NCBI RefSeq assembly: GCF_001719065.1
Contig: NZ_LWAF01000002.1
Coordinates: 186,001 to 250,000 of the forward strand
Length of the DNA stretch: 64,000 nt
Source of the DNA: Fervidobacterium thailandense
GTDB taxonomy: Bacteria; Thermotogota; Thermotogae; Thermotogales; Fervidobacteriaceae
Reading direction: 5' to 3'
Under the pieces are notes generated by a model. It did not search any database, was not told the origin of the DNA, and saw only the letters and a program-made list of their open reading frames with translations. The position numbers and the translations under genes are program-made. Shown here piece after piece: positions 1-64,000 of this stretch. Position 1 is the first letter of the stretch. Each line of letters opens with the position of its first letter.

Positions 1-278
1 AATGTGCCCTTCTCATCTTGCGTTTGTGAGCTTGCAAATCTCTTGCCCGCTTCAAGTTGGTGTGTGAGTTTCTGGAAACTTTTGAGTTTCTCCTTCAACA
101 ATTCCATTCTGCCCTTATCGCGTTCGTATATCTCGACCAACATCTCCCGAGGGAGTTCGGGCAACAACTTTTCCCGTAAATCCAACAACCGGTTGAGAGC
201 ATCGTAATCTTCCTTTTCTATAGCCTCGTCTATGAGTGCCTCAATTTCAAGTATATCCTTTGGCTCATCGTTAAACAT
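1..278 (-). CDS. FliT/FlgN-like flagellar chaperone candidate, 3' end cut by window edge
   Basis: Partial gene: ATG at 278 and open to the left edge, giving about 92 residues. The visible part is almost all charged, Leu/Glu/Lys-rich helix (starts MFNDEPKDIL, later LLDLREKLLPELP and LLKEKLKSFQKL). This is the small helical-bundle pattern of FliT/FlgN-type flagellar export chaperones. Its start lies inside the stop region of acpS-folK (ATGTTTAA), so it is translationally coupled to that gene. No catalytic motif is visible. The family assignment is inference from composition and pattern only; any small coiled-coil protein would fit. Confidence 0.4.
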   Translation of the reverse strand, partial: MFNDEPKDILEIEALIDEAIEKEDYDALNRLLDLREKLLPELPREMLVEIYERDKGRMELLKEKLKSFQKLTHQLEAGKRFASSQTQDEKGT

Positions 279-1110
279 CGCCGTACACCTCTATTCCAGC
301 GTTTTCCGCAGATGCCTCGTCGAGCAGTTTTTGATAGAGTTTTTCCATAGAGGTCTTCAAAACCGGGTGAACGAAGTGTGCATTCAACTCACGCATCGGC
401 AAGACGAAAAATATCCTGTTCTCAAAATCGTAGTGTGGTACCACCAGCTCCGGGGTCCTTATCACAAGGTTGCCGTAAAAAAGTATATCCAAATCTATCA
501 CCCTTGGGCCCCACTTTTCGGTCCTGACACGCCCCAGCGAGCGTTCAACGTTCAGGAGTGCTTCAAGAAGCTCCGATGGTGTTAAATCTGTGTCGATCTC
601 AGCTACACAGTTAAGAAAATCGGGCTGATCAGTTTTTCCGTACGGTTTGGTCTCGTACACCTTTGAAACGCTTATTATATCGCAGAATTCAGATATTTCT
701 CCCAGCGCGGCTCGCAAATTCTCCAATCTGTCACCAAGGTTACTGCCAAGTCCTATGTAGATACCTCCACGTTCCTTCTCAAGAATGACACTTGCGTAAA
801 CGAACTTGTCGTGTGCCAACGAGGCGTGTATCCTGTTGAACACTCCACAAACGGGACGGACGTACCTGTGCAAAACCGGGTAAACCTCTCCGAATCGTCC
901 GTTCAGAAAGGAAACGTCCTGAAACGAATTACCATCGATCCCAGTACCAAGAGCCTTGAAGTACGCTTCCTTCAACGCAAACCTCCCGGCAATGTATTCC
1001 TCATCAATTCTCGCACGGTTCATTCGCTCATCTTCGGTGAGCACTCTATTCGCAAGTTTCAAGTCCACTCTCTCGATATCAAGTACGTCAACACCAAAAC
1101 CAACGATCAA
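271..1110 (-). CDS. acpS-folK: Fused holo-ACP synthase / HPPK (AcpS-FolK)
   Basis: A 279-residue bifunctional chain. Residues 1-112 are AcpS, which moves 4'-phosphopantetheine from CoA to acyl carrier protein. It has the metal-binding GVDVLDIERV (D8), the KEAYFKALGTG signature (47-57) and the HASLAHDKFVYASV tail. Residues 115-270 are FolK (6-hydroxymethyl-7,8-dihydropterin pyrophosphokinase, folate synthesis), with YIGLGSNLGDR, ETKPYG, PDFLNCVAEI and the metal-binding DLD at 206-208. The linker is only a few residues. The TTG start at 1110 overlaps the TGA of the upstream gene and has AGGAGG nine bases before it; an in-frame longer form lacks a ribosome site. Membrane-lipid and folate functions are thus made in fixed ratio. 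Confidence 0.9.
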   Translation of the reverse strand: MIVGFGVDVLDIERVDLKLANRVLTEDERMNRARIDEEYIAGRFALKEAYFKALGTGIDGNSFQDVSFLNGRFGEVYPVLHRYVRPVCGVFNRIHASLAHDKFVYASVILEKERGGIYIGLGSNLGDRLENLRAALGEISEFCDIISVSKVYETKPYGKTDQPDFLNCVAEIDTDLTPSELLEALLNVERSLGRVRTEKWGPRVIDLDILFYGNLVIRTPELVVPHYDFENRIFFVLPMRELNAHFVHPVLKTSMEKLYQKLLDEASAENAGIEVYGDV

Positions 1111-2492
1111 ACCGGATAGCCTCCTTCGAATTCCTCCGCAAGTTTCCAATCCACGTACAAGCTGTTTTCGTACCTACGTCTCAAGTACTGACGCCCAACT
1201 TCGCCTAAAATGGCGTAGATGAGCAAATCCTCATCGCTTTGCGCAAGGAGCCCTATCTCCCTTTTCCTATTCTCCAGTTCGGGTTCCAGGTAGTCCGCGG
1301 GTCGTCCTTCTATGGGTTTCTCATCACCCAGGATCTTTTTCACCAGTTCCGGGTCGATTGGCGCTGGAGGTTTGCCGTACAGTCCCTTGACGTAATCCTT
1401 AACCTCCCTTGTAACCTTCGCGTACCGTTCCCCGGTCATAACATTCAGAACGGCTTGGACACCGACAATTTGGCTGGTTGGAGTTACGAGCGGAGGATAT
1501 CCAAGATCCTTCCGAACCCTGGGAATCTCTTCGAGCACCTCATCGAGTTTGTCGAGCATCTTCTGCTCAGAAAGTTGCTTCACAAGATTAGAGTACATTC
1601 CTCCCGGAACTTGGGAGACGATTATCCTGTGATCTATCGTAACCATCTTCACGTCGTAGGCTTCGTATTTTTTCCTAACTTCCCAAAGGTACCGCACGAT
1701 CGAGTCAACTTTTTTCCAGTCAATCTTGGGTAAGTCAACGTATTCGGACAGGACGTGGTAAAAAGTTTCGAACGCCGGTTGACTGGTTGCCATGGCGAAC
1801 GGCGAAAACGCCGTGTCGATAACATCTGCACCAGCCTGAAATGCCGTTATGTAAGCCAGTTCCCCCAATCCCGCCGTTGCGTGACTGTGAACCTCAACCG
1901 GTAAACCGTACCTTTTCTTCAATTCGGATACGAGCTCACCGGCCGCTTTCGGTGTCAGAAGCCCGGCCATATCCTTGATGCACAACGAGTGAACCCCGCG
2001 CTCCACTAGCTCACCGGCGTAATTGACGAAGTACTCGACGGTGTGAACCGGGCTAACGGTGTAAGAAATCGCTCCTTGCACGTGCGCTCCACACTTGAGG
2101 GCAACTTCGATACTCTTTTCCAGATTCCTGACATCGTTGAGCGCGTCAAAAATTCGAACGATCTCCACACCATTTTCAACGGCCTTTCGCACGAAAAGTT
2201 CGACCACATCATCCGCGTAATGCCTGTAACCTACGAGGTTCTGTCCCCTAAGTAGCATTTGGGTTTTCGAATTCTTCAACTTGGCCTTTACGAGCCTTAT
2301 TCGCTCCCACGGATCCTCGTTCAGGTACCGAACACAAACATCGAACGTTGCACCACCCCAGACCTCGAGGGCCCGAAAGCCAAGTTCATCAACGGCCTCT
2401 ATGATTCCCAAAATATCCTCGGTAGTCATCCGTGTGGCGATCAATGACTGGTGACCATCGCGAAATGTTGTGTCGACGAACACATCGAGCAC
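1107..2492 (-). CDS. oadA: Oxaloacetate decarboxylase / pyruvate carboxylase carboxyltransferase subunit (biotin domain absent)
   Basis: 461 residues, HMGL-like TIM barrel followed by the conserved PYC/OADA domain. Near the N-terminus DTTFRDGHQS carries the metal and substrate contacts; EVWGGATFD, RIFDALND and EVHSHATAGLGELA (metal histidines) follow. The family transfers carboxyl between carboxybiotin and pyruvate/oxaloacetate in the cytoplasm. The chain stops right after the conserved domain, so the biotinyl carrier must be a separate protein. AGGAGG lies nine bases before the GTG at 2492; a TTG at 2495 is equally possible. It overlaps acpS-folK by 4 bases and shares its transcript. Whether it runs as decarboxylase or carboxylase cannot be told from sequence. 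Confidence 0.88.
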   Translation of the reverse strand: MLDVFVDTTFRDGHQSLIATRMTTEDILGIIEAVDELGFRALEVWGGATFDVCVRYLNEDPWERIRLVKAKLKNSKTQMLLRGQNLVGYRHYADDVVELFVRKAVENGVEIVRIFDALNDVRNLEKSIEVALKCGAHVQGAISYTVSPVHTVEYFVNYAGELVERGVHSLCIKDMAGLLTPKAAGELVSELKKRYGLPVEVHSHATAGLGELAYITAFQAGADVIDTAFSPFAMATSQPAFETFYHVLSEYVDLPKIDWKKVDSIVRYLWEVRKKYEAYDVKMVTIDHRIIVSQVPGGMYSNLVKQLSEQKMLDKLDEVLEEIPRVRKDLGYPPLVTPTSQIVGVQAVLNVMTGERYAKVTREVKDYVKGLYGKPPAPIDPELVKKILGDEKPIEGRPADYLEPELENRKREIGLLAQSDEDLLIYAILGEVGRQYLRRRYENSLYVDWKLAEEFEGGYPV

Positions 2493-2546
2493 CAATTCAC
2501 ACCTCCTTTTCCAACTTTTCAACTTTAAGATTTTTGCTCAACTAAA

Positions 2547-2574
2547 ATTATACCACCTCCTCCAGAATAATGAA
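2547..2574 (-). promoter_or_regulatory. Promoter of the oadA-acpS-folK operon
   Basis: On the minus strand TATAAT (2547-2552) lies about 55 bases before the start. A weak -35 (TTCATT) sits about 16 bases upstream. It is divergent from the cinA promoter. Confidence 0.5.
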
Positions 2575-2612
2575 GTGAAAGGAAGGTTTGCATTCAAAAG
2601 TACGAAAAAGTA

Positions 2613-2641
2613 TTTTCGAGATATGAAATATTTGGTATAAT
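2613..2641 (+). promoter_or_regulatory. Promoter of cinA-lacI group
   Basis: A perfect -10 TATAAT at 2636-2641 with a poor -35. The transcript would begin near 2648, just before a tandem repeat at 2653-2674. Confidence 0.5.
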
Positions 2642-2652
2642 AAACTTTGCAG

Positions 2653-2674
2653 TGCGAACGTTATGCGAACGTTA
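2653..2674 (+). repeat. Tandem 11-bp repeat, candidate operator
   Basis: TGCGAACGTTA occurs twice back to back (2653-2663, 2664-2674), one helical turn apart, right after the cinA -10 box. Each copy contains the self-complementary AACGTT, so the pair also reads as AACGTT-5 bp-AACGTT. A central CG flanked by A/T is typical of LacI-family operators, and a LacI-family gene lies two genes down. Binding is inference. Confidence 0.5.
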
Positions 2675-2742
2675 AAGGTGGAAAATGATATCGCTTTTGA
2701 GATTTCAAGACCAAGAGATGCGACAGCGACGGGGGGAAGTAC

Positions 2743-3963
2743 TTGAAAAAAGCAATCATTCTTGCCATCGGTAACGAACTTGTCGAAGGTTTGATCATCG
2801 ACACGAACTCCAAGTATTTGAGTCAACGCTTAAAACTTGCTGGGTACTACGTTGAAAGGATACTAACCCTTCCCGATAGGTTTGACTTACTCGTGAAGGA
2901 GATAAAAGCAGCCGTAAACGACGCTGATCTGGTCGTATCATCGGGTGGTCTTGGGCCCACCGAGGATGATCTAACACGCGAGGCGTTCGCCCAGGCACTC
3001 GGTTTAAAACTCGAACTCAACGAATCCGTTGCGGGAAAACTCGTGGAACGCGCATTGAAGTTCTACGGCAAAGCCCCGGAAAACGTTAAGAAACAAGCTA
3101 TGATTCTTGAAGGTGCGGAAATTTTGGAGAACACCGTCGGAACGGCACCCGGTCAGTTCTTAAAAATCGGTGAGAAGATGGTTATCCTGTTGCCAGGACC
3201 ACCAACCGAATTAGTACCGATGTTCGAAAGTGTGTACGAACGCTTGAAAACGGACGACGCACTTTATTCAAGAAGAATCAAAACGTTGGGGATTCCGGAA
3301 GCTGTTCTGATGGACGAATACGGTCAAGTTATATACTCCAGACCGAGTGTAACCGTGGCAACCATGGCTTCTTACGAACGTGGCGTAGAGGTCAGATTAA
3401 CCGCATCGGTTAAGTACAAAGAGGACGTTGATGACGTTTTCAACCAACTACTGAAGCTCCTTGGAAAACACGTTTACGCCACCGACGATGAAGAAATACA
3501 GGACGTTGTGGCGCGCATGCTCCTGAACAAGGGACTCACCGTTTCATTTGCCGAGTCGTGTACCGGTGGAATGATCTCCTCAGTGATAGTTGATGTACCT
3601 GGGATATCGAAGGTCTTCAAGGGTAGCGTTGTTGCCTACGATAACGCAGTTAAAATTTCGCTGCTCGGAGTTTCTGAGGAAGTTTTGAAGGTTCACGGTG
3701 CAGTGAGCGAAGAATGTGTTCGTCAGATGGCACGTGGTGCAAGAAGAATACTCGGTACCGACGTTGCGCTGGCCGTTTCCGGGATTGCCGGTCCCTCGGG
3801 TGGTACTCCGGAGAAACCCGTCGGGACCGTGTGCGTTGGCATCGACGGACCTTCTGGAACTACCAGCAAAACGTTTTTGCTACGTGGTGAACGAAACGCA
3901 ATACGTAGAAGAACCACTTTAGTTGCGCTGAACGAACTGAGGTTGTATTTGGTAGAACTCTGA
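2743..3963 (+). CDS. cinA: CinA-like protein (nicotinamide mononucleotide deamidase / competence-damage domain)
   Basis: 406 residues, full two-domain CinA. The N-terminal molybdopterin-binding-like (COG1058) domain has AIGNELVEG, SSGGLGPTEDDLTREA and LPGPPTELVPMFE. The C-terminal CinA_C amidohydrolase domain has SFAESCTGGM and SGIAGPSGGTPEKPVGTV. C-domains of this family hydrolyse NMN to nicotinic acid mononucleotide (pyridine nucleotide salvage); N-domains of some members have ADP-ribose pyrophosphatase activity. The TTG start at 2743 follows GGGGGG AAG. The next gene, a LacI-type regulator, begins 27 bases later, so they probably share a transcript. Confidence 0.92.
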   Translation: MKKAIILAIGNELVEGLIIDTNSKYLSQRLKLAGYYVERILTLPDRFDLLVKEIKAAVNDADLVVSSGGLGPTEDDLTREAFAQALGLKLELNESVAGKLVERALKFYGKAPENVKKQAMILEGAEILENTVGTAPGQFLKIGEKMVILLPGPPTELVPMFESVYERLKTDDALYSRRIKTLGIPEAVLMDEYGQVIYSRPSVTVATMASYERGVEVRLTASVKYKEDVDDVFNQLLKLLGKHVYATDDEEIQDVVARMLLNKGLTVSFAESCTGGMISSVIVDVPGISKVFKGSVVAYDNAVKISLLGVSEEVLKVHGAVSEECVRQMARGARRILGTDVALAVSGIAGPSGGTPEKPVGTVCVGIDGPSGTTSKTFLLRGERNAIRRRTTLVALNELRLYLVEL

Positions 3964-3990
3964 GGAAAAAATCCAACCGGGAGTGGAAAA

Positions 3991-4998
3991 ATGGGTACCG
4001 TGAAGGGACAGAATAAAAAGCGTAGGGTGACGATAAAAGATGTGGCGTTGTACGCGAACGTGGGTGTGGGTACCGTTTCGAGGGTACTGAACAACAGCCC
4101 ACACGTCACGTTGGAAACTAAGCAGAAGGTGCTCGCCGCCATAAGGGAACTTGGTTACACACCCAACCCATACGCCAGGTACCTGTCGGTGGGTACCAGT
4201 AACCTGGTGACCGTTATCATCCCCGAAATGAAAGGCGACTTTTACCAGATGCTACTCTCCGGTATCGACGAAGTCCTCGTGAAGCACGGTTATTCTTCCA
4301 TCCTGTATCCGCTTTACAACAACCGCAGGTACGAGGCACTGAAAAAATCCTCAGAACTCTTGCTTTCGACAGATGGAATAATCGTGGACGCGGTGAGCGT
4401 TGACGGCGTACTGAAGGACTTACTCAATCACAACACCCCCACCGTGTGTGTAGAGCAGGAATCTGAGATGTTCGATTCCGTCATGGTGGATAACTATTAC
4501 GGTGGAGTGATAGTGGGGGATTATTTCGCCGATCTGGAGATGGAAATATTCGTCGTGACGCACCGGAAGTCTCATGAACTTGAAAGCACGGTTTTCGACG
4601 AACGGCTTGAAGGTTTCCAAGCCTCGCTTGAGAAAAAGGGGCGGAACATCGACAAAATATATTACGTACCTCTTGACTGGGAGAGTGCCTTTGAAGTTGC
4701 AAGGAGGATATTCTCACGTCACAAGAGGTGCGCAATATTCACCACTACTGACTACTTGGCCGTTCCAATAATCGAGGTGGCGAGAACCGTGGGACTGAAC
4801 GTCGGAAAGGACGTACGCGTCTGCGGATTCGATGATTTACCGATCGCCCAGGTGCTGGGAATTACGACCATAAAACAACCTATTCACGAGATGGGTAAGA
4901 TCGCAGCCGAAATGCTAATCAAGAGAATTAAGGGAAAAGCGAAGGATAAGGTGGCCAAGGTCATACTGAAACCGGAACTTGTCATCAGGGAAACGTGA
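3991..4998 (+). CDS. LacI-family transcriptional regulator
   Basis: 335 residues. The N-terminal LacI helix-turn-helix (about 13-58) has VTIKDVALYANVGVGTVSRVLN and the hinge segment NPYARYLS. It is followed by a periplasmic-binding-protein-like effector domain (VTVIIPEM, DGIIVDAVS, CGFDDLPIAQVLGITTIKQP), which normally binds a sugar or nucleoside. GGGAGTGG lies four bases before the ATG. It is cotranscribed with cinA rather than with sugar genes, so its regulon is not obvious. The AACGTT tandem repeat at the operon promoter makes autoregulation plausible. The ligand is unknown. Confidence 0.88.
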   Translation: MGTVKGQNKKRRVTIKDVALYANVGVGTVSRVLNNSPHVTLETKQKVLAAIRELGYTPNPYARYLSVGTSNLVTVIIPEMKGDFYQMLLSGIDEVLVKHGYSSILYPLYNNRRYEALKKSSELLLSTDGIIVDAVSVDGVLKDLLNHNTPTVCVEQESEMFDSVMVDNYYGGVIVGDYFADLEMEIFVVTHRKSHELESTVFDERLEGFQASLEKKGRNIDKIYYVPLDWESAFEVARRIFSRHKRCAIFTTTDYLAVPIIEVARTVGLNVGKDVRVCGFDDLPIAQVLGITTIKQPIHEMGKIAAEMLIKRIKGKAKDKVAKVILKPELVIRET

Positions 4999-5080
4999 TG
5001 GAGAACCTGATTGGAGAGCTGGCAAAAAAACGCTTCGGATTGACCGAAAATCGAACCAGATGAGGGGGATCCTTACCTTT

Positions 5081-6043
5081 ATGCGCATTGCCGTACTGAT
5101 GGGTGGAATCTCGAGGGAACGCGAAATATCCCTGAGAAGCGGTAGGAGGATCGTCGAAGCACTTCGCAAGATGGGACATCAAGTGGACGGAATAGACGTT
5201 AGAGTGGAGGTAATTTACAACCTTTCCGAGTTGAGGCATTACGATGTGCTTTTCAATATACTCCACGGAACCTTTGGCGAGGACGGAAGAATGCAGGCAA
5301 TCCTTGACATGGTTGGTGTTCCCTACACCGGTTCCGGTGTTGAGACGAGTGTCATCGCGTTCGATAAGTACCTGTGTAACCTCTTCGTAAGTGATATAGC
5401 GGTGGTTCCGAACTTCGTTTTAACGACGCGCGAAAACGCACATGAAGTGGTTGAAACGTTTCAACTCCCGTGTGTTGTGAAACCACGTTCCGAAGGTTCG
5501 AGTATCGGTACCCACATCTGTTTCGATAGGGATGAACTACGAGAGGCTGTTGAGAACGAGCTGAGAAATTACAAATTCTTGCTCGTTCAAGATTATGTAA
5601 AAGGGCAGGAAGTTACAGTTTCCATCATCGATATCGACGGTCGTCCGACAGTGTTACCCATACTCGAGCTTCGACCTAAAAAACTTTTCTACGACTACGA
5701 GGCGAAGTACACCGACGGCCTGACGGATTTCGTCATACCAGCGGAATTAAGTGAAACCGTTACGAAAACCGTCGAAGATACGGCATTGAGAATTTACAAA
5801 AAGCTCGGCTGCAAGCACTTTGCACGTATCGATGGCATCGTCAAAGACGGTATCTTCCACTTTTTAGAGGTTAACACCCTGCCGGGCATGACCGAGCTCA
5901 GTGACCTACCAATGTCTGCGAGAGCTTACGGAATGAGCTTTGAAGAATTGGTTGACAACATCGCCCGCGAAGCCTACGCAAACCCGGCGAACAGGGAATG
6001 GAGTGGTAAAGTTGACCTCAATTCCGATCAAAATGAGAGATAG
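5081..6043 (+). CDS. ddl: D-alanine--D-alanine ligase
   Basis: 320 residues, ATP-grasp ligase joining two D-alanines for peptidoglycan. Visible: VLMGGISREREISLRSG (N-terminal), NILHGTFGEDG, PYTGSGVETSVIAFDK, PCVVKPRSEGSSIG (ATP grasp), FARIDGIV and FLEVNTLPGMTE (metal and substrate residues). ATG at 5081 starts the family-typical N-terminus. GAGGGGG lies about 12 bases upstream, and an in-frame ATG at 5060 would add only seven residues. The 3' end overlaps the next gene by about 30 bases. Confidence 0.95.
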   Translation: MRIAVLMGGISREREISLRSGRRIVEALRKMGHQVDGIDVRVEVIYNLSELRHYDVLFNILHGTFGEDGRMQAILDMVGVPYTGSGVETSVIAFDKYLCNLFVSDIAVVPNFVLTTRENAHEVVETFQLPCVVKPRSEGSSIGTHICFDRDELREAVENELRNYKFLLVQDYVKGQEVTVSIIDIDGRPTVLPILELRPKKLFYDYEAKYTDGLTDFVIPAELSETVTKTVEDTALRIYKKLGCKHFARIDGIVKDGIFHFLEVNTLPGMTELSDLPMSARAYGMSFEELVDNIAREAYANPANREWSGKVDLNSDQNER

Positions 6044-6983
6044 AAGACGCGCAAATTACATTGCAAGCGTGTTCGTGAGTCTCCTCTTCGTCTTCATCTC
6101 AACGGTGTTAGGGTTTGTTCTGGATCGTATCCTTAGAACCGGTGCATTGTTCACATCGATACTGTCCGTCACCGCCGCACTACAGGTCCTTTTCGGCCTA
6201 TCGGTGGTCTCGTACGTGATAGCAAAGATCCTCCAGGGTCAGCCGATCGTGCAAAGTAAGATCTCGGATTGGCAAAAGGAGACACTCGAAAAGATACTCT
6301 TGGAAGCGAGAGAGGTGTTCAACTATACGTACGACGTGCGACTTTTCATCATGCCCCACTACTCGATAAATGCGCTCTCCGTTGGGATACACAAACATGA
6401 ACACCTGATACTTGTTACGCTGGGCGCGGTGGAAAAGCTTTCGGATAACCAACTGAGGGGATTGATATACCACGAAATGTTCCACATCAAGCACGGTGAT
6501 ACAGACTACTTAACGTGTCTGAGTGGCACATTCGGTGCCCCGTTTCTGGTTTACACACTGGCACTTGAGAGCTTGAGGAATGTGCGAAAAAGGCTGAAAA
6601 AGCATAACGACGAAGTCCATAAGAAACTTGTTTCTCGGATGTTGCTCTCCATTTTCGTTCTGGTGCTGACCACCTTGATGAAACCTGTGGGTTTACTGTC
6701 AAACCTCTTTGTGAATCCGAAAAAAGACCTCGAGGTGGACCTACAGGTTGCATCGATGGTTGGTGTTCAACATTACGCGGCGATACTTGAGAGAATCCTT
6801 TCCGATTGCGTTCCACTGACACAAAATTACTTTTTCATCAGACATCTCTTCTTCTCCCATCCGAACTGTAAGGACTTAAGGAAGAAAAAACTCAACAACT
6901 TGATATCCGCTTATCCATCGATCCAGGAAAGAATCGACTCGGTACGTCTTTTGGAACGCAAAGAAGGAAGCGAGGGCAACTGA
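6012..6983 (+). CDS. M48-family membrane zinc metalloprotease
   Basis: 323 residues. Two N-terminal membrane segments (about 14-36 and 42-65) are followed by a catalytic domain with HEMFH at 154-158, the HExxH zinc site of M48 (HtpX/Ste24-type) peptidases. A further hydrophobic stretch (LLSIFVLVLTTLM) follows. HtpX-like enzymes degrade misfolded membrane proteins. The conserved downstream Glu is not obvious, though DLEVDLQVAS fits its position. The start is TTG at 6012 behind GGAGTGG; ATG at 6033 is an alternative. It overlaps the end of ddl, so the two are coupled. Confidence 0.8.
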   Translation: MTSIPIKMRDRRRANYIASVFVSLLFVFISTVLGFVLDRILRTGALFTSILSVTAALQVLFGLSVVSYVIAKILQGQPIVQSKISDWQKETLEKILLEAREVFNYTYDVRLFIMPHYSINALSVGIHKHEHLILVTLGAVEKLSDNQLRGLIYHEMFHIKHGDTDYLTCLSGTFGAPFLVYTLALESLRNVRKRLKKHNDEVHKKLVSRMLLSIFVLVLTTLMKPVGLLSNLFVNPKKDLEVDLQVASMVGVQHYAAILERILSDCVPLTQNYFFIRHLFFSHPNCKDLRKKKLNNLISAYPSIQERIDSVRLLERKEGSEGN

Positions 6984-7031
6984 AACGTGGGTACGGGAAT
7001 GGAAAACATTGCTACGGGAGGGGTTTGAAAA

Positions 7032-7592
7032 TTGCCGAACCTTGCAACACACTTGAGGATAGGCGTTTTAACGTACCCGGTGTTCGTGTTCTTATACAAC
7101 GTGGTCTCTACTCTTGTGAAAAAAACTGCGCATCTATCTGCGTTCGATCTTGCTCTTGGATACTTAGCTTTTATCCTCGGTAGTGATCTTCCGGACCTGG
7201 ATAGCACTAACGCACCGTTGAGAAACCTCACGAAAGTTTTTCTCTACGGTTTCGCAATATACGTCTTCTACGACTTCCTACTCGAGAAGTTCCGAGCAGT
7301 TGCTTTTTTGGCAAACACACCCGAACCGGTACTTGGGTTGATTGCCCTCGGAACATCATTGACCATCGGTGCTGGACTTGTTAACATGTTTCTCTCCTTA
7401 CCCATGTTTTATCACCGCGGTTTCGTACACTCCATAACTTTCGGTGCAATATATGGTCTTCTGGTGTACCTTTTTTTGAAACCTCTCGTGGAAAACGTCA
7501 TATTCGTGAGCGTAAGTGCGTTCTTCGGTGTTTTCGTGCATTTACTGGCCGATTACCGAAACAGGCCGTGGAAAGCTTTCAAGTTATGGTAA
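7032..7592 (+). CDS. DUF457 (YdjM-like) membrane-bound metal-dependent hydrolase family protein
   Basis: 186 residues with several membrane segments. The N-terminal PNLATHLRIG has the conserved His, GSDLPDLDS the metal-like acidic motif, and HRGFVHS the late histidine pair. These match the DUF457/YdjM membrane family, whose activity is only predicted. TTG at 7032 follows GGGAGGGG. It is probably cotranscribed with the M48 peptidase upstream. The family is recognised by pattern; substrate is not known. Confidence 0.7.
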   Translation: MPNLATHLRIGVLTYPVFVFLYNVVSTLVKKTAHLSAFDLALGYLAFILGSDLPDLDSTNAPLRNLTKVFLYGFAIYVFYDFLLEKFRAVAFLANTPEPVLGLIALGTSLTIGAGLVNMFLSLPMFYHRGFVHSITFGAIYGLLVYLFLKPLVENVIFVSVSAFFGVFVHLLADYRNRPWKAFKLW

Positions 7593-7643
7593 AAGCAAAT
7601 AGTACGGAGAATACGCTAATTCGCTGCTGAAAGGAGATCAAAG

Positions 7644-8162
7644 ATGCGTTTTTTGGACGGTGTGAACGTAACGTACGTTAAGAAAAGTGAGAAAGAAAAA
7701 CTCAGAAAAGTGTTGAGCGAAGTTTCAAAACTTAACACGGACCTCTCATTCCAACCGCTGAACGGTCCCTTGTACGGCAGCTACCGTGTAGAACTCTACG
7801 AAGTTGACGAGGAGGTCGAGAAAACACCGACAATAAAACTAACCGTTTTTGTCTCCGCGGTCGAGCCAATAGATTGGCTGATGAAACATGATGATCAAGT
7901 CAACATGAGCTTGGACGAGGTTGTGCACGTGGCCGACACGGAGATCCTCGAAGTTTCGGAGAAAGACAGCGTACTCTCTCTATCACTGGAGCAGCATAAG
8001 ATTTACGCATTTCTGAGCAAAACGAAGACGGCAAACATGACTCTCAGAGAGATGGTTCTTGAAGTTTTGAAAAAGTTTTTCAGGGATGAGTTTGGCATCG
8101 AATTCAGTGAAGAAGAGTACGATTTGGAACTCCATCCTGAACTGAGTGACTACTTCTCGTAG
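7644..8162 (+). CDS. Hypothetical protein
   Basis: 172 residues, not recognised. Soluble, acidic, no signal peptide or membrane segment. N-terminal MRFLDGVNVTYVKKSEKEKL, a central beta-like part (KLTVFVSAVEPIDWL) and a helical C-terminus ending EFGIEFSEEEYDLELHPELSDYFS. AAAGGAG is well placed before the ATG. It ends the rightward run and faces the MFS gene tail to tail, with 25 bases between stops and no clear terminator. Confidence 0.7.
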   Translation: MRFLDGVNVTYVKKSEKEKLRKVLSEVSKLNTDLSFQPLNGPLYGSYRVELYEVDEEVEKTPTIKLTVFVSAVEPIDWLMKHDDQVNMSLDEVVHVADTEILEVSEKDSVLSLSLEQHKIYAFLSKTKTANMTLREMVLEVLKKFFRDEFGIEFSEEEYDLELHPELSDYFS

Positions 8163-8187
8163 TTTGCAATAACGGATTTTCAGCCTT

Positions 8188-9411
8188 TCAGTCCAACGAT
8201 GAATACGTCTCGGCCATTGGTCGAGAGACCTCAGTGGTTCTAAAGAATCGGGTTGATAGAACAAAACCCATCAAAGTTAGCACCAGAGCCGGTACAAAGA
8301 CCAATTTGTAAGACCCGAGCGAATCTTTGAGAAAACCGGATATGAAGTTTCCGAAAATTGCCCCAAGCCCGTATGCGGTGAACATGAGTCCGTAATTTTC
8401 CCCAAATCTCTTTTCACCGAACAGTTTTCTTGTCAAAAACGGTGCGATGGCTAACCACGCGCCAAAGTTCATCCAAATCACGGCCATCGAGAAAATGAAT
8501 ATTAGTGTTTGCCCCCTATTGAGGAAGATTCCAAGCAGTAATGCGATCGCGTGAAGTGTGTAGAACAAGCTCAGAACAGCTCTTCCCCCCATTTTGTCAA
8601 GCAAAACCCCGGCAACAACCCTCCCAAATGCGTTGAAAAGTGCAAAGATAGTGATCAGGCTCGTCGTTGTACCCAACGAAAGTCCAACTATTTCGCCCCC
8701 TATCTGGGACGTGATCCCTATGAACATCAGCCCTATCGTAGTTGACAAGAAGAAGAGCACGTATAGGATGAAGAATTTCTCAGAAAGTGGTGAATTAGCT
8801 TTTCCCGTTGAATCATCGATTCTCGCGGACTCCGTAGCGTTCCTAAGTCCACGGAACAAGGAAAAGTAGGCTAAGTACGTACTCCCAAGAATAAGCAAAC
8901 TGATGAACCCGTAAATTCGAAATACCGCGAAGAACCCGAAAGTGTTGATTAAAAACCTAAACAACGGCGCACTAATTAAGGGTGAAATGCCAAACCCGGC
9001 CAAAATCAAGCCGGAAATCGCCCCACGTCCACGTTCGAAGCTCCTCGCAACTATCGTTAACGGTACGTTGTAACAAAGTCCAACGCCACTTCCCGTCAGT
9101 ACACCGTATCCAACCAACAGACCGACAAAATTTCCCGAGAAACTCGCAATTAAGTATCCGGAAACCACCATTAGTGTTCCCAAGAGAAATACCGAGTTAA
9201 TTCCAAGGTACCTTTGGAGGTACCCACCAACAGGCATGAACAAGGAATAGAAAAGGAGAAAGAGCATGAAAGGCAAATTACCTTGGAACGCTGTCAAGTC
9301 GAGTGTTGCCTCGGCGTGGCCTTTGAGTACGCTCCAAGAGTACACTCCTCCAAGGATCACAAAAGACGCAAAGCTCAGTGAAACAAAGATAACTTTACTC
9401 TTCCAGCTCAC
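8188..9411 (-). CDS. MFS transporter, OFA (oxalate/formate antiporter-like) type
   Basis: 407 residues with about 12 membrane segments. The first helix ends GGVYSWSVLKG, characteristic of the OFA branch of MFS, and GSGVGLCYNVPLTI plus YGLGAIFGNFISG match TM4 and TM11 of that branch. Family members exchange or import small carboxylates; the substrate here cannot be told. Start GTG at 9411 with GGGGAG ten bases before it; longer in-frame starts have no ribosome site. The leader of about 100 bases contains a 10-bp hairpin and an inverted repeat, so regulation at operator or RNA level is likely. Confidence 0.82.
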   Translation of the reverse strand: MSWKSKVIFVSLSFASFVILGGVYSWSVLKGHAEATLDLTAFQGNLPFMLFLLFYSLFMPVGGYLQRYLGINSVFLLGTLMVVSGYLIASFSGNFVGLLVGYGVLTGSGVGLCYNVPLTIVARSFERGRGAISGLILAGFGISPLISAPLFRFLINTFGFFAVFRIYGFISLLILGSTYLAYFSLFRGLRNATESARIDDSTGKANSPLSEKFFILYVLFFLSTTIGLMFIGITSQIGGEIVGLSLGTTTSLITIFALFNAFGRVVAGVLLDKMGGRAVLSLFYTLHAIALLLGIFLNRGQTLIFIFSMAVIWMNFGAWLAIAPFLTRKLFGEKRFGENYGLMFTAYGLGAIFGNFISGFLKDSLGSYKLVFVPALVLTLMGFVLSTRFFRTTEVSRPMAETYSSLD

Positions 9412-9473
9412 CGATTCCACACTCCCCTTTTTTAACTTTAGCGATATGGAATGGCTCGACACTATTAACAACA

Positions 9474-9511
9474 GATAGCGGGATAACATCCCGCTATCGA
9501 TAACAGGTTAT
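9474..9511. promoter_or_regulatory. Inverted repeats in the MFS leader (candidate operator or RNA switch)
   Basis: A perfect 10-bp stem with 5-base loop (arms 9474-9483 and 9489-9498, GATAGCGGGA/TCCCGCTATC), then ATAAC-AG-GTTAT (9500-9511). GATAACA recurs 17 bases apart (9482-9488, 9499-9505). No T-run follows on the minus strand, so it is not a standard terminator. Confidence 0.5.
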
Positions 9512-9522
9512 TCATTTTTAAT

Positions 9523-9553
9523 ATTATAAAATACCCTTCATTGAACGTTCCAA
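9523..9553 (-). promoter_or_regulatory. Promoter of the MFS transporter gene
   Basis: Minus strand TTGGAA (9548-9553), 19 bases, TATAAT (9523-9528). It overlaps the 3' end of the upstream gene, giving a leader of about 105 bases. Confidence 0.5.
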
Positions 9554-9975
9554 TTTTTCAAGCAAATTATAGCGGTGAGCACGAAGGCCCAAGCAAACGA
9601 AAATAGCGGAATCAGAGCTGCGGTTTTTACCCAGAAGAAATCTAGCACGTTCAGGAGCACCATTATCACGGACAACCAAAATGCTTTCCGAACACCTTGC
9701 CTAACCCTGAGCTCGCCAAAATCCCTGGATACCAAGAATGCGAAGATCGCTATTATGAGGTATCCAACTGGAGAAATGGTTATTCCAAGCTTCTGGAAAA
9801 ACATCGCAAAGTTTTCGGAAAAGAAACCAACGGAAATAATCAAGTAAACTATGGAAACGACCAGCGCTATGTTCATCGAGGCTTTCGCTTGCTGAATCAC
9901 GGAGAGTACTATTGGTATCGCAAGAACTATATTGGCTATAAACATAAGCACCGCGTAAGCGTTAACGTTCGTCAT
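9538..9975 (-). CDS. Small integral membrane protein, unknown
   Basis: 145 residues, not recognised. Four to five hydrophobic helices (AVLMFIANIVLAIPIVLSV, ALVVSIVYLIISVGFF, PVGYLIIAIFAFLVS, AFWLSVIMVLLNVLDFFW, LFSFAWAFVLTAIICL) with very short loops and no catalytic or metal motif. ATG is preceded by AGGGGAGG. It lies downstream of gcvH in the same direction with a 42-base gap, and may be cotranscribed with it. Confidence 0.75.
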   Translation of the reverse strand: MTNVNAYAVLMFIANIVLAIPIVLSVIQQAKASMNIALVVSIVYLIISVGFFSENFAMFFQKLGITISPVGYLIIAIFAFLVSRDFGELRVRQGVRKAFWLSVIMVLLNVLDFFWVKTAALIPLFSFAWAFVLTAIICLKNWNVQ

Positions 9976-10017
9976 AGAATCCTCCCCTAATCATTCACTT
10001 TTATCTGCACATCGTAC

Positions 10018-10371
10018 TTACAGTTGCGCCTTGTACTCTTCTTCTGTTAAGAGTTCGTCGATTTCGGAAGGATTCGACGGCTCGATCTTTACAATCCAAC
10101 CTTCCCCGTACGGATCTTGGTTAATCAGCTCGGGATTCGCGTTCAGTTTCTCGTTCACTTCAACAATTTTGCCACTGACCGGTGCGTACACATCTCCGGC
10201 CGCTTTAACACTCTCAATGCTCAGTATAACCTCTCCTTTCTTTACCTCTTTCCCAACGGGCGGCAAATCCACGAAAACAACGTCACCAAGTTGTTCCTGC
10301 GCGTATTCGGAAATTCCAACTTTGTAAGTTTCCGTATCGAACCACTCGTGCGTTTTTGCGAACTTGCGCAT
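10018..10371 (-). CDS. gcvH: Glycine cleavage system H protein
   Basis: 117 residues, the lipoyl carrier that shuttles the aminomethyl group between P, T and L proteins. HEWFDTETYKVGISEYAQEQLGDVVFV is the standard start of the fold, and ESVKAAGDVYAPVSG carries the lipoylated lysine K56. Length is normal for the family. No gcvP/T/L gene is near, so H is unlinked here; a role in lipoate handling is possible. ATG at 10371 has AAGGAG upstream. It has its own promoter inside the end of recG. Confidence 0.93.
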   Translation of the reverse strand: MRKFAKTHEWFDTETYKVGISEYAQEQLGDVVFVDLPPVGKEVKKGEVILSIESVKAAGDVYAPVSGKIVEVNEKLNANPELINQDPYGEGWIVKIEPSNPSEIDELLTEEEYKAQL

Positions 10372-10426
10372 CTCTCCACCATCTCCTTTCCAAGATTTTC
10401 GTGGGACTGCAACTCAACCATTTTGA

Positions 10427-10455
10427 ATTATAACATGTAAGTCGGGATTACCCAA
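10427..10455 (-). promoter_or_regulatory. gcvH promoter
   Basis: Minus strand TTGGGT (10450-10455), 17 bases, then TATAAT (10427-10432) with an extended TGt. The -35 overlaps the recG stop codon. Confidence 0.55.
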
Positions 10456-12787
10456 TATCCAAAAGTTTAATCCTATCGCCGTATAGTTCGAACACTTTTT
10501 GAATTATAGCGCTATCACCGTAATTTTCAACAATGCGTTTCGCATCTTCCCTCGCCATGAGTATCAGTTGTGCATCTCTCAAGATGTCTGCCACTTTGAA
10601 TTCCGGTAACCCGTGTTGACGCGTTCCGAAGAATTCACCAGGCCCCCTGAGTTTCAAATCGTACTCGGCAATTTTGAAACCATCCGTCGTGCTGGCGAAG
10701 AACTGAAGTCGTTCCCAGGCCTCCTCGCCCGCCTCACTAACGATGAGAAAACAATAGCTCTGTTTTTCACCACGCCCAACTCGACCACGTAGCTGGTGAA
10801 GTTGCGCCAACCCAAACCGCTCCGCGTTTTCGATGACCATTATCGTGGCATTCGGTACGTCAACCCCAACCTCAATAACCGATGTCGAAACGAGGATCTT
10901 CACCTCTCCACGGACAAACTTGCTCATGACTTCGCTCTTTTCGTAGTCCGACATCCTTCCGTGCAACAGTCCCATAGGTATTTCCGGAAAAACGTCTTTC
11001 GCCAGCTTTTCGTACATTTCCTCGGCCGCTTTCGCATTTATTTGGTCCGATTGTTCGATGAGTGGATAAACGATATAAGCCTGGTCTCCCTTTTCCAAAA
11101 CTTGTGTTCTCACAAACTCGTAGACGTCTTTCACACGCGTGTGCCGTAACGTGAAGGTTTTTACTTCTTTTCTTCCCGGTGGCATCTCGTCGATGATGGA
11201 AACATCCAGATCACCGTACATGGTTAGCGAGAGCGTCCTGGGAATCGGTGTGGCGGTCATAATCAAAGTATCGACAACCTTACCCTTGGAGATAAGTTCC
11301 TCGCGTTGCTTAACACCGAACCTGTGCTGTTCGTCAATGACCACAAGTCCGAGTTTTGCAAAATGCACGTCCTCTTGTATGAGCGCGTGTGTGCCGACGA
11401 CCACGTCTATACTCCCGTTCTTCAGGCCAAACTTTATATTTTCCTTTTCCCGCTGACTCGTGGAACCGATGAGAAGCGCGACTTTTATCCCCAGTTCTTC
11501 CAGGTGCTGGTAAAGTTTTTGATAGTGCTGGATAGCCAGGATCGAGGTAGGTACCATGAAGGCGCTCTGGTATCCAGCCTCGTAGTTGTCGATGATCGCA
11601 AGCTCGGCCACCAGCGTTTTACCACTACCCACATCACCTTGTAAGAGCCTGTTCATGGGTTTTGGACTTCTCAAATCCCGTCTTATTTCCTCATGCGCAC
11701 GTTTTTGTGCGTTGGTAAGCTTGAACGGTAAGGTTTCGATGAAACGTCTCGCCAACTCGCCGGAAAAATGTTTCTCGATACCACCGATGTTATCCATCGT
11801 TTTTCTGGAAAGAAAGAGGGCTATCTGGAAGAGCAGTAACTCTTCGTAGGCTAAGCGCGTCCTCGAAGCTTTCAAATGATACATGCTCTTTGGAAAGTGC
11901 ATACCCACATAGGCCTTACGCAGGTCTATCAGCTTTCGGTGTCTCTTGATTTCCTCAGGTATCGTATCTTCCAAACTGCAGACCGCGTCGAGGTTATCTT
12001 GAACGATCTTCCTCAAGGTCTTTTGCGAGAGGTTCTCGGTCAGGGAATATACTGGAAGTATCACACGCTCAGGAGAGTCACTAACCATTACCTCCGGATT
12101 TTGCATTTCGAGTGCCCCGAAGAATCCTCTCTTCGCAGTTCCGGTTACGTAAACTTCTTTGCCGATGAGTTGGCGCAACTCCAACTCTTTAAAGTCCTGG
12201 TTGAACCACTTGAGGACGATCTGGCTTATCCCATCCTGGAGCAGGGCACTGACAATCGAGAGTTCTCCCTTAACAACCTTCTCGACGTTCCGTATAACCC
12301 CCTTGGTTGTTACCTTCTCGTCCTCCCTCACATAACCAAGTGGAATTACCTTTCGCCTGTCCTCGTAATCTCGGGGGAAGTAATTCACCAAGTCCCAGAT
12401 CGTCTCTATCCCAAGCTTTTTCAAAAGCTTTTCACGACTTGGACCAACACCTTTGGCGTACTTTATTGCCGTTGCCGGATTTTTACGCACCACGTCGGCC
12501 CCTGGACATCCAACATCACTCACCAAGTGCTCATTCTTGAAACGCTCCACCATCCCGGGTACGTTTGACAAACGTCTAAGTCCTCGCTCGATCGGGAGAT
12601 CCTTGGCCTTCGTGATGTAATCAGCGAAATCTTGAATCTTCTTCTGAACGACCGGATCCGAAAGTAACGGATCATCGATCCTATCGACGCTTTCTTCAAC
12701 GTATTCGATTAGCGCTCTGAGATTCTCCTCGGAAATTTTGCGAGCCAGTTCATAGCAGTTATCCAGGAATTCCTCAATTAAGAGCAT
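10448..12787 (-). CDS. recG: ATP-dependent DNA helicase RecG
   Basis: 779 residues. An N-terminal extension of about 110 helical residues, longer than in E. coli and seen in Thermotoga RecG, precedes the wedge/OB domain ([25 protein letters not shown]). The helicase core has GDVGSGKT (Walker A), [16 protein letters not shown] and RGRVGRG. RecG regresses stalled forks and remodels recombination intermediates. ATG at 12787 has GAAGGGG seven bases upstream; the in-frame GTG six bases earlier has none. Confidence 0.96.
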
Positions 12788-12832
12788 CCCCACACCCCTT
12801 CACACACAGGGTGTTGACCGAAAGGAAATTTG

Positions 12833-13909
12833 TCAGTAATACATGTAAAGGTAGGTCCAGATTCCGCTGTTCTGAAAGCGGAATTTCTTCGTGGCCTTCC
12901 CAAAATAATTCTCGAAATCCCCGGAGGGATGAAGCAGATAAAAAAAGCCGTTTGGGAACTTCTTCCTCAAAACATCGATGTAACTTAGCACATCGTCCGT
13001 CAATCGCTGACCGTACGGCAGGTTCGATACAACGTAAACTTTTTCGTGGACAGTTGGAAGACCTCGAAAATCGGCACATAAAAAGTTCACGGAAACTCCA
13101 GCACGCCTCGCGTTTTCAACGGCTACATTGATTACTTCGCAATCCACATCGCTACCGTGGATGCGAGTCTCTTTGGCCACCTTTCTAATAACCTCGATAG
13201 CGAGCCGCTCTGCCGCTTTCTTCTCGGTCTTCCAAATTTGCGAAAGGCACTTCCACCTTTCCGAGGCAAAGGCGCGCCTGTAGTTCGGCACATCTATCAG
13301 GGCCGCTTCTATCGGAATCGTGCCACTACCGCAAAAAGGATCGTACAAAGGCAGTTGGTAGTACCTCCATCTTGAAAGTACAATCAAACTCGCGGCGATA
13401 GTTTCGCGCAAAGGTGCTGCTCCGCTCCTCAACCTGTAGCCTCTCTTGCTCAGCGATTCGCCACTCGTATCGAGCAAGAGAAAGAGTTGATCATCCTTGA
13501 GTATCACTATGAATTCGTAAGTTGCGCCGGTCTCGTTCGTCCCACCCAAATTGTCAACCAAAGCCTTTTTGACTACTGACGCGATGGCACCTTTCGCGCT
13601 CAACCTAGAGTTGGTCACCTTGACCTTCTTCACAACAAGCCTGGCGTTTCGTTCAACAAGATCCCTCAAGTCCGCACCGCGAACGGCTTCGAAGAGGTCA
13701 TCGAACGTCTCGACTTTTGCGGAGCTTACAAGTAGAGTAACCCTGTCAGCGGTCTTGAGCTGCAAATTTAGCTTTGGCACGTCGGAGATATCGGCCAAGA
13801 AAAATACTCTTCCCGAGGAAGAGTACGTTATCTTGTAGTTTTTACTTTTCAGCTCCGAGGCAATCGCACCCTCCAAACCGGCTGAACACAGTGCAACGAA
13901 CGTACGCAT
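12833..13909 (-). CDS. THUMP-domain RNA methyltransferase (RlmL/Trm14-like)
   Basis: 358 residues. An N-terminal ferredoxin-like and THUMP RNA-binding region (about 1-155) is followed by a class I SAM methyltransferase domain with DPFCGSGTIPIEAAL (SAM binding) and SNLPYGQRL, an NPPY-type catalytic motif of N2-guanine methylases. The target could be 23S G2445 (RlmL-like) or tRNA G6 (Trm14-like); sequence alone does not decide. It lies in a run of RNA-modification genes with rlmB-like and trmB. The final residues (TYLYMYY) are unusually Tyr-rich. Confidence 0.85.
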   Translation of the reverse strand: MRTFVALCSAGLEGAIASELKSKNYKITYSSSGRVFFLADISDVPKLNLQLKTADRVTLLVSSAKVETFDDLFEAVRGADLRDLVERNARLVVKKVKVTNSRLSAKGAIASVVKKALVDNLGGTNETGATYEFIVILKDDQLFLLLDTSGESLSKRGYRLRSGAAPLRETIAASLIVLSRWRYYQLPLYDPFCGSGTIPIEAALIDVPNYRRAFASERWKCLSQIWKTEKKAAERLAIEVIRKVAKETRIHGSDVDCEVINVAVENARRAGVSVNFLCADFRGLPTVHEKVYVVSNLPYGQRLTDDVLSYIDVLRKKFPNGFFYLLHPSGDFENYFGKATKKFRFQNSGIWTYLYMYY

Positions 13910-13925
13910 AATCTCAACTTTAGAC

Positions 13926-14417
13926 CTAAACCCTTTGACGTTTGTCGGATCGTGTCAGTTCGAAAATAGCGTGACTCGTTCCTTCGAAAACGATCCCGTT
14001 ATCGGCTTTCGTCGAAAAGAGCATACGATTAGCTACTCCGTTGTAAACTATCGTACCGAACACGTCCCTCCCAGAAATCTGAGAACCGACCCACATTTGG
14101 GCCTTGCGGTAAAAAAACTTGGAAGGATAACTCGTCTTCTCGAAGCACAAAAACACATCCGGTACCAGTCGCACGTAATTCTCGGCCACACCTATTTCCT
14201 TTCCAACGAGGATACGCATGATAATATCGTCGATCTTCAGATCGGCGACGGTATCAACGAACGTCTTGAGCAAGTTGTAGTGGTAGACCAGGACCTTACC
14301 ACCATCGTAATACAACGTGTAGGGAGCGTTGAAGTTGTATTCCCTCACATCAGTCGTGATGAACATTTCAGCGTCGTACTCGTGAAAGATAAGAGGTGAT
14401 CCAGCTAAGATAAGCAT
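13926..14417 (-). CDS. Hypothetical protein
   Basis: 163 residues, not recognised. Soluble, beta-rich (PYTLYYDGGKVLVYHY, DVFGTIVYNGVANRMLF), no signal peptide, no membrane segment, no known catalytic motif. Its ATG directly follows the TGA of the rlmB-like gene (TGAATG), so it is made by coupled reinitiation. Its place among rRNA/tRNA methyltransferases hints at RNA metabolism but nothing in it proves this. Confidence 0.75.
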   Translation of the reverse strand: MLILAGSPLIFHEYDAEMFITTDVREYNFNAPYTLYYDGGKVLVYHYNLLKTFVDTVADLKIDDIIMRILVGKEIGVAENYVRLVPDVFLCFEKTSYPSKFFYRKAQMWVGSQISGRDVFGTIVYNGVANRMLFSTKADNGIVFEGTSHAIFELTRSDKRQRV

Positions 14418-15119
14418 TCAGCTCAACTCTCTTCTCAACACCTCGAAAAGTATGATACCCGCACTTACAGAAACGTTGAGAGAATCTATAGGATTTTTCA
14501 TCGGAATCGAGATGAGCGCGTCGCACTTCTCCTTAACGAGGGGTCTGAGTCCACTACCCTCGTTACCAAACACAACTGCCAAGGGTCTTCTTAAATCAAC
14601 CTTCCAGAAGTTCTCTCCCTTCGCGTCCGCACCATAGACCCAAATCCCCTTCGATTTGAGTTTTTCTATGTAACGTCCCAAGTTCACCGTAATCGCGATC
14701 GGGATCCTGAAGACTGTACCCGCCGACGCTTTCACCGCACCCGGTGTCACGTGCACACTGTTGTCTTTGGTTAAAACGACCATATCCACACCGGCGGCAA
14801 CGGCACTCCGCACGATCGCACCTAAGTTTTGCGGATCCTGTACTTGGTCCAGAAGAACGACGAACGGATTGTCCGGTAGTTCGTTCTCGTCCGCGTAGGA
14901 AAATTCTCCTATATCGATAACCACACCCTGGTTCTTCTCTTCACCACACAACCTCTTTAGAACGTTCTTTGGAACAACTGTGTGCGGTATCTTCCTCTCA
15001 CGCACGCGTTCAATGAGTTCCTCAAGTTCGTGATCGTGGCTTTCGGAGAAATAGACCATCTTCACCGGATGTGTGGACTCGAGCAACTCCTTTAGCACGT
15101 TCCTACCGTACACGTACAT
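14418..15119 (-). CDS. rlmB: TrmH/SpoU-family 2'-O-ribose methyltransferase (RlmB-like)
   Basis: 233 residues. An N-terminal substrate-binding domain (YGRNVLKELLES, NQGVVIDI) is followed by a SPOUT knot with the three motifs LLDQVQDPQNLGAIVRSA, VFGNEGSGLRP and ISIPMKNPIDSLNVSVSAGI. Members methylate the 2'-OH of G2251 in 23S rRNA or related sites. Domain order and length fit RlmB best, though other SpoU paralogues look alike. The start is 18 bases after mazG. Confidence 0.88.
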   Translation of the reverse strand: MYVYGRNVLKELLESTHPVKMVYFSESHDHELEELIERVRERKIPHTVVPKNVLKRLCGEEKNQGVVIDIGEFSYADENELPDNPFVVLLDQVQDPQNLGAIVRSAVAAGVDMVVLTKDNSVHVTPGAVKASAGTVFRIPIAITVNLGRYIEKLKSKGIWVYGADAKGENFWKVDLRRPLAVVFGNEGSGLRPLVKEKCDALISIPMKNPIDSLNVSVSAGIILFEVLRRELS

Positions 15120-15137
15120 CCGCTTCTTCTTCTCCCC

Positions 15138-15926
15138 TCACTCTTTTGACTCTTGCTGCTCTTTCGCAAGTTCCCAGTACTGATCAAGCACTTCCAACGG
15201 CAGTTCTTCCAATTTTTTGCCGTCCATTTCTATTAGACGCTCCATCTTCTCGAAGCGTTGAATGAACTTTTCGGTTGCTTTCCTAACTGCCGTTTCAGGA
15301 TCGACGTTTAAGAACCTCGAAAGGTTAACTATCGCGAATATCAGATCCCCAAGTTCTTCCTCGATCTCCTCGTAGCTTTTGGTGTTCTTCAACTCCTCGA
15401 TCTCCTCGTGTACCTTGCTCCAAACGTCTTCGATTCTTGTCCAATCGAATCCCACTCCCGCCGCATTTTCTTGGACACGCCTTGCCAGTGACAAGCCGGG
15501 AAGCGCGTGGTTAACGTCACCGATACTCGTCCTCTTTTTCTGTCCCTTCTCTTTGGCCTTTATCTCCTCCCAGCGTGCGTACGAATAACCTTGCGCATCA
15601 CCGAAGACGTGTGGATGGCGTCTGATGAGTTTTTCCGTCAGTACTTCGATCACGTCCTTTATGTCAAAAGCTCCGCGTTCAGCGGCAATTTGGGCATGAA
15701 AGATCACCTGAAGCAGAACATCCCCCAGTTCCTCTTTCAGTTCCTCATCGTCACCGGAATCGATTGCGTTCAAAACTTCGTAAGCTTCCTCGATCAGATA
15801 CGGTTTCAGACTTTCGTGGGTTTGGGCCCTATCCCACTCGCAACCTTCCGGACTTCGTAACCGCTCCATCACTTCTACAAGCCGTTCGAAAACTTCACCG
15901 AGTTTTCCTTTGCCGTGTTTGCTCAT
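15138..15926 (-). CDS. mazG: Nucleoside triphosphate pyrophosphohydrolase
   Basis: 262 residues, full two-domain MazG that hydrolyses NTPs to NMP and PPi, cleaning the nucleotide pool. The N-terminal repeat has LRSPEGCEWDRAQTHESL and the acidic metal site EEAYEVLNAI...ELKEELGDVLLQVIFHA. The C-terminal repeat has KVHEEIEELKN and EEELGDLIFAIVNLSRFL. ATG at 15926 overlaps the gpsA stop by four bases (ATGA), so the two are coupled. Confidence 0.94.
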   Translation of the reverse strand: MSKHGKGKLGEVFERLVEVMERLRSPEGCEWDRAQTHESLKPYLIEEAYEVLNAIDSGDDEELKEELGDVLLQVIFHAQIAAERGAFDIKDVIEVLTEKLIRRHPHVFGDAQGYSYARWEEIKAKEKGQKKRTSIGDVNHALPGLSLARRVQENAAGVGFDWTRIEDVWSKVHEEIEELKNTKSYEEIEEELGDLIFAIVNLSRFLNVDPETAVRKATEKFIQRFEKMERLIEMDGKKLEELPLEVLDQYWELAKEQQESKE

Positions 15927-16897
15927 ACCGTACCTCCCAGATTTGGAAACTCCATTTTTAAACTCCTGCTCATCAATGTCCTTATGGAATCTATCGGATG
16001 TTTACGATGGTATATGATTTCGTACACTTCTTTCGTAATTGGCATGTCGATCACGGAACCGAACCGTTCAATAACCGCCTTACAAGTGTACGCTCCTTCG
16101 ACAACTTCCGTACTCGCCTCGAGTAGCTGGATCGGATCGAACTCTTTGGTGAGCATCTCCCCGTACCGCCTGTTGCGGCTGTGTTTACTGTTGCAGGTAA
16201 CCACAAGGTCTCCAAGACCCGCCAGTCCCATAAACGTTACCGGCTTGGCACCGAACTGGAGGCCGAACTTCATCATTTCGTAAAGTCCTCGCGTAATTAA
16301 CGCCGCCTTTGCGTTATCCCAGCCTCCGATACCGTCGAGTATACCGGCCGCGATCGCAATGATGTTCTTCAGCGCGCCAGCAAGCTCCACACCAACAACA
16401 TCGTCGTGTGTGTAGACCCTAAAGTAGTCGTTCGAAAAATCCCTCTGAAATTCCTCGCTGCGTGCCCCGCACACAACGACGGCCGTCGGTAATTTCCTGG
16501 CCACCTCTTCCGCGTGAGACGGTCCGGAAAGAACCGCGTATTCCGTTTTAAAAAACTCACCAACTATCTCCGAGACACGTTTTCCTGTTCCTATTTCAAT
16601 GCCTTTCGACAAATTCAGGACTACCTTTGGTGTGAAATCTATTCTCTCAAGGACGCTACGAATGTACTGAACAGGAGTGGCAATTACCAACACATCGAAC
16701 TCTTTCCCAAGCGATATATCGTCCGTCACGTCAACTCGGAGCTCGATGTCCGGAACGTGTGGCATTCGTTTTTGACGATTCAAACGTTCCGCCAACTCGC
16801 GGTTGTGTGCCCACAGTAAGACCTCGCGTCCATTTTCTTTAAGAAGTTGTGCAATGGTACAACCCCAGCTACCCGCACCAAGAACGAAATACTTCAC
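15923..16897 (-). CDS. gpsA: Glycerol-3-phosphate dehydrogenase [NAD(P)+]
   Basis: 324 residues. Reduces dihydroxyacetone phosphate to sn-glycerol 3-phosphate for phospholipids. Rossmann motif VLGAGSWGCTIAQLL at the N-terminus, LSGPSHAEEVARK, the catalytic lysine region ELAGALKNIIAIAAGI, and GLAGLGDLVVTC. The GTG at 16897 has GAGGGTG six bases upstream; the GTG nine bases earlier lies inside that ribosome site. Confidence 0.95.
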   Translation of the reverse strand: MKYFVLGAGSWGCTIAQLLKENGREVLLWAHNRELAERLNRQKRMPHVPDIELRVDVTDDISLGKEFDVLVIATPVQYIRSVLERIDFTPKVVLNLSKGIEIGTGKRVSEIVGEFFKTEYAVLSGPSHAEEVARKLPTAVVVCGARSEEFQRDFSNDYFRVYTHDDVVGVELAGALKNIIAIAAGILDGIGGWDNAKAALITRGLYEMMKFGLQFGAKPVTFMGLAGLGDLVVTCNSKHSRNRRYGEMLTKEFDPIQLLEASTEVVEGAYTCKAVIERFGSVIDMPITKEVYEIIYHRKHPIDSIRTLMSRSLKMEFPNLGGTV

Positions 16898-16928
16898 GCT
16901 TCTCACCCTCTAATGATTTTGAAATCGC

Positions 16929-17846
16929 CTATTCACCTACGAACTTAGCTATCGCCTTAACGGACCATTTGACTGCTGGTGTTCTGTACGGATTTGACGC
17001 ACTGTCCAGTTTGATTATCCATTCACCCTCGTCGGGATAGGCCACAAGGTAATAGTGTTGCTGGAAATCCCCGTCAGCTGAAATCACCTTGAGAATGTAA
17101 GCACCACCGTCAACGGACTTGTATACGCCCTTTATCACAACAACCTTAGCTCCTTCTTTGAAGACTTTCCCCGGCAACTCGGAGAATTTGGATTCGTCAA
17201 CCTGACATTTTATGTGCGGCATTTCGTGATGCCCTCCTATCAACCTTTCCACTTCCACGTGTTTTACCTTCCTGAGCGTTACGGAGTATATGTCCCGTCC
17301 GTAGCTGAGCCATTTCCTTTCGTAGCGCGTTTTCACTTCCCTGTCGGGGTTCTCCACAAACTCGACAAGTTCAAAGTATCCCTTCTCAACCCCAGTTTCG
17401 ATCGTGCGTTCCGCGTACCATCTCACATCTGTGGCAAGTTCGAACGTACCCCCATCGACTAAGACGTTGGCCAACGTGTCGAAAAATTCGGGCACGATCA
17501 CACGTCTGCGCTCGTGAGACTTCTTGTCCCAAGGAACTGGGAAGTTCATAATGACTTTCTCAACCGTCCTGGGCCCGAAAAACTCCCTCATACCGAACCG
17601 TGCATCCGTTATAACTAATCGCACATTGTTCAAATCCTTTAACCTGTTGTTCGCCTTCTTCATCGACGTGATAGAAACCTCAAATCCAACAAAATTCTTC
17701 TCCGGATACCTTTTGGCAAGTTCAAGTAAGTACTCACCACTCCCAAAACCAATCTCGACAATCAAGGGATTCGTGTTACCAAAAACCCCCGTCCAGTCCA
17801 GCGGAAGAAAATCGAACTCAGCTGGTTTTATTTCTTTAACGTACAA
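16929..17846 (-). CDS. trmB: tRNA (guanine-N7)-methyltransferase with C-terminal extension
   Basis: 305 residues. Makes m7G46 in tRNA. SAM-binding EIGFGSGEYLLELA, then MNFPVPWDKKSHERRRV (the family PDPW-type motif, here PVPW) and the substrate loop VKTRYERKW. About 105 residues beyond the catalytic domain form a beta-rich extension (HIKCQVDESKFSELP, GAYILKVISADGDFQQHYYLVA). Long C-terminal tails are known in TrmB of hyperthermophiles such as Aquifex. TTG at 17846 has GGTGAGGA nine bases upstream; the in-frame GTG at 17855 touches that site. Confidence 0.9.
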   Translation of the reverse strand: MYVKEIKPAEFDFLPLDWTGVFGNTNPLIVEIGFGSGEYLLELAKRYPEKNFVGFEVSITSMKKANNRLKDLNNVRLVITDARFGMREFFGPRTVEKVIMNFPVPWDKKSHERRRVIVPEFFDTLANVLVDGGTFELATDVRWYAERTIETGVEKGYFELVEFVENPDREVKTRYERKWLSYGRDIYSVTLRKVKHVEVERLIGGHHEMPHIKCQVDESKFSELPGKVFKEGAKVVVIKGVYKSVDGGAYILKVISADGDFQQHYYLVAYPDEGEWIIKLDSASNPYRTPAVKWSVKAIAKFVGE

Positions 17847-17874
17847 CTTGATCACTCCTCACCAACTTAATGTC

Positions 17875-19818
17875 TTACTTTTTCAAATACATCTCCAACT
17901 CTTTGACATAATCACCCGATGGATACTTTTCGACGTACTTTTCAAAGTACTTCTTTGCCGTATCAACCTGACCGAGTTTCAAATGGGAGGAAATGAGGTA
18001 ATAATAAACATCCTCACCGAAGTAGATATCGATACCGTCAAGCATGTCCGCCAGATACTCAAATATCCTGGCACTCGCTTCGTAAAAGTAGTTCGAGTAA
18101 TACCTTAATCCAAGGATGAAAAGTTCTCGTAAATCCTTCGTCTCTTCGATGGCCTTCCTAACTTCCGCCTGTACCTGTCTCGAATCCGCTGCGGCCGACT
18201 TACCATCAGACACCGCCTTTTCCGATGTAGCTGAGGTATTTGTACCGGAATTTAGAGTTACCGTGGCCTTCGCATCAAGTTGCAACAACCTTTGATAAAG
18301 CTCCTTGACAGTCGACTCTAACTCGGCAATTCTTTCGAATCCTACCTGGGAAGATTTCACCATCGATGAGATTGACTCCAACTCTTTCTTGAGCGCCCGC
18401 ACTTCCCGACTGAGTAATCGTAATTCCGAATCCAACGTTGTTTCGCTCGAACGAACGGTGGTAGTCTCCACCGCGTTCGGAACTGTTGACATGTGTGAAA
18501 CGCTCGGAACATTCGGAACACCGGAAACGGTAACAGGCTCCACCGCACTTCCCCAGCTCTGCGGATTTTGTGTGCTTTGAGCTGACTGAATAGCCTCAAC
18601 TTTCATTCCCAATTTTTCGACGGTTGCCCTCAAGACTTCGAGCCTGGAGAGGAGATCTGCCTGCGACCCTCTCAGGTTTTCGATTTGCTCTGTAAACTTC
18701 TCTACAAGCCGTGACGGATCCTCAAATGCTTCGAGACGTTCAACGAGCTTTTTCGAAAGCTCCTCAAGCTTTGCGAGCATACTTCGGATCTCTGGATCCG
18801 TGCGTTCTCCAGAGAGCCGTAATGCCAAGCTGTTGGTCAACCTGAGTAACGTTTCGATTCGGCTGTTCATCGACCTGTACAAACTTGCAATGTTACTCAC
18901 TTCGGCATAAATCCTCTCTAGTTCTTTGGTATCCGCATTCCTCACGACTTCAACCCTGCTTAACATCGAAAGCTGGCGTTGATTTTCCAATACTTTGTCG
19001 ATCTTTTCGCTGGCAAGTTCTAAGTACTTCAAAATCGATGCCAGTTTATCCTCAACGTTCAAGTCCGCAACATTTTCGTTCGCCGTAGTTTGAGTTTTGG
19101 AAACTGTTTCTTCTAAAGCTGAAAGCTTCCTTTCAACAATTGTAAGTACGTCTCTGATTGCTTGCATGTTTCGCGAGACAACCGCAATCTCGGATTCTAA
19201 CTTGTTCAGCGATACTGCAGGGGACCTCCAATAAATGTTCAACGAAACAAGTAAGTTCAGCAGGACGATAATCAATAGAGCGATCGCAACCACCGGAAGT
19301 AGTAAGTTTGTTAAGGAAGGCTTTGATTCTACCTTTGAAAGTATAGGATGCGTTCTGTCGAGTTTCCTGAGGATCTCTGCAAGCGAACGTGCACGTTTCT
19401 TGTCTCCCCGTTTCAGCGCCGTAAATATCTCCAGTGCGATGACTTCAACCACCTGGGGAAACTCGCGCTTTAGGCGTTGAAGCTCCGCGTAAGCGAGGGG
19501 ATAGTTCTCGTTGTAAAGGTTTGAAAGTACCTTCTCGAGGCTTGCAACCACGTCCTGGGCACCCTGCTCGGCCGCTTCAATAAGGTGGAGATAATTCTGC
19601 TTTTTCTCTTCGGGCAGCAAGTTGAAGATCTCCACGGCTCTTTTGTAATTCCCAACTTTCAGTTCAAGTTCCAGAAGTAGGTGCGAGTACTCCTCACCAA
19701 GCGAGTTTAACAAGTTTCTCGCCAGCGAGACTTCGTTCTCCGACAAGAGTAATCTCACGAACCTTTCAACGACGCTGCTATCCCTGTTGAGATACCCCTC
19801 GTTCCCCAGTATCTCCAT
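17875..19818 (-). CDS. Membrane-anchored coiled-coil protein with N- and C-terminal helical repeats
   Basis: 647 residues, not assigned to a named family. The N-terminal ~160 residues are TPR-like helices. One membrane segment follows (about 168-192, TNLLLPVVAIALLIIVLLNLLVS). Then there is about 350 residues of heptad-rich coiled coil, interrupted near 410-460 by a Pro/Ser/Thr/Val-rich linker. A final TPR-like domain resembles YbgF/CpoB (LFILGLRYYSNYFYEASARIF, YYLISSHLKLGQVDTAKKYFEKYVEKYPSGDYV). This predicts a cytoplasmic repeat domain linked to a long extracytoplasmic rod, a possible spacer across the wide Thermotogales periplasm. AGGGGG precedes the ATG. Confidence 0.8.
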   Translation of the reverse strand: MEILGNEGYLNRDSSVVERFVRLLLSENEVSLARNLLNSLGEEYSHLLLELELKVGNYKRAVEIFNLLPEEKKQNYLHLIEAAEQGAQDVVASLEKVLSNLYNENYPLAYAELQRLKREFPQVVEVIALEIFTALKRGDKKRARSLAEILRKLDRTHPILSKVESKPSLTNLLLPVVAIALLIIVLLNLLVSLNIYWRSPAVSLNKLESEIAVVSRNMQAIRDVLTIVERKLSALEETVSKTQTTANENVADLNVEDKLASILKYLELASEKIDKVLENQRQLSMLSRVEVVRNADTKELERIYAEVSNIASLYRSMNSRIETLLRLTNSLALRLSGERTDPEIRSMLAKLEELSKKLVERLEAFEDPSRLVEKFTEQIENLRGSQADLLSRLEVLRATVEKLGMKVEAIQSAQSTQNPQSWGSAVEPVTVSGVPNVPSVSHMSTVPNAVETTTVRSSETTLDSELRLLSREVRALKKELESISSMVKSSQVGFERIAELESTVKELYQRLLQLDAKATVTLNSGTNTSATSEKAVSDGKSAAADSRQVQAEVRKAIEETKDLRELFILGLRYYSNYFYEASARIFEYLADMLDGIDIYFGEDVYYYLISSHLKLGQVDTAKKYFEKYVEKYPSGDYVKELEMYLKK

Positions 19819-19854
19819 ACACGTGCCCCCTTAACGTCCAGCACCCACGTGGGG

Positions 19855-21360
19855 TTACCACTTGATGATCTTACCCATACGACTTAATAACTCAAAACTA
19901 CTGTTCATACCTTCGTTTTCCACGGACTCGCCGATTAATCCGAAAAAGTAGGCGGCAGCTTTGACCGCCTCGAGCGGTTCCATGTGCTGGGAAACGAATC
20001 CGGCTATTATTCCCGCAAGGATATCACCACTACCTGCCTTCGAAAGTGACGAATTACCGGTTATGTTGAAAAAGACGCTGTTTCCATCGGATATAATACT
20101 CGTAGCGTCTTTTAGTATCGTTAAAACGTTGAATTCCGAGGAGAACTTTTTAACCTCAGCATAGTTTTGTCTGACTTCGTTCAAAGGCTTTCCAGTTAAC
20201 CTGGAAAATTCACCTGGATGAGGTGTGAGGATCACCCGCGCCTTTCGGTCGGCAGCTTTGAGAATTTCTACCTTTTTCGCCAAGATGTTCAAGCCATCGG
20301 CATCCAAAATAAGCGTACCTTTGAACTCCTTGAGTAAGCTTTCAATGAAGTTCAGCTTTTCCTCAGCCCTGTCCAAATCCCAGCCGGGTCCCAGAACGCA
20401 AACGGCATTTTCGCCCAATTCCCGAAGTACGTTCTTCACCTCAAGTGAGTGCCTTACATCCACGCAAACAAGTGAAGGATCCAAACTAACGGCCAAATTA
20501 CAAACCTCACGTGTTGAGACGAGTTTAACGTAACCGGCACCGGAACGCTGTGCAGCTAGGGCGGTGAGGATCGGGGCACCTTTGTAACGTTCCGAACCCC
20601 CGATGACGTACACTTTCTTGAAGTAACCTTTGTACGCCCACTTCGGTCGTTGTGGGCGTTCTATCGTATCCCGGGTCAAAAGGTACATTCCGGAGTACAG
20701 TAAGGTGGATGCCTGGAGAGGAATACCTATGTTTGCCACTTTCAGCTTTCCGGTCAATTCCCTACCTGGGTACAGAAAGTGCCCGGGTTTCGGAAAACCG
20801 AACGTCACCGTCAGGTCGGCGCGCACCGCGTGTTCCAGGATCCTTCCAGTATCCGCCTCAACACCGGATGGTATATCGACCGAAACGATGTACCTGGAGT
20901 AAAAGTTTATCATCTCTATGACCGACGAATACTTCTCGTCCGTCACCGGTTTGTTCAAACCTGTCCCGAATATGGCATCTATTACAACATCCGCGGAAGA
21001 GATCATGTCCGATACGACCTTCGGATCGAGCTCGTCAATTTTTAAAACCACACCACCTTGTTTTACGTACCTTTCAAAGTTCTTGCGCGCGGCAGCAGTT
21101 TTTGGTTCGTCCAACACCACGACCTTTACCGCTTCCGTTGTGTTCAACAAGTCACGGGCCACCACATAACCATCGCCACCGTTGTTTCCCGGCCCGCAGA
21201 AGATGATGAAATTCTTCGACTTTAAATCGCCGAGCTCATTCCACATCGCTTCGACAACCGATATCCCGGCTCGCTCCATCAAGATCTCTTCGTCTATCAA
21301 GAAATCCCGGCAGGTTGTGAACTCCAGTTCCCGCATTTCGCTCGCGGTAACGATCCTCAT
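19855..21360 (-). CDS. nnrDE: Bifunctional NAD(P)HX epimerase / ADP-dependent NAD(P)HX dehydratase
   Basis: 501 residues. Repairs hydrated NADH/NADPH. The N-terminal YjeF_N epimerase (about 1-210) has FCGPGNNGGDGYVVARDL and DAIFGTGLNKPV. The C-terminal carbohydrate-kinase-like dehydratase has KVYVIGGSERYKGAPILTA, VLGPGWD, ILDADGLNILA, LTPHPGEFSRL and GSGDILAGIIAGF. ATG at 21360 follows AAGGTGA. It begins 5 bases after the lytic transglycosylase stop. Heat-driven NADH hydration makes this enzyme logical in a thermophile. Confidence 0.95.
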   Translation of the reverse strand: MRIVTASEMRELEFTTCRDFLIDEEILMERAGISVVEAMWNELGDLKSKNFIIFCGPGNNGGDGYVVARDLLNTTEAVKVVVLDEPKTAAARKNFERYVKQGGVVLKIDELDPKVVSDMISSADVVIDAIFGTGLNKPVTDEKYSSVIEMINFYSRYIVSVDIPSGVEADTGRILEHAVRADLTVTFGFPKPGHFLYPGRELTGKLKVANIGIPLQASTLLYSGMYLLTRDTIERPQRPKWAYKGYFKKVYVIGGSERYKGAPILTALAAQRSGAGYVKLVSTREVCNLAVSLDPSLVCVDVRHSLEVKNVLRELGENAVCVLGPGWDLDRAEEKLNFIESLLKEFKGTLILDADGLNILAKKVEILKAADRKARVILTPHPGEFSRLTGKPLNEVRQNYAEVKKFSSEFNVLTILKDATSIISDGNSVFFNITGNSSLSKAGSGDILAGIIAGFVSQHMEPLEAVKAAAYFFGLIGESVENEGMNSSFELLSRMGKIIKW

Positions 21361-21365
21361 ATCTG

Positions 21366-21833
21366 TCACCTTCTGTAGAGTAATTTGTAAATCCTGTAAC
21401 TTCCCAATACCTTTCTAACATAGCGTTTCCCAGCGTCATCCTTTATCTCCTGCTGAGCGTAAGGTCCCGTGTTGTAGTGAATCAGCGCATCCTCAAGGTT
21501 TCCATCCTTTTCCAAAAGGTAGTTGAGGTAAAGACACCCGAGTGCGATGTTACCCTCGACGGTTCTGTAATCGTAGTTCTTTTTGAACCTCGAGTTGAGC
21601 CACTCGGCGGTTTGCGGCATAACCTGCATCAAACCGTATGCTCCAAGGGGAGAGACCGCATTTTCCCTAAAACTACTCTCAGTTCGAATGACACTCATAA
21701 CCAGTAAGGGATCCAAATCGTCGCAGTAAAGCAAAACGTAACTGTAGTACTTTAGTGGAAAGAGCTTGTACAGAATGAACAATAACACCAAGGTAGCGGT
21801 CAGAAATGCGGTGATGAATACCCTCAAAGTCAC
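21366..21833 (-). CDS. Membrane-anchored SLT-type lytic transglycosylase
   Basis: 155 residues. One N-terminal signal-anchor (VFITAFLTATLVLLFILYKLF), then a compact SLT domain: catalytic Glu in VIRTESSFRENAVSP, followed by GAYGLMQVMPQTAEWL and ALIHYNTGPY. Cleaves the glycan strand of peptidoglycan to 1,6-anhydro ends outside the membrane. GTG at 21833 lies four bases after AAAGGAG; TTG at 21827 and 21851 are alternatives. Short for the family; only the catalytic core is present. Confidence 0.85.
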   Translation of the reverse strand: MTLRVFITAFLTATLVLLFILYKLFPLKYYSYVLLYCDDLDPLLVMSVIRTESSFRENAVSPLGAYGLMQVMPQTAEWLNSRFKKNYDYRTVEGNIALGCLYLNYLLEKDGNLEDALIHYNTGPYAQQEIKDDAGKRYVRKVLGSYRIYKLLYRR

Positions 21834-21905
21834 TGGACTCCTTTCAGACAAGTTGTAACGTAATTCTTAAGGCTGTAAATCGTGATAGTATGCGATTTCC
21901 GTTAG

Positions 21906-21934
21906 ATTATACCACACATTTAAACGAAAAGAAA
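21906..21934 (-). promoter_or_regulatory. Promoter of the lytic transglycosylase-nnrDE run
   Basis: Minus-strand TATAAT at 21906-21911, extended by GG, with a weak -35 (TTTCTT, 21929-21934). It immediately follows the prepilin peptidase terminator. Confidence 0.45.
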
Positions 21935-21960
21935 GGCCCCGATGCAACGTCTGGGCCTTT
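21921..21960 (-). terminator. Terminator of the TPR-prepilin peptidase operon
   Basis: 8-bp stem (21932-21939 with 21953-21960, AAAGGCCC/GGGCCTTT), 13-base loop, then CTTTTCGTTT on the minus strand. Confidence 0.75.
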
Positions 21961-21984
21961 CCGTGGGTGTATCCATCCCATGAC

Positions 21985-22704
21985 TCACAACACAGATTGG
22001 GCGTACCGTATCAACACCAAAACGTAACCTACCGAAACTATGAACGGACCAAACGGGATTACCTTGATTTTCTTGACGTATCCGAAAATGATACCAAGAG
22101 AGGAGGATAACAGAAGTAGCAGCGGCATGTAGAGAAACCCGCAAGCGAACGCGTACACTGGAAAGAGAAATATGTCACCTTCGCCGAGTCCATCCTTGTA
22201 GCGTAACTTCAAAAGCAAAAGGAGAAGAAGAACAACAACTCCGGCAGATAGGTCAAGAATTAGCTGAGACCTAAAGCGCGTCAGGTTGATGTAGGTAGCC
22301 ACGATCAACGTCACAATCCAGGTGTAATCGGGTAACATAAGTATCTTGAAGTCGACCACGGCTGCGGAGAAGGAAACAAGGAAGAGCGCGTTCAGTGCAA
22401 AAGCAATTTCCAACGGAAAGAAAATCACGTTGAGTAGGAAGACCACGCCGTGCAAAAGCTCCACTAAAGGGTAACGTAAACTTATCCGTTCCCCACAGTT
22501 CCTGCATCGTCCTCTAAGTAAGATGTAGCTAACCAGTGGGATGTTGTCGTACCACTTTATACGTGCCTTGCAATGTGGACATATTGAAAAGCGGGGCTCG
22601 TTCAGCCTTAGCCCCGCAACCGGTCTGTATATTAGCACGTTCGAAAAGCTACCGAAAATAAGCCCCAGCACGAAAACGGTGAAATACTTTACGAAATCCC
22701 ACAT
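21985..22704 (-). CDS. pilD: Prepilin peptidase (A24A, PilD-like)
   Basis: 239 residues, multi-pass. The N-terminal domain has GLIFGSFSNVLIYR and the zinc-binding pairs CPHC and CRNC. Catalytic aspartates lie in AAVVDFKILMLPD and GLGEGDIFLF, the aspartic-protease site that cleaves type IV prepilin leaders and methylates the new N-terminus. It implies a type IV pilus or DNA-uptake system elsewhere in the genome. AAGGAG precedes the ATG, which lies inside the 3' end of the upstream TPR gene (16-base overlap). Confidence 0.92.
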   Translation of the reverse strand: MWDFVKYFTVFVLGLIFGSFSNVLIYRPVAGLRLNEPRFSICPHCKARIKWYDNIPLVSYILLRGRCRNCGERISLRYPLVELLHGVVFLLNVIFFPLEIAFALNALFLVSFSAAVVDFKILMLPDYTWIVTLIVATYINLTRFRSQLILDLSAGVVVLLLLLLLKLRYKDGLGEGDIFLFPVYAFACGFLYMPLLLLLSSSLGIIFGYVKKIKVIPFGPFIVSVGYVLVLIRYAQSVL

Positions 22705-23762
22705 AACTCCTTCTCCGCATCCGTCAACAAGTCGTCGAAGAACTCTTTCTTACCGTAAAGGTACCAGAAGTTATCATCCTTGAGTTCCTCGATCATACGT
22801 CTAGCCTTCTCTATTTGGTTAAGTTTAACGTACGCGACCGCGAGGACCAGACCCAAGTGCCTCGCCTCGGGATTGTTCTTCATCACGTTTTCAACAACAC
22901 TCACAACTTTCTCGTAATTCCCCTTCCTCAGATGCACCTTTGCCCATATCTCTATGCCGTTTGGATCCTTTTCCGGGTCGATCTCCATCAACAAACTCTC
23001 GTACTCCTTGGCTTTCCCATCGTTTCCGAGTTTCTTGTAAAGTTCCGAGAGCTCGTAGAGCGCTATTATACTGTTTTCAGTCTCCGCACTGAACTTCTCC
23101 AGGATCTCGATCGCCTTCTCAATGTTACCAACCTTCGTGTAGGCGTCAGCAAGCATGAAATACGTGAAAGTGTTCGTTGGTGCGAGTTTAACTTCCTTTT
23201 CCCAATACTCGATTGCCTTATCGTACTTTCCAAGGTTGTAATACGCCTCCCCGAGCATGGAGTACGACTGTATAAGCCAAGGATCAAGCTCTATGGACCT
23301 GTTCAGGTACTTAATCGCCCCTTCAACGTCACCCTCTTCCAGAAGTAGCGTACCGTAAAATTCGTAAGCCGGAGCGTAATTTTTGTCCAACCTCATCGCG
23401 TACTTCAGTATATCCTTCGCCGTTTCGATCTGGTTCTTATCCGCGTAATCGAGTGCGAGTTCGTACAAACCGTCCGCTGTCGCGTGCAACATCGATTCGG
23501 GAGTAACACCGTGCTTCTCAAGAAATTCCACCACCTCAGTCCACACGATCGGTTCGTAAATAATATCGTTGAGCGCGGTAACTTTCTCTTCCAACAGTTC
23601 CAGAGTGTCGATCTGTTTAACCAACGTGACCTCACTCTCGAAATCCTTAGACATGTTGTGCCAATCACCGGAGTAGAACAGATCCCTCACTATCACCAAA
23701 AGAGGTGCTTCTTCCAAAACTTCCAAGGTTTCGCCTGTGCTTAGGATGAATCTCAATATCAT
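22689..23762 (-). CDS. TPR-repeat protein
   Basis: 357 residues, soluble. An N-terminal ~85 residues of mixed structure is followed by at least six tetratricopeptide repeats, clearest at GDVEGAIKYLNRSIELDPW, GKYDKAIEYWEKEVKLAPT and GNIEKAIEILEKF. A protein-interaction scaffold; partner unknown. Overlap with pilD suggests a role in pilus assembly, but this is inference. ATG at 23762 follows AGGAGGTGA. Confidence 0.85.
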   Translation of the reverse strand: MILRFILSTGETLEVLEEAPLLVIVRDLFYSGDWHNMSKDFESEVTLVKQIDTLELLEEKVTALNDIIYEPIVWTEVVEFLEKHGVTPESMLHATADGLYELALDYADKNQIETAKDILKYAMRLDKNYAPAYEFYGTLLLEEGDVEGAIKYLNRSIELDPWLIQSYSMLGEAYYNLGKYDKAIEYWEKEVKLAPTNTFTYFMLADAYTKVGNIEKAIEILEKFSAETENSIIALYELSELYKKLGNDGKAKEYESLLMEIDPEKDPNGIEIWAKVHLRKGNYEKVVSVVENVMKNNPEARHLGLVLAVAYVKLNQIEKARRMIEELKDDNFWYLYGKKEFFDDLLTDAEKELCGIS

Positions 23763-23797
23763 TAACTTCACCTCCTGCGTCGTAACCTTGCATTTAC

Positions 23798-23826
23798 ATT
23801 TTATCACATTTCTTTACAAAAGTAAA
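23798..23826 (-). promoter_or_regulatory. Promoter of TPR-pilD operon
   Basis: Minus strand TTTACT (23821-23826), 17 bases, TAAAAT (23798-23803), about 36 bases before the start codon. Confidence 0.55.
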
Positions 23827-23889
23827 TAGAGACGACCGAGTGAAAGAACGATAAACAAAAAAATCAATTACGTAAGTGCGTTTTTCTAA

Positions 23890-23918
23890 GAAAATTTTAA
23901 GTTCCGCGGTGCTATAAT
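23890..23918 (+). promoter_or_regulatory. htrA promoter
   Basis: TATAAT at 23913-23918, about 46 bases before the start. No good -35 is seen, so an activator or alternative recognition is possible. Confidence 0.45.
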
Positions 23919-23964
23919 AGTCGTGCCAGATGGAAAAGCTTCTCGTTGAAAGGAGGTATGAGTC

Positions 23965-25356
23965 ATGGGTAAACTGAAGATGTTTTCAGCGATTTTATTG
24001 CTTGTAGCTCTTTTTGCATACGTATCGAACGTTCCCGTATTTGCTCAGGTAAACGCCGATTACAAGAGCCCCATAGTGAACGTGGTGAAGGCTGCCGCCC
24101 CGGCCGTCGTCAAGTTAGACGTCGTCGTCCAAACCGAGGTGTACCTGGACCCGTTCATTAGGGAGTTTTATCGCCAGTTCTTCGGGGATATACCACGACA
24201 GTTTGAAGACTCCAACAGCGTGGGTTCAGGTTTCATTATCACAAAGGACGGTTATGTGGTGACGAACTACCACGTTGTTAAAGGTGCCAAACAGATAAAA
24301 GTGACACTCCTGAGTGGTGAGATATACGATGCCGAGTACATCGGTGGCGACGAAGAACTTGACATTGCCGTTATCAAGATCAAAGGCGCGAAAAAGGATC
24401 TCCCGACGGTTGAACTGGGCGACTCGGATAAGTTGGAGATCGGTGAGTGGGCCATCGCGATTGGAAACCCGCTGGGATTCCAGCACACAGTAACGGTCGG
24501 CGTGATTTCCGCCGTCGGCAGGAAGATTCCAAAACCGGATGGTAGTGGATACTACACGGGACTGATCCAAACGGATGCGGCGATCAACCCGGGAAACAGC
24601 GGTGGACCATTGTTGAACATCTACGGACAGGTGATAGGTATCAACACGGCTATTATAAACCCGACACAGGCGATGAATATAGGTTTCGCCATACCGATTA
24701 ACACCGCAAAGAGATTCATAAACCAAATCATCGCAACTGGTCGGGTTGAGAAAGCTTACCTCGGTGTTTACGTACAAACGGTCACCGAGTCACTCGCTAA
24801 GAGCCTCGGACTCAAGGTAACAAAAGGTGTGTACGTTGCCCAGGTGGAGAAAGGTTCACCAGCCGACAAAGCCGGTATAAAAGAGGGTGACGTCATCGTT
24901 AAAGTGAACGGTACGTTCGTCGAACTTGCAGAAGAATTAACATCGGTGATTAGAAATTACACGCCTGGTACTCGCGTGAAAGTTACCATTAACCGTAACG
25001 GTAAAGAGATGGTGCTCGACGTTACACTCGGCACGCTACCGACCACAACTACAACTACCAACGGTGGCCAGGTTGCCAAAGAGTTCTTTGGTATGAGCGT
25101 TTCGAACATAACTACAGATGACAGAAACAAGTACAAGATTCCCACTGGACTGGATGGTGTCCTGGTACGCAAATCGACGAACAGTTACATTAAAGTGGGC
25201 TCGGTAATCTGGAGAATTTCGGTGAACGGTTACGCATACGATATCAAAGACGTCGGCGACTGGAATACGGTCGTTGAACGGATTAAAAAGGGTGATTACG
25301 TAGGTATCTTCTATTACTACAACGGTGTTAGGTCCGTCTTCTCGTTCAGGTACTAA
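23965..25356 (+). CDS. htrA: HtrA/DegP-family serine protease with two PDZ domains
   Basis: 463 residues. Signal peptide or anchor at about 5-27 (FSAILLLVALFAYVSNVPVFA). Trypsin-like domain with the full triad H103 (TNYHVVKG), D133 (LDIAVIK) and S212 (NPGNSGGPL). PDZ1 (about 270-355) has GVYVAQVEKGSPADKAGIKEGDVIVKVNG. A Thr-rich linker leads to a second, divergent PDZ-like domain. It degrades or refolds damaged envelope proteins. AAGGAGGT lies seven bases before the ATG. Monocistronic between its own promoter and a strong terminator. Confidence 0.95.
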   Translation: MGKLKMFSAILLLVALFAYVSNVPVFAQVNADYKSPIVNVVKAAAPAVVKLDVVVQTEVYLDPFIREFYRQFFGDIPRQFEDSNSVGSGFIITKDGYVVTNYHVVKGAKQIKVTLLSGEIYDAEYIGGDEELDIAVIKIKGAKKDLPTVELGDSDKLEIGEWAIAIGNPLGFQHTVTVGVISAVGRKIPKPDGSGYYTGLIQTDAAINPGNSGGPLLNIYGQVIGINTAIINPTQAMNIGFAIPINTAKRFINQIIATGRVEKAYLGVYVQTVTESLAKSLGLKVTKGVYVAQVEKGSPADKAGIKEGDVIVKVNGTFVELAEELTSVIRNYTPGTRVKVTINRNGKEMVLDVTLGTLPTTTTTTNGGQVAKEFFGMSVSNITTDDRNKYKIPTGLDGVLVRKSTNSYIKVGSVIWRISVNGYAYDIKDVGDWNTVVERIKKGDYVGIFYYYNGVRSVFSFRY

Positions 25357-25398
25357 AAGACTGACCAAGCTAAACGATAGCAACAGGAACTGTTGGAA

Positions 25399-25428
25399 AA
25401 GTCCCCCACGTTGGGGGACTTTATTTTT
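25399..25428 (+). terminator. htrA terminator
   Basis: 10-bp stem (25399-25408 with 25412-25421, AAGTCCCCCA/TGGGGGACTT), 3-base loop, then TATTTTT. Confidence 0.85.
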
Positions 25429-25485
25429 GGCGTGACGATGGTAAAATCTGAACAGAACAAGAAATTTTCTCGGAGGTGATACGGT

Positions 25486-26445
25486 TTGAAGTGCAAAAAG
25501 TGCGGTGGACAGGCGGTGATCCACCTCAGGGCGCACAACCTTGCGCTGTGTAAGGATCACTTCGTTGAATTCTTCGAGAAGAGAGTCCAAAAAGGAATCG
25601 GTAGATTCAAAATGTTCGACAGGAAGTCTAAGATCCTCGTTGCCGTTTCAACGGGTAAGGACAGTTCGGCCGTACTTTACGCTTTGAAGAAACTCGGTTA
25701 CAAAGTCGAAGGCTTATTCTTAAAAATGGGACCACACACGAATCTGGCCGAACGAGTAGTGAAAAATATCGAAAACGCGACCGGCGTCAAAATAAACATC
25801 TTCGACGTAACGAGAGATTTCGGCGGTCTTGGAACCGCGGATGTTGCAAGGATCGTCAAAAGGCCGGTGTGTAGTATTTGTGGCATCGTTAGGAGGCACT
25901 GGATGAACAGATACGCGTACGAGAACGGTTTTGACGTGCTCGTAACGGGCCATAATATGGACGATGAGGCAACATTCCTCTTTGGTAACATCCTCAACTG
26001 GCAGGTTGACTACATGGCTCGGCAGTGGCCGGTCCTTGAGAAAACGCACCCAAAGTTCGTGAGAAAAGCGAAGCCTCTGATTTACGTCACCGAACGCGAA
26101 ACGTACGCCTACGTCTTTCTCAACGGTATACCGTTTCTCGAGCAGAAATGTCCGTTCGCACAGGGGGCGACCAGCTCGCACTACAAAAAGTACCTAAACG
26201 CCCTCGAGTGGGAGCAGCCCGGTGTGAAACACAGGTTACTGTTCGGATACTTCGAAACGTTGAAGCCACTTTTAGCAAGCGAAACCAAGGTTGAATTGCG
26301 GGAATGTAACGTCTGTGGTTTCCCTACGACGGAGGAAAAGTGTCAGTATTGCAAGCTCGTTGAGAGAGTACACGATCACATAACTAAGAACTCGGCAGGT
26401 GAGAAGGGTATCGATGTACAAATTTCCGAGGATACGGGAGAATGA
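25486..26445 (+). CDS. ttuA: tRNA-5-methyluridine(54) 2-sulfurtransferase
   Basis: 319 residues. TtuA makes s2T54 in tRNA, which stabilises tRNA at high temperature. N-terminal zinc site CKKCGG...LCKDH. PP-loop variant STGKDSS at 55-61. The three [4Fe-4S] cysteines are C129, C132 (CSICG) and C222 (EQKCPF). C-terminal zinc site CNVCG...CQYC. All elements known from the Thermotoga and Thermus enzymes are present. TTG at 25486 follows GGAGGTGAT. The 3' end overlaps rodA. Confidence 0.93.
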   Translation: MKCKKCGGQAVIHLRAHNLALCKDHFVEFFEKRVQKGIGRFKMFDRKSKILVAVSTGKDSSAVLYALKKLGYKVEGLFLKMGPHTNLAERVVKNIENATGVKINIFDVTRDFGGLGTADVARIVKRPVCSICGIVRRHWMNRYAYENGFDVLVTGHNMDDEATFLFGNILNWQVDYMARQWPVLEKTHPKFVRKAKPLIYVTERETYAYVFLNGIPFLEQKCPFAQGATSSHYKKYLNALEWEQPGVKHRLLFGYFETLKPLLASETKVELRECNVCGFPTTEEKCQYCKLVERVHDHITKNSAGEKGIDVQISEDTGE

Positions 26446-27526
26446 GTACTCGATCGGGGACGTCGTAATCGTTGCTGCAGTTGTAATCCTGATGATATTG
26501 GGGTTGGCCACGTTGAGGAGTGTGGTAATTGAAACGAAGGAAGTGGCCAGGTTCCAGAAGCAGCTGATCTGGAATCTCGTAGCATTCGGCGTGATGTTTT
26601 ACGTCATCCTTGAGCGAGAGATCAGGATAAAGATGTTTGGAAAGATCGTTTACGTACTATCGATAACACTCCTGGTTCTGGTACTTCTCGTTGGTAAAAC
26701 GGTCTACGGGGCGCGTCGGTGGATTGACATCGGTCCTTTTGACCTCCAGCCATCAGAACTTTTCAAACTCGCGCTCGTTCTGATGCTCTCGTCCGTAATG
26801 AGTGATCCAAAAAACGAAGAATCCTTCTCCGGATTCTTGAAGTCGATTTTAATCGTTTCCCCCGCGGTGTTAGTCTTCCTCGAGCCTGACCTTGGTATGA
26901 CGATCATGTTAACGTTCGTTTGGTTCGTGATCCTGGTTGCGAGCCGCGTGAAATTACGATACATACTCTGGACATTGGGCCTCGGTATTACGAGTACCCC
27001 CTTGGCATTCTTTACGCTTCTGAAGGACTATCAAAGGGCGCGCGTTCTGGCAATTTTGAATCCGGAAAAGCACCTCCACTCCGCTGCTTACAACGTGATG
27101 ATGTCCACAATGGCGATTGCCAACGGAGGAGTACGTGGAACGGGCTACGGGCTGGGTACGGTAACCAACATGAAGATTGTGCCCATGCAACACACAGATT
27201 TCATCTTTTCCGCGTACGCTGAGCAATTTGGGTTGGTTGGTTCTTTGTTTTTACTCGCACTGTATGGTACAATTTTGGTGCTCGCACTCACGAAGCTGAA
27301 AAAACTCAAGGACAACTTCTGGAGGTACGTCACGGTTGGTTCATGCGGGATTTTCGCCTTTCACATCTTCGAAAACGTTGGCATGAATATTGGACTGATG
27401 CCAGTTACGGGAATACCACTCCCGTTCATCAGTTACGGAGGAACCTCCACCATCATTTTCGCAGCGCTGGTGGGTTTGATAATCAAGGCACGAGCCGTTT
27501 CGAAAGAACCACGCCAAGTGGGATAA
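26414..27526 (+). CDS. rodA: RodA/FtsW-family peptidoglycan glycosyltransferase (SEDS)
   Basis: 370 residues, about ten membrane segments. SEDS signatures: GARRWIDIGPFDLQPSELFKLAL, FLEPDLGMTIML (catalytic-Asp loop), GGVRGTGYG, HTDFIFSAYAEQFGLVG and TGIPLPFISYGGTS. The enzyme polymerises lipid II with a partner PBP during elongation. RodA fits better than FtsW (QHTDFIFS loop, no division genes near), but this is not certain. ATG at 26414 follows GAAGGG; an earlier GTG adds five residues. Confidence 0.88.
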   Translation: MYKFPRIRENEYSIGDVVIVAAVVILMILGLATLRSVVIETKEVARFQKQLIWNLVAFGVMFYVILEREIRIKMFGKIVYVLSITLLVLVLLVGKTVYGARRWIDIGPFDLQPSELFKLALVLMLSSVMSDPKNEESFSGFLKSILIVSPAVLVFLEPDLGMTIMLTFVWFVILVASRVKLRYILWTLGLGITSTPLAFFTLLKDYQRARVLAILNPEKHLHSAAYNVMMSTMAIANGGVRGTGYGLGTVTNMKIVPMQHTDFIFSAYAEQFGLVGSLFLLALYGTILVLALTKLKKLKDNFWRYVTVGSCGIFAFHIFENVGMNIGLMPVTGIPLPFISYGGTSTIIFAALVGLIIKARAVSKEPRQVG

Positions 27527-27611
27527 CAGGTATACGATAGGCGTACGATAAGCGACTCAGGTGAAGGTATCAAAGACATCTCACAAAAAATCCGCAAAAG
27601 GAGTGAGTGCC

Positions 27612-28253
27612 TTGCCCATCATCAGGAAGAAAAAGCGCACCAGGGATCTGTCCACATTCTTCGGTATGCTTTTCTTCACCGTCGTTCTGATATCAGTTGT
27701 GCTCTCAATTGGAAACCTCCTCGCTTACCGGGAGATCATCTCGAGGTTGAGTAAGGTGACCAACTACGTGGATCAAAAAGTGAACGAGTTACGCAAAGAA
27801 GTCGAATCTGTGAAAGCTCTGATGGCTCCCAACTCGCTTGTGGACAAGTACATCTCAGCTGCGAACTACCTGAGGGAGTTTGGTTACGACTTCGAGAAAA
27901 TCCTCTCCAACATCTCCGACGACCCGACGACGGGATATTTCATGGTGTTCATCACCGGCAACGAAAACGTGTGGTTTACGGTTCGCGACACGGAAAAAAC
28001 GTACTTTAGCAAGGAGCTAAAGCCGGGACTTGCCGAGTACAGGTTTTTTTATTTCAAGGAACCGCGGATACGCACAAACTACGATGTGATCGTACCACCC
28101 GAGGCAACCATTACGGTTGGAAAACCCGGGCGAATCTACCTACTCTTCTTTGGAGTAGGAACCAGGTTCCACCCCACAAAGGTAGTCCAGCTCACCGAGA
28201 GTAAGTACGAGAACTTTGCTCAGAAGTTTTCCCTCTACATCCCCGGTCGGTGA
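27612..28253 (+). CDS. Membrane-anchored protein of unknown function
   Basis: 213 residues, not recognised. Basic N-terminus (PIIRKKKRTRD), one membrane segment (about 15-38, FFGMLFFTVVLISVVLSIGNLLA), a short coiled coil (KVTNYVDQKVNELRKEVESVKALM), then a beta-rich extracytoplasmic domain. TTG at 27612 sits eight bases after AAAAGGAG; the frame is open further upstream but has no ribosome site. Placement after rodA suggests a cell-envelope role; this is inference. Tail to tail with rseP, four bases apart, no terminator seen. Confidence 0.72.
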   Translation: MPIIRKKKRTRDLSTFFGMLFFTVVLISVVLSIGNLLAYREIISRLSKVTNYVDQKVNELRKEVESVKALMAPNSLVDKYISAANYLREFGYDFEKILSNISDDPTTGYFMVFITGNENVWFTVRDTEKTYFSKELKPGLAEYRFFYFKEPRIRTNYDVIVPPEATITVGKPGRIYLLFFGVGTRFHPTKVVQLTESKYENFAQKFSLYIPGR

Positions 28254-28257
28254 AGTC

Positions 28258-29760
28258 TCAGCGGCCCATCATCCTTGCCACGTCCACAAAAGTGATGAAA
28301 ACCAAGAGTCCAAGAAGCAAGAAGAAACCGACGGTGTGGATGAGATTCTCCACATCCCTGTTGATCTTCCGCCGTGCTACCATCTCCAGTAAGGCGAAGA
28401 CTATACGTCCACCGTCCAATGCGGGAAGTGGCAGGAGGTTGAATATTCCAAGGTTTATCGTGATGATAGCAACGATCGTAAGTATGGTTTCCAAACCAAC
28501 CTGGACAGCCTGACCGATTATCTGGACCATACCGACCGGTCCGGTCACTTCCCTTACGTTCCTACCAAAGAATATCCCCGGCAGTGTTCTCCATATGTAA
28601 AGGGCGAGTCTGTTCGTCCGCTCAATGGATAACTTCAGAAACTCCAATCCGCTTGGCTTAAAAACCGGTGCCGCAAGTTCGAAAATACCGGGCGTGCTCA
28701 GTATTTTCTTCAGCTCTTCCTTCGCGAGTGTGAGTGTGTGCTCACTTGTTGAACCATCGGTGGAACGTGAATGTACCGTGACAACGACCTGCTCGGGTAG
28801 AGGAGAGATGACCTTGTCCACCTTCCTACCAGTGAGACTCACGTAAAGTTCTCCGTTTCCCAAAGAGAGAGCTGTCATGGCATCGATAAGATCCACGGAG
28901 TTTTCAACCTTAAGTCCTCCAATTGACGTTATCACATCAGATTTTTTGAACGGACCGACGTCTTTAGCTATTATGTTGGAGAACTGACCGTAATAAATGC
29001 CTATCGCGTACCGCTTCGGTGTTATCGAGGCGTTTGACAGAACCGCTTTCAACTCACCACGTTCCGAGGATACGCTCACGTACTCCCGTTTCCAGGACTT
29101 AACGTACGTCTCAAAGTCAACGTTGTTTACTGTCAAAACCTCTCCGCCGATCTCACCCTGCACATCCTCAAAGTGCAAATAGTACTGCTCTTTCGTCATC
29201 TCGGGTGTAACGTTCACCGTCACCTTACGACCCTCGCGAAGGAGTTCAAGCTCGACCGGTTGACCTTTCCGGATTACAGCGGTCATATCGACGTTATCGA
29301 AAACGTACCTACCGTTGATCTTAAGTACAACATCCCCAGCCGAGATACCAACTCGCTGAGCAGGAGAATTCGGCACGACGTCGTCGATGACGATAGGCCT
29401 AAACCCCCAGGTACCTATGATTAACATAAATAGTAGGTATCCTGCCGCTATTGAAAAGAGCGGACCGGCTAACACTATCAAAAACCTCTTCCAAGCTGCA
29501 ACACCGTACAACGCATCAGGCTCCTCGGCCTCACCCGGTTCTTCGCCTTTCAACCTGACGTAACCACCGAGAGGAAAGATGTTTATTCTGAAATCCGTCC
29601 TCTTTCCTCTTCTCCTGTAGATGTGTGGACCAAAACCAATGGCAAATTCCTTGACTGTAACACCGAAGATTCTGGCAAAAAGGAAATGTCCCAGTTCGTG
29701 GACCACGACTATAAACATGAAAACTAAGATGAACGCCACGACGTTCACAATTGCCGTCAT
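28258..29760 (-). CDS. rseP: RseP-type site-2 intramembrane metalloprotease
   Basis: 500 residues. HELGH at 21-25 in the first membrane helix is the zinc site; NLLPLPALDGGRIV near the C-terminus provides the third ligand. Two PDZ-like segments lie between (IDDVVPNSPAQRVGISAGDVV and the later DVITSIGGLKVENSVDL). Cleaves anti-sigma factors and leftover signal peptides inside the membrane. About 130 residues longer than many bacterial S2Ps because of the second PDZ region. ATG overlaps the dxr stop (ATGA); the dxr-rseP order is common in bacteria. Confidence 0.93.
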   Translation of the reverse strand: MTAIVNVVAFILVFMFIVVVHELGHFLFARIFGVTVKEFAIGFGPHIYRRRGKRTDFRINIFPLGGYVRLKGEEPGEAEEPDALYGVAAWKRFLIVLAGPLFSIAAGYLLFMLIIGTWGFRPIVIDDVVPNSPAQRVGISAGDVVLKINGRYVFDNVDMTAVIRKGQPVELELLREGRKVTVNVTPEMTKEQYYLHFEDVQGEIGGEVLTVNNVDFETYVKSWKREYVSVSSERGELKAVLSNASITPKRYAIGIYYGQFSNIIAKDVGPFKKSDVITSIGGLKVENSVDLIDAMTALSLGNGELYVSLTGRKVDKVISPLPEQVVVTVHSRSTDGSTSEHTLTLAKEELKKILSTPGIFELAAPVFKPSGLEFLKLSIERTNRLALYIWRTLPGIFFGRNVREVTGPVGMVQIIGQAVQVGLETILTIVAIITINLGIFNLLPLPALDGGRIVFALLEMVARRKINRDVENLIHTVGFFLLLGLLVFITFVDVARMMGR

Positions 29761-30869
29761 TTCGTTTCCCTCCCTCCAATTCGTTCGAGTTCCACCCTTG
29801 CCATGTCCCTTACGAGGAGATCCAGTTGGAAAACGTCCTCCAGATTCTCGACCTTGAAACTCACGTTGTCAACAACACGCACGATGGTATCCACCAACTC
29901 TCCAAAAGAAATGCGCTCGTTCAAGAACGCCTCGATCACAACTTCATCAACCGCGTTCAAGGCAATACGTTTTGACAGATCGTTTACTATCGATTTCAAA
30001 CCGTAATGGAACACTGGATATCTGTCCTCCTCAACCTCCAACAACCTCAGATCGAAATCCCTTAAATCTGGAAGCACCCCGTTATACTTTCTCTCAGGAT
30101 AGGTCAGCGCGTAAGCTATTGGAACACGCATATCGGGTATACCAGCGTGGATTTTAACAGTACCATCCCTCAGATAAACCACACCGTGCACGAAACTCGA
30201 TGGATTTATCGCAACTTGGATATTTTCGTACGGTAAGTCGAAGAGCTCGTGTGCTTCGATGACCTCGAAGAGTTTGTTCACCATCGTTGCCGAGTCCACG
30301 GTTATCCGCTGTCCCATTCGCCACGTCGGATGTTTCAATACCTCCCGTGGCCCGAGATTGCGAATCCGATCCTTCGGAACGTCCCGAACAGCTCCACCCG
30401 AGGCGGTGAGGATAATCCTTGCAACACTCTCCTCCATCAGCTGTAATATCGCCGAGTGCTCGCTATCAACCGGTATCAACTCGACTCCTCTTTCTTGAAC
30501 CATCTTTTTGAAAAACGGACCAGCGCAAACGAGTGTCTCTTTCGTAGCGAGTGCTAAACGTTTTGTGTGGTTCAACGATTCAAACGCAGCCTTCACACCT
30601 TCAATTCCCGGAATGGCGCAGACAACTACATCGGGCTTCGTTACGTCGAGCAATTCTTCTATCGAGCTCATTCTCAAACCGTGTTCCAGTCTTCCATCAC
30701 CACAGTAGTACGGAACACGGAAGCAACCGACGATACGGTTCGCAACGTCTACATTTTTACCGAAACTTATACCGACGATCCTGAACCCACCTATTTTTGA
30801 AATAACATCGACCGTCTGTGTACCTATCGATCCGGTTGCCCCCAAAATTACAACGGTTTTCTCTTCCAA
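29757..30869 (-). CDS. dxr: 1-deoxy-D-xylulose 5-phosphate reductoisomerase
   Basis: 370 residues. Second step of the MEP isoprenoid pathway, NADPH-dependent. Rossmann motif VVILGATGSIGTQTVDVI, substrate and metal motifs LATKETLVCAG, PVDSEHSAI, LTASGGAVRD, HPTWRMGQRITVDSATMVNK, and the C-terminal domain. TTG at 30869 with GGTGGTG upstream. Its start overlaps the end of the thiamine pyrophosphokinase gene by 22 bases. Confidence 0.95.
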   Translation of the reverse strand: MEEKTVVILGATGSIGTQTVDVISKIGGFRIVGISFGKNVDVANRIVGCFRVPYYCGDGRLEHGLRMSSIEELLDVTKPDVVVCAIPGIEGVKAAFESLNHTKRLALATKETLVCAGPFFKKMVQERGVELIPVDSEHSAILQLMEESVARIILTASGGAVRDVPKDRIRNLGPREVLKHPTWRMGQRITVDSATMVNKLFEVIEAHELFDLPYENIQVAINPSSFVHGVVYLRDGTVKIHAGIPDMRVPIAYALTYPERKYNGVLPDLRDFDLRLLEVEEDRYPVFHYGLKSIVNDLSKRIALNAVDEVVIEAFLNERISFGELVDTIVRVVDNVSFKVENLEDVFQLDLLVRDMARVELERIGGRETK

Positions 30870-31459
30870 CGGACGTACACCACCTTACCTTCACGCACGG
30901 AAATTTGAACCTTTTCTTCCAATGCAACGTTGCTGACCCCAACAGGTTTCTCCAACTCCATTTGCCCATCGAATCCGTACTTGAAACCATCTAAGCAGAA
31001 ATTGGCACGACACAGTGGAATTAAGGACCAGATCTCACCGGGAACCGCATTCAGCATATGTGTACCTGGTCGCAGGACTCCCAGCTCGCAACTTTCGGAA
31101 ATCGCAACAACGTTATCGTACCGCGAGATTAAACCGATCATCGCAAGCACCATGTCGAGTCTTTCACCTTGCCAGTTCAATATTTCCACACTCTCCGCAC
31201 CGTTCTCGAATACATAAGCCAGTGCGAGTTCCAGGTCCGTTTCGTCCTTTTCGTGAGGATAAGTGATGATTTCAACGCCTTTCTCCTTAAAGTAACTCAG
31301 CGTTGACTGACTGATGGAATCCATATCACCGATGATAGCGTGTGGGATGATCCCCCTCTTTCGGAGCTCGTTAGCACCGCCATCGACAGCCACGATGAAA
31401 TCACCTGTGATGAGCAACGTGCCCTTGACGTTCCCGTTCACCACAACACTTGCCCGCAT
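30848..31459 (-). CDS. thiN: Thiamine pyrophosphokinase
   Basis: 203 residues. Converts thiamine to TDP with ATP. AVDGGANELRKRGIIPHAIIGDMDS holds the metal-binding GDMDS, HEKDETDLELAL the acidic site, and the C-terminal vitamin-binding beta domain follows (LEKPVGVSNVALEEKVQISVREGKVVYV). Full family length. ATG at 31459 behind GGCGGAG. Part of a minus-strand run with dxr and rseP. Confidence 0.9.
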   Translation of the reverse strand: MRASVVVNGNVKGTLLITGDFIVAVDGGANELRKRGIIPHAIIGDMDSISQSTLSYFKEKGVEIITYPHEKDETDLELALAYVFENGAESVEILNWQGERLDMVLAMIGLISRYDNVVAISESCELGVLRPGTHMLNAVPGEIWSLIPLCRANFCLDGFKYGFDGQMELEKPVGVSNVALEEKVQISVREGKVVYVRWKRKPL

Positions 31460-31503
31460 TTTATCACACTCCGCCCGTTTCCAAGACGATTCCAAATTCG
31501 AAT

Positions 31504-31950
31504 CTAAATGAGTATCAAACCGTTCTCCACGTAAGCCTTGGCCAAGAGCATCATCTGGCCCCAACCGTATGCGCAACGGTACCTGATCGGGAGTTCTGTC
31601 TCGTCCTTGATGAATGTTCTGTCCCTAACAGTCACAATGGTCTCCTCATCACCGGTTGGTTGAAATTCGAATTCCACAAAACTCCTGTAGCCATCCTCGT
31701 ACTCGTACCACCAGAACGAGAAGAGTCTGTGCCGCACAACGGAAACGATTCTCCCGCGGTCCACGACCACCTGACCGTCGGTCAGTCTGAACCACCGAAA
31801 GTAAATCTCTCCAGTCTCCTCGTCGACCTTCATCCCATCGGTAAACCACGGATCCCAACCCTTAGGTCCGTAAAAAACATCCCAAACCTTCCACAACGGT
31901 GCACGGAACCGCTCGTAGAACTCCATAACCTGATTTGTCAAACTATCCAC
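31504..31950 (-). CDS. SRPBCC/AHSA1-like protein
   Basis: 148 residues. START/SRPBCC-type fold suggested by RAPLWKVWDVFYGPKGWDPWFTD near the N-terminus, a beta-sheet with many Trp/Tyr, and a long C-terminal helix (CAYGWGQMMLLAKAYVENGL). This matches the Aha1-like (AHSA1) branch, which binds hydrophobic ligands; function unknown. GTG at 31950 lies eight bases after GGAG. First gene of the thiN-dxr-rseP run. Confidence 0.7.
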   Translation of the reverse strand: MDSLTNQVMEFYERFRAPLWKVWDVFYGPKGWDPWFTDGMKVDEETGEIYFRWFRLTDGQVVVDRGRIVSVVRHRLFSFWWYEYEDGYRSFVEFEFQPTGDEETIVTVRDRTFIKDETELPIRYRCAYGWGQMMLLAKAYVENGLILI

Positions 31951-31996
31951 AATCCCCACTCCATCTCAAAATTTTCGTTCCCTACTTAGCTCCTTT

Positions 31997-32024
31997 ATTA
32001 TACCACGCTTTTTGGAACCTTCAA
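31997..32024 (-). promoter_or_regulatory. Promoter of AHSA1-thiN-dxr-rseP run
   Basis: Minus strand TTGAAG (32019-32024), 16 bases, TATAAT (31997-32002). Confidence 0.6.
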
Positions 32025-32082
32025 ATCATCCAACCGCACCTTTGGAGTCCGGTGAAACCCTGACCTGGGTAGATATATTACG

Positions 32083-32098
32083 TTGCCTGCGCAGGCAA
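32083..32098. promoter_or_regulatory. Perfect 16-bp palindrome, candidate operator
   Basis: TTGCCTGCGCAGGCAA is fully self-complementary and lies just after a TATATT (32074-32079), 57 bases before the small-protein cassette. A loose hairpin (GAAAGGTTG...CAACTTTC) follows. Strong repressor-site geometry; binding protein unknown. Confidence 0.5.
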
Positions 32099-32154
32099 GT
32101 GAAAGGTTGGAACACAACTTTCTAACTCTGGGAACTCTAAAGGAGGGATTACAG

Positions 32155-32355
32155 GTGAAGAGGGTTGTAATTACGTGGCTTGCGGGATACGACGAATCTA
32201 ACAGACCTATCTTCCGTAGGCAAACGATAAACGTGCCGGAAATGTTCGAAGAGTCAAACGCACAAAACCTGGTCGAACTTCTGGATAAATACTCCAAGTA
32301 CAGCTGCGAAAGTGCCCAAGTGGTAATCACCAAAACGGTAGGTGATGAAAGATGA
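32155..32355 (+). CDS. DUF1659-like small protein
   Basis: 66 residues starting MKRVVITWLAGYDESNRPIFRRQTI. The pattern (beta strand, FRRQTI, then VPEMFEESNAQNLVELLDKYSKY and a last strand QVVITK) resembles the DUF1659 family of Firmicutes, which is typically paired with DUF2922, as here. AAAGGAGGG precedes the GTG. It overlaps the next gene by 4 bases (ATGA). Function unknown. Confidence 0.65.
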   Translation: MKRVVITWLAGYDESNRPIFRRQTINVPEMFEESNAQNLVELLDKYSKYSCESAQVVITKTVGDER

Positions 32356-32570
32356 AGAGACTCACACTCTTCTTCAGAAAAACCGAAGACGGGCGCACGA
32401 GAACCGTACGATTGAACATCCCCGAACCGGTCGAGAACATCGATCCATCGGAGCTCCAAAGTGATATGCAGCAGCTCAAGAATCTCAACGTTGTACCCGA
32501 GGGATTCGAACCGGACGAGGCAAGACTCACGGAAACGAACGTTGAGATCATCGTGAATCTTCTGGAGTAG
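32352..32570 (+). CDS. DUF2922-like small protein
   Basis: 72 residues. Starts KRLTLFFRKTEDGRTRTVRL, then NIPEPVENIDPSELQSDMQQL and a last strand TETNVEIIVNLL. This is the DUF2922 layout (two strands, IP.P....L....+...M..+). ATG overlaps the DUF1659-like stop. Function unknown; coupling to the preceding gene implies stoichiometric production. Confidence 0.65.
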   Translation: MKRLTLFFRKTEDGRTRTVRLNIPEPVENIDPSELQSDMQQLKNLNVVPEGFEPDEARLTETNVEIIVNLLE

Positions 32571-32619
32571 CACTTTGCAATCATTCAAAAGGTTGCCGTG
32601 GACCGAGTGTGGTGATAGC

Positions 32620-32814
32620 ATGAAGTGGTTGTGGGATGTTGTTAAATTGTTCATGCTCCTGGTTGAACGGCCAGGAGAAGGTGAAAAGAAAAAAGCGGAA
32701 GTACTCGAACTTCTTGACGAACTGTACGAAGAACTGGACTTGGAAATCCCGAAGGAGGTTTTCGACTCGATAGTCTCAGTTGCGATAGATTACTTGGCTA
32801 TGGTCCTTTTCTGA
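32620..32814 (+). CDS. Small membrane-associated protein, holin (LLH)-like
   Basis: 64 residues. One N-terminal hydrophobic helix (MKWLWDVVKLFMLLVE), a charged hinge (PGEGEKKKAEVLELLDELYEEL) and a C-terminal helix (IPKEVFDSIVSVAIDYLAMVL). The KK-aliphatic-LLDEL-IPKEV-I-AI pattern recalls the C-terminal part of LLH-type phage holins, which are otherwise larger. It is the third gene of the cassette, 49 bases after the second, with GGTGAT before the ATG. Assignment tentative. Confidence 0.55.
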   Translation: MKWLWDVVKLFMLLVERPGEGEKKKAEVLELLDELYEELDLEIPKEVFDSIVSVAIDYLAMVLF

Positions 32815-32830
32815 AGAAATTCGTAGCAAA

Positions 32831-32864
32831 CGAGCCCCGGTATTATCCGGGGCTCGATTTTTTT
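32831..32864 (+). terminator. Terminator of the small-protein cassette
   Basis: 10-bp stem (32831-32840 with 32847-32856, CGAGCCCCGG/CCGGGGCTCG), 6-base loop, then ATTTTTTT. Confidence 0.9.
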
Positions 32865-32901
32865 ACCTTCTGTCCAAAAGTCAACCATTCAAGCGGGGAT
32901 C

Positions 32902-34248
32902 TCAAACAATCGCCTTACGCCAATCGGAGAACTTGAAAAACGCGTAGGTCATGAAAAAGACGATGAGGTTACTCACGATCATACCGACGAATATCCCACG
33001 AAATCCCATCGTCACCGCCAAAGCACCGATTATCGGAATTCTTATACCCCAGAGTCTCACAATGTCACCTATCATCGTAAGGATCGTCTTGCCTGCTCCC
33101 ACAAGAGCACTGTTGTATATCATGTAAGCGGTGAATATGGGCATGGAGAATGATATGTACCTGAAGTAGATTTCACCCATGTCGATCACCGCCGGATCGT
33201 CGATGAAAAACCTCGTCACTTCCTTACCGAAGATGAAAGTGATGACCGACAGTATTCCGATGATAACCACGTTCCAGAAGAACGCACGTGACACCGCACG
33301 TTCGGCGTCATCGTACCTACGTGCACCGATGAACTGCCCCACCATGGTTGAAACGGCACCGGCGAGTCCAAAGGAGACCATCGACACCAAGTTCGTCACC
33401 CTGTTTCCGATACCGTACGCGCTGATGACCACCGGACCGAACATGGCTACATACCTCATGATAACCGCAAAACCCGCCGATGTGACTGACATACCAAGAG
33501 CGTTGGGTAAACCGAGTTTTAATATCAACTTTATCAAACGCCAATCTGGCCTGAAATCGGACCTTCTTACGGAGATCGCACGCTTGTGCCCAAAGATACT
33601 TTTGATACAAATGATAGCTGCAACGGTCCTACCTATATTCGTTGCCCAAGCAGCACCTTCAACTCCAAGTCGCGGGAACGGACCCAAGCCGAATATCAGT
33701 AAAGGGTCGAAAACCATATTCAAAATATTCATGTAAAGCGTTACCCGCATCCCGAACCGTGAATCACCCACCGCCCTCATGACCGCAGTTGTGCTGTTAA
33801 TCACGAACACCAGCGGAAGTCCCAACATATCCACAACGTAGTACCTTAGCGCATACGGGACAACATCCGCACTCTTACGTCCCGCAATACCGTTCACGAT
33901 TTCGCGCGAAAACAAAATACCCACCAACGTTGCGAGTATTCCCACCGTGAGTGTCAGAAGGTACAGCTGACCGGTGGAACGGGCAACCGACTCCCGGTCC
34001 CCTTTTCCCTCATTCTGCGAAACGATGGCCACTCCGGCGTTTGCAAACCCCATCGCCAAGGAAATGAACGTGAATATCACCGGCCACGTGATCGTCGAAG
34101 CCGAGAATTGAACAGGTCCAAGCTTACCTAAGAAGTAGGAATCAACGATGTTATATATCGTCTGTAGTCCCATCGAGACGATCAGTGGCCAGGAGAGGTG
34201 AAATAAGGCATGCTCGATTGAGCTGTTAAGTACATCAACCCTCGCCAT
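32902..34248 (-). CDS. MATE-family efflux transporter
   Basis: 448 residues, twelve membrane segments in two homologous halves. MATE features: LSWPLIVSMGLQTIYNIVDSYFLGKLG, VAIVSQNEGKGD, GVEGAAWATNIGRT and, in the second half, GLPNALGMSVTSAGFAVI and VSTMVGQFIGARRYDDAERAV. Cation-driven multidrug or metabolite export. GGAGGGT lies before the ATG. Monocistronic with its own promoter; substrate unknown. Confidence 0.92.
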   Translation of the reverse strand: MARVDVLNSSIEHALFHLSWPLIVSMGLQTIYNIVDSYFLGKLGPVQFSASTITWPVIFTFISLAMGFANAGVAIVSQNEGKGDRESVARSTGQLYLLTLTVGILATLVGILFSREIVNGIAGRKSADVVPYALRYYVVDMLGLPLVFVINSTTAVMRAVGDSRFGMRVTLYMNILNMVFDPLLIFGLGPFPRLGVEGAAWATNIGRTVAAIICIKSIFGHKRAISVRRSDFRPDWRLIKLILKLGLPNALGMSVTSAGFAVIMRYVAMFGPVVISAYGIGNRVTNLVSMVSFGLAGAVSTMVGQFIGARRYDDAERAVSRAFFWNVVIIGILSVITFIFGKEVTRFFIDDPAVIDMGEIYFRYISFSMPIFTAYMIYNSALVGAGKTILTMIGDIVRLWGIRIPIIGALAVTMGFRGIFVGMIVSNLIVFFMTYAFFKFSDWRKAIV

Positions 34249-34306
34249 AGATACCCTCCATCGAAGTATACGGAAAATATTTCGTAATGCGAACTATTTC
34301 GAGTCT

Positions 34307-34335
34307 ATTTTAGCACGACGGTGTGGAAAAATCAA
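34307..34335 (-). promoter_or_regulatory. Promoter of the MATE gene
   Basis: Minus strand TTGATT (34330-34335), 17 bases, TAAAAT (34307-34312). It interleaves with the divergent promoter at 34347-34352, so the two may exclude each other. Confidence 0.55.
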
Positions 34336-34346
34336 CGAATCGGTTG

Positions 34347-34352
34347 TATAAT
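34347..34352 (+). promoter_or_regulatory. -10 box of the radical SAM gene
   Basis: TATAAT 48 bases before the start; the -35 is not recognisable. Confidence 0.4.
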
Positions 34353-34399
34353 CTTTCTTGGGTCGTGCTGAAGACTGTTTGAATGGTGGCGACGTGTGA

Positions 34400-35698
34400 A
34401 TGGTAGGTCTCTTGACAAAAGCAGTCCGCAGGTTCCTTGTGGGAAGTGGCTTCAAGTTTCAGTTTTCCGCTTCCAGTGATCCAAAGCTCTCAATGGAACG
34501 TTTAATGGATAACGGAGTCGATGCTTTGCACCTCTACGTTCACGTACCCTTTTGTAGGCACACATGTCCGTACTGTCCGTACAACAAGGTCCCGTGGAAC
34601 GTGGAGCTCGCGAATCTATATTTCTCCGCACTGAACGGTGAAATTGACATCTACGACACGTCACTTGGGGCTCTCAAAATCCCTTCCGTCTATTTCGGTG
34701 GGGGATCGCCTGCAATTTCACCGAAGGACCTCTCCAACGTGATCAATTCGCTTCACAAAAATTTTACCATAACCGGTGACCTGTGCTTGGAAATCAATCC
34801 CACAGAATGCACCGAAGAAACACTCTTGACACTGAAAGATGCCGGAGTGAGCGTGATCAGCGTCGGAATACAGAGTTTCCAGGATAAATTTCTCGAGCTT
34901 ATTGGAAGAGATTACACAGCTTCGATGGCAAAAAAAGTTTTGGATACCACTCTCAGGTACTTTAAGAACGTTAACGTCGACCTGATGTTCGCACTTCCGA
35001 ACCAAACACTGAGAGATGTGGAACTCGACCTACGTACTGCGGTGGAAAGCGGGGCACGCCAAATAACGCTCTACCCACTTTTCACGTTCCCGTATTCCAC
35101 CGTTGGACGGTATAGAAAGCTCAGACGCGTGAAGATGCCAAGGCTTTCCACAAGGAGAAGACAGTATTACCTCATCTACGATTACTTAACCTCCGAGGGC
35201 TACGAACCTGTTTCAGTGTGGAGCTTCATGAAAAAAACCCCAGGTGAACGAAGTATTAGGTATTCGTCGGTAACCAGACAGTACTACCTGGGCCTTGGAG
35301 CGGGAGCCGGTAGCCACTTTCCCTGGGGATTTTACCTGAACACCTTTTCGGTGGAAGCTTACATCTTGCGACTTAGAAGTGGGAAACTTCCAACCGCGCT
35401 CGAGTTCTCGTTCAACAAGCGTATGGACGATCTCTTCTGGCTTTATTGGAGATTTTACGATACGAGCATCCCACAGCCAGAGTTTGAGAGAAGGTTCGGT
35501 AACGATTTCAAAGTAAAGGGATTGATGAAAATCTTCGAAACGCTGGGCTTTCTAAGAAAGGGCAATGGAGTCTTTCTGCTAACCAAACGCGGTTCTTTTT
35601 GGATTCACCTTGCACAAAACCATTTCGCGCTCAACTACGTGAACACGATCTGGTCCAAGGCCCTGAGCGAACCATTTCCGGAGTTTATAAAGTTTTAA
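34400..35698 (+). CDS. Radical SAM protein, coproporphyrinogen oxidase-like (HemN/HemW family)
   Basis: 432 residues. Radical SAM cluster motif C52xxxC56xxC59 (FCRHTCPYC), SVYFGGGSPAI, LEINPTECTEETLLTLKDAGVSVISVGIQSF and NVDLMFALPNQT, all family hallmarks, then a HemN_C-like C-domain. The fourth cysteine typical after the HemW cluster is replaced (CPYCPYN). No haem genes are near. The class covers coproporphyrinogen oxidases, haem chaperones (HemW) and methyltransferases, so the exact reaction is open. The neighbouring rnpB is transcribed the same way 11 bases later. Confidence 0.8.
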   Translation: MVGLLTKAVRRFLVGSGFKFQFSASSDPKLSMERLMDNGVDALHLYVHVPFCRHTCPYCPYNKVPWNVELANLYFSALNGEIDIYDTSLGALKIPSVYFGGGSPAISPKDLSNVINSLHKNFTITGDLCLEINPTECTEETLLTLKDAGVSVISVGIQSFQDKFLELIGRDYTASMAKKVLDTTLRYFKNVNVDLMFALPNQTLRDVELDLRTAVESGARQITLYPLFTFPYSTVGRYRKLRRVKMPRLSTRRRQYYLIYDYLTSEGYEPVSVWSFMKKTPGERSIRYSSVTRQYYLGLGAGAGSHFPWGFYLNTFSVEAYILRLRSGKLPTALEFSFNKRMDDLFWLYWRFYDTSIPQPEFERRFGNDFKVKGLMKIFETLGFLRKGNGVFLLTKRGSFWIHLAQNHFALNYVNTIWSKALSEPFPEFIKF

Positions 35699-35709
35699 AA
35701 ACTTGCGAA

Positions 35710-36045
35710 AGACTCGGAGACAGACGGGTGAGCGCAAGCGGCCACACGCGGCCGTCTTGAGGAAAGTCCGGACTCCGTGGGCAGGGTGCTCGCTAACAGC
35801 GAGGTGGCGTGAGCCACGGACAGGGCCATAGAAACGGAAACCGCCCGAAAAGCGAAGGCTGAGTAGGGCAAGGGTGGAAAGGTGAGGTAAGAGCTCACCA
35901 GCGGTGCAGCGATGCACCGGCTTGGCAACCCACACCCGGAGCAAGGTCAAGCAGGGGGTTGGTGGCCCGCCTGATTCCCCCGGGTAGACCGCTTAGATAG
36001 ATGCTCACCGAAACAGAATCCGGCTTACGGTCTGTCTCCGAGTCT
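35710..36045 (+). ncRNA. rnpB: RNase P RNA
   Basis: Catalytic RNA that trims the 5' leader of pre-tRNA. Conserved core segments: GAGGAAAGTCCGGACTCC, GGACAGGGCCATAGAAAC, AAGGGTGGAAAGGTGAGGTAAGAG, the CR-IV/V region GCAAGGTCAAGCAGGGGGTTGG, and ACAGAATCCGGCTTA near the 3' end. The ends pair perfectly over 16 bp (35710-35725 with 36030-36045), a very long P1. The layout matches the type A RNA of Thermotoga maritima. The P1 3' arm followed by TTCACTTTCTTATTTA may also end transcription. Confidence 0.97.
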
Positions 36046-36053
36046 TCACTTTC

Positions 36054-37328
36054 TTATTTAATCTCCTTGTTTTTCGTTTCAATACCAAAACACATGACAA
36101 CCAGTGAAGCAACGACGGATAAGACCGAGAGCCACAAGAAAATCTGGAACAAACTATTTCCTTTTGAAAGCATGTAGCCTCCGTATTGAGGCGCGAATAT
36201 ACCCGCTATGCGCGCAACCACCCCAGCCATACCGTTCCCTGTAGCCCTCAAGGGTGTTGGGTAGAGCTCTGGAGTGTAAGCGTACACCAGTCCCCAAACA
36301 CCGAGCGTGAAGAACGAAAGCGCCAAAGCGGCTATGGTGAGCTGAACCGTATTTGAGACAAAAGCCCAAACGATCGAAAACGCCGCCATTCCCACGAAGT
36401 AGATGAACAAGGAGTGTTTTCTGCCGATTTTCTCGATGAAGTACGCCGCTGAAAGGTATCCGGGAAGTTGAGCCACCATCATGAAGAACGTGAACCACAG
36501 GGATTTGACATCGCTAATTCCTTTCTGCGCAAAAATCTTGGGCGCCCAGGAAAACAGTGTGTAGTAAACAAAACTGACAACAAACCAGGAACTCCAAATT
36601 GCAATTGTGCGTGAAAGGTACGGAGGCCTGAGTATATCGGCCACCAAGAATTTTGTTTTAGGTAGTTCCTCCACATCTTCGGTAACCTTCACTCTGAGCA
36701 CCCTTTCAAGTCCCGATTTACCGTACTTTTTAAACGCGAAACGTGGAGATTCTGGTAGCATAAGCACAAATGGAACGAGTGCCAGCCCCACCAGGAACAC
36801 GTAATAGCTGATCCTCCAGGAATTTTCGACCGTTAAAACGGCGACAAGGCCGATCGCGATGCTCCCTAATGCCCAACTGGCTTCCAAAAGAACAAGGTAC
36901 GCACCCCTCATCGAACGCGACATGAATTCGGCCAGATAAGCGTTCACCGAAGGCATTAAGCCACCGTAACCTACACCGGCCAAGAACCTCAAGACAACAA
37001 AGTGCTCGGCCGATTTGCTTGCACCTAAGAGAGCTGTGAAGACAACCGTGAACAAGAAATAGAGCAGGTTGGATAACTTACGTCCGAACAAATCGCTCAC
37101 CAACCCCACGGTCAATGCACCCACGAGCATACCCACGAACGTGGAACTTAGCACGTTCGCACTTTGCAGGAGCGAAAGCGACCATTCTTGAGAAATCTTC
37201 GGTAAGGTGAACGAGAGGACGAGAACACCGGCGGCATCGAACATCCACATCAGTGAGGTAAAAAAGAGTAACTTGTTCTGGAGCCGCCTGTCAACGTACT
37301 TTTCAATGATCACATCAACACTTTCCAC
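36054..37328 (-). CDS. MFS transporter, sugar-porter/organic-anion type
   Basis: 424 residues, twelve membrane segments. TM2-3 loop GLVSDLFGRK, TM4 RFLAGVGYGGLMPSVNAYLAEF, the PESPR motif after TM6 (LMLPESPRFAFKKYG) and the second-half IEKIGRKHS. ELYPTPLRATGNGMA before TM11 is shared with SV2/OCT-like and aromatic-acid MFS proteins. Solute unknown. GTG at 37328 sits eight bases after GGGAGG. The stop lies 9 bases past rnpB, tail to tail. Confidence 0.85.
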   Translation of the reverse strand: MESVDVIIEKYVDRRLQNKLLFFTSLMWMFDAAGVLVLSFTLPKISQEWSLSLLQSANVLSSTFVGMLVGALTVGLVSDLFGRKLSNLLYFLFTVVFTALLGASKSAEHFVVLRFLAGVGYGGLMPSVNAYLAEFMSRSMRGAYLVLLEASWALGSIAIGLVAVLTVENSWRISYYVFLVGLALVPFVLMLPESPRFAFKKYGKSGLERVLRVKVTEDVEELPKTKFLVADILRPPYLSRTIAIWSSWFVVSFVYYTLFSWAPKIFAQKGISDVKSLWFTFFMMVAQLPGYLSAAYFIEKIGRKHSLFIYFVGMAAFSIVWAFVSNTVQLTIAALALSFFTLGVWGLVYAYTPELYPTPLRATGNGMAGVVARIAGIFAPQYGGYMLSKGNSLFQIFLWLSVLSVVASLVVMCFGIETKNKEIK

Positions 37329-37378
37329 GGGTTGCACCTCCCAAAGGTGAGAACTTAAGCGAAGAGTGGTTTATCTTA

Positions 37379-37407
37379 ATTTTACAGCAAATGTAAATTC
37401 CGGTCAA
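37379..37407 (-). promoter_or_regulatory. Promoter of the MFS transporter
   Basis: Minus strand TTGACC (37402-37407), 17 bases, TAAAAT (37379-37384). Confidence 0.65.
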
Positions 37408-37420
37408 CAACTTAGGAAGT

Positions 37421-37458
37421 ACAACCTTAGGGTTGTGTTTTCAAATGTGTGGTATAAT
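37421..37458 (+). promoter_or_regulatory. bamA promoter with inverted repeat
   Basis: TATAAT at 37453-37458. Upstream, ACAACC-TTAG-GGTTGT (37421-37436) is a perfect 6-bp inverted repeat covering the -35 region and lies between the divergent promoters. Confidence 0.45.
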
Positions 37459-37521
37459 TTCTTTTGAATTGTGTGTTAGACTACATGATCTCAAACGAGC
37501 TCGCTTTTGGAGGTGGATTCT

Positions 37522-39732
37522 GTGAATTCGTTCGTAAAGATAAGACTTTTGGTGATGTTTTGCGTTGCATCCCTTTTTCTCGTACAGGCCTTCGGTTTTG
37601 TGCTAAAAGAGATACGTATCGAAGGACTGAAGACGGTAAAAGTTTCCGAGCTCGAGGAAATATACAAAGGGTATATCAACAAAGATGTGAACGAACAAGC
37701 CGTTTCTGATATTGTTATTGGCATCGACGATACAGGATACTTCGAAGACGTGTCGTACGAACTGATTGGTGATGATAAAGCCAAGGTCTTGAAAATAAAA
37801 GTGAAGGAAAATCCACCGGTTCAAAAGCTCGAAATTGTGCTCAACGGTCCTGGATTGGTTGATAAGGAAACTCTCAAAAATAGTATTTCTTTGGCCGAAA
37901 AGAAAGCGTTCAGCTTCACAAAGTTCTGGGATAGCATCAACAACCTTGCGAAACTCTATTCAGATAAAGGATACCTGGTTGCGACACCCAGGTCGCAAGA
38001 TAGGTCCTTGGCCTTTGTTTACGTCTCAGGAACGATAACTGGTGACGTCGTTAAGTTCACCATCACAGAATACGTACTTTACAAGCTCGAATTCGAGCTG
38101 ATCTCGAAAGACGAGGAACTTAAAAAAGAATTCGAACGCATCAAAAAAGAAGTTTCCTTAAGACAGTACGCCGATTACGAGAGAAAAAATTGGCTCGAGA
38201 GAATATTCGACAGCGAAAAGAACTACGTTCCCACGCTCAAGGACTTACAGAATGCCGTCCAGTCTCTGTCCAGGTACGTTTACTTCACACTGGCCAACAT
38301 CTCCGGTGAAGAAACAAACGCAAAGTATCCCGCGAAGATACTGAACTTAACACTCGTCGAGAATACCGTTGTGTCCGAACCCGTGAAACTGAAAGGTGTG
38401 AGGACAAAAGGCAACACAGTCTTCCCGGAAAGGGAACTTGTCGGCGAGGTTCGCGAAGGAACCTACTCGAACTTCGCAATCTTGAAGAAGATCCAGACCG
38501 TCAGAGAAAAGTACGACAAGGCCGGTTATTTCATCGACCTTTCACTCGAACCTGATCCTGAAGGTTACTTGTACATCGTAGTAACCGAATACAAAGTCCG
38601 GGACGTAAAGTTCGAAGGCAACAGTGTCACAAAATCCCACGTTTTCGACGATATGGTCTACGTAAAACCAGGAATGTTACTTAACAGAAACGATCTCCAG
38701 CTGACTTACGTGGAACTGATGAAAGCCAATTTCTTCAAGAGTATCGATTTCGACTTTAGACCTGTTCAAAATGAGAAATCCCTCGTCGATGTCGTAGTGA
38801 AATTGGGAGAAAAGGACAAGAAGTTCGATTTCCAAGGCGGTATCACATACGGACCGCCGAAAGATGGGCCTTGGTGGAACGGTTTTGCAGCTTTTGTAAC
38901 ACTTTCGACGACAAACCCAACTGGCCACGGGGAAAATCTTTCGATAAACGTTCAAAAATGGATTCCCACAACAAATATCAACCTATCAACTGGCATTAGG
39001 AGACCTTTCGGATGGCCGATAATACTCGGAGCGGGGATTAAATTCGACAGCAACACAACGGAGTCAGGTACGAGTACAACCAACGTGGTTTATTCGGCTA
39101 ACCTGGGTACCATAAAAACACCGCTGGGACAACTCAGTACCGAGGTTAGGTTCGAAGATTCAACGGAATCCTCCTCCACAACGTTGAACTACAAAACGCT
39201 CGTAACTTCCGCAAGTTACATTTACGAAACACTCGACAACCTCTACATCCCGATGAGCGGATACTCTGTCACTTTGACTGCCAACAAGTACTTCCCGTTC
39301 TCCGAGACCGGTTCCGACGCGTTCAGCTACTTGGGAGAGCTCACGTTGCACCTCCCGCTCTTCCAAAACCTTTCGTTAGCCTCCAGAGTCCTGGTGGGCC
39401 AGTCGTTTCAAACCTCCGGTAAGCCTGTGACGTTCAGTCTGACAGGGCTCAACCAGGTTAGGGGAGTTAACACATCCGATAGCGGCTCCGTGATTGGGCT
39501 TTTCAACTCAGAAATAAGGTACAAGGAAAAAGATCAAATGTTCTACGGTTCGCTCTTCTACGATGCCGGTTTTGTATCTAATGCGTTCGACTTTGCAAAC
39601 ATAAAACAATCCGTCGGTGTTGAATTTGGATTAACCGTACCGCTCTTTGGCTTAATCAGGTTGGGTTGGGGTATCCCCATCCAAGCGGAGATAAAACCGA
39701 ATTTCTTCATCCTGTTTGGCAAGACCTTCTGA
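37522..39732 (+). CDS. bamA: Outer-membrane protein assembly factor BamA (Omp85)
   Basis: 736 residues. Signal peptide (about 6-26, RLLVMFCVASLFLVQAFG). A series of POTRA domains follows (VLKEIRIEGLKTVKVSELEE; VKLKGVRTKGNTVFPERELVGEV; VRDVKFEGNSVTKSHVFDD), then a C-terminal barrel with the QVRGVNTSDSG lid motif and a terminal Phe (FILFGKTF). It inserts beta-barrel proteins into the outer sheath (toga). GTG at 37522 is six bases after TTTGGAGGTG. The final POTRA, closest to the barrel, is the best conserved. Confidence 0.93.
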   Translation: MNSFVKIRLLVMFCVASLFLVQAFGFVLKEIRIEGLKTVKVSELEEIYKGYINKDVNEQAVSDIVIGIDDTGYFEDVSYELIGDDKAKVLKIKVKENPPVQKLEIVLNGPGLVDKETLKNSISLAEKKAFSFTKFWDSINNLAKLYSDKGYLVATPRSQDRSLAFVYVSGTITGDVVKFTITEYVLYKLEFELISKDEELKKEFERIKKEVSLRQYADYERKNWLERIFDSEKNYVPTLKDLQNAVQSLSRYVYFTLANISGEETNAKYPAKILNLTLVENTVVSEPVKLKGVRTKGNTVFPERELVGEVREGTYSNFAILKKIQTVREKYDKAGYFIDLSLEPDPEGYLYIVVTEYKVRDVKFEGNSVTKSHVFDDMVYVKPGMLLNRNDLQLTYVELMKANFFKSIDFDFRPVQNEKSLVDVVVKLGEKDKKFDFQGGITYGPPKDGPWWNGFAAFVTLSTTNPTGHGENLSINVQKWIPTTNINLSTGIRRPFGWPIILGAGIKFDSNTTESGTSTTNVVYSANLGTIKTPLGQLSTEVRFEDSTESSSTTLNYKTLVTSASYIYETLDNLYIPMSGYSVTLTANKYFPFSETGSDAFSYLGELTLHLPLFQNLSLASRVLVGQSFQTSGKPVTFSLTGLNQVRGVNTSDSGSVIGLFNSEIRYKEKDQMFYGSLFYDAGFVSNAFDFANIKQSVGVEFGLTVPLFGLIRLGWGIPIQAEIKPNFFILFGKTF

Positions 39733-39766
39733 CAAGTCTTGCCGGTAAGTTTTGGAGGCTGATCCT

Positions 39767-40402
39767 GTGAGTAATCCTGTGAGTATCGAACGTTTGCTTC
39801 AAGATTTGGAGAAGATAAGGGCCGAGGCAAGACCCTTGGTTGAAGCGCGCTGGACCGAATTCGAGAAGCTTAGGTTAGAAGGTTCCGAGGATGACCTGTA
39901 CGGCGAGCTCTGTTTTTGTATCTTGACGGCGAACTGGAGTGCGCAAGGGGGAATAAGGGCGCAAAAGCTGATCGGCCATGGTTTCAGCACGATGAGTTTT
40001 GAGGAACTCGCCGAAAAGCTGCGGACTGTGGGACACAGGTATCCTGAAGCTCGGGCAAAGTACATCGTTGAGAACAGGTGGCTTTTGGGAAAGTTGAGGG
40101 AAATAATTGCCCAGCCGGACCCACGGGAGTTCATAGTGAAGAACGTTAAAGGTCTTGGTTGGAAGGAAAGTTCGCATTTTTTAAGAAATGTTGCATTTCC
40201 AGATTACGCGATTTTGGATAAACACGTACTTCGAACGATGCATTCGTATGGCCTCATAGACGAGATACCAAAAGGATGGACAAGAAAAAAGTATTTAGAT
40301 TACGAGGAGCGTCTAAGAAAAGTCGCCGATGCTTTCGGTGAGCCATTAGGTAAGTTTGACCTTTATCTGTGGTACATGATAAAAAAGAGAGTGGACAAGT
40401 AA
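39767..40402 (+). CDS. ogg: 8-oxoguanine DNA glycosylase/AP lyase, Ogg2 type
   Basis: 211 residues. HhH-GPD glycosylase of the archaeal/Thermotoga Ogg2 class. KNVKGLGWKESSHFLRN contains the helix-hairpin-helix and catalytic K133; PDYAILDKHVLR supplies catalytic D151. The C-terminal KFDLYLWYMIKKRVDK gives the invariant terminal Lys. Excises 8-oxoG and cuts the strand. GTG at 39767 is eight bases after GGAGG; a longer in-frame start lacks a site. Follows bamA by 34 bases. Confidence 0.9.
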   Translation: MSNPVSIERLLQDLEKIRAEARPLVEARWTEFEKLRLEGSEDDLYGELCFCILTANWSAQGGIRAQKLIGHGFSTMSFEELAEKLRTVGHRYPEARAKYIVENRWLLGKLREIIAQPDPREFIVKNVKGLGWKESSHFLRNVAFPDYAILDKHVLRTMHSYGLIDEIPKGWTRKKYLDYEERLRKVADAFGEPLGKFDLYLWYMIKKRVDK

Positions 40403-40423
40403 TAATGAAGGGAGGATTCGGGA

Positions 40424-41332
40424 ATGAAACTCATCGAGAGTGTTCCGAACTTCAGTGAGGGGAGAAGGGAAGAGATTGTAAGGCAAATCATTGATGAAGC
40501 GTACAAGTATCCAAAGGTCAAGGTACTCGACTGGTCGATGGACAAAGACCATAACAGGTCCGTCGTTACACTCGTTGGAGAACCGGATCAAATACTCGAT
40601 GCGCTTTTTGATATGGCAAAAAAAGCAGCTGAGCTCATCGATTTGCGTTATCATAAAGGCGAGCACCCACGCATGGGTGCAACGGATGTTATCCCGCTCG
40701 TACCGCTCATCGGCACGACGATGGAGGAGTGCGTCGAGCTTTCGAAGAAACTTGGGAAACGCATTGGTGACGAACTCGGTATCCCCGTGTACCTTTACGA
40801 ACGCAGTGCGACAAGACCGGAGAGGGAAAACCTCGCGGAGATAAGAAAGGGAGAATTTGAGGGCTTCTTTGAGAAGATCAAAGACCCAAAATGGAAACCG
40901 GACTTTGGACCGGATAGAGTCCACGAAACGGCCGGTGTCACAGCGGTTGGAGCGCGTGAATTCCTCATCGCATTCAACGTCAACCTCGGAACGAACAATT
41001 TGGAGATTGCCGACAAGATCGCAAAAGCCGTCAGACACATCAGTGGTGGTTTCCGCTACGTTAAAGCGATCGGTGTGGAACTGAAAGAAAAAGGTATGGT
41101 CCAGGTTTCGATGAACCTCACAAACTACAAGAAATCACCGATATTCAGAGTCTTCGAAACGATAAAGAGGGAAGCGCAACGCTACGGAGTGCCAGTTGTC
41201 AGTTCCGAAATCATCGGAATGGTTCCGCTTCAGGCTATTGTCGAAACATTCGCATGGTACCTCCAACTCGACGATTTCAACGTTGGCCGGGTGATAGAAC
41301 AGAGGTTGATCGAAGAATTGACGAAAGAGTAA
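40424..41332 (+). CDS. ftcD: Glutamate formimidoyltransferase
   Basis: 302 residues, the transferase half of FTCD only. Starts KLIESVPNFSEGRR and continues DKDHNRSVVTLVG, YHKGEHPRMGATDVIPLVP, PVYLYERSA, GAREFLIAFNVNLGT, QVSMNLTNYKKSPI and SEIIGMVPLQAI. Transfers the formimino group from formiminoglutamate to tetrahydrofolate (histidine breakdown). The cyclodeaminase domain is absent, and no hut gene lies in the window. AAGGGAGG precedes the ATG. Confidence 0.95.
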   Translation: MKLIESVPNFSEGRREEIVRQIIDEAYKYPKVKVLDWSMDKDHNRSVVTLVGEPDQILDALFDMAKKAAELIDLRYHKGEHPRMGATDVIPLVPLIGTTMEECVELSKKLGKRIGDELGIPVYLYERSATRPERENLAEIRKGEFEGFFEKIKDPKWKPDFGPDRVHETAGVTAVGAREFLIAFNVNLGTNNLEIADKIAKAVRHISGGFRYVKAIGVELKEKGMVQVSMNLTNYKKSPIFRVFETIKREAQRYGVPVVSSEIIGMVPLQAIVETFAWYLQLDDFNVGRVIEQRLIEELTKE

Positions 41333-41380
41333 GAATAACGAGAAAATAACGATAAAGGGAAAAGAGGGGGAATCGATCCT

Positions 41381-42220
41381 TTGGAGAAAGGAAAACTCCT
41401 GCAAGCGTACCTTTTTCTCGCGTTCACGCTCTTTGCCTTCTCAAGCATCGAGGTACTTTCAAAACCGTTGATGGGGAAGGTCGATCCGTTCTTCATGACG
41501 GCCTTCCGTTTTTTCGTCGGTGGATTGATTTTAACGCTCTTTGTCAAGGAAGAGGTCAGCATAAGGGACTTGCTCGGTATTTCGCTCGTTGGGATGCTCA
41601 ACAGCATGGTTTCCATGACCGCACTCCAGCTTTCGGTGAAGTATTCGAACGCTTCCACCGCGGCTACCTTAGTTGCGAGTAATCCGATCTTCGTGTCTCT
41701 CTTCGCCGCGTTGCTACTGAAGGAGAGGTACAAGTTCAGAAAGTACGTTGGTATTGCGCTCGGTTTTGTGGGTTTGTTGGTATTCAGCTTGGGGAAAATC
41801 TCCGGAGACTCCTGGCTTGGCATATTCTTCGGATTACTTGCCGCCTTGACCTTTGGTCTGTACACCGTGTTGATGAAAAGGTACACTAAGCGCTACACAC
41901 CTCTGACGGTTACAGCTTACTCATCTCTCATCTCAAGTGTACTTTACTTCATAGTCATTTTCTTGTTGGGTAAACTCTCGATTCCTACTTTGGATACTCG
42001 TGGCTGGATGTTGATGATTTACTTTGGAGTAATCGTGACAGGAATAGCCTACGTAACGTACTTCAAGGCCATGCAGTATGTTGGTGCCACGCAGTCGAGT
42101 AGGATCTTCTTTCTCAAACCGGTTGTGGCAACTTTACTGGCTATCCTCTTGCTTGGAGAAGTGCTCAGCTTGAGAAAACTCGTCGGTATGGTTATCATTC
42201 TCATTTCGCTCACTTTGTGA
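41381..42220 (+). CDS. EamA/DMT-family transporter
   Basis: 279 residues, ten membrane helices in two EamA repeats: AFTLFAFSSIEVLSKPLMGKVDPFFMTAFRF... with ASTAATLVASNPIFVSLFAALLLKERY, then LAALTFGLYTVLMKRYTKRY and QSSRIFFLKPVVATLLAILLLGEVLS. Exporter of metabolites, substrate unknown. TTG at 41381 with AGAGGGGG ten bases upstream. The following 160 bases carry the hyd promoter. Confidence 0.88.
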   Translation: MEKGKLLQAYLFLAFTLFAFSSIEVLSKPLMGKVDPFFMTAFRFFVGGLILTLFVKEEVSIRDLLGISLVGMLNSMVSMTALQLSVKYSNASTAATLVASNPIFVSLFAALLLKERYKFRKYVGIALGFVGLLVFSLGKISGDSWLGIFFGLLAALTFGLYTVLMKRYTKRYTPLTVTAYSSLISSVLYFIVIFLLGKLSIPTLDTRGWMLMIYFGVIVTGIAYVTYFKAMQYVGATQSSRIFFLKPVVATLLAILLLGEVLSLRKLVGMVIILISLTL

Positions 42221-42330
42221 AAAAATTAATCTCGTACAAGTACAGCGTACAAATCTCAAATAATTATCTCTCTTGCATCGAAAATGTAATTTTACGTACA
42301 CTTTTGGTCCATGATTTTTGTACTCGAGTA

Positions 42331-42339
42331 TGTTATAAT
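42331..42339 (+). promoter_or_regulatory. Promoter of the hydCDB operon
   Basis: Extended -10, TGtTATAAT, 46 bases before the start; no clear -35. The surrounding stretch after the DMT gene is AT-rich with no other feature seen. Confidence 0.55.
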
Positions 42340-42384
42340 TATCACGAGCTTTGGGAAAACATTAATTTTTCAGGAGGGATGTGT

Positions 42385-42882
42385 GTGGCCGTCTGTGAGA
42401 CGCACAAAGAGCTCTACAAAGAGCTCGATCAATTTATTGAGAAGGTGAAGGACAAACCTGGTATCCTCATCGCCGTCCTCCACAAGGCCCAGGAGATCTT
42501 CGGCTGGCTCCCGCAGGAAGTACAAGAGTACATTGCCGAAAAACTTGGTGTTCCCGTCTCCGAGGTGTACGGTGTTGTAACGTTCTACAACTTCTTCGCG
42601 ACTAAGCCGAAGGGGAAGAATCAAATAAAGATATGCCTTGGCACCGCTTGCTATGTGAAAGGTGCCGATAGGGTCATGGAACATTTCTTGGAAGAGTTGG
42701 GTGTTCAGGCCGAGGAGGTTACACCCGATGGCCTCTTTTCGGTACACCCGGTCAGGTGCCTGGGTGCCTGTAGTATGGCCCCGGTTGTGTTGGTGGGGGA
42801 GAAGGATTTCTACGGGAAGGTGACGCCCGATATGGTGAGTAAAATTATCGCAGCGTACAGGAGGGGTGGTCGCAATGAGTAA
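42385..42882 (+). CDS. hydC: NuoE-like [2Fe-2S] subunit, HydC type
   Basis: 165 residues. A helical N-domain (PGILIAVLHKAQEIFGWLPQEVQEYIAEKLGVPVSEVYGVVTFY) and a thioredoxin-like domain with one [2Fe-2S] cluster held by CLGTAC and CLGAC. Electron-transfer subunit beside the NADH-oxidising HydB. GTG at 42385 is six bases after AGGAGGG; upstream in-frame ATGs belong to untranslated leader. First gene of hydC-hydD-hydB; overlaps the next gene. Confidence 0.9.
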   Translation: MAVCETHKELYKELDQFIEKVKDKPGILIAVLHKAQEIFGWLPQEVQEYIAEKLGVPVSEVYGVVTFYNFFATKPKGKNQIKICLGTACYVKGADRVMEHFLEELGVQAEEVTPDGLFSVHPVRCLGACSMAPVVLVGEKDFYGKVTPDMVSKIIAAYRRGGRNE

Positions 42883-43252
42883 AGTGAAGAGCCTGGAGGA
42901 ACTCATGAAGATTAAAGAGCAAGCGATTCAAAATATAAAGATGAGGGAGAGCGGGAAGCGCGGTAAAATTATCGTTGCGATGGGAACGTGCGGAATAGCC
43001 GCAGGTGCAAAGGACACGTTGAAGGCAATCGTGGAGTACCTTTCCGAGCTTAAGATAGACGATATCGCTGTGGTACAGTCCGGATGTATGGGATTGTGCG
43101 AAGTGGAACCAACGATCGAGGTTGCCCTGGAAGGTCAGGAACCTATCGTGTACGGTCACGTGACACCCGAAAACGCTAAGAGGATCATCCAGTCGCACAT
43201 ACTTGAAGGGAAGATCGTTTCCGACCTGATGGTGAAGAGAGGGGAGGTCTAA
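42875..43252 (+). CDS. hydD: Thioredoxin-like [2Fe-2S] ferredoxin subunit (HydD-like)
   Basis: 125 residues. An N-terminal helix (KSLEELMKIKEQAIQNI) and a thioredoxin-like [2Fe-2S] domain with Cys in MGTCGIAAGAKD and SGCMGLC. Only three cysteines are visible where four ligands are expected, so one position (GTCGIA) is changed or another residue binds the cluster. Stand-alone proteins of this kind occur in hydrogenase operons such as that of Thermoanaerobacter. ATG eight bases after AGGAGGGG. Confidence 0.8.
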   Translation: MSKVKSLEELMKIKEQAIQNIKMRESGKRGKIIVAMGTCGIAAGAKDTLKAIVEYLSELKIDDIAVVQSGCMGLCEVEPTIEVALEGQEPIVYGHVTPENAKRIIQSHILEGKIVSDLMVKRGEV

Positions 43253-43288
43253 AACCCCTAAATCAGTTACGTGAAGGAGGCGAACCTT

Positions 43289-45124
43289 GTGGCGTTGACT
43301 ACGAATACTATCCTTATCTGTGCCGGTGGTGGCTGTATATCCGCTGGTGAGGAGAGCGTAAAGCAAGCGTTCGAGAGAAAATTGAAAGAGTTCGGTCTTG
43401 ATACGGTTGTAAAAGTCGTTGAAACCGGTTGTATGGGGGCGTGTAGTCTCGGCCCGCTCGCGGTCATCTACCCAGACGGTGTATATTACCAGAAGCTGAC
43501 ACCGAAGGCAGCGGAGAAGATCGTCGAGGAACACATTCTCAAGGGAAGGGTAGTTCCAGAGTTCCTCTTTGAGGGCGAAAAAGAAAAACTCACGATAAAG
43601 GAAAAACCACGCGGAGCGGAGGAAATTCCGTTCTTCGCGCGTCAGGTGAAGATCGCCTTGAGAAACGTCGGAGTCATCGACCCGATGAGCATAGAGGAGT
43701 ACATCGCACGCGATGGATACTTCGCACTCCACAAGGCACTCACCCAGATGACACCGGAGGAAGTGATAAAGGAAATCAAGGATAGTGGCCTGAGAGGTCG
43801 TGGTGGTGCCGGATTTCCAACCGGTTTGAAATGGGAACTGGCAAGGCAACAACAATCGGACATAAAGTACATGATCTGTAACGCCGACGAAGGTGACCCT
43901 GGTGCGTTCATGGATCGCTCGATCCTTGAGGGCGACCCGCACTCGATCGTTGAGGCAATGACGATAGCCGGGTACGCGATCGGTGCAAAACAAGGTTTCG
44001 TCTACGTGAGGGCGGAATACCCGCTTGCCATCGAGAGGTTGCAAAAGGCCATCGAGGATGCTCACGCGTATGGATTCCTCGGAGAGAACATCTTTGGTAC
44101 GGACTTCTCGTTCGATATCGAAATTCGAATCGGTGCCGGTGCGTTCGTGTGTGGTGAGGAGACCGCACTCATGCACTCCATCGAAGGCAAACGCGGACAA
44201 CCGAGAGTCAAGCCACCGTTCCCAGTTCAAAGAGGACTCTGGGGTAAACCGACGGTGATAAACAACGTTGAGACACTTGCTCTTGTTCCGCCCATTATCC
44301 TGCGTGGTGCAAGCTGGTTCCGCCAGTTCGGAACGGAGAAATCACCGGGTACGAAGGTCTTCGCACTCGCCGGTAAGATAAAGAACACCGGTCTTGTTGA
44401 GGTACCGATGGGTATCACTCTGCGAGAGCTTTTGTACGAAATCGGCGGTGGTCACCCACAGGGTAAGCAGATAAAGGCCGTCCAAACGGGAGGTCCAAGC
44501 GGAGGAGTCATTCCTGCCGAGTACTTCGATACACCGGTTGATTACGAATCGCTCGGCAAACTTGGTGCGATCATGGGTTCCGGTGGAATGATCGTGCTCG
44601 ACGAGGATGACTGTATGGTGGACGTTGCTAAGTTCTTCTTGGAATTCACCGTCGATGAATCTTGCGGAAAATGTACCCCTTGCCGCGAAGGTACGAAGGT
44701 CATGTACGATATCCTCGACAAGATCACCAAAGGCGAAGGCACGATGGAAGATATCGAAAAACTCGAAAAGCTCGCACTCGTTATTAAGGATTCATCACTC
44801 TGTGGACTCGGTCAAACCGCTCCAAACCCGGTGCTTTCAACACTCAAGTACTACCGTCATGAGTACGAGGCACACGTGAGGGATGGTGTATGTCCGGCGA
44901 AACGTTGTAAAGCGTTCATCAGCTACGTCATCAACCCGGAAAAATGTGTCGGCTGTACAGCATGTGCCAGAGTATGTCCGACCAACGCGATCCGCGGTGA
45001 AGTTAGGAAGGTACACGAAATCGAACAAGATGCGTGTGTAAGGTGCGGTAGCTGTATCGAGGTCTGTAGGTTCGGTGCAATAAGTAAAGTAACACCCGCT
45101 GTGAGTTCGGCGGTTGCAAGGTAA
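43289..45124 (+). CDS. hydB: NADH-oxidising flavoprotein subunit of [FeFe]-hydrogenase type (HydB)
   Basis: 611 residues. Thioredoxin-like [2Fe-2S] N-domain (four Cys: ICAGGGC, GCMGAC). NuoF core with FMN/NADH sites (LRGRGGAGFPTGLKW, NADEGDPGAFMDR, GAGAFVCGEETAL), [4Fe-4S] site ESCGKCTPCREGT...SLCGLGQ, and C-terminal two-[4Fe-4S] ferredoxin (CVGCTACARVCP, CVRCGSCIEVC). This is the full layout of the electron-bifurcating hydrogenase subunit of Thermotoga. GTG at 43289, eight bases after AAGGAGG. No hydA follows. Confidence 0.92.
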   Translation: MALTTNTILICAGGGCISAGEESVKQAFERKLKEFGLDTVVKVVETGCMGACSLGPLAVIYPDGVYYQKLTPKAAEKIVEEHILKGRVVPEFLFEGEKEKLTIKEKPRGAEEIPFFARQVKIALRNVGVIDPMSIEEYIARDGYFALHKALTQMTPEEVIKEIKDSGLRGRGGAGFPTGLKWELARQQQSDIKYMICNADEGDPGAFMDRSILEGDPHSIVEAMTIAGYAIGAKQGFVYVRAEYPLAIERLQKAIEDAHAYGFLGENIFGTDFSFDIEIRIGAGAFVCGEETALMHSIEGKRGQPRVKPPFPVQRGLWGKPTVINNVETLALVPPIILRGASWFRQFGTEKSPGTKVFALAGKIKNTGLVEVPMGITLRELLYEIGGGHPQGKQIKAVQTGGPSGGVIPAEYFDTPVDYESLGKLGAIMGSGGMIVLDEDDCMVDVAKFFLEFTVDESCGKCTPCREGTKVMYDILDKITKGEGTMEDIEKLEKLALVIKDSSLCGLGQTAPNPVLSTLKYYRHEYEAHVRDGVCPAKRCKAFISYVINPEKCVGCTACARVCPTNAIRGEVRKVHEIEQDACVRCGSCIEVCRFGAISKVTPAVSSAVAR

Positions 45125-45134
45125 GAAAATCAGG

Positions 45135-45181
45135 GGCTTGTGGTCATGAAAGCAAAGCGTGGCCACAAGCCTTTATTCTTT
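45135..45181 (+). terminator. Terminator after hydB
   Basis: Stem of 14 pairs incl. wobbles (45135-45148 with 45158-45171, GGCTTGTGG...CCACAAGCC), then TTTATTCTTT. It separates hydCDB from the second NuoEF pair; no new promoter is evident, so partial readthrough is possible. Confidence 0.75.
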
Positions 45182-45216
45182 AAGCTCAAAGATTCTCTTT
45201 TTAGGGGGGAAGGTGT

Positions 45217-45711
45217 GTGGACCGAGCAAAGATAAAGGAACTCATAGAAGAGCTCAGGAAAGAACAACTCGAAGAGGGCGACATACTGATTTACCTACTC
45301 CATCGTATCCAGGACCACTATCAGAGTCATTACATCCCTCCAGAAGTCGGTGAAATGGTGGCCGAGGAGCTGAACATTCCCGCCTCAAAGGTGTACGAAG
45401 TGCTCACGTTCTACACGATGTTCTCCACAAAGCCGCGCGGAAAGTACATCATCAGGGTATGCACGAGCTTACCTTGCCACGTCCCGGGTGGTAAGGAGAT
45501 CGTCGAGTTTTTGAAAAATGAGCTGAAGGTGGACTTCGGCGGTACAACCTCAGACGGTCTCTTCACACTCGAAGAAACAGGTTGCCTCGGATTGTGCGGT
45601 GTAGCACCGGTTGTGATGATCAACGACCAGTACTACGGTGACCTCACCGTCGAGAAAATGAAGGAAATAATCGAGGGACTTAGAAAACTCGAGGGCGGTG
45701 ATGGAAGATGA
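45217..45711 (+). CDS. NuoE-like [2Fe-2S] subunit, second copy
   Basis: 164 residues, paralogue of HydC. Helical N-domain (LIYLLHRIQDHYQSHYIPPEV, IPASKVYEVLTFYTMFSTKPRGKY) and [2Fe-2S] domain with all four Cys (CTSLPC, GCLGLC). Forms a dimer with the following NuoF-like protein. GTG at 45217 behind AGGGGGGAAGG. Overlaps the next gene by four bases. The redox partner beyond NADH is unknown. Confidence 0.9.
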   Translation: MDRAKIKELIEELRKEQLEEGDILIYLLHRIQDHYQSHYIPPEVGEMVAEELNIPASKVYEVLTFYTMFSTKPRGKYIIRVCTSLPCHVPGGKEIVEFLKNELKVDFGGTTSDGLFTLEETGCLGLCGVAPVVMINDQYYGDLTVEKMKEIIEGLRKLEGGDGR

Positions 45712-47321
45712 CACCCATTACGGTGCTGATTTCCGTTGATAGCAACAGTATCTTACTCGGTGCCAGGGAATTTTCCAATTACATGAAGGAGCTCATAAAG
45801 GAGTTCAACCTCGATTCGATAGTCACGGTCCTCGAAACGGTCTCACTCGGCTCTTACAATGGCGTGATCATCCACATCCTTCCAGACGATGTCTACTACT
45901 CCGTCAGGAGCAAGGATCAGGTCCGCAAGATCGTTGAAGAGCATCTACTAAAGGGTAGGCAAGTTTGGGACCTGACGGTTGACAAGAACCTAATCAAACC
46001 AGCTGAGAAGTTCGAAGTCAAAGAGGTACGCATCGTCACAAGAAACATCGGCGTTATCGATCCACGAAATATCGAAGAATACATCGCACGTGATGGATAC
46101 TTTGCGCTGAGCAAAGCCCTTCAGATGAAACCAGAAGAAGTCATCGAGGAAATTAAAAAGAGTGGTCTACGTGGCCGCGGTGGCGCTGGTTTTCCAACAG
46201 GACTCAAGTGGGAATTCACCGCTAAAGCAAAAGCGGACCAAAAGTACATCGTTTGCAACGCGGACGAGGGCGAACCTGGTACGTTCAAAGATAGGTTAAT
46301 AATGGAAGGCGATCCGCACACGGTTATTGAGGGCATGATCATAGCCGGTTACGCCGTCGGTGCCACGAAGGGGTACATTTACATTCGTGGAGAGTACTAC
46401 AATTCCGTTGAAAACCTGAGAAAGGCCATCCAGGATGCCTACGAGTACGGATTCCTCGGTGAAAACATCCTCGGTAGCGGCTTCAACTTTGATCTCACGG
46501 TCAGGCTTGGTGCGGGTGCTTACATTTGCGGTGAGGAAACCGCACTTCTGGAATCGATAGAAGGTAAGTCCGGACGGCCACGTCTTAAGCCACCGTACCC
46601 ACCACAAGTAGGTCTGTTCGGAAAACCGACTGTGATAAACAACGTTGAGACGATAGCCAACGTGCCGCAGATCATACTCAACGGTGCAGACTGGTACAGA
46701 AGCATAGGGACCCCCAATTCACCCGGAACGAAGGTCTTCTGCCTTGTGGGTGACGTGAACAGGCGTGGTATGGTTGAGCTACCGATGGGTGTCACCGTTA
46801 GACAGGTACTCTACGGCTTCGGCGGTGGAGTGCGCGGTGGAAGGGAATTGAAGATGGTTCAGACCGGCGGACTGGCTGGCACATTCATCGGATTGGATAA
46901 GCTCGATACACCACTGGATTATGATTCGATGAAGAACTATGGCGTGAGTCTTGGATCAGGAGTTATTTTGGCCATCGACGATTCTCATTGCGTTGTAGAT
47001 ATCGCATTGAACGTGATGGAATTCTTCAGGCACGAATCGTGCGGTAAGTGTACACCGTGCAGGGAAGGAACAAGGCTCGCTTGTGAGATACTTGAGCGGA
47101 TGACGAAATTCGAGGGAACGGCGGAAGACCTCGATTACTTGCGCAAGATTGCCGAAGTTACGGCGGATACATCGTTCTGCGGACTTGGGCAGAGCATAAA
47201 CGTACCACTCCTTTCGTTGATAGACAACTTCCGCGAAGAGTTCCTCGAACACGTCGAAAAAACTTGCCGTGCGAACGTTTGCAAAGCTGTTCCTAAAAAA
47301 CCAAAAGTCCAGACAAAATGA
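45708..47321 (+). CDS. NuoF-like NADH dehydrogenase subunit with cysteine-free thioredoxin-like N-domain
   Basis: 537 residues, paralogue of HydB. The core keeps FMN/NADH motifs (LRGRGGAGFPTGLKW, NADEGEPGTFKDR, GAGAYICGEETAL) and the [4Fe-4S] site (ESCGKCTPCREGT, FCGLGQ). The N-terminal ~90 residues align with HydB's thioredoxin-like domain, but each cluster Cys is lost (ISVDSNSILLG and TVSLGSYNG replace the ICAGGGC and TGCMGAC stretches). The C-terminal ferredoxin is also absent; the chain stops just after CRANVCKA. So one flavin, one [4Fe-4S], and the partner's [2Fe-2S] remain. Start coupled to the NuoE-like gene. Confidence 0.9.
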   Translation: MTPITVLISVDSNSILLGAREFSNYMKELIKEFNLDSIVTVLETVSLGSYNGVIIHILPDDVYYSVRSKDQVRKIVEEHLLKGRQVWDLTVDKNLIKPAEKFEVKEVRIVTRNIGVIDPRNIEEYIARDGYFALSKALQMKPEEVIEEIKKSGLRGRGGAGFPTGLKWEFTAKAKADQKYIVCNADEGEPGTFKDRLIMEGDPHTVIEGMIIAGYAVGATKGYIYIRGEYYNSVENLRKAIQDAYEYGFLGENILGSGFNFDLTVRLGAGAYICGEETALLESIEGKSGRPRLKPPYPPQVGLFGKPTVINNVETIANVPQIILNGADWYRSIGTPNSPGTKVFCLVGDVNRRGMVELPMGVTVRQVLYGFGGGVRGGRELKMVQTGGLAGTFIGLDKLDTPLDYDSMKNYGVSLGSGVILAIDDSHCVVDIALNVMEFFRHESCGKCTPCREGTRLACEILERMTKFEGTAEDLDYLRKIAEVTADTSFCGLGQSINVPLLSLIDNFREEFLEHVEKTCRANVCKAVPKKPKVQTK

Positions 47322-47335
47322 ACTTGATGAACTTG

Positions 47336-47370
47336 AAAAAAGCTGGCCACTTGGCCAGCTTTTTTGTTTT
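47336..47370. terminator. Bidirectional terminator
   Basis: 10-bp stem (47340-47349 with 47352-47361, AAGCTGGCCA/TGGCCAGCTT) with T-run on the plus strand and A-run (T-run on minus) before it. Serves the NuoEF pair and the convergent glycosyltransferase. Confidence 0.85.
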
Positions 47371-48561
47371 TTATCGAGAATTCGTAATCAACTCCAATTC
47401 GCTCTTTACGATACTCTCCCAGGTGAAATTCTTAGCACGTTGAATCAGCATCTTGCCATCGTAACCTTCGGATAGAAATTTCACAACTCTTTGCGCAAAT
47501 CTTTTTTTGAAATCCGGACCATCCTCAACAACGTATTCTGGGAATCCAACCGCTTCCGGAATGCCCCCCTTGTCACTGCCAACAACAGTCGTACCACAAG
47601 CTTGAGCTTCCAAAATAACACACGGCCATCCTTCGTTCCTGCTCGGAAGCACCATCACATCCATCGCGTTCATGTAAAGTGCCACGTCCGTCTGCGGAAT
47701 GTTCCCCGTGAATATAACATCCACATCGCCGAGTTGCTCTTCCAAGCGTTTCCGCAACGTTCCATCACCGACGATTATAAAGAGCGTGTTCGGAAGTTCC
47801 CTCAGGATAAATCTGAATATTTCAGGTAACCTGTCGGCACCTTTTACTTCTTTCAGATTGCCTACAAAACCTACGTATTTCCATCCATCCCTGAAGATGC
47901 CAAGTTTTTTCCTTATTTCGACCTTGTCAATCGGATGAAAAATTTCCGGATCATAGCCGTTGGGGACCACCGCCGCGTTTTGACCGGAATACCCAAGACG
48001 TGTTGCTTGTTCCTTCAACGCGTTACTGACGAACAACGCACGTCGGGCATTTTCCAAGACGTTTAAATAAGTCCCGAGCAATCTGGGATGTCTCATCTGG
48101 TAATTCACATCGCTTCCGTGCAAAAAAACGAAGTAGTCCTTCCCCGTCATACGGTGCAGATGCAACGCCACCAAACCCGCCGGTACGGGTAGGTACATCC
48201 CGTGTGCCAAAATGACGTCGAAATCCTCACCAACGCTGGAAAGGATCTCACCAGCAACTTGGCGAGCCCAGCGCTCAACGAATGTGGTATTCCCGCGCTT
48301 GTGGGAAAGGACCTCCGACAATCCTCTTCTCGTGTATACATATTCGAACTCAATTCCTTGAAAATCTTCAAGGGGAACGAGTGGGGACTTTTTTAACAGG
48401 CGTTTAAGTGCAAGTAGAAGCGGGGATTCCCGAAAGGCCAATCCGTAAACACGATAACTTACACCGAGTTTCTTGTACTCGATCAACCTTCTGACCACGA
48501 ATATCCCACGTGAGGGATTAGACTTGTAGGGAAAAAAGTTCGTCACGAAGAGTAACCTCAC
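47371..48561 (-). CDS. Glycosyltransferase family 4 protein
   Basis: 396 residues, GT-B fold. N-domain VTNFFPYKSNPSRGIFVVRRL and HGMYLPVPAGL; C-domain YVGFVGNLKEVKGADRLPEIF, FIIVGDGTLRKRLEEQL, and the donor-site motif PSRNEGWPCVILEAQACGTTVVGSDKGGIPE. Uses nucleotide sugars to extend a cell-surface glycan; sugar unknown. GTG at 48561 nine bases after GGGAG. Downstream partner of a CsaB-like gene, so envelope polysaccharide synthesis is likely. Confidence 0.88.
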   Translation of the reverse strand: MRLLFVTNFFPYKSNPSRGIFVVRRLIEYKKLGVSYRVYGLAFRESPLLLALKRLLKKSPLVPLEDFQGIEFEYVYTRRGLSEVLSHKRGNTTFVERWARQVAGEILSSVGEDFDVILAHGMYLPVPAGLVALHLHRMTGKDYFVFLHGSDVNYQMRHPRLLGTYLNVLENARRALFVSNALKEQATRLGYSGQNAAVVPNGYDPEIFHPIDKVEIRKKLGIFRDGWKYVGFVGNLKEVKGADRLPEIFRFILRELPNTLFIIVGDGTLRKRLEEQLGDVDVIFTGNIPQTDVALYMNAMDVMVLPSRNEGWPCVILEAQACGTTVVGSDKGGIPEAVGFPEYVVEDGPDFKKRFAQRVVKFLSEGYDGKMLIQRAKNFTWESIVKSELELITNSR

Positions 48562-48593
48562 GAGCGCCAACTCCCAAGATTCTTCTCCGGTTA

Positions 48594-49565
48594 TCACTTC
48601 TTCAACCTCAGCATCAGACGGTAAAGTTGTTTGAAGGAATCCTCCACTTCTTTGTCCATCTCGTCGCGAAGGTAGAGCGGTTCGCGTTTTATCCGTTCGA
48701 TGCGTTCCTCAACTTCCCAAACTTCTTTAGCGAAGAAATCCCTTCTCTTCGTGTACTTCCTGAAGAACCTCTGTGCTTTTGAATTCTCCAAAGAAACGAA
48801 CGGCACACCGTAGTAACTTGCCACCACCGTGGGATGAAATCTTTCGGAGATTATCAACTCACCGGATATTATCTTCTTCAGCGACTCGATGGCGTCGTGC
48901 GTTTCTTCGAACAGGTCCGCACCTATATTCGCCGCTATAGCTTTTGCAACTGGAATATCGGTATCTTGACTTGGACAAACCAGAACTTTACCGAATTTAC
49001 GCCCGAAAATCGTGTAATCGCGAATACGTTCACTGTTTCTCGGTACAATGACCAAGTCGTACTTCTTCTCCGGCACCAGTTCCAGCTTGCGCAATATCCT
49101 CACCGAAGGATCGGCAGAGAGAACGGTGTTACCATTTAACTGTTTAGCGTACCTGAACGAGACGACATCCCTGGCGAAGAGGTAAACATCTGGTTTCCTA
49201 ATAAGTCTCCTTAAGATGAACCTACTGATCCACCTCTTCGTCGGTCCAAGGCTGTTACCGAATAGTATAACCGGCTTGCGCATCATACCCGCAAGCTCGA
49301 TAACGGAAGCGTAGTAGAGAAAGCTTCTAAGACTTGTAACATCTTGCAGTAGTCCTCCACCGCCGTAAATGAGCATATCGCACTCGTACAGCGCACCCAT
49401 GACTTGGAAAAGGTTGAACCTGGAGATAGTATCGTTACTCCGCCTCTTTGGTAGCGCTGTGATGTACTGGATTTGAAACTTTTGGAAGAAATCCTCGAGT
49501 GCAAGCCGCATCAACTCGTCACCGAAGTTACCATAACCGTAGTATCCGAGCAACAAGACTTTCAA
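48594..49565 (-). CDS. csaB: Polysaccharide pyruvyl transferase (CsaB-like)
   Basis: 323 residues. LLLGYYGYGNFGDELMRLAL, YGGGGLLQD, ILFGNSLGP, SADPSVRIL and SERFHPTVVASYYGVPFV are motifs of the CsaB family, which adds ketal pyruvate to surface polysaccharide; in S-layer bacteria pyruvylated glycan binds SLH domains. Thermotogales toga proteins include SLH-domain anchors, so the link is logical but not shown. TTG at 49565 with AAGGAG eleven bases upstream. Confidence 0.88.
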   Translation of the reverse strand: MKVLLLGYYGYGNFGDELMRLALEDFFQKFQIQYITALPKRRSNDTISRFNLFQVMGALYECDMLIYGGGGLLQDVTSLRSFLYYASVIELAGMMRKPVILFGNSLGPTKRWISRFILRRLIRKPDVYLFARDVVSFRYAKQLNGNTVLSADPSVRILRKLELVPEKKYDLVIVPRNSERIRDYTIFGRKFGKVLVCPSQDTDIPVAKAIAANIGADLFEETHDAIESLKKIISGELIISERFHPTVVASYYGVPFVSLENSKAQRFFRKYTKRRDFFAKEVWEVEERIERIKREPLYLRDEMDKEVEDSFKQLYRLMLRLKK

Positions 49566-49651
49566 GGAATATCGGACTCCTTCAAAGAAAATTTTATGTG
49601 AAGCAACTACCTAACTACCGACCACCAACAAAGGTATGAGGGGATAGTGTC

Positions 49652-50389
49652 ATGGTACGAAAGATTACCGATTTTGTGTACGTCATAGAGCACGAAGAGG
49701 CCGCCAACAATGTGATCATAATCGGAAAGAGTGGGGCCATCTTGGTGGACACGTCACTCTTTCCGGAAAAAGCACGTTCAATAGCAAAGTTCGTCAGAGA
49801 ACTTACGGCAAAGCCGATCACGCTTGTTATGAACACACACTATCATCCGGACCACACGCTCGGTAACATCGCGTTCGATTGCCCGATAGTGGCACATTCA
49901 CTCACAAGGAGCAGCATGTCTTTGTTCGACGGAGAGTACCTACGTTCCTTAGGTATAGAGATAACGTCCGTGAAACTACCCGATATTATCTTCGACGATA
50001 AGTTCGAATACGAAGACGGAATCAAGATAGAATTTTACCACGGTCCCGGTCATACACCGGACTCGTCGTACGTTTACTTACCGAGCGAAGGTGTGCTGAT
50101 TGCCGGGGACACGATTGTCAACAGGATGCACCCGGAAATCGTTTCGGACAGCAACCTTAACCTGTGGATAAAGACTCTCCAATCCTTACCGAAAGTAAAA
50201 CACGTCATACCCGGCCACGGACCAGCCGAGGATCATTCTTGCATCGAGCACATGGTAGATTACCTTGAAACGATAAAGAGGCTCCTATCCGGTGAAATCG
50301 GTGTGAACGACCTGGAAAAAAGTAAAAACTTCTCCGAAAGAACGCACCCGGAATTACTCAACTGGAGTATCAAAAACCTGATCAGCTAA
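49652..50389 (+). CDS. Metallo-beta-lactamase-fold hydrolase
   Basis: 245 residues. NTHYHPDHTLGN gives metal site H63-H65-D67-H68; further ligands are in HGPGHTPDSSYVY, LIAGDTIV and VIPGHGPAEDH. The class covers lactonases, glyoxalase-II-like thioesterases and lactamase-like proteins. The HYHPDHTLGN stretch is common in the cyclase/MBL group. Substrate unknown. GAGGGG precedes the ATG; single gene between divergent and convergent neighbours. Confidence 0.85.
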   Translation: MVRKITDFVYVIEHEEAANNVIIIGKSGAILVDTSLFPEKARSIAKFVRELTAKPITLVMNTHYHPDHTLGNIAFDCPIVAHSLTRSSMSLFDGEYLRSLGIEITSVKLPDIIFDDKFEYEDGIKIEFYHGPGHTPDSSYVYLPSEGVLIAGDTIVNRMHPEIVSDSNLNLWIKTLQSLPKVKHVIPGHGPAEDHSCIEHMVDYLETIKRLLSGEIGVNDLEKSKNFSERTHPELLNWSIKNLIS

Positions 50390-50427
50390 CTGAACACCGT
50401 TCTGTTCGATAATAAATCACACGGTGC

Positions 50428-50892
50428 CTATTCGCACAGGAGTTTCTGAACGTAATTTTCTTGCTTTTCAAACATCTCCTTTGCATTCACATCTCCGTAT
50501 TCGTGGTCGTACCCGGCCATGTGGAGAATCGAATGCACGAGTACGGTTATCATTTCGTGTTCGGTAGAATTCCCGAATTCGCGAGCGTTCTCCTCTACCA
50601 CCGAAGGACAAACGTACGATTCCGCGTAAATTTCCCGCTGACCTTCTTCAAGTTCGACAGGTAACTCCGGTTCAAATTCCGAATCCTCGGTACCGTACAC
50701 GAATGTTAGCACGTCGGTGGGGCCTTCCTTGCCCCGAAATTTTGCGTTCATCTCCGAGATCTCGTCTTGACCAACGAAGACGAACTGAACAACCACATCA
50801 CCAATTTCTGCACGGACAATTTCATCCAACTTCTCCTTGAATTTATCAATTAACTGCACAAATTCTTCTGGAACGTTTTGAAAGAGGATCAC
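50428..50892 (-). CDS. ybeY: Endoribonuclease / rRNA maturation factor YbeY
   Basis: 154 residues. Zinc motif HSILHMAGYDHE (HxxxHxxxxxH) and GPTDVLTFVYG are diagnostic. Acts in 16S rRNA 3'-end processing and ribosome quality control. GTG at 50892 eight bases after AAGGGAG. In the conserved order phoH-HD protein-ybeY. Confidence 0.93.
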   Translation of the reverse strand: MILFQNVPEEFVQLIDKFKEKLDEIVRAEIGDVVVQFVFVGQDEISEMNAKFRGKEGPTDVLTFVYGTEDSEFEPELPVELEEGQREIYAESYVCPSVVEENAREFGNSTEHEMITVLVHSILHMAGYDHEYGDVNAKEMFEKQENYVQKLLCE

Positions 50893-50946
50893 AGCTGACA
50901 CTCCCTTTTCCTACTTCTCTCATGTACTTTAGAACTTCAGTTACAT

Positions 50947-52332
50947 TCAGCTGATAACCTCGATCTTTTCGTCGATCACCGGATACTCTATTCGCTGCTT
51001 GGACAGATTTTCGAACACCTCGACGAAACTTTCCGATATTGTCCGAAGATCGGAGACGGTCAGACCCGTCTCCACGAGCTCACCCTCTTCGTACAACTCG
51101 ATAACCGTCTTCTCTACAACCCTCCTGATTTGTTCTATCGACGGCTGAACTAAGCTCTTGGTCGTTGCCTCGACAACGTCCGCCAGCATCAGAATTCCCA
51201 TCTCCTTACTCTTGGGCCTGGGACCGCGGTACCTGAAATCGTCGATGTTGGTCCTCGGATCCATCTCGAGGGCCTTCAGATAAAAGTACCGCTGGACACG
51301 TGTACCGTGGTGCTGTGGTATGGCCATCTCGATCTGGATCGGTAACCTGTACTTGCGCACCATATCCACACCGTCGGTGATGTGCTTTAACAAAATCTCC
51401 TTGCTTACTTCTGGGGAAATTTTATCGTGTGGATTTTCGTTTTTATCCTTGAGATTCTCGATGAAAAACTCAGGATTTCTCATCTTACCAACATCGTGGT
51501 AATACGCGCACGCGCGAACGAGGATAGCGTTCGCACCGATTCGTTCGGCCGCGTATTCGGCCAACTCAGCCACCCTCAGGGAATGGTAGTACGTACCTGG
51601 AGCGTGTATGGAGAGTGACTTGAGCAGAGGATGGTTAATGGTACAGATTTCAAGTAACCCGATGTTGGAGTACACGCGCGTGGAAAGCTCGATGTACGGA
51701 AGTATGCCAACAACCGCAATAGCCGAGAAGAGGGGATTGAGGAAGATTACAACGTAATCCTTCATCGACAAATAAAAATGTCTGACAGGCTCTTGGAGTA
51801 GTACCATGATAAGACCAATGAAACCCGTGACCAAACCGGCCTTCGCAACTTGGATCCTACTTCTAACGTTCTTCAACATCAACGTCGCCACGAAAACTTG
51901 TGGGAAGAGCTGAAGAAACATGAAGAAATCCCTGTGGTGGAACGCGGTTGAAAGTGCCATGATTAGCCCGGCACTCGCACCGAATTCGTAGTCTATTAGC
52001 AGTGTCACGAGCATCGGAACCACTATGATGGGAATGAACGAAATTCCGTAGGTCTTGTAAACTATCGTGTTCACGATACTTCCAACGAGGAACGTACCGT
52101 AAAAGAGGAGACGGTAGCGAACGTTGAGGTTGATAACGTTCGAGTTCCTGATGAAATGTTCGATGATTCCGTACCAAATGACAAGTATCAGAATGAACTC
52201 GTTCACGAACGTGAGTGCGTTGATGTCGTAAAGATTGTTTGCCACGCTGATGATGAGCGAAATTATTATCCCATCGTACAAGAACTGTTCGTTAAGAACG
52301 AATTCATTCCTCTTCTGTCCAAGTGGACTCAT
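50947..52332 (-). CDS. 7TM-HD phosphohydrolase, PgpH-like without extracellular domain
   Basis: 461 residues. The first ~225 residues hold seven to eight membrane helices; the C-terminal HD domain has [26 protein letters not shown] (HD) and IPQHHGT. This matches the cyclic-di-AMP phosphodiesterase PgpH. The large extracellular 7TMR-HDED domain that precedes the helices in PgpH is missing; the protein starts directly with the first membrane segment. ATG at 52332 after GAGGAG. The gene order phoH-pgpH-ybeY is conserved in bacteria. c-di-AMP as substrate is inference. Confidence 0.85.
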
Positions 52333-53296
52333 TCCGGACTCCTCTTTTCGAGTACTTCCTCTCCTCGCGCTCGAGTCTTTCGTACCTATCGTATGCACGT
52401 ATGATTTTCTTCACGAGTGGATGCCTCACAACATCCGCATCGGTCAAGTAGACAAACGCAATTCCGTCGATATCCTTCAATATTTCCTGGGCCACAACTA
52501 AACCTGAACGTTCTTGGATGTCGATCTGCGTAATGTCTCCAGTGACCACGACCTTGGAGCCGAACCCCATCCTGGTGAGGAACATCTTCATCTGTTCGTA
52601 AGTGGTGTTCTGAGCCTCATCGAGAATGATGAACGCGTTGTTGAGCGTTCGACCCCTCATGTACGCAAGCGGTGCAATCTCGATCACGTTCTTCTCACGG
52701 AGTGAAATGAACTTTTCCACGCCAAGCATGTCTATGAGCGCATCATACAGCGGTCTCAGGTAAGGGTCGACCTTCTCCGCAAGATCTCCGGGTAGGAACC
52801 CGAGCTTTTCCCCAGCTTCTACCGCAGGACGCGTTAAGACTATCCTTTGAACTTTTCCGGATCTCAAGTAATCAACCGCAACCGCCGATGCGAGGTACGT
52901 CTTTCCCGTTCCGGCAGGCCCGATCGCAAACACAATGTCGTTCTTTTCGATGGCTTCCAAGTACCTGCGCTGTCCCTCGGTCTTGGCCTTCACCTTACCA
53001 ACGGATTTCTTGTAAACTTCGGATGGATTACTGATTTTCTCGTTTTCCTCGACAATGTACTCGAACTCCGTCCAATCGAGCAAATGCCCTTCACGAGTTA
53101 TGTTTATCACTTCCCTCAGAATCTTTTCAACGATCTCTACGGACCTCTCGTCCTCTCCGCGTACCCTAATCTCGTCGTCGATCACACTGATATCCACGTT
53201 GTAGCGTCTTCTCAAGTACCTGGCCTTGTTGTCGTACTGGCCGAGTATCTCAACAACCGCAACATCGGACGGTATCTGGATTCTCCTTACGTTCAC
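52304..53296 (-). CDS. phoH: PhoH-family ATPase
   Basis: 330 residues. N-terminal KH-like/PhoH N region ([20 protein letters not shown]), ATPase core with [13 protein letters not shown] (Walker A), [43 protein letters not shown] (Walker B) and [10 protein letters not shown]. Predicted RNA helicase/ATPase working with YbeY. GTG at 53296 after GTGAGGTG. The 3' end overlaps the HD gene by 29 bases. Confidence 0.93.
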
Positions 53297-53373
53297 GCAC
53301 ACACCTCACTTACCCGATTTCAAAGGTACCTATGAAGCTTTAATGCTTTAAGGCACCTTCTCACCTTACGTTA

Positions 53374-53402
53374 ATTATATCAGAATACCTTCCATCAGTG
53401 AA
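53374..53402 (-). promoter_or_regulatory. Promoter of phoH-HD-ybeY
   Basis: Minus strand TTCACT (53397-53402), 17 bases, TATAAT (53374-53379). Confidence 0.6.
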
Positions 53403-53432
53403 TACGTTAACTAAGCGGAAAAATTCTTCTCC

Positions 53433-53461
53433 TGGTCAACACGAATGGAACATGATATAAT
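53433..53461 (+). promoter_or_regulatory. rpe promoter
   Basis: TGGTCA (53433-53438), 17 bases, TATAAT (53456-53461), about 41 bases before the start. Confidence 0.55.
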
Positions 53462-53502
53462 CCGAAAAAGAAAATCAAAACAAAAAACGGGAGGATACAA
53501 AA

Positions 53503-54168
53503 ATGGTGAAGATCTCCGCATCGATTCTGGCAGCCGATTTCTCGGACCTCAAAGGAGAAATATCGCGCGTACTTCCTTACATCGACGAAATCCACCTGGA
53601 CGTCATGGACGGTCATTTCGTTCCGAACCTTACGTTCGGTTACCCCATCCTCGAAGCGGTGAAAAAACTCACGAACTTACCCGTCGACGTACACCTCATG
53701 GTGACAAACCCCGATGATCACATTGAAAAATTCATCACCGGTGGTGCAAGCAGGGTGACGGTACACTACGAGACTTGTTACCACCTCCACAGGACAATTT
53801 CCAGAATTAAGGAACTCGGAGCCGAAGCCTTTGTTTCGATAAATCCAGCCACTCCGGTTAACGTTCTGGAGGAGATTCTCCCTTATGTGGACGGAGTGCT
53901 GATCATGACGGTGAATCCGGGTTTTTCCGGTCAAAAGTTCATCCCCACCATGTTCGAAAAGATCAAAAAGTTAAGCTCACTGAGGATGTCTAAAGGATTG
54001 ACTTTCAAGATCCAGGTGGACGGCGGGGTTGGAAACGAGAACGCGGTGCAATTAGCTCAACTGGGTGTCGATATCCTGGTGATGGGATACGGCGTGTTTA
54101 AGAACGAACAACTACCGACGCTTAGGGAAGAGTTGTTGAAACTAAAGGACTCAACGTGGCGAACATAA
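53503..54168 (+). CDS. rpe: Ribulose-phosphate 3-epimerase
   Basis: 221 residues, TIM barrel of the pentose phosphate pathway. KISASILAADFSDLKGEI, EIHLDVMDGHFVPNLTFGYPI (metal His and Asp), DVHLMVTNPDDHI, MTVNPGFSGQKFIP and KIQVDGGVGNENAVQL cover the whole active site. Full length. GGGAGGATA precedes the ATG. Single gene. Confidence 0.96.
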   Translation: MVKISASILAADFSDLKGEISRVLPYIDEIHLDVMDGHFVPNLTFGYPILEAVKKLTNLPVDVHLMVTNPDDHIEKFITGGASRVTVHYETCYHLHRTISRIKELGAEAFVSINPATPVNVLEEILPYVDGVLIMTVNPGFSGQKFIPTMFEKIKKLSSLRMSKGLTFKIQVDGGVGNENAVQLAQLGVDILVMGYGVFKNEQLPTLREELLKLKDSTWRT

Positions 54169-54176
54169 CAAAAAAT

Positions 54177-54218
54177 ACGGGAGGCACCTTACAAAAGGTG
54201 CCTCCCGTTATTCTGTTG
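54177..54218. terminator. Bidirectional terminator between rpe and hsp20
   Basis: 14-bp stem (54177-54190 with 54195-54208, ACGGGAGGCACCTT/AAGGTGCCTCCCGT), 4-base loop. On the minus strand a TATTTTTTGTT tract follows. Confidence 0.85.
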
Positions 54219-54235
54219 CTCAGTTCTCGTTTTTT

Positions 54236-54664
54236 TTACTCGATCTTTATCTCCAGCGCCGGCTTTTCTTCCTTCTTCTTCGGCAACTCGAGTGTGAGAA
54301 CACCATCTACGTATTTTGCGGAGATGTTTTTCACGTCCACGTAGTCCGGTAGCAAGAAGGACCTTTCGAACTTTCCATAACTTCTCTCAACGAGTCTGTA
54401 GTTTCTGTTCTTCTCTTCGCGTTCGCTCTTTTTCTCACCGCTGATCTTCAGGACTCCGTCCTCGACTGTGACTTTTAGATCGTCCTTTTTCACACCAGGT
54501 AGCTCAACTTCGAGTACAACCTTGTCTTCCGTTTCGTAAGCATCAACCCTTGGAAGGAATTCAACATCCATCCTGAACGGTTTCATGAAGTCACTGAAGA
54601 GTCTGTCGATCTCCCTCTGGAGTTCCATGAATGGTTCGAACAAATCCGTTCTTCTGGCCAACAT
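54236..54664 (-). CDS. hsp20: Small heat-shock protein Hsp20
   Basis: 142 residues. N-terminal arm DLFEPFMELQREIDRLFSDF, alpha-crystallin domain (about 42-135) with VVLEVELPGVKKDDLKVTVEDGVLKISGEKK and VDGVLTLELPKKKEE (GxLxLxLP), and C-terminal LEIKIE providing the I-x-I type tail. Holds denaturing proteins soluble. ATG at 54664 after GGGAGGTGA. Controlled by a CIRCE-covered promoter upstream. Confidence 0.95.
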   Translation of the reverse strand: MLARRTDLFEPFMELQREIDRLFSDFMKPFRMDVEFLPRVDAYETEDKVVLEVELPGVKKDDLKVTVEDGVLKISGEKKSEREEKNRNYRLVERSYGKFERSFLLPDYVDVKNISAKYVDGVLTLELPKKKEEKPALEIKIE

Positions 54665-54751
54665 ACTTTCACCTCCCAACCCCTACTCTTTTTTCTTTTT
54701 TCTTTTTCCTCTTCTCAGCCGCTTCCAGCCGTTCCATCGATTTCCAACTAT

Positions 54752-54779
54752 ATTATACCTGTTATCACTCAGTTGTCAA
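54752..54779 (-). promoter_or_regulatory. hsp20 promoter
   Basis: Minus strand consensus TTGACA (54774-54779), 16 bases, TATAAT (54752-54757). Its -35 lies inside the CIRCE spacer. Confidence 0.85.
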
Positions 54780-54788
54780 GAGTGCTAA
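54762..54788. promoter_or_regulatory. CIRCE element (HrcA operator)
   Basis: On the minus strand TTAGCACTC (54780-54788), 9-base spacer, GAGTGATAA (54762-54770). The consensus is TTAGCACTC-N9-GAGTGCTAA, so only one base differs. It covers the -35 box of hsp20, so HrcA binding would block transcription until heat shock. Confidence 0.85.
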
Positions 54789-54997
54789 TATCAATCACGA
54801 TAGTTCCAAAAAATTTTAACTGAAAATAAATTTTTGTTGAGTAATTTCTATGTTACTAAAATTTCAATCACTCGTAACTATAAACTGATAGCAAGTTTTT
54901 GGACCGAAATGCATTCGTTCAGTCCTCGCTGGCTGAATTTTTTAAGTCTTTCTCGGCGAACCGTGAACTTTTCAACGTACCCACCATTTGGAATTTA
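54789..54997. other. AT-rich non-coding stretch
   Basis: About 210 bases between the hsp20 and padR promoters. No supported gene. A weak hairpin (TTCAG...CTGAA, 54918-54937) is followed by six T; I do not call it a terminator. Confidence 0.5.
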
Positions 54998-55026
54998 TTG
55001 ACAAAATTTCATTAGTAATATATAAT
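54998..55026 (+). promoter_or_regulatory. padR-nifX promoter, perfect consensus
   Basis: TTGACA (54998-55003), 17 bases, TATAAT (55021-55026): an exact housekeeping consensus. Such a strong promoter usually needs a repressor, and the first gene encodes one. Confidence 0.85.
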
Positions 55027-55076
55027 CAATACTGAGATAAAAAATGTTCTTAGTGTGAATGGTAGGGGTGGTAGAT

Positions 55077-55478
55077 GTGCGTAGGAAGTGTGGTTGTCGC
55101 CACGGTTTTGCGGGTGGTTTTCACCGTTGCGAGGAAACGGGATTTACAACTGGGGATTTTTTGGTGGCTGTGTTGATGAAGATGCTAAAGGAACGCCCCA
55201 TGCACGGATACGAGTTGGTCGAACGTTTGTCGAAGATCGATTATTATCCGTTCCCACACGATCCGAGCGTCGTTTACGGTGTTTTGAGAAAACTGGAAGC
55301 CCACGGACTCTTGACTTACACCGTTGAAGAGGGCAACGGCGGACTTAGGAAGATTTACAAACTGACACCAGACGGCGAAAGATTCTTGGAAGAAATGGTG
55401 GGATTCATAAGAAGGTTGAAGGGCTACTTTGAAGAATTCCTACGTTCGGAACGGTCTGAATTGAAACAAGATGTCTGA
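55077..55478 (+). CDS. PadR-family regulator with Cys/His-rich N-terminus
   Basis: 133 residues. The PadR winged helix (about 25-110) has LVAVLMKMLKERPMHGYELVERLSKIDYYPFPHDPSVVYGVLRKLEAHGLLTY and LTPDGERFL, followed by a dimerisation helix. Ahead of it is an unusual CGCRHGFAGGFHRC stretch (C5, C7, H9, H16, C18), which could bind a metal or Fe-S centre. GTG at 55077 after AGGGGTGG. Cotranscribed with the His-rich NifX-like gene 56 bases on, suggesting metal- or redox-sensing; this is inference. Confidence 0.85.
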   Translation: MRRKCGCRHGFAGGFHRCEETGFTTGDFLVAVLMKMLKERPMHGYELVERLSKIDYYPFPHDPSVVYGVLRKLEAHGLLTYTVEEGNGGLRKIYKLTPDGERFLEEMVGFIRRLKGYFEEFLRSERSELKQDV

Positions 55479-55534
55479 GAGATGTCTGAATGAGTCGGAA
55501 CGTGTGAAAAAAAGTGGAGAGGAGGCTTTGGAAG

Positions 55535-56029
55535 ATGGGCAAGGTCAGGCTCGCGATACCTACGGATGATGGTGTTACGGTGGCACCACACTTTGGAAGG
55601 GCGAAGTACTTTGTTCTGGTTGAGTTAGAAGAGGGTAAGGAAGTTTCAAGGACGTTGGTCGAGAACCTGCATGCACGCGGGCATGGTCATTACGATGAAC
55701 ACTACCTTGGACGTGGTAACCACGGGCTTCACGGCTACCATGGCAGCTGGCAAAATGGAAATGGGAACGGATACGGATACGGCCACCATCATGGAAACGG
55801 AAACGGATTTGGACACGGACTTGGACATGGTCACGGGCACGATGAGGTGTTCGCTTCCATCGGAAATGTTGATGGTGTGATCGCCGTTAGGATCGGGCAA
55901 CACATGTTCGAGGACCTGAAGAACAGAAAAGTAGGGGTCTACTTGGTTCGAGTTGGAACGAGTGTAAACGATGCCATTGCACAGTTCAGTGCCGGTACGC
56001 TTAGGGATGTTACCGTTAGAAAGGTATAA
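55535..56029 (+). CDS. NifX/NafY-like (dinitrogenase FeMo-cofactor biosynthesis family) protein with His/Gly-rich insert
   Basis: 164 residues. RNase-H-like NifX fold: N-part VRLAIPTDDGVTVAPHFGRAKYFVLVE, C-part DEVFASIGNVDGVIAVRIGQHMFEDLKNRKVGVYLVR. Between them, residues 46-102 are a low-complexity Gly/His/Asn insert with 14 histidines. Family domains bind Fe-S/FeMo-type clusters; many non-diazotrophs have them without known role, and no nif gene is in the window. The insert suggests Ni, Zn or Fe binding. ATG at 55535 nine bases after GGAGG. Followed by a terminator. Confidence 0.85.
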   Translation: MGKVRLAIPTDDGVTVAPHFGRAKYFVLVELEEGKEVSRTLVENLHARGHGHYDEHYLGRGNHGLHGYHGSWQNGNGNGYGYGHHHGNGNGFGHGLGHGHGHDEVFASIGNVDGVIAVRIGQHMFEDLKNRKVGVYLVRVGTSVNDAIAQFSAGTLRDVTVRKV

Positions 56030-56090
56030 TTTAGGGTGGGCTGTTGGAAAGTTGTGAAAGGGCGTCTCAAACTCAACGTCTAAAGCAAGA

Positions 56091-56120
56091 AACGGCCGGA
56101 ATCTCCGGCCGTTATTTTTT
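56091..56120 (+). terminator. Terminator after the NifX-like gene
   Basis: 10-bp stem (56091-56100 with 56104-56113, AACGGCCGGA/TCCGGCCGTT), 3-base loop, then ATTTTTT. Confidence 0.9.
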
Positions 56121-56140
56121 GTTAGGTTTTTAGTGATGTG

Positions 56141-56149
56141 TGTTAAAAT
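56141..56149 (+). promoter_or_regulatory. ABC exporter promoter
   Basis: Extended -10 TGtTAAAAT; no clear -35. The start codon is about 85 bases downstream. Confidence 0.45.
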
Positions 56150-56162
56150 AGTAACATGATGC

Positions 56163-56186
56163 GATTTAGGTAATGATTTAGGTAAT
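56163..56186 (+). repeat. Tandem 12-bp repeat in the ABC exporter leader
   Basis: GATTTAGGTAAT occurs twice in tandem (56163-56174, 56175-56186), starting about 14 bases past the -10 box. Placement fits a repressor site for a dimer binding one DNA face; the binder is unknown. Confidence 0.55.
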
Positions 56187-56233
56187 TATGCAAGTGCTGG
56201 TGAACCGTTCAACAAGCTTCTAACCATTGGGGG

Positions 56234-57265
56234 GTGGACTCCCTGAGGTCAACGCTGAGGTTGGTGTTGAGCTTTTTGTTCATCAATTTCCGGGATAGGT
56301 TCGTCTTCTTCATGAATATCGCCCTTCCCGTGGTATTTTTGATACTCTTCGGTTCGATTTTCGGAAAGGGGGATGACCAGAAACCTACGATCGCGTTCTA
56401 TTCGGACCTCGATGTTAACGTGGGAACAAATTATGTTAGATTGAGCAATATTCCGTCCGTTGACGAGATAAAAAGCATGGAATACGATGCGGTGATCGTT
56501 GCCGTGGATGATAAAATAGATGTTTACGTAAAAAGTCCCATTGACCTTGCACAAGGGGAATTCGAATTTTTCAGGCTCGCCTACGCGAGTGCCAAATCCG
56601 AGAAAAAGTTGGTGCAAGTCCGAACGCATGAATTGAACGTAGGGCGTTCGATATCCGAGCTGGAGTACACGCTACTCGGTGTGATAACGATATCGTTTTT
56701 GTCGATCGGTCTGAACGCCGGCGTTAGAGTCTACTCGGATTACGTACGTTACGGGCTGTTCAAGCGTTTTAACGTAACCCCCATCGATCCTCTAAGACTC
56801 TCCATGTGTGTGATGAGTGCCCAGATAATCACGGGAATAATATCTTCCGTACTCAACTTATTTCTATCGCTTGTGTTGTTCGGTGCCAATTTGTTCGTCC
56901 CACCGAACATGCTTTGGGCCTTTCTCTTAGCTGTGGTTGCAGCCGTTATGATAAACCTCGCCTTGGGAATTCTGGTTGCACTGATTTTCAAAAAAGCCGC
57001 ACCGGCTGTATCGCAGTTGGTATTCACAATACTGATATTTTTCTCGGGTGTCTATTTCCCCGTGAGTATATTACCGCGGTACCTAAGAATTGCTACGTAT
57101 CTGACCCCACCGAGGTACGTTCACCTGATGCTCCAGAAGGTGTACGGTGTGGAGACGCTAAGTTGGGGTTACTTTTGGTTCGTATCCGTTGCGTTCATTC
57201 TAATCGGTGCGTTGTTAACTGGACTGACAACGCGTAAGTTCTTGCGGATGACAAATTTAACTTAA
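56234..57265 (+). CDS. ABC-2 type exporter permease
   Basis: 343 residues. One N-terminal membrane helix (FFMNIALPVVFLILFGSIFG), an extracytoplasmic domain of ~125 residues, then five membrane helices with the ABC-2 motif YGLFKRFNVTPIDPLRL and the re-entrant FFSGVYFPVSILPRYLRIATYLTPPRYV. Works with the ATPase next door. The start is uncertain: GTG at 56234 touches the GGGGGG ribosome site, and a CTG at 56243 (M-SLRL region) would be better spaced. First gene of a permease-ATPase-permease operon. Confidence 0.85.
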   Translation: MDSLRSTLRLVLSFLFINFRDRFVFFMNIALPVVFLILFGSIFGKGDDQKPTIAFYSDLDVNVGTNYVRLSNIPSVDEIKSMEYDAVIVAVDDKIDVYVKSPIDLAQGEFEFFRLAYASAKSEKKLVQVRTHELNVGRSISELEYTLLGVITISFLSIGLNAGVRVYSDYVRYGLFKRFNVTPIDPLRLSMCVMSAQIITGIISSVLNLFLSLVLFGANLFVPPNMLWAFLLAVVAAVMINLALGILVALIFKKAAPAVSQLVFTILIFFSGVYFPVSILPRYLRIATYLTPPRYVHLMLQKVYGVETLSWGYFWFVSVAFILIGALLTGLTTRKFLRMTNLT

Positions 57266-57316
57266 CTCTTAACTTAACAAGGATCCCCGTTTAAGAAAAA
57301 GGAGGTTCGGCCCCAC

Positions 57317-58195
57317 ATGGGGGAAAACCGTGAGGTTGTGCTGCGCGTCGAGAATCTAAAGAAATGCTACGGTAACGTTAGAGCTGTCGACGGAGTATCG
57401 TTCGTCGTAAAGAGGGGACAACTGGTATCGATACTGGGACCGAACGGTGCTGGGAAGACCACCACGATTGAGATTATCGAAGGATTGAGGATACCGGACC
57501 ACGGTACCGTCGAATACTTCGGAACGTCAAACACCATCACAAATGAAGTGAAGGAACGCTTGGGAGTGTGTTTTCAGGAGAACTTCTTTTTTGAAGATTT
57601 AACCGTCCTGGAAACTTTGAAACTCTACGCTTCGCTGTACAGACGGTCCCTACCACTGGAGGATATCATCGAAATGTTCGATTTGGAAGGGAGCCTAAAA
57701 AAACGCGTGCGCCATCTGTCCGGGGGCCAAAAGCAACGTTTGGCCGTTGCACTCGCGTTTGTCAACGACCCAGAACTGGTGTTCCTCGACGAACCCACGG
57801 TCGGTTTGGATCCACACGCCAGGCACCACCTGTGGGATGTGATCAAGTATTTCAAATCACAAGGTAAATCGATCATTTTAACTACACATTACATGGAGGA
57901 GGCGCACCAACTTTCAGATATGGTTTACATTATGGACCACGGAAAGATAATTGCCCAGGGAAGTCCCCAAGAGCTCATAAACTCTTCCGGTTTGAACGCA
58001 GTCATCGAGTTCCCCGCAACGCACGCGTACCTGTTCGAGGAAACCGTGACAACCGGTGACGTTGCGATAGTAAGTACTCCGGACGTTCCCGGAGCGATCA
58101 AGAGGCTACTCGACGCCGGTGTCGAGAATTTCATCGTCAGACATCCAACCCTCGAGGACGTGTTTTTAAAATTAACGGGTCGAAGGATTGACTGA
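57317..58195 (+). CDS. ABC transporter ATP-binding protein
   Basis: 292 residues. LGPNGAGKTTTIEIIEGL (Walker A), VCFQENFFFEDLTVLE (Q-loop), HLSGGQKQRLAVALAFVNDPELVFLDEPTVGLDP (signature and Walker B), TTHYMEEAHQLSDMVYIM (H-loop), and a C-terminal DRR-type tail. Drug or lipid export class (ABC-2/CcmA-NodI group). ATG at 57317; GGAGG ten or more bases upstream. It lies between two permease genes, so both may form a heterodimer with it. Confidence 0.93.
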   Translation: MGENREVVLRVENLKKCYGNVRAVDGVSFVVKRGQLVSILGPNGAGKTTTIEIIEGLRIPDHGTVEYFGTSNTITNEVKERLGVCFQENFFFEDLTVLETLKLYASLYRRSLPLEDIIEMFDLEGSLKKRVRHLSGGQKQRLAVALAFVNDPELVFLDEPTVGLDPHARHHLWDVIKYFKSQGKSIILTTHYMEEAHQLSDMVYIMDHGKIIAQGSPQELINSSGLNAVIEFPATHAYLFEETVTTGDVAIVSTPDVPGAIKRLLDAGVENFIVRHPTLEDVFLKLTGRRID

Positions 58196-58230
58196 TTTTC
58201 TCGAGTCAAGGACTGTTGGGGAGGAAAGCA

Positions 58231-59355
58231 ATGGTGGGGAATTTCTTCGAGAAAAGGGACCTGGTGGTTTTGGATGCGTTGTTCAAACAACTTTTCATCA
58301 GGTCGAAAGAGGCTGTCTTCTGGCTTGTAGTCTTTCCAACTATTCTTTTTTTGATCCTAACCTCCATTTTCGGCAACGTCCAGAAAAACGTCACCGTCAA
58401 AGTTGCGGTGATTGGTGAGAGCCAGGTTCTAAAAAAGGTCTTTGACTCAGTCCAGCAAATTTCCGCTAAGTTTTTTCCACACAGTGAGAGGGAACGGTTC
58501 GACGAGTACTTGAAAGCCCTGGAGGGTGAAACCTTCGACGTGCTCCTGGTCCTTCCCGATGGATTCGATTCCGCTTACTCTCGCGCGCTACTACTGAAGC
58601 GCACCAAACTTTTCAAACCGGTTACGGTGGATGTACACTACGTTCCCTTTCGAGAAGGTTCAAAGCTTGCGTTCAATATGGTCAAAGGTATCTTGGACGC
58701 GTTGGACATCCACAGTAAAGTCGAAATGGAGATCCACAACCTTTCAACGCACCGCGTAGATTACAACACTTTTATCTTTCCCGGGGTCGTCGGAATGGCC
58801 CTCCTTTCTGTCTATCTCTTTGGCTTCATGAACGACCTGATCTGGTTGAACAGAAAGAAGATAATAAAGCGCCTTACGATTAGTCCATTCAGTTTACTCA
58901 AGCTTTACCTCTTCGTGGCCCTCGTCAACTTGACAAGCCTCGTCCTCGGGCTTTCGCTTCTCACATTCGTGGCATGGATAAAAGGTGTGAACATTGCCAC
59001 CTATCTACCGAGTCTCATCGTGAACTCCCTCGTTTCGGCACTGGTACTGACGTTTTTAACACTCGCCGTCTTGATCTTCGAAAACCGACCGTCGGTCCTT
59101 GTGGCCTTCCAACAGATATTCTTCCAGGTTCAGATGTTCGCCGGAGGTTTCTACTTTCCGCTCAAACAAATCCCACCGTTCGTTCGGGCCGTGGCACGCT
59201 TTTTACCTATCACCTACACGGTCGACTCGATGAGAAAAGTAGTGGGGCTCAACAGCATCACCTCTAACCACTACATCGTACCACTCATGTACCTGCTGTT
59301 CTCGATGCTCGTGGTCATCGTGGGTATCAAAAGACTCCACAGGTACGAGGACTGA
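58231..59355 (+). CDS. ABC-2 type exporter permease, second subunit
   Basis: 374 residues, same plan as the first permease: N-terminal helix (VFWLVVFPTILFLILTSIFG), ~145-residue outer domain, then five helices including the KRLTISPFSLLKLYLF coupling region and AGGFYFPLKQIPPFVRAVARFLPITYTVDSM. ATG at 58231 after GGGGAGG. The two permeases are divergent paralogues, pointing to a heteromeric exporter. Confidence 0.88.
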   Translation: MVGNFFEKRDLVVLDALFKQLFIRSKEAVFWLVVFPTILFLILTSIFGNVQKNVTVKVAVIGESQVLKKVFDSVQQISAKFFPHSERERFDEYLKALEGETFDVLLVLPDGFDSAYSRALLLKRTKLFKPVTVDVHYVPFREGSKLAFNMVKGILDALDIHSKVEMEIHNLSTHRVDYNTFIFPGVVGMALLSVYLFGFMNDLIWLNRKKIIKRLTISPFSLLKLYLFVALVNLTSLVLGLSLLTFVAWIKGVNIATYLPSLIVNSLVSALVLTFLTLAVLIFENRPSVLVAFQQIFFQVQMFAGGFYFPLKQIPPFVRAVARFLPITYTVDSMRKVVGLNSITSNHYIVPLMYLLFSMLVVIVGIKRLHRYED

Positions 59356-59378
59356 GCGGAAGGGTGAATACCAGAGGT

Positions 59379-60275
59379 ATGAAGGCCACGAACGTTACGA
59401 GAGTTCTGATTATCCTATCACTTATTCCCACGACCTTGCTCTTAGTGATTACCGCATCCAACGTTTACGAGCGAGCACCAAAAGCTTACTTCACGTTGGA
59501 CGGTAGTTTGGAAGATGCCGTTCTGGATTTCATCCGTTCCTCGAGAGAATTCATCTACATCTCCGCATTACACGTTGACCATCCCGCGGTACTCGATACG
59601 CTGAAGGAACTAAGAGCACGAGGGGTGGATGTGCGTGTGGTTACCGAGAAACCGGTGCTTGGCGTCCCAAGTAAGATCGATGCGGAAAAGGGATTGCACC
59701 ACGTGAAATTCGCGGTGAACGAGCGTGGTGTGCTATTTGGTTCAGCGAACTTCAGTGTGAGTGGCCTGAGGAATTCCCTAAACGACGTTCTATCCTTCGA
59801 TGAGCGTTACAGTGAAAGATTCAAAACATTCTTTCTCAATTTGTGGAATCATGGTAAAATTACAGAGATCCCCGGTTTCACCGTCTCACCACTCGATGAC
59901 GTGGAAGGTTACGTGTTGCGTGTCTTGCAGAGCGCCAGAAGACGCGTATGGATTTGTATGTACGCGTTCACCGATCAGGAGGTTATGGCAACACTGAAGC
60001 TCAAGGAAAGCCAAGGACTCGACGTGCGCGTTATTACGGACCGTTGGTTCAAAAGAAGTCCCATTTACAAATACGGTTTCGGGCACCTAAAGATAATAAG
60101 TTCGAAGTTGTTGCACCATAAGTTCATTCTCGCGGATGATACGTTGCTAACCGGTTCGACGAACTACACCGAGACTGGTTTTCACCGAAACGTCGAGATG
60201 ATCTACACGAGTAAGAATCCGAGACTTGTTGGAGAGTACGAAAGGATTTTTAAACTTCTCTGGAGTGGTCACTGA
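59379..60275 (+). CDS. Membrane-anchored phospholipase D-like protein
   Basis: 298 residues. N-terminal signal anchor (VTRVLIILSLIPTTLLLVITA), then two PLD half-sites: HHVKFAVNERGVLFGSANFS (Asp of HxKxxxxD replaced by Glu) and LHHKFILADDTLLTGSTNYT (complete). PLD enzymes include nucleases, phospholipases and cardiolipin synthases; with a single extracytoplasmic domain it could act on DNA or lipid. The start is either ATG 59379 (chosen) or GTG 59364. Follows the ABC operon by 23 bases and touches tsaC. Confidence 0.85.
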   Translation: MKATNVTRVLIILSLIPTTLLLVITASNVYERAPKAYFTLDGSLEDAVLDFIRSSREFIYISALHVDHPAVLDTLKELRARGVDVRVVTEKPVLGVPSKIDAEKGLHHVKFAVNERGVLFGSANFSVSGLRNSLNDVLSFDERYSERFKTFFLNLWNHGKITEIPGFTVSPLDDVEGYVLRVLQSARRRVWICMYAFTDQEVMATLKLKESQGLDVRVITDRWFKRSPIYKYGFGHLKIISSKLLHHKFILADDTLLTGSTNYTETGFHRNVEMIYTSKNPRLVGEYERIFKLLWSGH

Positions 60276-61261
60276 TGGAAACCTTGATATTAAAACTCGA
60301 AGATTTTTACAAAGACGACATCTCCCTGGCATGCGAGATACTCAAAACCGGTGGACTGGTCGCGTTCCCAACCGAGACAGTCTACGGACTCGGTGCGCTC
60401 GCTTTTTTGCCGGAAGCGGTAAAGAAGATCTTCGCGGTCAAGGGAAGACCGGCCGACAACCCGTTGATCGTACACGTTGGTAGCTTCGAGCAGTTTGAGA
60501 AAGTGTGCTACGTTGAGGAAAAATACTGGCCTGTGGTGAAAAAAGTCCTGCCAGGTCCCATAACATTCGTCTTCAGAAAACGGCCGAACGTACCTTACGA
60601 AGTCACCGGTGGTTTGGACACCATAGGCGTGCGCTATCCGGCCCACCCGGTGGCCCAAAGACTTGCACTGTGTGCCGGACTCATTGCAGCACCCAGTGCC
60701 AACCTTTCGGGAAAGCCCAGCCCCACAACTTTCGAAGCAGTGTACGAAGACCTCTTCGGGAAGATCGAATGCATCATCGATGGCGGTGAGAGTGCGTTCG
60801 GAATAGAATCGACGATCGTTGACCTGACAGGGGAAATTCCACTGGTACTTCGTCCCGGACCGATCACCGTCGAGGAACTCGAGGAACTGTTTGGAAAGGT
60901 TAAGGTGTTCAACCCCGAAGAGGCAAGTAGACCGTTGTCACCCGGTATGAAGTACAGGCATTACGCGCCAGACAAGCCGCTAAGATTGGTGCTTCCTGAA
61001 GAGTTGCCGCACTTTTCAAATACCAACGTTCTCGTTCTTTGCACGGAAGAATCGAGGGAGAAATATTTAAAACAAGCGTCGAACGTACATGTTATAGGTA
61101 GTTTGGAACGTCCGTACACCATAGCTCAGAACCTTTACAAAAGCCTGAGGTACGTGGATAAATCCCCTTACCCATCGGCGGTGATTGAAAAATTACCGGA
61201 ATACGGTATATTTTTCTCGATAATGAACAGAATAAAAAAAGCTGCAAGAGGTGAGAGGTAA
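60275..61261 (+). CDS. tsaC: Threonylcarbamoyl-AMP synthase, Sua5 type
   Basis: 328 residues. First step of t6A37 tRNA modification. YrdC domain (about 1-205) with [53 protein letters not shown] and [13 protein letters not shown]; linker [14 protein letters not shown]; and a C-terminal Sua5 domain. ATG overlaps the preceding stop (TGATG), and the 3' end overlaps hslV by one base. Confidence 0.95.
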
Positions 61262-61824
61262 TGAGAAGCATGGACGTTCGTCAATCTTTCGTTCAAGATT
61301 GGCACGCAACTACCGTGCTGGCCGTCAAAAGGTACGGTAAGATCGTCATGGCATCGGACGGTCAAGTCACATACGGGCCAACGGTGATGAAGGCATCGGC
61401 GAGGAAGGTCAGAAGAATCGGGGATGGAAAGGTGCTTGCTGGATTCGCGGGTGCCGTCGCCGACGCTATGACGCTACTTGAGCGGTTCGAAAACAAATAT
61501 CGTGAGTGGAACGGTAACCTCCTGAAAGCGGCCGTCGAGTTGGCTAAAGATTGGAGACTTGATCGTGCACTCAGAAGGCTTGAAGCGATGCTCATCGTTG
61601 CCGATTCAGAGCATCTGCTCGTACTATCCGGAACCGGCGAAGTGATCCAACCAGATGAGGATATCGCTGCGATAGGCTCGGGGGGACCGTACGCACTCGC
61701 CGCCGCACGTGCACTCATGAGAAACACCGATTACGACGCGAGAAAGATCGTCGAGGAAGCGATGAAGATAGCGAGTGAGATATGCATATACACGAACGAT
61801 AACTTCGTCATCGAGGAGCTTTAA
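61261..61824 (+). CDS. hslV: ATP-dependent protease peptidase subunit HslV (ClpQ)
   Basis: 187 residues. N-terminal-Thr peptidase: [26 protein letters not shown], where T17 becomes the catalytic residue after removal of a 16-residue propeptide (13 if ATG at 61270 is used). Other sites: [23 protein letters not shown] and [17 protein letters not shown]. Its ATPase HslU is normally next door but is not in this window. Gene start coupled to tsaC. Confidence 0.93.
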
Positions 61825-61861
61825 CACGTCAGATCCTCTTTTGCTCGCGGGAGGTTCAGCG

Positions 61862-62146
61862 ATGGTCGTATGCTACGCGCAAATCGTCATACGCCTCTTT
61901 GGTGTGGATAGTCTTAAAGAAAAGCGTAGTATCGTACGGAGTTTGGTGGCCGATCTGAAGAAACGTTTCGAGGTGTCCGCGATAGAGTCCGCGCGGCAGG
62001 ATTCGAAAGATTACGCGTGCATCGGACTTTCGTTTGTAACACTCAACGAGAAAGACTGTGAAGAGAAGATGGACAACATCGAAAAGTACGTGGAGCAATT
62101 TCACGTGGTTGAGGATATAACCTACGATTTCCATCATTTTAGTTGA
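61862..62146 (+). CDS. DUF503 (YlxP-like) protein
   Basis: 94 residues, MVVCYAQIVIRLFGVDSLKEKRSIVRSLVADLKKRF through AIESARQDSKDYACIGLSFV. This is the classic DUF503/YlxP pattern (SLKEKR, ARQD). Ferredoxin-like fold; in Firmicutes the gene sits in the nusA-infB-rbfA cluster. Function unknown. GGGAGG seven bases before the ATG. Confidence 0.85.
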   Translation: MVVCYAQIVIRLFGVDSLKEKRSIVRSLVADLKKRFEVSAIESARQDSKDYACIGLSFVTLNEKDCEEKMDNIEKYVEQFHVVEDITYDFHHFS

Positions 62147-62201
62147 GCTTTGTGAGACGTTTTTTCCTCTCCTAAGTCGTACCGGAGGTGTAGCGTTAGT
62201 A

Positions 62202-62819
62202 ATGCCTAAGAGTTCAACGCGGAAGAACATTATACCCGAGTTAGAAGAACTCGTTCGAAGGTTGGTGCTTCCAGAACGTTTCAACCATATACGCGGAGTA
62301 CTCGAGTTTTCTCTCGCACTTTCAAAAGTCCACAGTTTGGATCCCATAAGATTGCAGGTTATGGCCCTCGCACACGACCTCTTTCGCGACCTCCCAGCGG
62401 ATAAGCTTATCCGGATGGCGCGGGCTTACAGTCTCAGGGTTCCCGAGTTGTACAGGAAACACCCCATTTTACTCCACGGTCCTTTAGCATCCACCTTTCT
62501 CACCAGAAGGTTTAAGATAAGGGACCGCGAAATCCTTTTAGGTGTCAAATACCACACTTCCGGACACCCGAAGCTCGGCCCTTACGGAAAGGTTCTGGTC
62601 ATCTCCGATTCGGTAGAATTCGGTCGCGATTACGAAAGCGTCGAAGAGCTCAGAAGACTGGCCTTCACTTCCCTTGAGCTTGCGTACAGTGAGGTTATAC
62701 GAAACAAGATCATTTACGCGGTGAAAAATGATCTTCTACTTCTTCCGGAGACGTTGAAGACGTGGAATTCTATGATGGAGGTTGGCAGGTATGAGAACGA
62801 GGCCGTTGAGTACGAGTAA
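62202..62819 (+). CDS. yqeK: HD-domain phosphohydrolase, YqeK-like
   Basis: 205 residues. HD motifs RFNHIRGVLEFSLALSKVH, ALAHDLFRDLP, HPILLHGPLAS and VKYHTSG fit YqeK, a symmetrical Ap4A hydrolase in the nadD-yqeK-rsfS neighbourhood. HDLFRD matches the HD..RD form of the family. GGAGGTG lies eleven bases upstream. The 3' end overlaps the next gene by 29 bases. Confidence 0.88.
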   Translation: MPKSSTRKNIIPELEELVRRLVLPERFNHIRGVLEFSLALSKVHSLDPIRLQVMALAHDLFRDLPADKLIRMARAYSLRVPELYRKHPILLHGPLASTFLTRRFKIRDREILLGVKYHTSGHPKLGPYGKVLVISDSVEFGRDYESVEELRRLAFTSLELAYSEVIRNKIIYAVKNDLLLLPETLKTWNSMMEVGRYENEAVEYE

Positions 62820-63483
62820 ACGCAAAAAAGAAGGTAGCTCACTCAAGGTAGCCTTCGCTGTAGTACTGTTCTTACTGCTGGGTGTTCTGGCGGTTTTCGG
62901 TTTGAAGATAGGTTCGGTAAGAAATTCTGAGGAGTTCGCTCAAAACAAGATTTCGGCTTACTACTTTTATACCGAGACAGATTCGGTGTACAACCACCTC
63001 ATCATTGTGAACGGTGAGAAACGCAGTATCCACGTCGTGCGCGTTCCGTCTTACGCGTTTTTCTACTCTAAAAAGTTGGGTGTACGTGAATCAAAACCAC
63101 GGGACCAGGTCGTCTACCTGAACGAACTGTTGAACATTAAACCGACTTTTTACTACGTCATTCCCGAGCGCGATGAGTTTTTCAAGCGTCAAGGTGTCAA
63201 GAACGTGGAGGAATTTCTCACCCTTTACAGCAAAAGAGGGCTAAAACTTTTTGATTATTTTCGTTTTGAAAAGCTCGTTTCCCAACTCAGACCGGATTCT
63301 AACATAACCGCGCCTGGGTTGGCAAAGTTGTACGACGCCCTCGGACGATACGGCATCCAAACTGTGGACATACCAACATTGACAAAGCTGCCGATTAAAA
63401 TCACCGTTGGAAACCAAGTCTTCATCCGGCATTACGTCGATGAGGAAGGGTTGGAAAATCTCCGAAAATCGCTGCAAAACTGA
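62791..63483 (+). CDS. Membrane-anchored protein, degenerate LCP (LytR-CpsA-Psr)-like candidate
   Basis: 230 residues. Basic N-terminus, one membrane helix (about 18-40, VAFAVVLFLLLGVLAVFGL), then an outer domain whose YYFYTETDSVYNHLIIVNGEKRSIHVVRVPSYAFF follows the LCP layout (SD...L+I+.....V....+P). The catalytic Arg/Asp of LCP enzymes is not evident. In many Gram-positive bacteria yqeK is followed by an LCP gene and rsfS, which supports the idea. ATG at 62791 nine bases after GGAGG. Assignment uncertain. Confidence 0.6.
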   Translation: MRTRPLSTSKRKKEGSSLKVAFAVVLFLLLGVLAVFGLKIGSVRNSEEFAQNKISAYYFYTETDSVYNHLIIVNGEKRSIHVVRVPSYAFFYSKKLGVRESKPRDQVVYLNELLNIKPTFYYVIPERDEFFKRQGVKNVEEFLTLYSKRGLKLFDYFRFEKLVSQLRPDSNITAPGLAKLYDALGRYGIQTVDIPTLTKLPIKITVGNQVFIRHYVDEEGLENLRKSLQN

Positions 63484-63519
63484 TATTCAGGAGCCGGAGG
63501 GTACGAAGGAGGGAGCATC

Positions 63520-63969
63520 ATGAGGATAACGTCCGTTTTTCTGGTACTCGCCCTGTCCATAAGTCTCTTTGCCATGGAAGTTGGTATTGGTGTGAGCTAT
63601 TCCTTTACAGGGCAGCTGATGTACTTTGCGGAGTTGAACACGTTCCCGGTACAAAAAACAGGACCGAACACAAAGAGTGCGTTCTCTCTGATGTTCACAA
63701 CTAACTTTTCCAACAGGTACTTGCTGGGATTCGGTGGAATTGCAAAGTACGACATCAATCTCGAGTTCGGCACAGTCTCCCTGTACGGTATGGGTGGCAT
63801 GATCGTACCGGTGGATAATTTCGGATTCGATAAGGTAACAAGTCAGGTACGCGTGGGAGCCAAGTACTACGTTGGCAACCTGGTCTTCAACGCCGGAATA
63901 TACTCCCTATTCCTCTTCGACAGCACCAAACTTGAGGGAATAGAGTTCTCCATCGGTTATGCTTTCTAA
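63520..63969 (+). CDS. Small outer-membrane-like beta-barrel protein, unknown
   Basis: 149 residues. Signal peptide MRITSVFLVLALSISLFA with cleavage near A18, then alternating strands rich in Tyr, Phe and Gly (EVGIGVSYSFTGQLMYFAEL, RYLLGFGGIAKYDINLEFG, RVGAKYYVGNLVFNAGIYSLFLF) ending in Phe (IEFSIGYAF). This fits a small outer-membrane barrel; no family is recognised. AAGGAGGG precedes the ATG. Confidence 0.7.
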   Translation: MRITSVFLVLALSISLFAMEVGIGVSYSFTGQLMYFAELNTFPVQKTGPNTKSAFSLMFTTNFSNRYLLGFGGIAKYDINLEFGTVSLYGMGGMIVPVDNFGFDKVTSQVRVGAKYYVGNLVFNAGIYSLFLFDSTKLEGIEFSIGYAF

Positions 63970-64000
63970 AACGTGAGTATGCTGAGGTATGCTAAACGTT

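Follow-up and report, generated by a model that had tools for sequence, protein, structure and literature searches.

A conserved PadR-NifX-like gene pair of Thermotogota with a predicted operator and a possible role in metal sensing and buffering

Two adjacent genes in the 2.04-Mb genome of a heat-loving member of the Thermotogota, probably of the family to which Thermosipho and Fervidobacterium belong, encode a PadR-family regulator with an N-terminal Cys/His front and a NifX-like protein interrupted by a Gly/His insert. What such a pair does, and whether it works as a unit, is the question raised by this locus. Anaerobes widely encode stand-alone PF02579 (NifX-like) and DUF5320 proteins, whose control has hardly been studied. 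A sequence-only reading of the 64,000-nt stretch of DNA analysed here (the window; contig C2, 186001-250000) had proposed a metal- or Fe-S-responsive two-gene module, perhaps a sensor with its metal buffer. Our analysis leads to a more specific reading, to which we give about an even chance: the PadR protein would be a repressor that acts locally, responds to metal or redox state through its Cys/His front and controls an IssA-like iron(-sulfur) buffer.

The features of the locus are collected in Table 1. The promoter scan found TTGACA at 54998-55003 and TATAAT at 55021-55026, which bears out the exact consensus promoter claimed ahead of the PadR gene. The promoter is followed by the PadR gene, the NifX-like gene and an intrinsic terminator. 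The PadR start is likely GTG 55077, preceded by AGGGG (55064-55068), rather than the alternative ATG 55059, and the NifX-like start is likely ATG 55535, preceded by AGGAGG (55520-55525), rather than GTG 55514. Elsewhere in the window, a CIRCE-like element (54762-54788, TTATCACTC-N9-GAGTGCTAA, with one mismatch in the left arm) overlaps the exact -35/-10 promoter of a divergent hsp20 gene (54236-54679, minus strand), which is likely a HrcA-controlled small heat-shock gene.

Table 1. Features of the PadR-NifX-like locus (window coordinates)
Feature	Position	Strand	Evidence
Predicted operator, three palindromic boxes TCAnTAnTGA in 17-bp steps	54992-55035	+	Conserved in 7 PadR-NifX loci
Sigma-70-type promoter, TTGACA-17-TATAAT	54998-55026	+	12/12 consensus matches; conserved in relatives
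PadR-family regulator with CxCxH...HxC front	55077-55478	+	PF03551, E 2.4e-14; winged-helix model; Foldseek to PadR structures
NifX-like (PF02579) protein with Gly/His insert	55535-56029	+	PF02579, E 5.4e-15; Foldseek
Gly/His-rich insert, residues 47-102	55673-55840	+	36% Gly, 23% His; takes the place of the EHxPG loop found in plain relatives
Intrinsic terminator of the two-gene unit	56091-56120	+	10-bp stem (56091-56113) with 7 GC pairs, then T tail ATTTTTTGTT

The first protein matched PF03551 with 53.5 bits (gathering score 27) and is the only member of this family in the genome. Its AlphaFold model (pLDDT 85.7) contains a confident winged helix and a long C-terminal helix, and Foldseek matched it to the PadR structures 9qbc, 4ejo, 5zi8 and 2esh. 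The assignment as a PadR protein with a C-x-C-x-H...H-x-C front was thus confirmed by the Pfam match and the residues themselves. Read from GTG 55077, the front is MRRKCGCRHGFAGGFHRCEETGF, and this part of the model has low confidence. C5, C7, H16 and C18 are invariant in all seven orthologs that share the NifX-like partner, and most other front residues vary; H9 is not invariant among the seven. This Cys3-His front may serve as a metal, Fe-S or redox sensor.

The second protein is the single PF02579 member of the genome (55.9 bits, gathering score 26.3), and its match falls in two stretches split by the insert. The model has the PF02579 fold, with MJ0327, TM1290, PH0822 and TM1816 as the best Foldseek matches, followed by MTH1175, the NafY core, NifX and ORP; the match to 2qtd had an E value of 8e-7. 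Of its 16 histidines, 14 lie between H46 and H102, which agrees with the NifX-fold protein interrupted by a Gly/His insert described before, and its whole sequence contains no cysteine. Residues 51-99 were modelled with pLDDT below 50 and are probably disordered. The calculated pI is 7.3 for the protein and about 7.4 for the insert. The insert is His-rich in all seven NifX-like relatives with the pair (20-38% His). No PF00148 match was found genome-wide, consistent with the reported absence of nitrogenase genes. NifX/NafY nitrogenase cofactor chaperones are defined by a nitrogenase in the same genome, and a nitrogenase cofactor role was therefore rejected here.

Lack of conservation of the pair in relatives had been named beforehand as a result that would speak against the module. 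Our results showed a conserved operon in seven genomes, which come from two genera: in 2/2 genomes of the window's genus (g1), to which the closest relative, the sister MAG G001, belongs, and in 5/9 genomes of a second genus (g2). The remaining four g2 genomes lack both genes, and two of these four are at least 97% complete. Because the upstream neighbours differ between the genera (Hsp20 and rpe in g1, a glutamine-synthetase-like gene, named by eye, in g2), the pair appears to be kept as a unit. Among 103 Thermotogota genomes, at least 80 contain both families, and in at least 44 of these a PadR and a PF02579 gene lie within 1.5 kb of each other among the matches listed (PadR leads in 23 and NifX in 19, and in 2 the genes have opposite orientations). 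At a density of roughly two PadR and two PF02579 genes per 2 Mb, fewer than one genome with such a close pair would be expected by chance. A profile search of genome contigs with the PadR alignment, which possibly left out near relatives, returned, apart from the sister MAG, only distant PadR proteins (from Planctomycetota, Chloroflexota and others), and no NifX-like gene was found within up to 4 kb flanking these distant genes.

The more distant Thermotogota PadR-PF02579 loci contain 4Fe-4S proteins, a MinD/NUBPL-type ATPase with ferredoxin motifs, or an ArsP-like permease. Three further arrangements were observed. In six genomes (loci L124-L129 of G052-G057), one operon encodes an ArsP-like permease together with a PadR protein with a MRCAKFGF-type front and a NifX-like protein whose C-terminus is coiled-coil-like. 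In G043 and G044, a 4Fe-4S protein gene is inserted in a PadR/NifX-like operon of this kind. In G030 (L020, 1185-1803), which has no PF02579 protein, a PadR protein with a KANCGCCHW front is encoded beside a metal-binding-looking 81-aa protein (MCCCGCCCFHCCCCHCCCC...) with no Pfam match.

A common operator was predicted from the aligned upstream regions of the seven pairs, in which the conserved blocks beyond the promoter hexamers are the TCAnTAnTGA boxes. In the window, the boxes lie under the -35 (54992-55001), in the spacer (55009-55018) and just after the -10 (55026-55035). Hexamers and boxes are conserved together upstream of the pair in relatives, and sites across the family were compiled in an 18-site table. 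At up to 3 mismatches the pattern matched once in the whole genome of the window and the reversed control not at all; any regulon would therefore be local. The four g2 genomes without both genes contain no site. Dyad symmetry was also considered as a stand-alone proof of the operator and was rejected, since column shuffling was not significant and reached the observed symmetry in 389/5000 (long dyad) and 1521/5000 (short dyad) shuffles. Because symmetry alone proves nothing, our operator argument is based on conservation and held-out prediction.

For the held-out prediction, a matrix trained on the seven pair sites, with the -10 core omitted, was used to scan loci of other genera in the family. 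The top match fell within about 75 bp upstream of a DUF5320-first operon in G003, G007, G008, G010, G013 and G014, and within the same range upstream of a PadR-DUF5320-NifX operon in G004. These seven are exactly the family genomes that have the PadR ortholog and a plain NifX. No site was found before DUF5320 in G005 and G011, which contain DUF5320 and NifX without this PadR ortholog. Sites also lie ahead of solitary NifX genes in G007, G008 and G010. The solitary NifX gene of G011 (L042) has a weak full-matrix match (score 13.5, shuffle p 0.007), perhaps a decayed site. The held-out prediction supports the link between regulator, operator and target, in which the PadR ortholog would control the NifX-like gene and/or the DUF5320 operon through a common operator. 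The two-gene module thus stood in its core, through the conserved pair, the conserved predicted operator and the held-out prediction. The separate promoter claimed for the neighbouring exporter did not, as no plus-strand site of at least 9/12 occurs between 56113 and 56234.

DUF5320 (PF17253) occurs in 9/9 genomes of genera g3, g4 and g5 and in 0/11 genomes of g1 and g2; at the family level it is found only where NifX has no His insert. DUF5320 proteins are rich in Gly, Arg and aromatic residues. The PadR fronts follow the same division: those of orthologs paired with DUF5320 are Arg/Gly, and those of orthologs paired with the His-insert NifX are Cys/His. DUF5320 and the Arg/Gly front probably gave way to the His insert and the Cys/His front in a single switch, and the correlation of front, insert and DUF5320 should therefore be counted as one event rather than several. 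Since orthologs without the Cys/His front accompany the same predicted operator, this front appears to be dispensable for DNA recognition.

The gene context in relatives gave a hint of the metal. In G007 and G008, a ferritin gene and then a desulfoferrodoxin gene lead up to the operator, which is followed by two DUF5320(-like) genes and, farther downstream, by the PadR gene. PadR is preceded in G014 by ferritin and a desulfoferrodoxin-like gene, a desulfoferrodoxin-like gene (named by eye) precedes the operator in G010, and in G013 the genes ahead of the DUF5320 operon are peroxiredoxin-like and Fur/PerR-like (named by eye). At loci L171, L176 and L179 of Thermosipho-like genomes (a probable genus name), the ferritin and desulfoferrodoxin genes immediately precede PadR or the operator/DUF5320 cluster. 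Within g1, the genus of the window, the module does not lie beside iron genes. Nearly all relatives keep ferritin whether or not the module is present, so the module would not be the sole iron store. These ferritin, desulfoferrodoxin, peroxiredoxin and PerR neighbours suggest a link with iron and with oxygen stress and, together with the 4Fe-4S genes of the distant loci, make iron or iron-sulfur the best guess; it is gene context that favours iron over nickel, zinc or copper.

Several other readings of the locus were weighed. The same regulator-target module could handle nickel, zinc, cobalt or copper, with the insert acting like the nickel stores of the UreE/HypB/SlyD type and the front forming a Zn or Ni site. 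Ni/Zn-binding His stretches are known from such stores, and inserts of 20-38% His resemble them; Cys3His is a common Zn ligand set, which the front matches. We still regard this choice of metal as unlikely, because the predicted operator of the relatives would drive DUF5320/NifX genes next to ferritin and desulfoferrodoxin, an iron/oxygen context, and no transporter for Ni, Zn or Cu was noticed adjoining the inspected loci. The same neighbours, including the peroxiredoxin and Fur/PerR-like genes, would suit a redox or oxygen sensor that uses its Cys front as a thiol or labile Fe-S switch and whose operon belongs to an oxygen-defence response in which the NifX-like protein scavenges damage-released iron. 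CxC pairs can be redox-active, and that of the PadR front potentially is. However, the PadR orthologs of exactly those relatives have no Cys front, so the oxygen-defence context and the Cys residues are not in the same genomes, and this reading seems distinctly unlikely.

The NifX-like protein might also be a carrier of a cofactor or Fe-S cluster, as MrpORP, ORP and NifX are, rather than a store, with PadR sensing cluster status. Its fold matches ORP, the NafY core and NifX, and PadR-PF02579 loci elsewhere in the phylum include ferredoxin, MinD/NUBPL-type ATPase and permease genes. A carrier without cysteines, with no carrier ATPase at the locus and with an unusually long low-complexity His insert for such a function has, in our view, only a small chance of being correct. 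The remaining reading takes PadR as an ordinary LmrR/PadR-type drug-responsive regulator of the downstream ABC exporter and the NifX-like gene as a passenger. DrrA/DrrB-like ABC genes do follow at 56234-59355, downstream of the terminator, and are also present in G001. This reading is highly improbable, given the strong terminator between pair and exporter, the lack of an ABC exporter adjoining the pair in the g2 genomes inspected, and the operator on NifX and DUF5320 genes in relatives. On the same grounds, the exporter was rejected as part of the unit.

We return to the metal-responsive repressor and buffer, which fits the invariant Cys/His set, the His-rich insert and the ferritin and desulfoferrodoxin neighbours of relatives. 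Starting from the computed pair, its conservation and a predicted operator that co-occurs with the PadR ortholog, we infer repression, effector, metal identity and buffering as follows. PadR would bind the boxes over the -35, spacer and -10 of its own promoter and repress both genes. Across the wider family, its ortholog would act on the NifX-like gene and/or the DUF5320 operon through the same site. Oxidation of the Cys3-His front, or its loading with a metal ion or an Fe-S species, would release the DNA. The derepressed operon would then yield the NifX-like protein, and the insert, placed in the loop of the EHxPG motif of ordinary members, may bind and buffer surplus metal, most likely iron and possibly together with sulfide in the manner of IssA, until the metal is needed again. 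The separate DUF5320 protein under the same operator would be the low-complexity part in Thermosipho-like relatives. With a defined regulator, predicted operator and regulon, the inducer of PadR would reveal what NifX-like and DUF5320 proteins handle, and would also tell whether, in bacteria, an IssA-like iron-sulfur store exists alongside ferritin.

We found no earlier description of a PadR-controlled metal (most likely iron) buffering module, and each part has known relatives. The regulator shares the winged helix, the C-terminal dimerisation helix and a probable autorepressor role with the PadR family (PF03551; TM0937/2ESH, Rv3488, LmrR). It differs in its N-terminal front, in a predicted operator of boxes 17 bp apart, and in a predicted NifX-like/DUF5320 target instead of an efflux or phenolic-acid gene. 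The NifX-like protein shares fold and core motifs (HFG, N44, G121) with proteins of the MTH1175/TM1290/TM1816 type, whose EHxPG loop is replaced here by a Gly/His insert of 40-56 residues. MrpORP is an Fe-S biogenesis protein containing a PF02579 domain (PMC6345978); in MrpORP/ORP carriers this domain takes part in Fe-S or Mo-Cu-S handling. The protein studied here has a single PF02579 domain (22.7 bits against the NF041136 cut-off of 450), without the Mrp ATPase domain or the CxHFGHC or CDH cysteines.

The closest comparison is with Pyrococcus furiosus IssA (PF02579/IPR003731), which combines a NifX domain with a Gly/aromatic/cationic tail and stores iron and sulfur as thioferrate (PMC5524996). 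Both have a NifX/MTH1175-type domain and a disordered Gly/aromatic-containing segment, come from anaerobic thermophiles and are proposed metal stores. IssA is recognised by thioferrate binding with nanoparticle formation, by a Gly-rich C-terminal tail, Arg-rich and cationic, and by a high pI, whereas the low-complexity segment is internal here, His-rich and nearly neutral, in a protein without Cys that is encoded with a PadR regulator. DUF5320, the low-complexity Gly-rich partner under the same predicted operator in relatives, differs from the insert as a separate small Arg/aromatic-rich protein, and its composition resembles the IssA tail (PMC5524996). A further-reaching and rather doubtful proposal is that the disordered sensor front mimics the chemistry of its target, an Arg/Gly front matching Arg/Gly DUF5320 and a Cys/His front matching the Gly/His insert, so that sensor and store compete for one inorganic ligand; bacteria would then have an IssA-type iron-sulfur store that is split and under PadR control, with the low-complexity partner re-invented inside the NifX domain.
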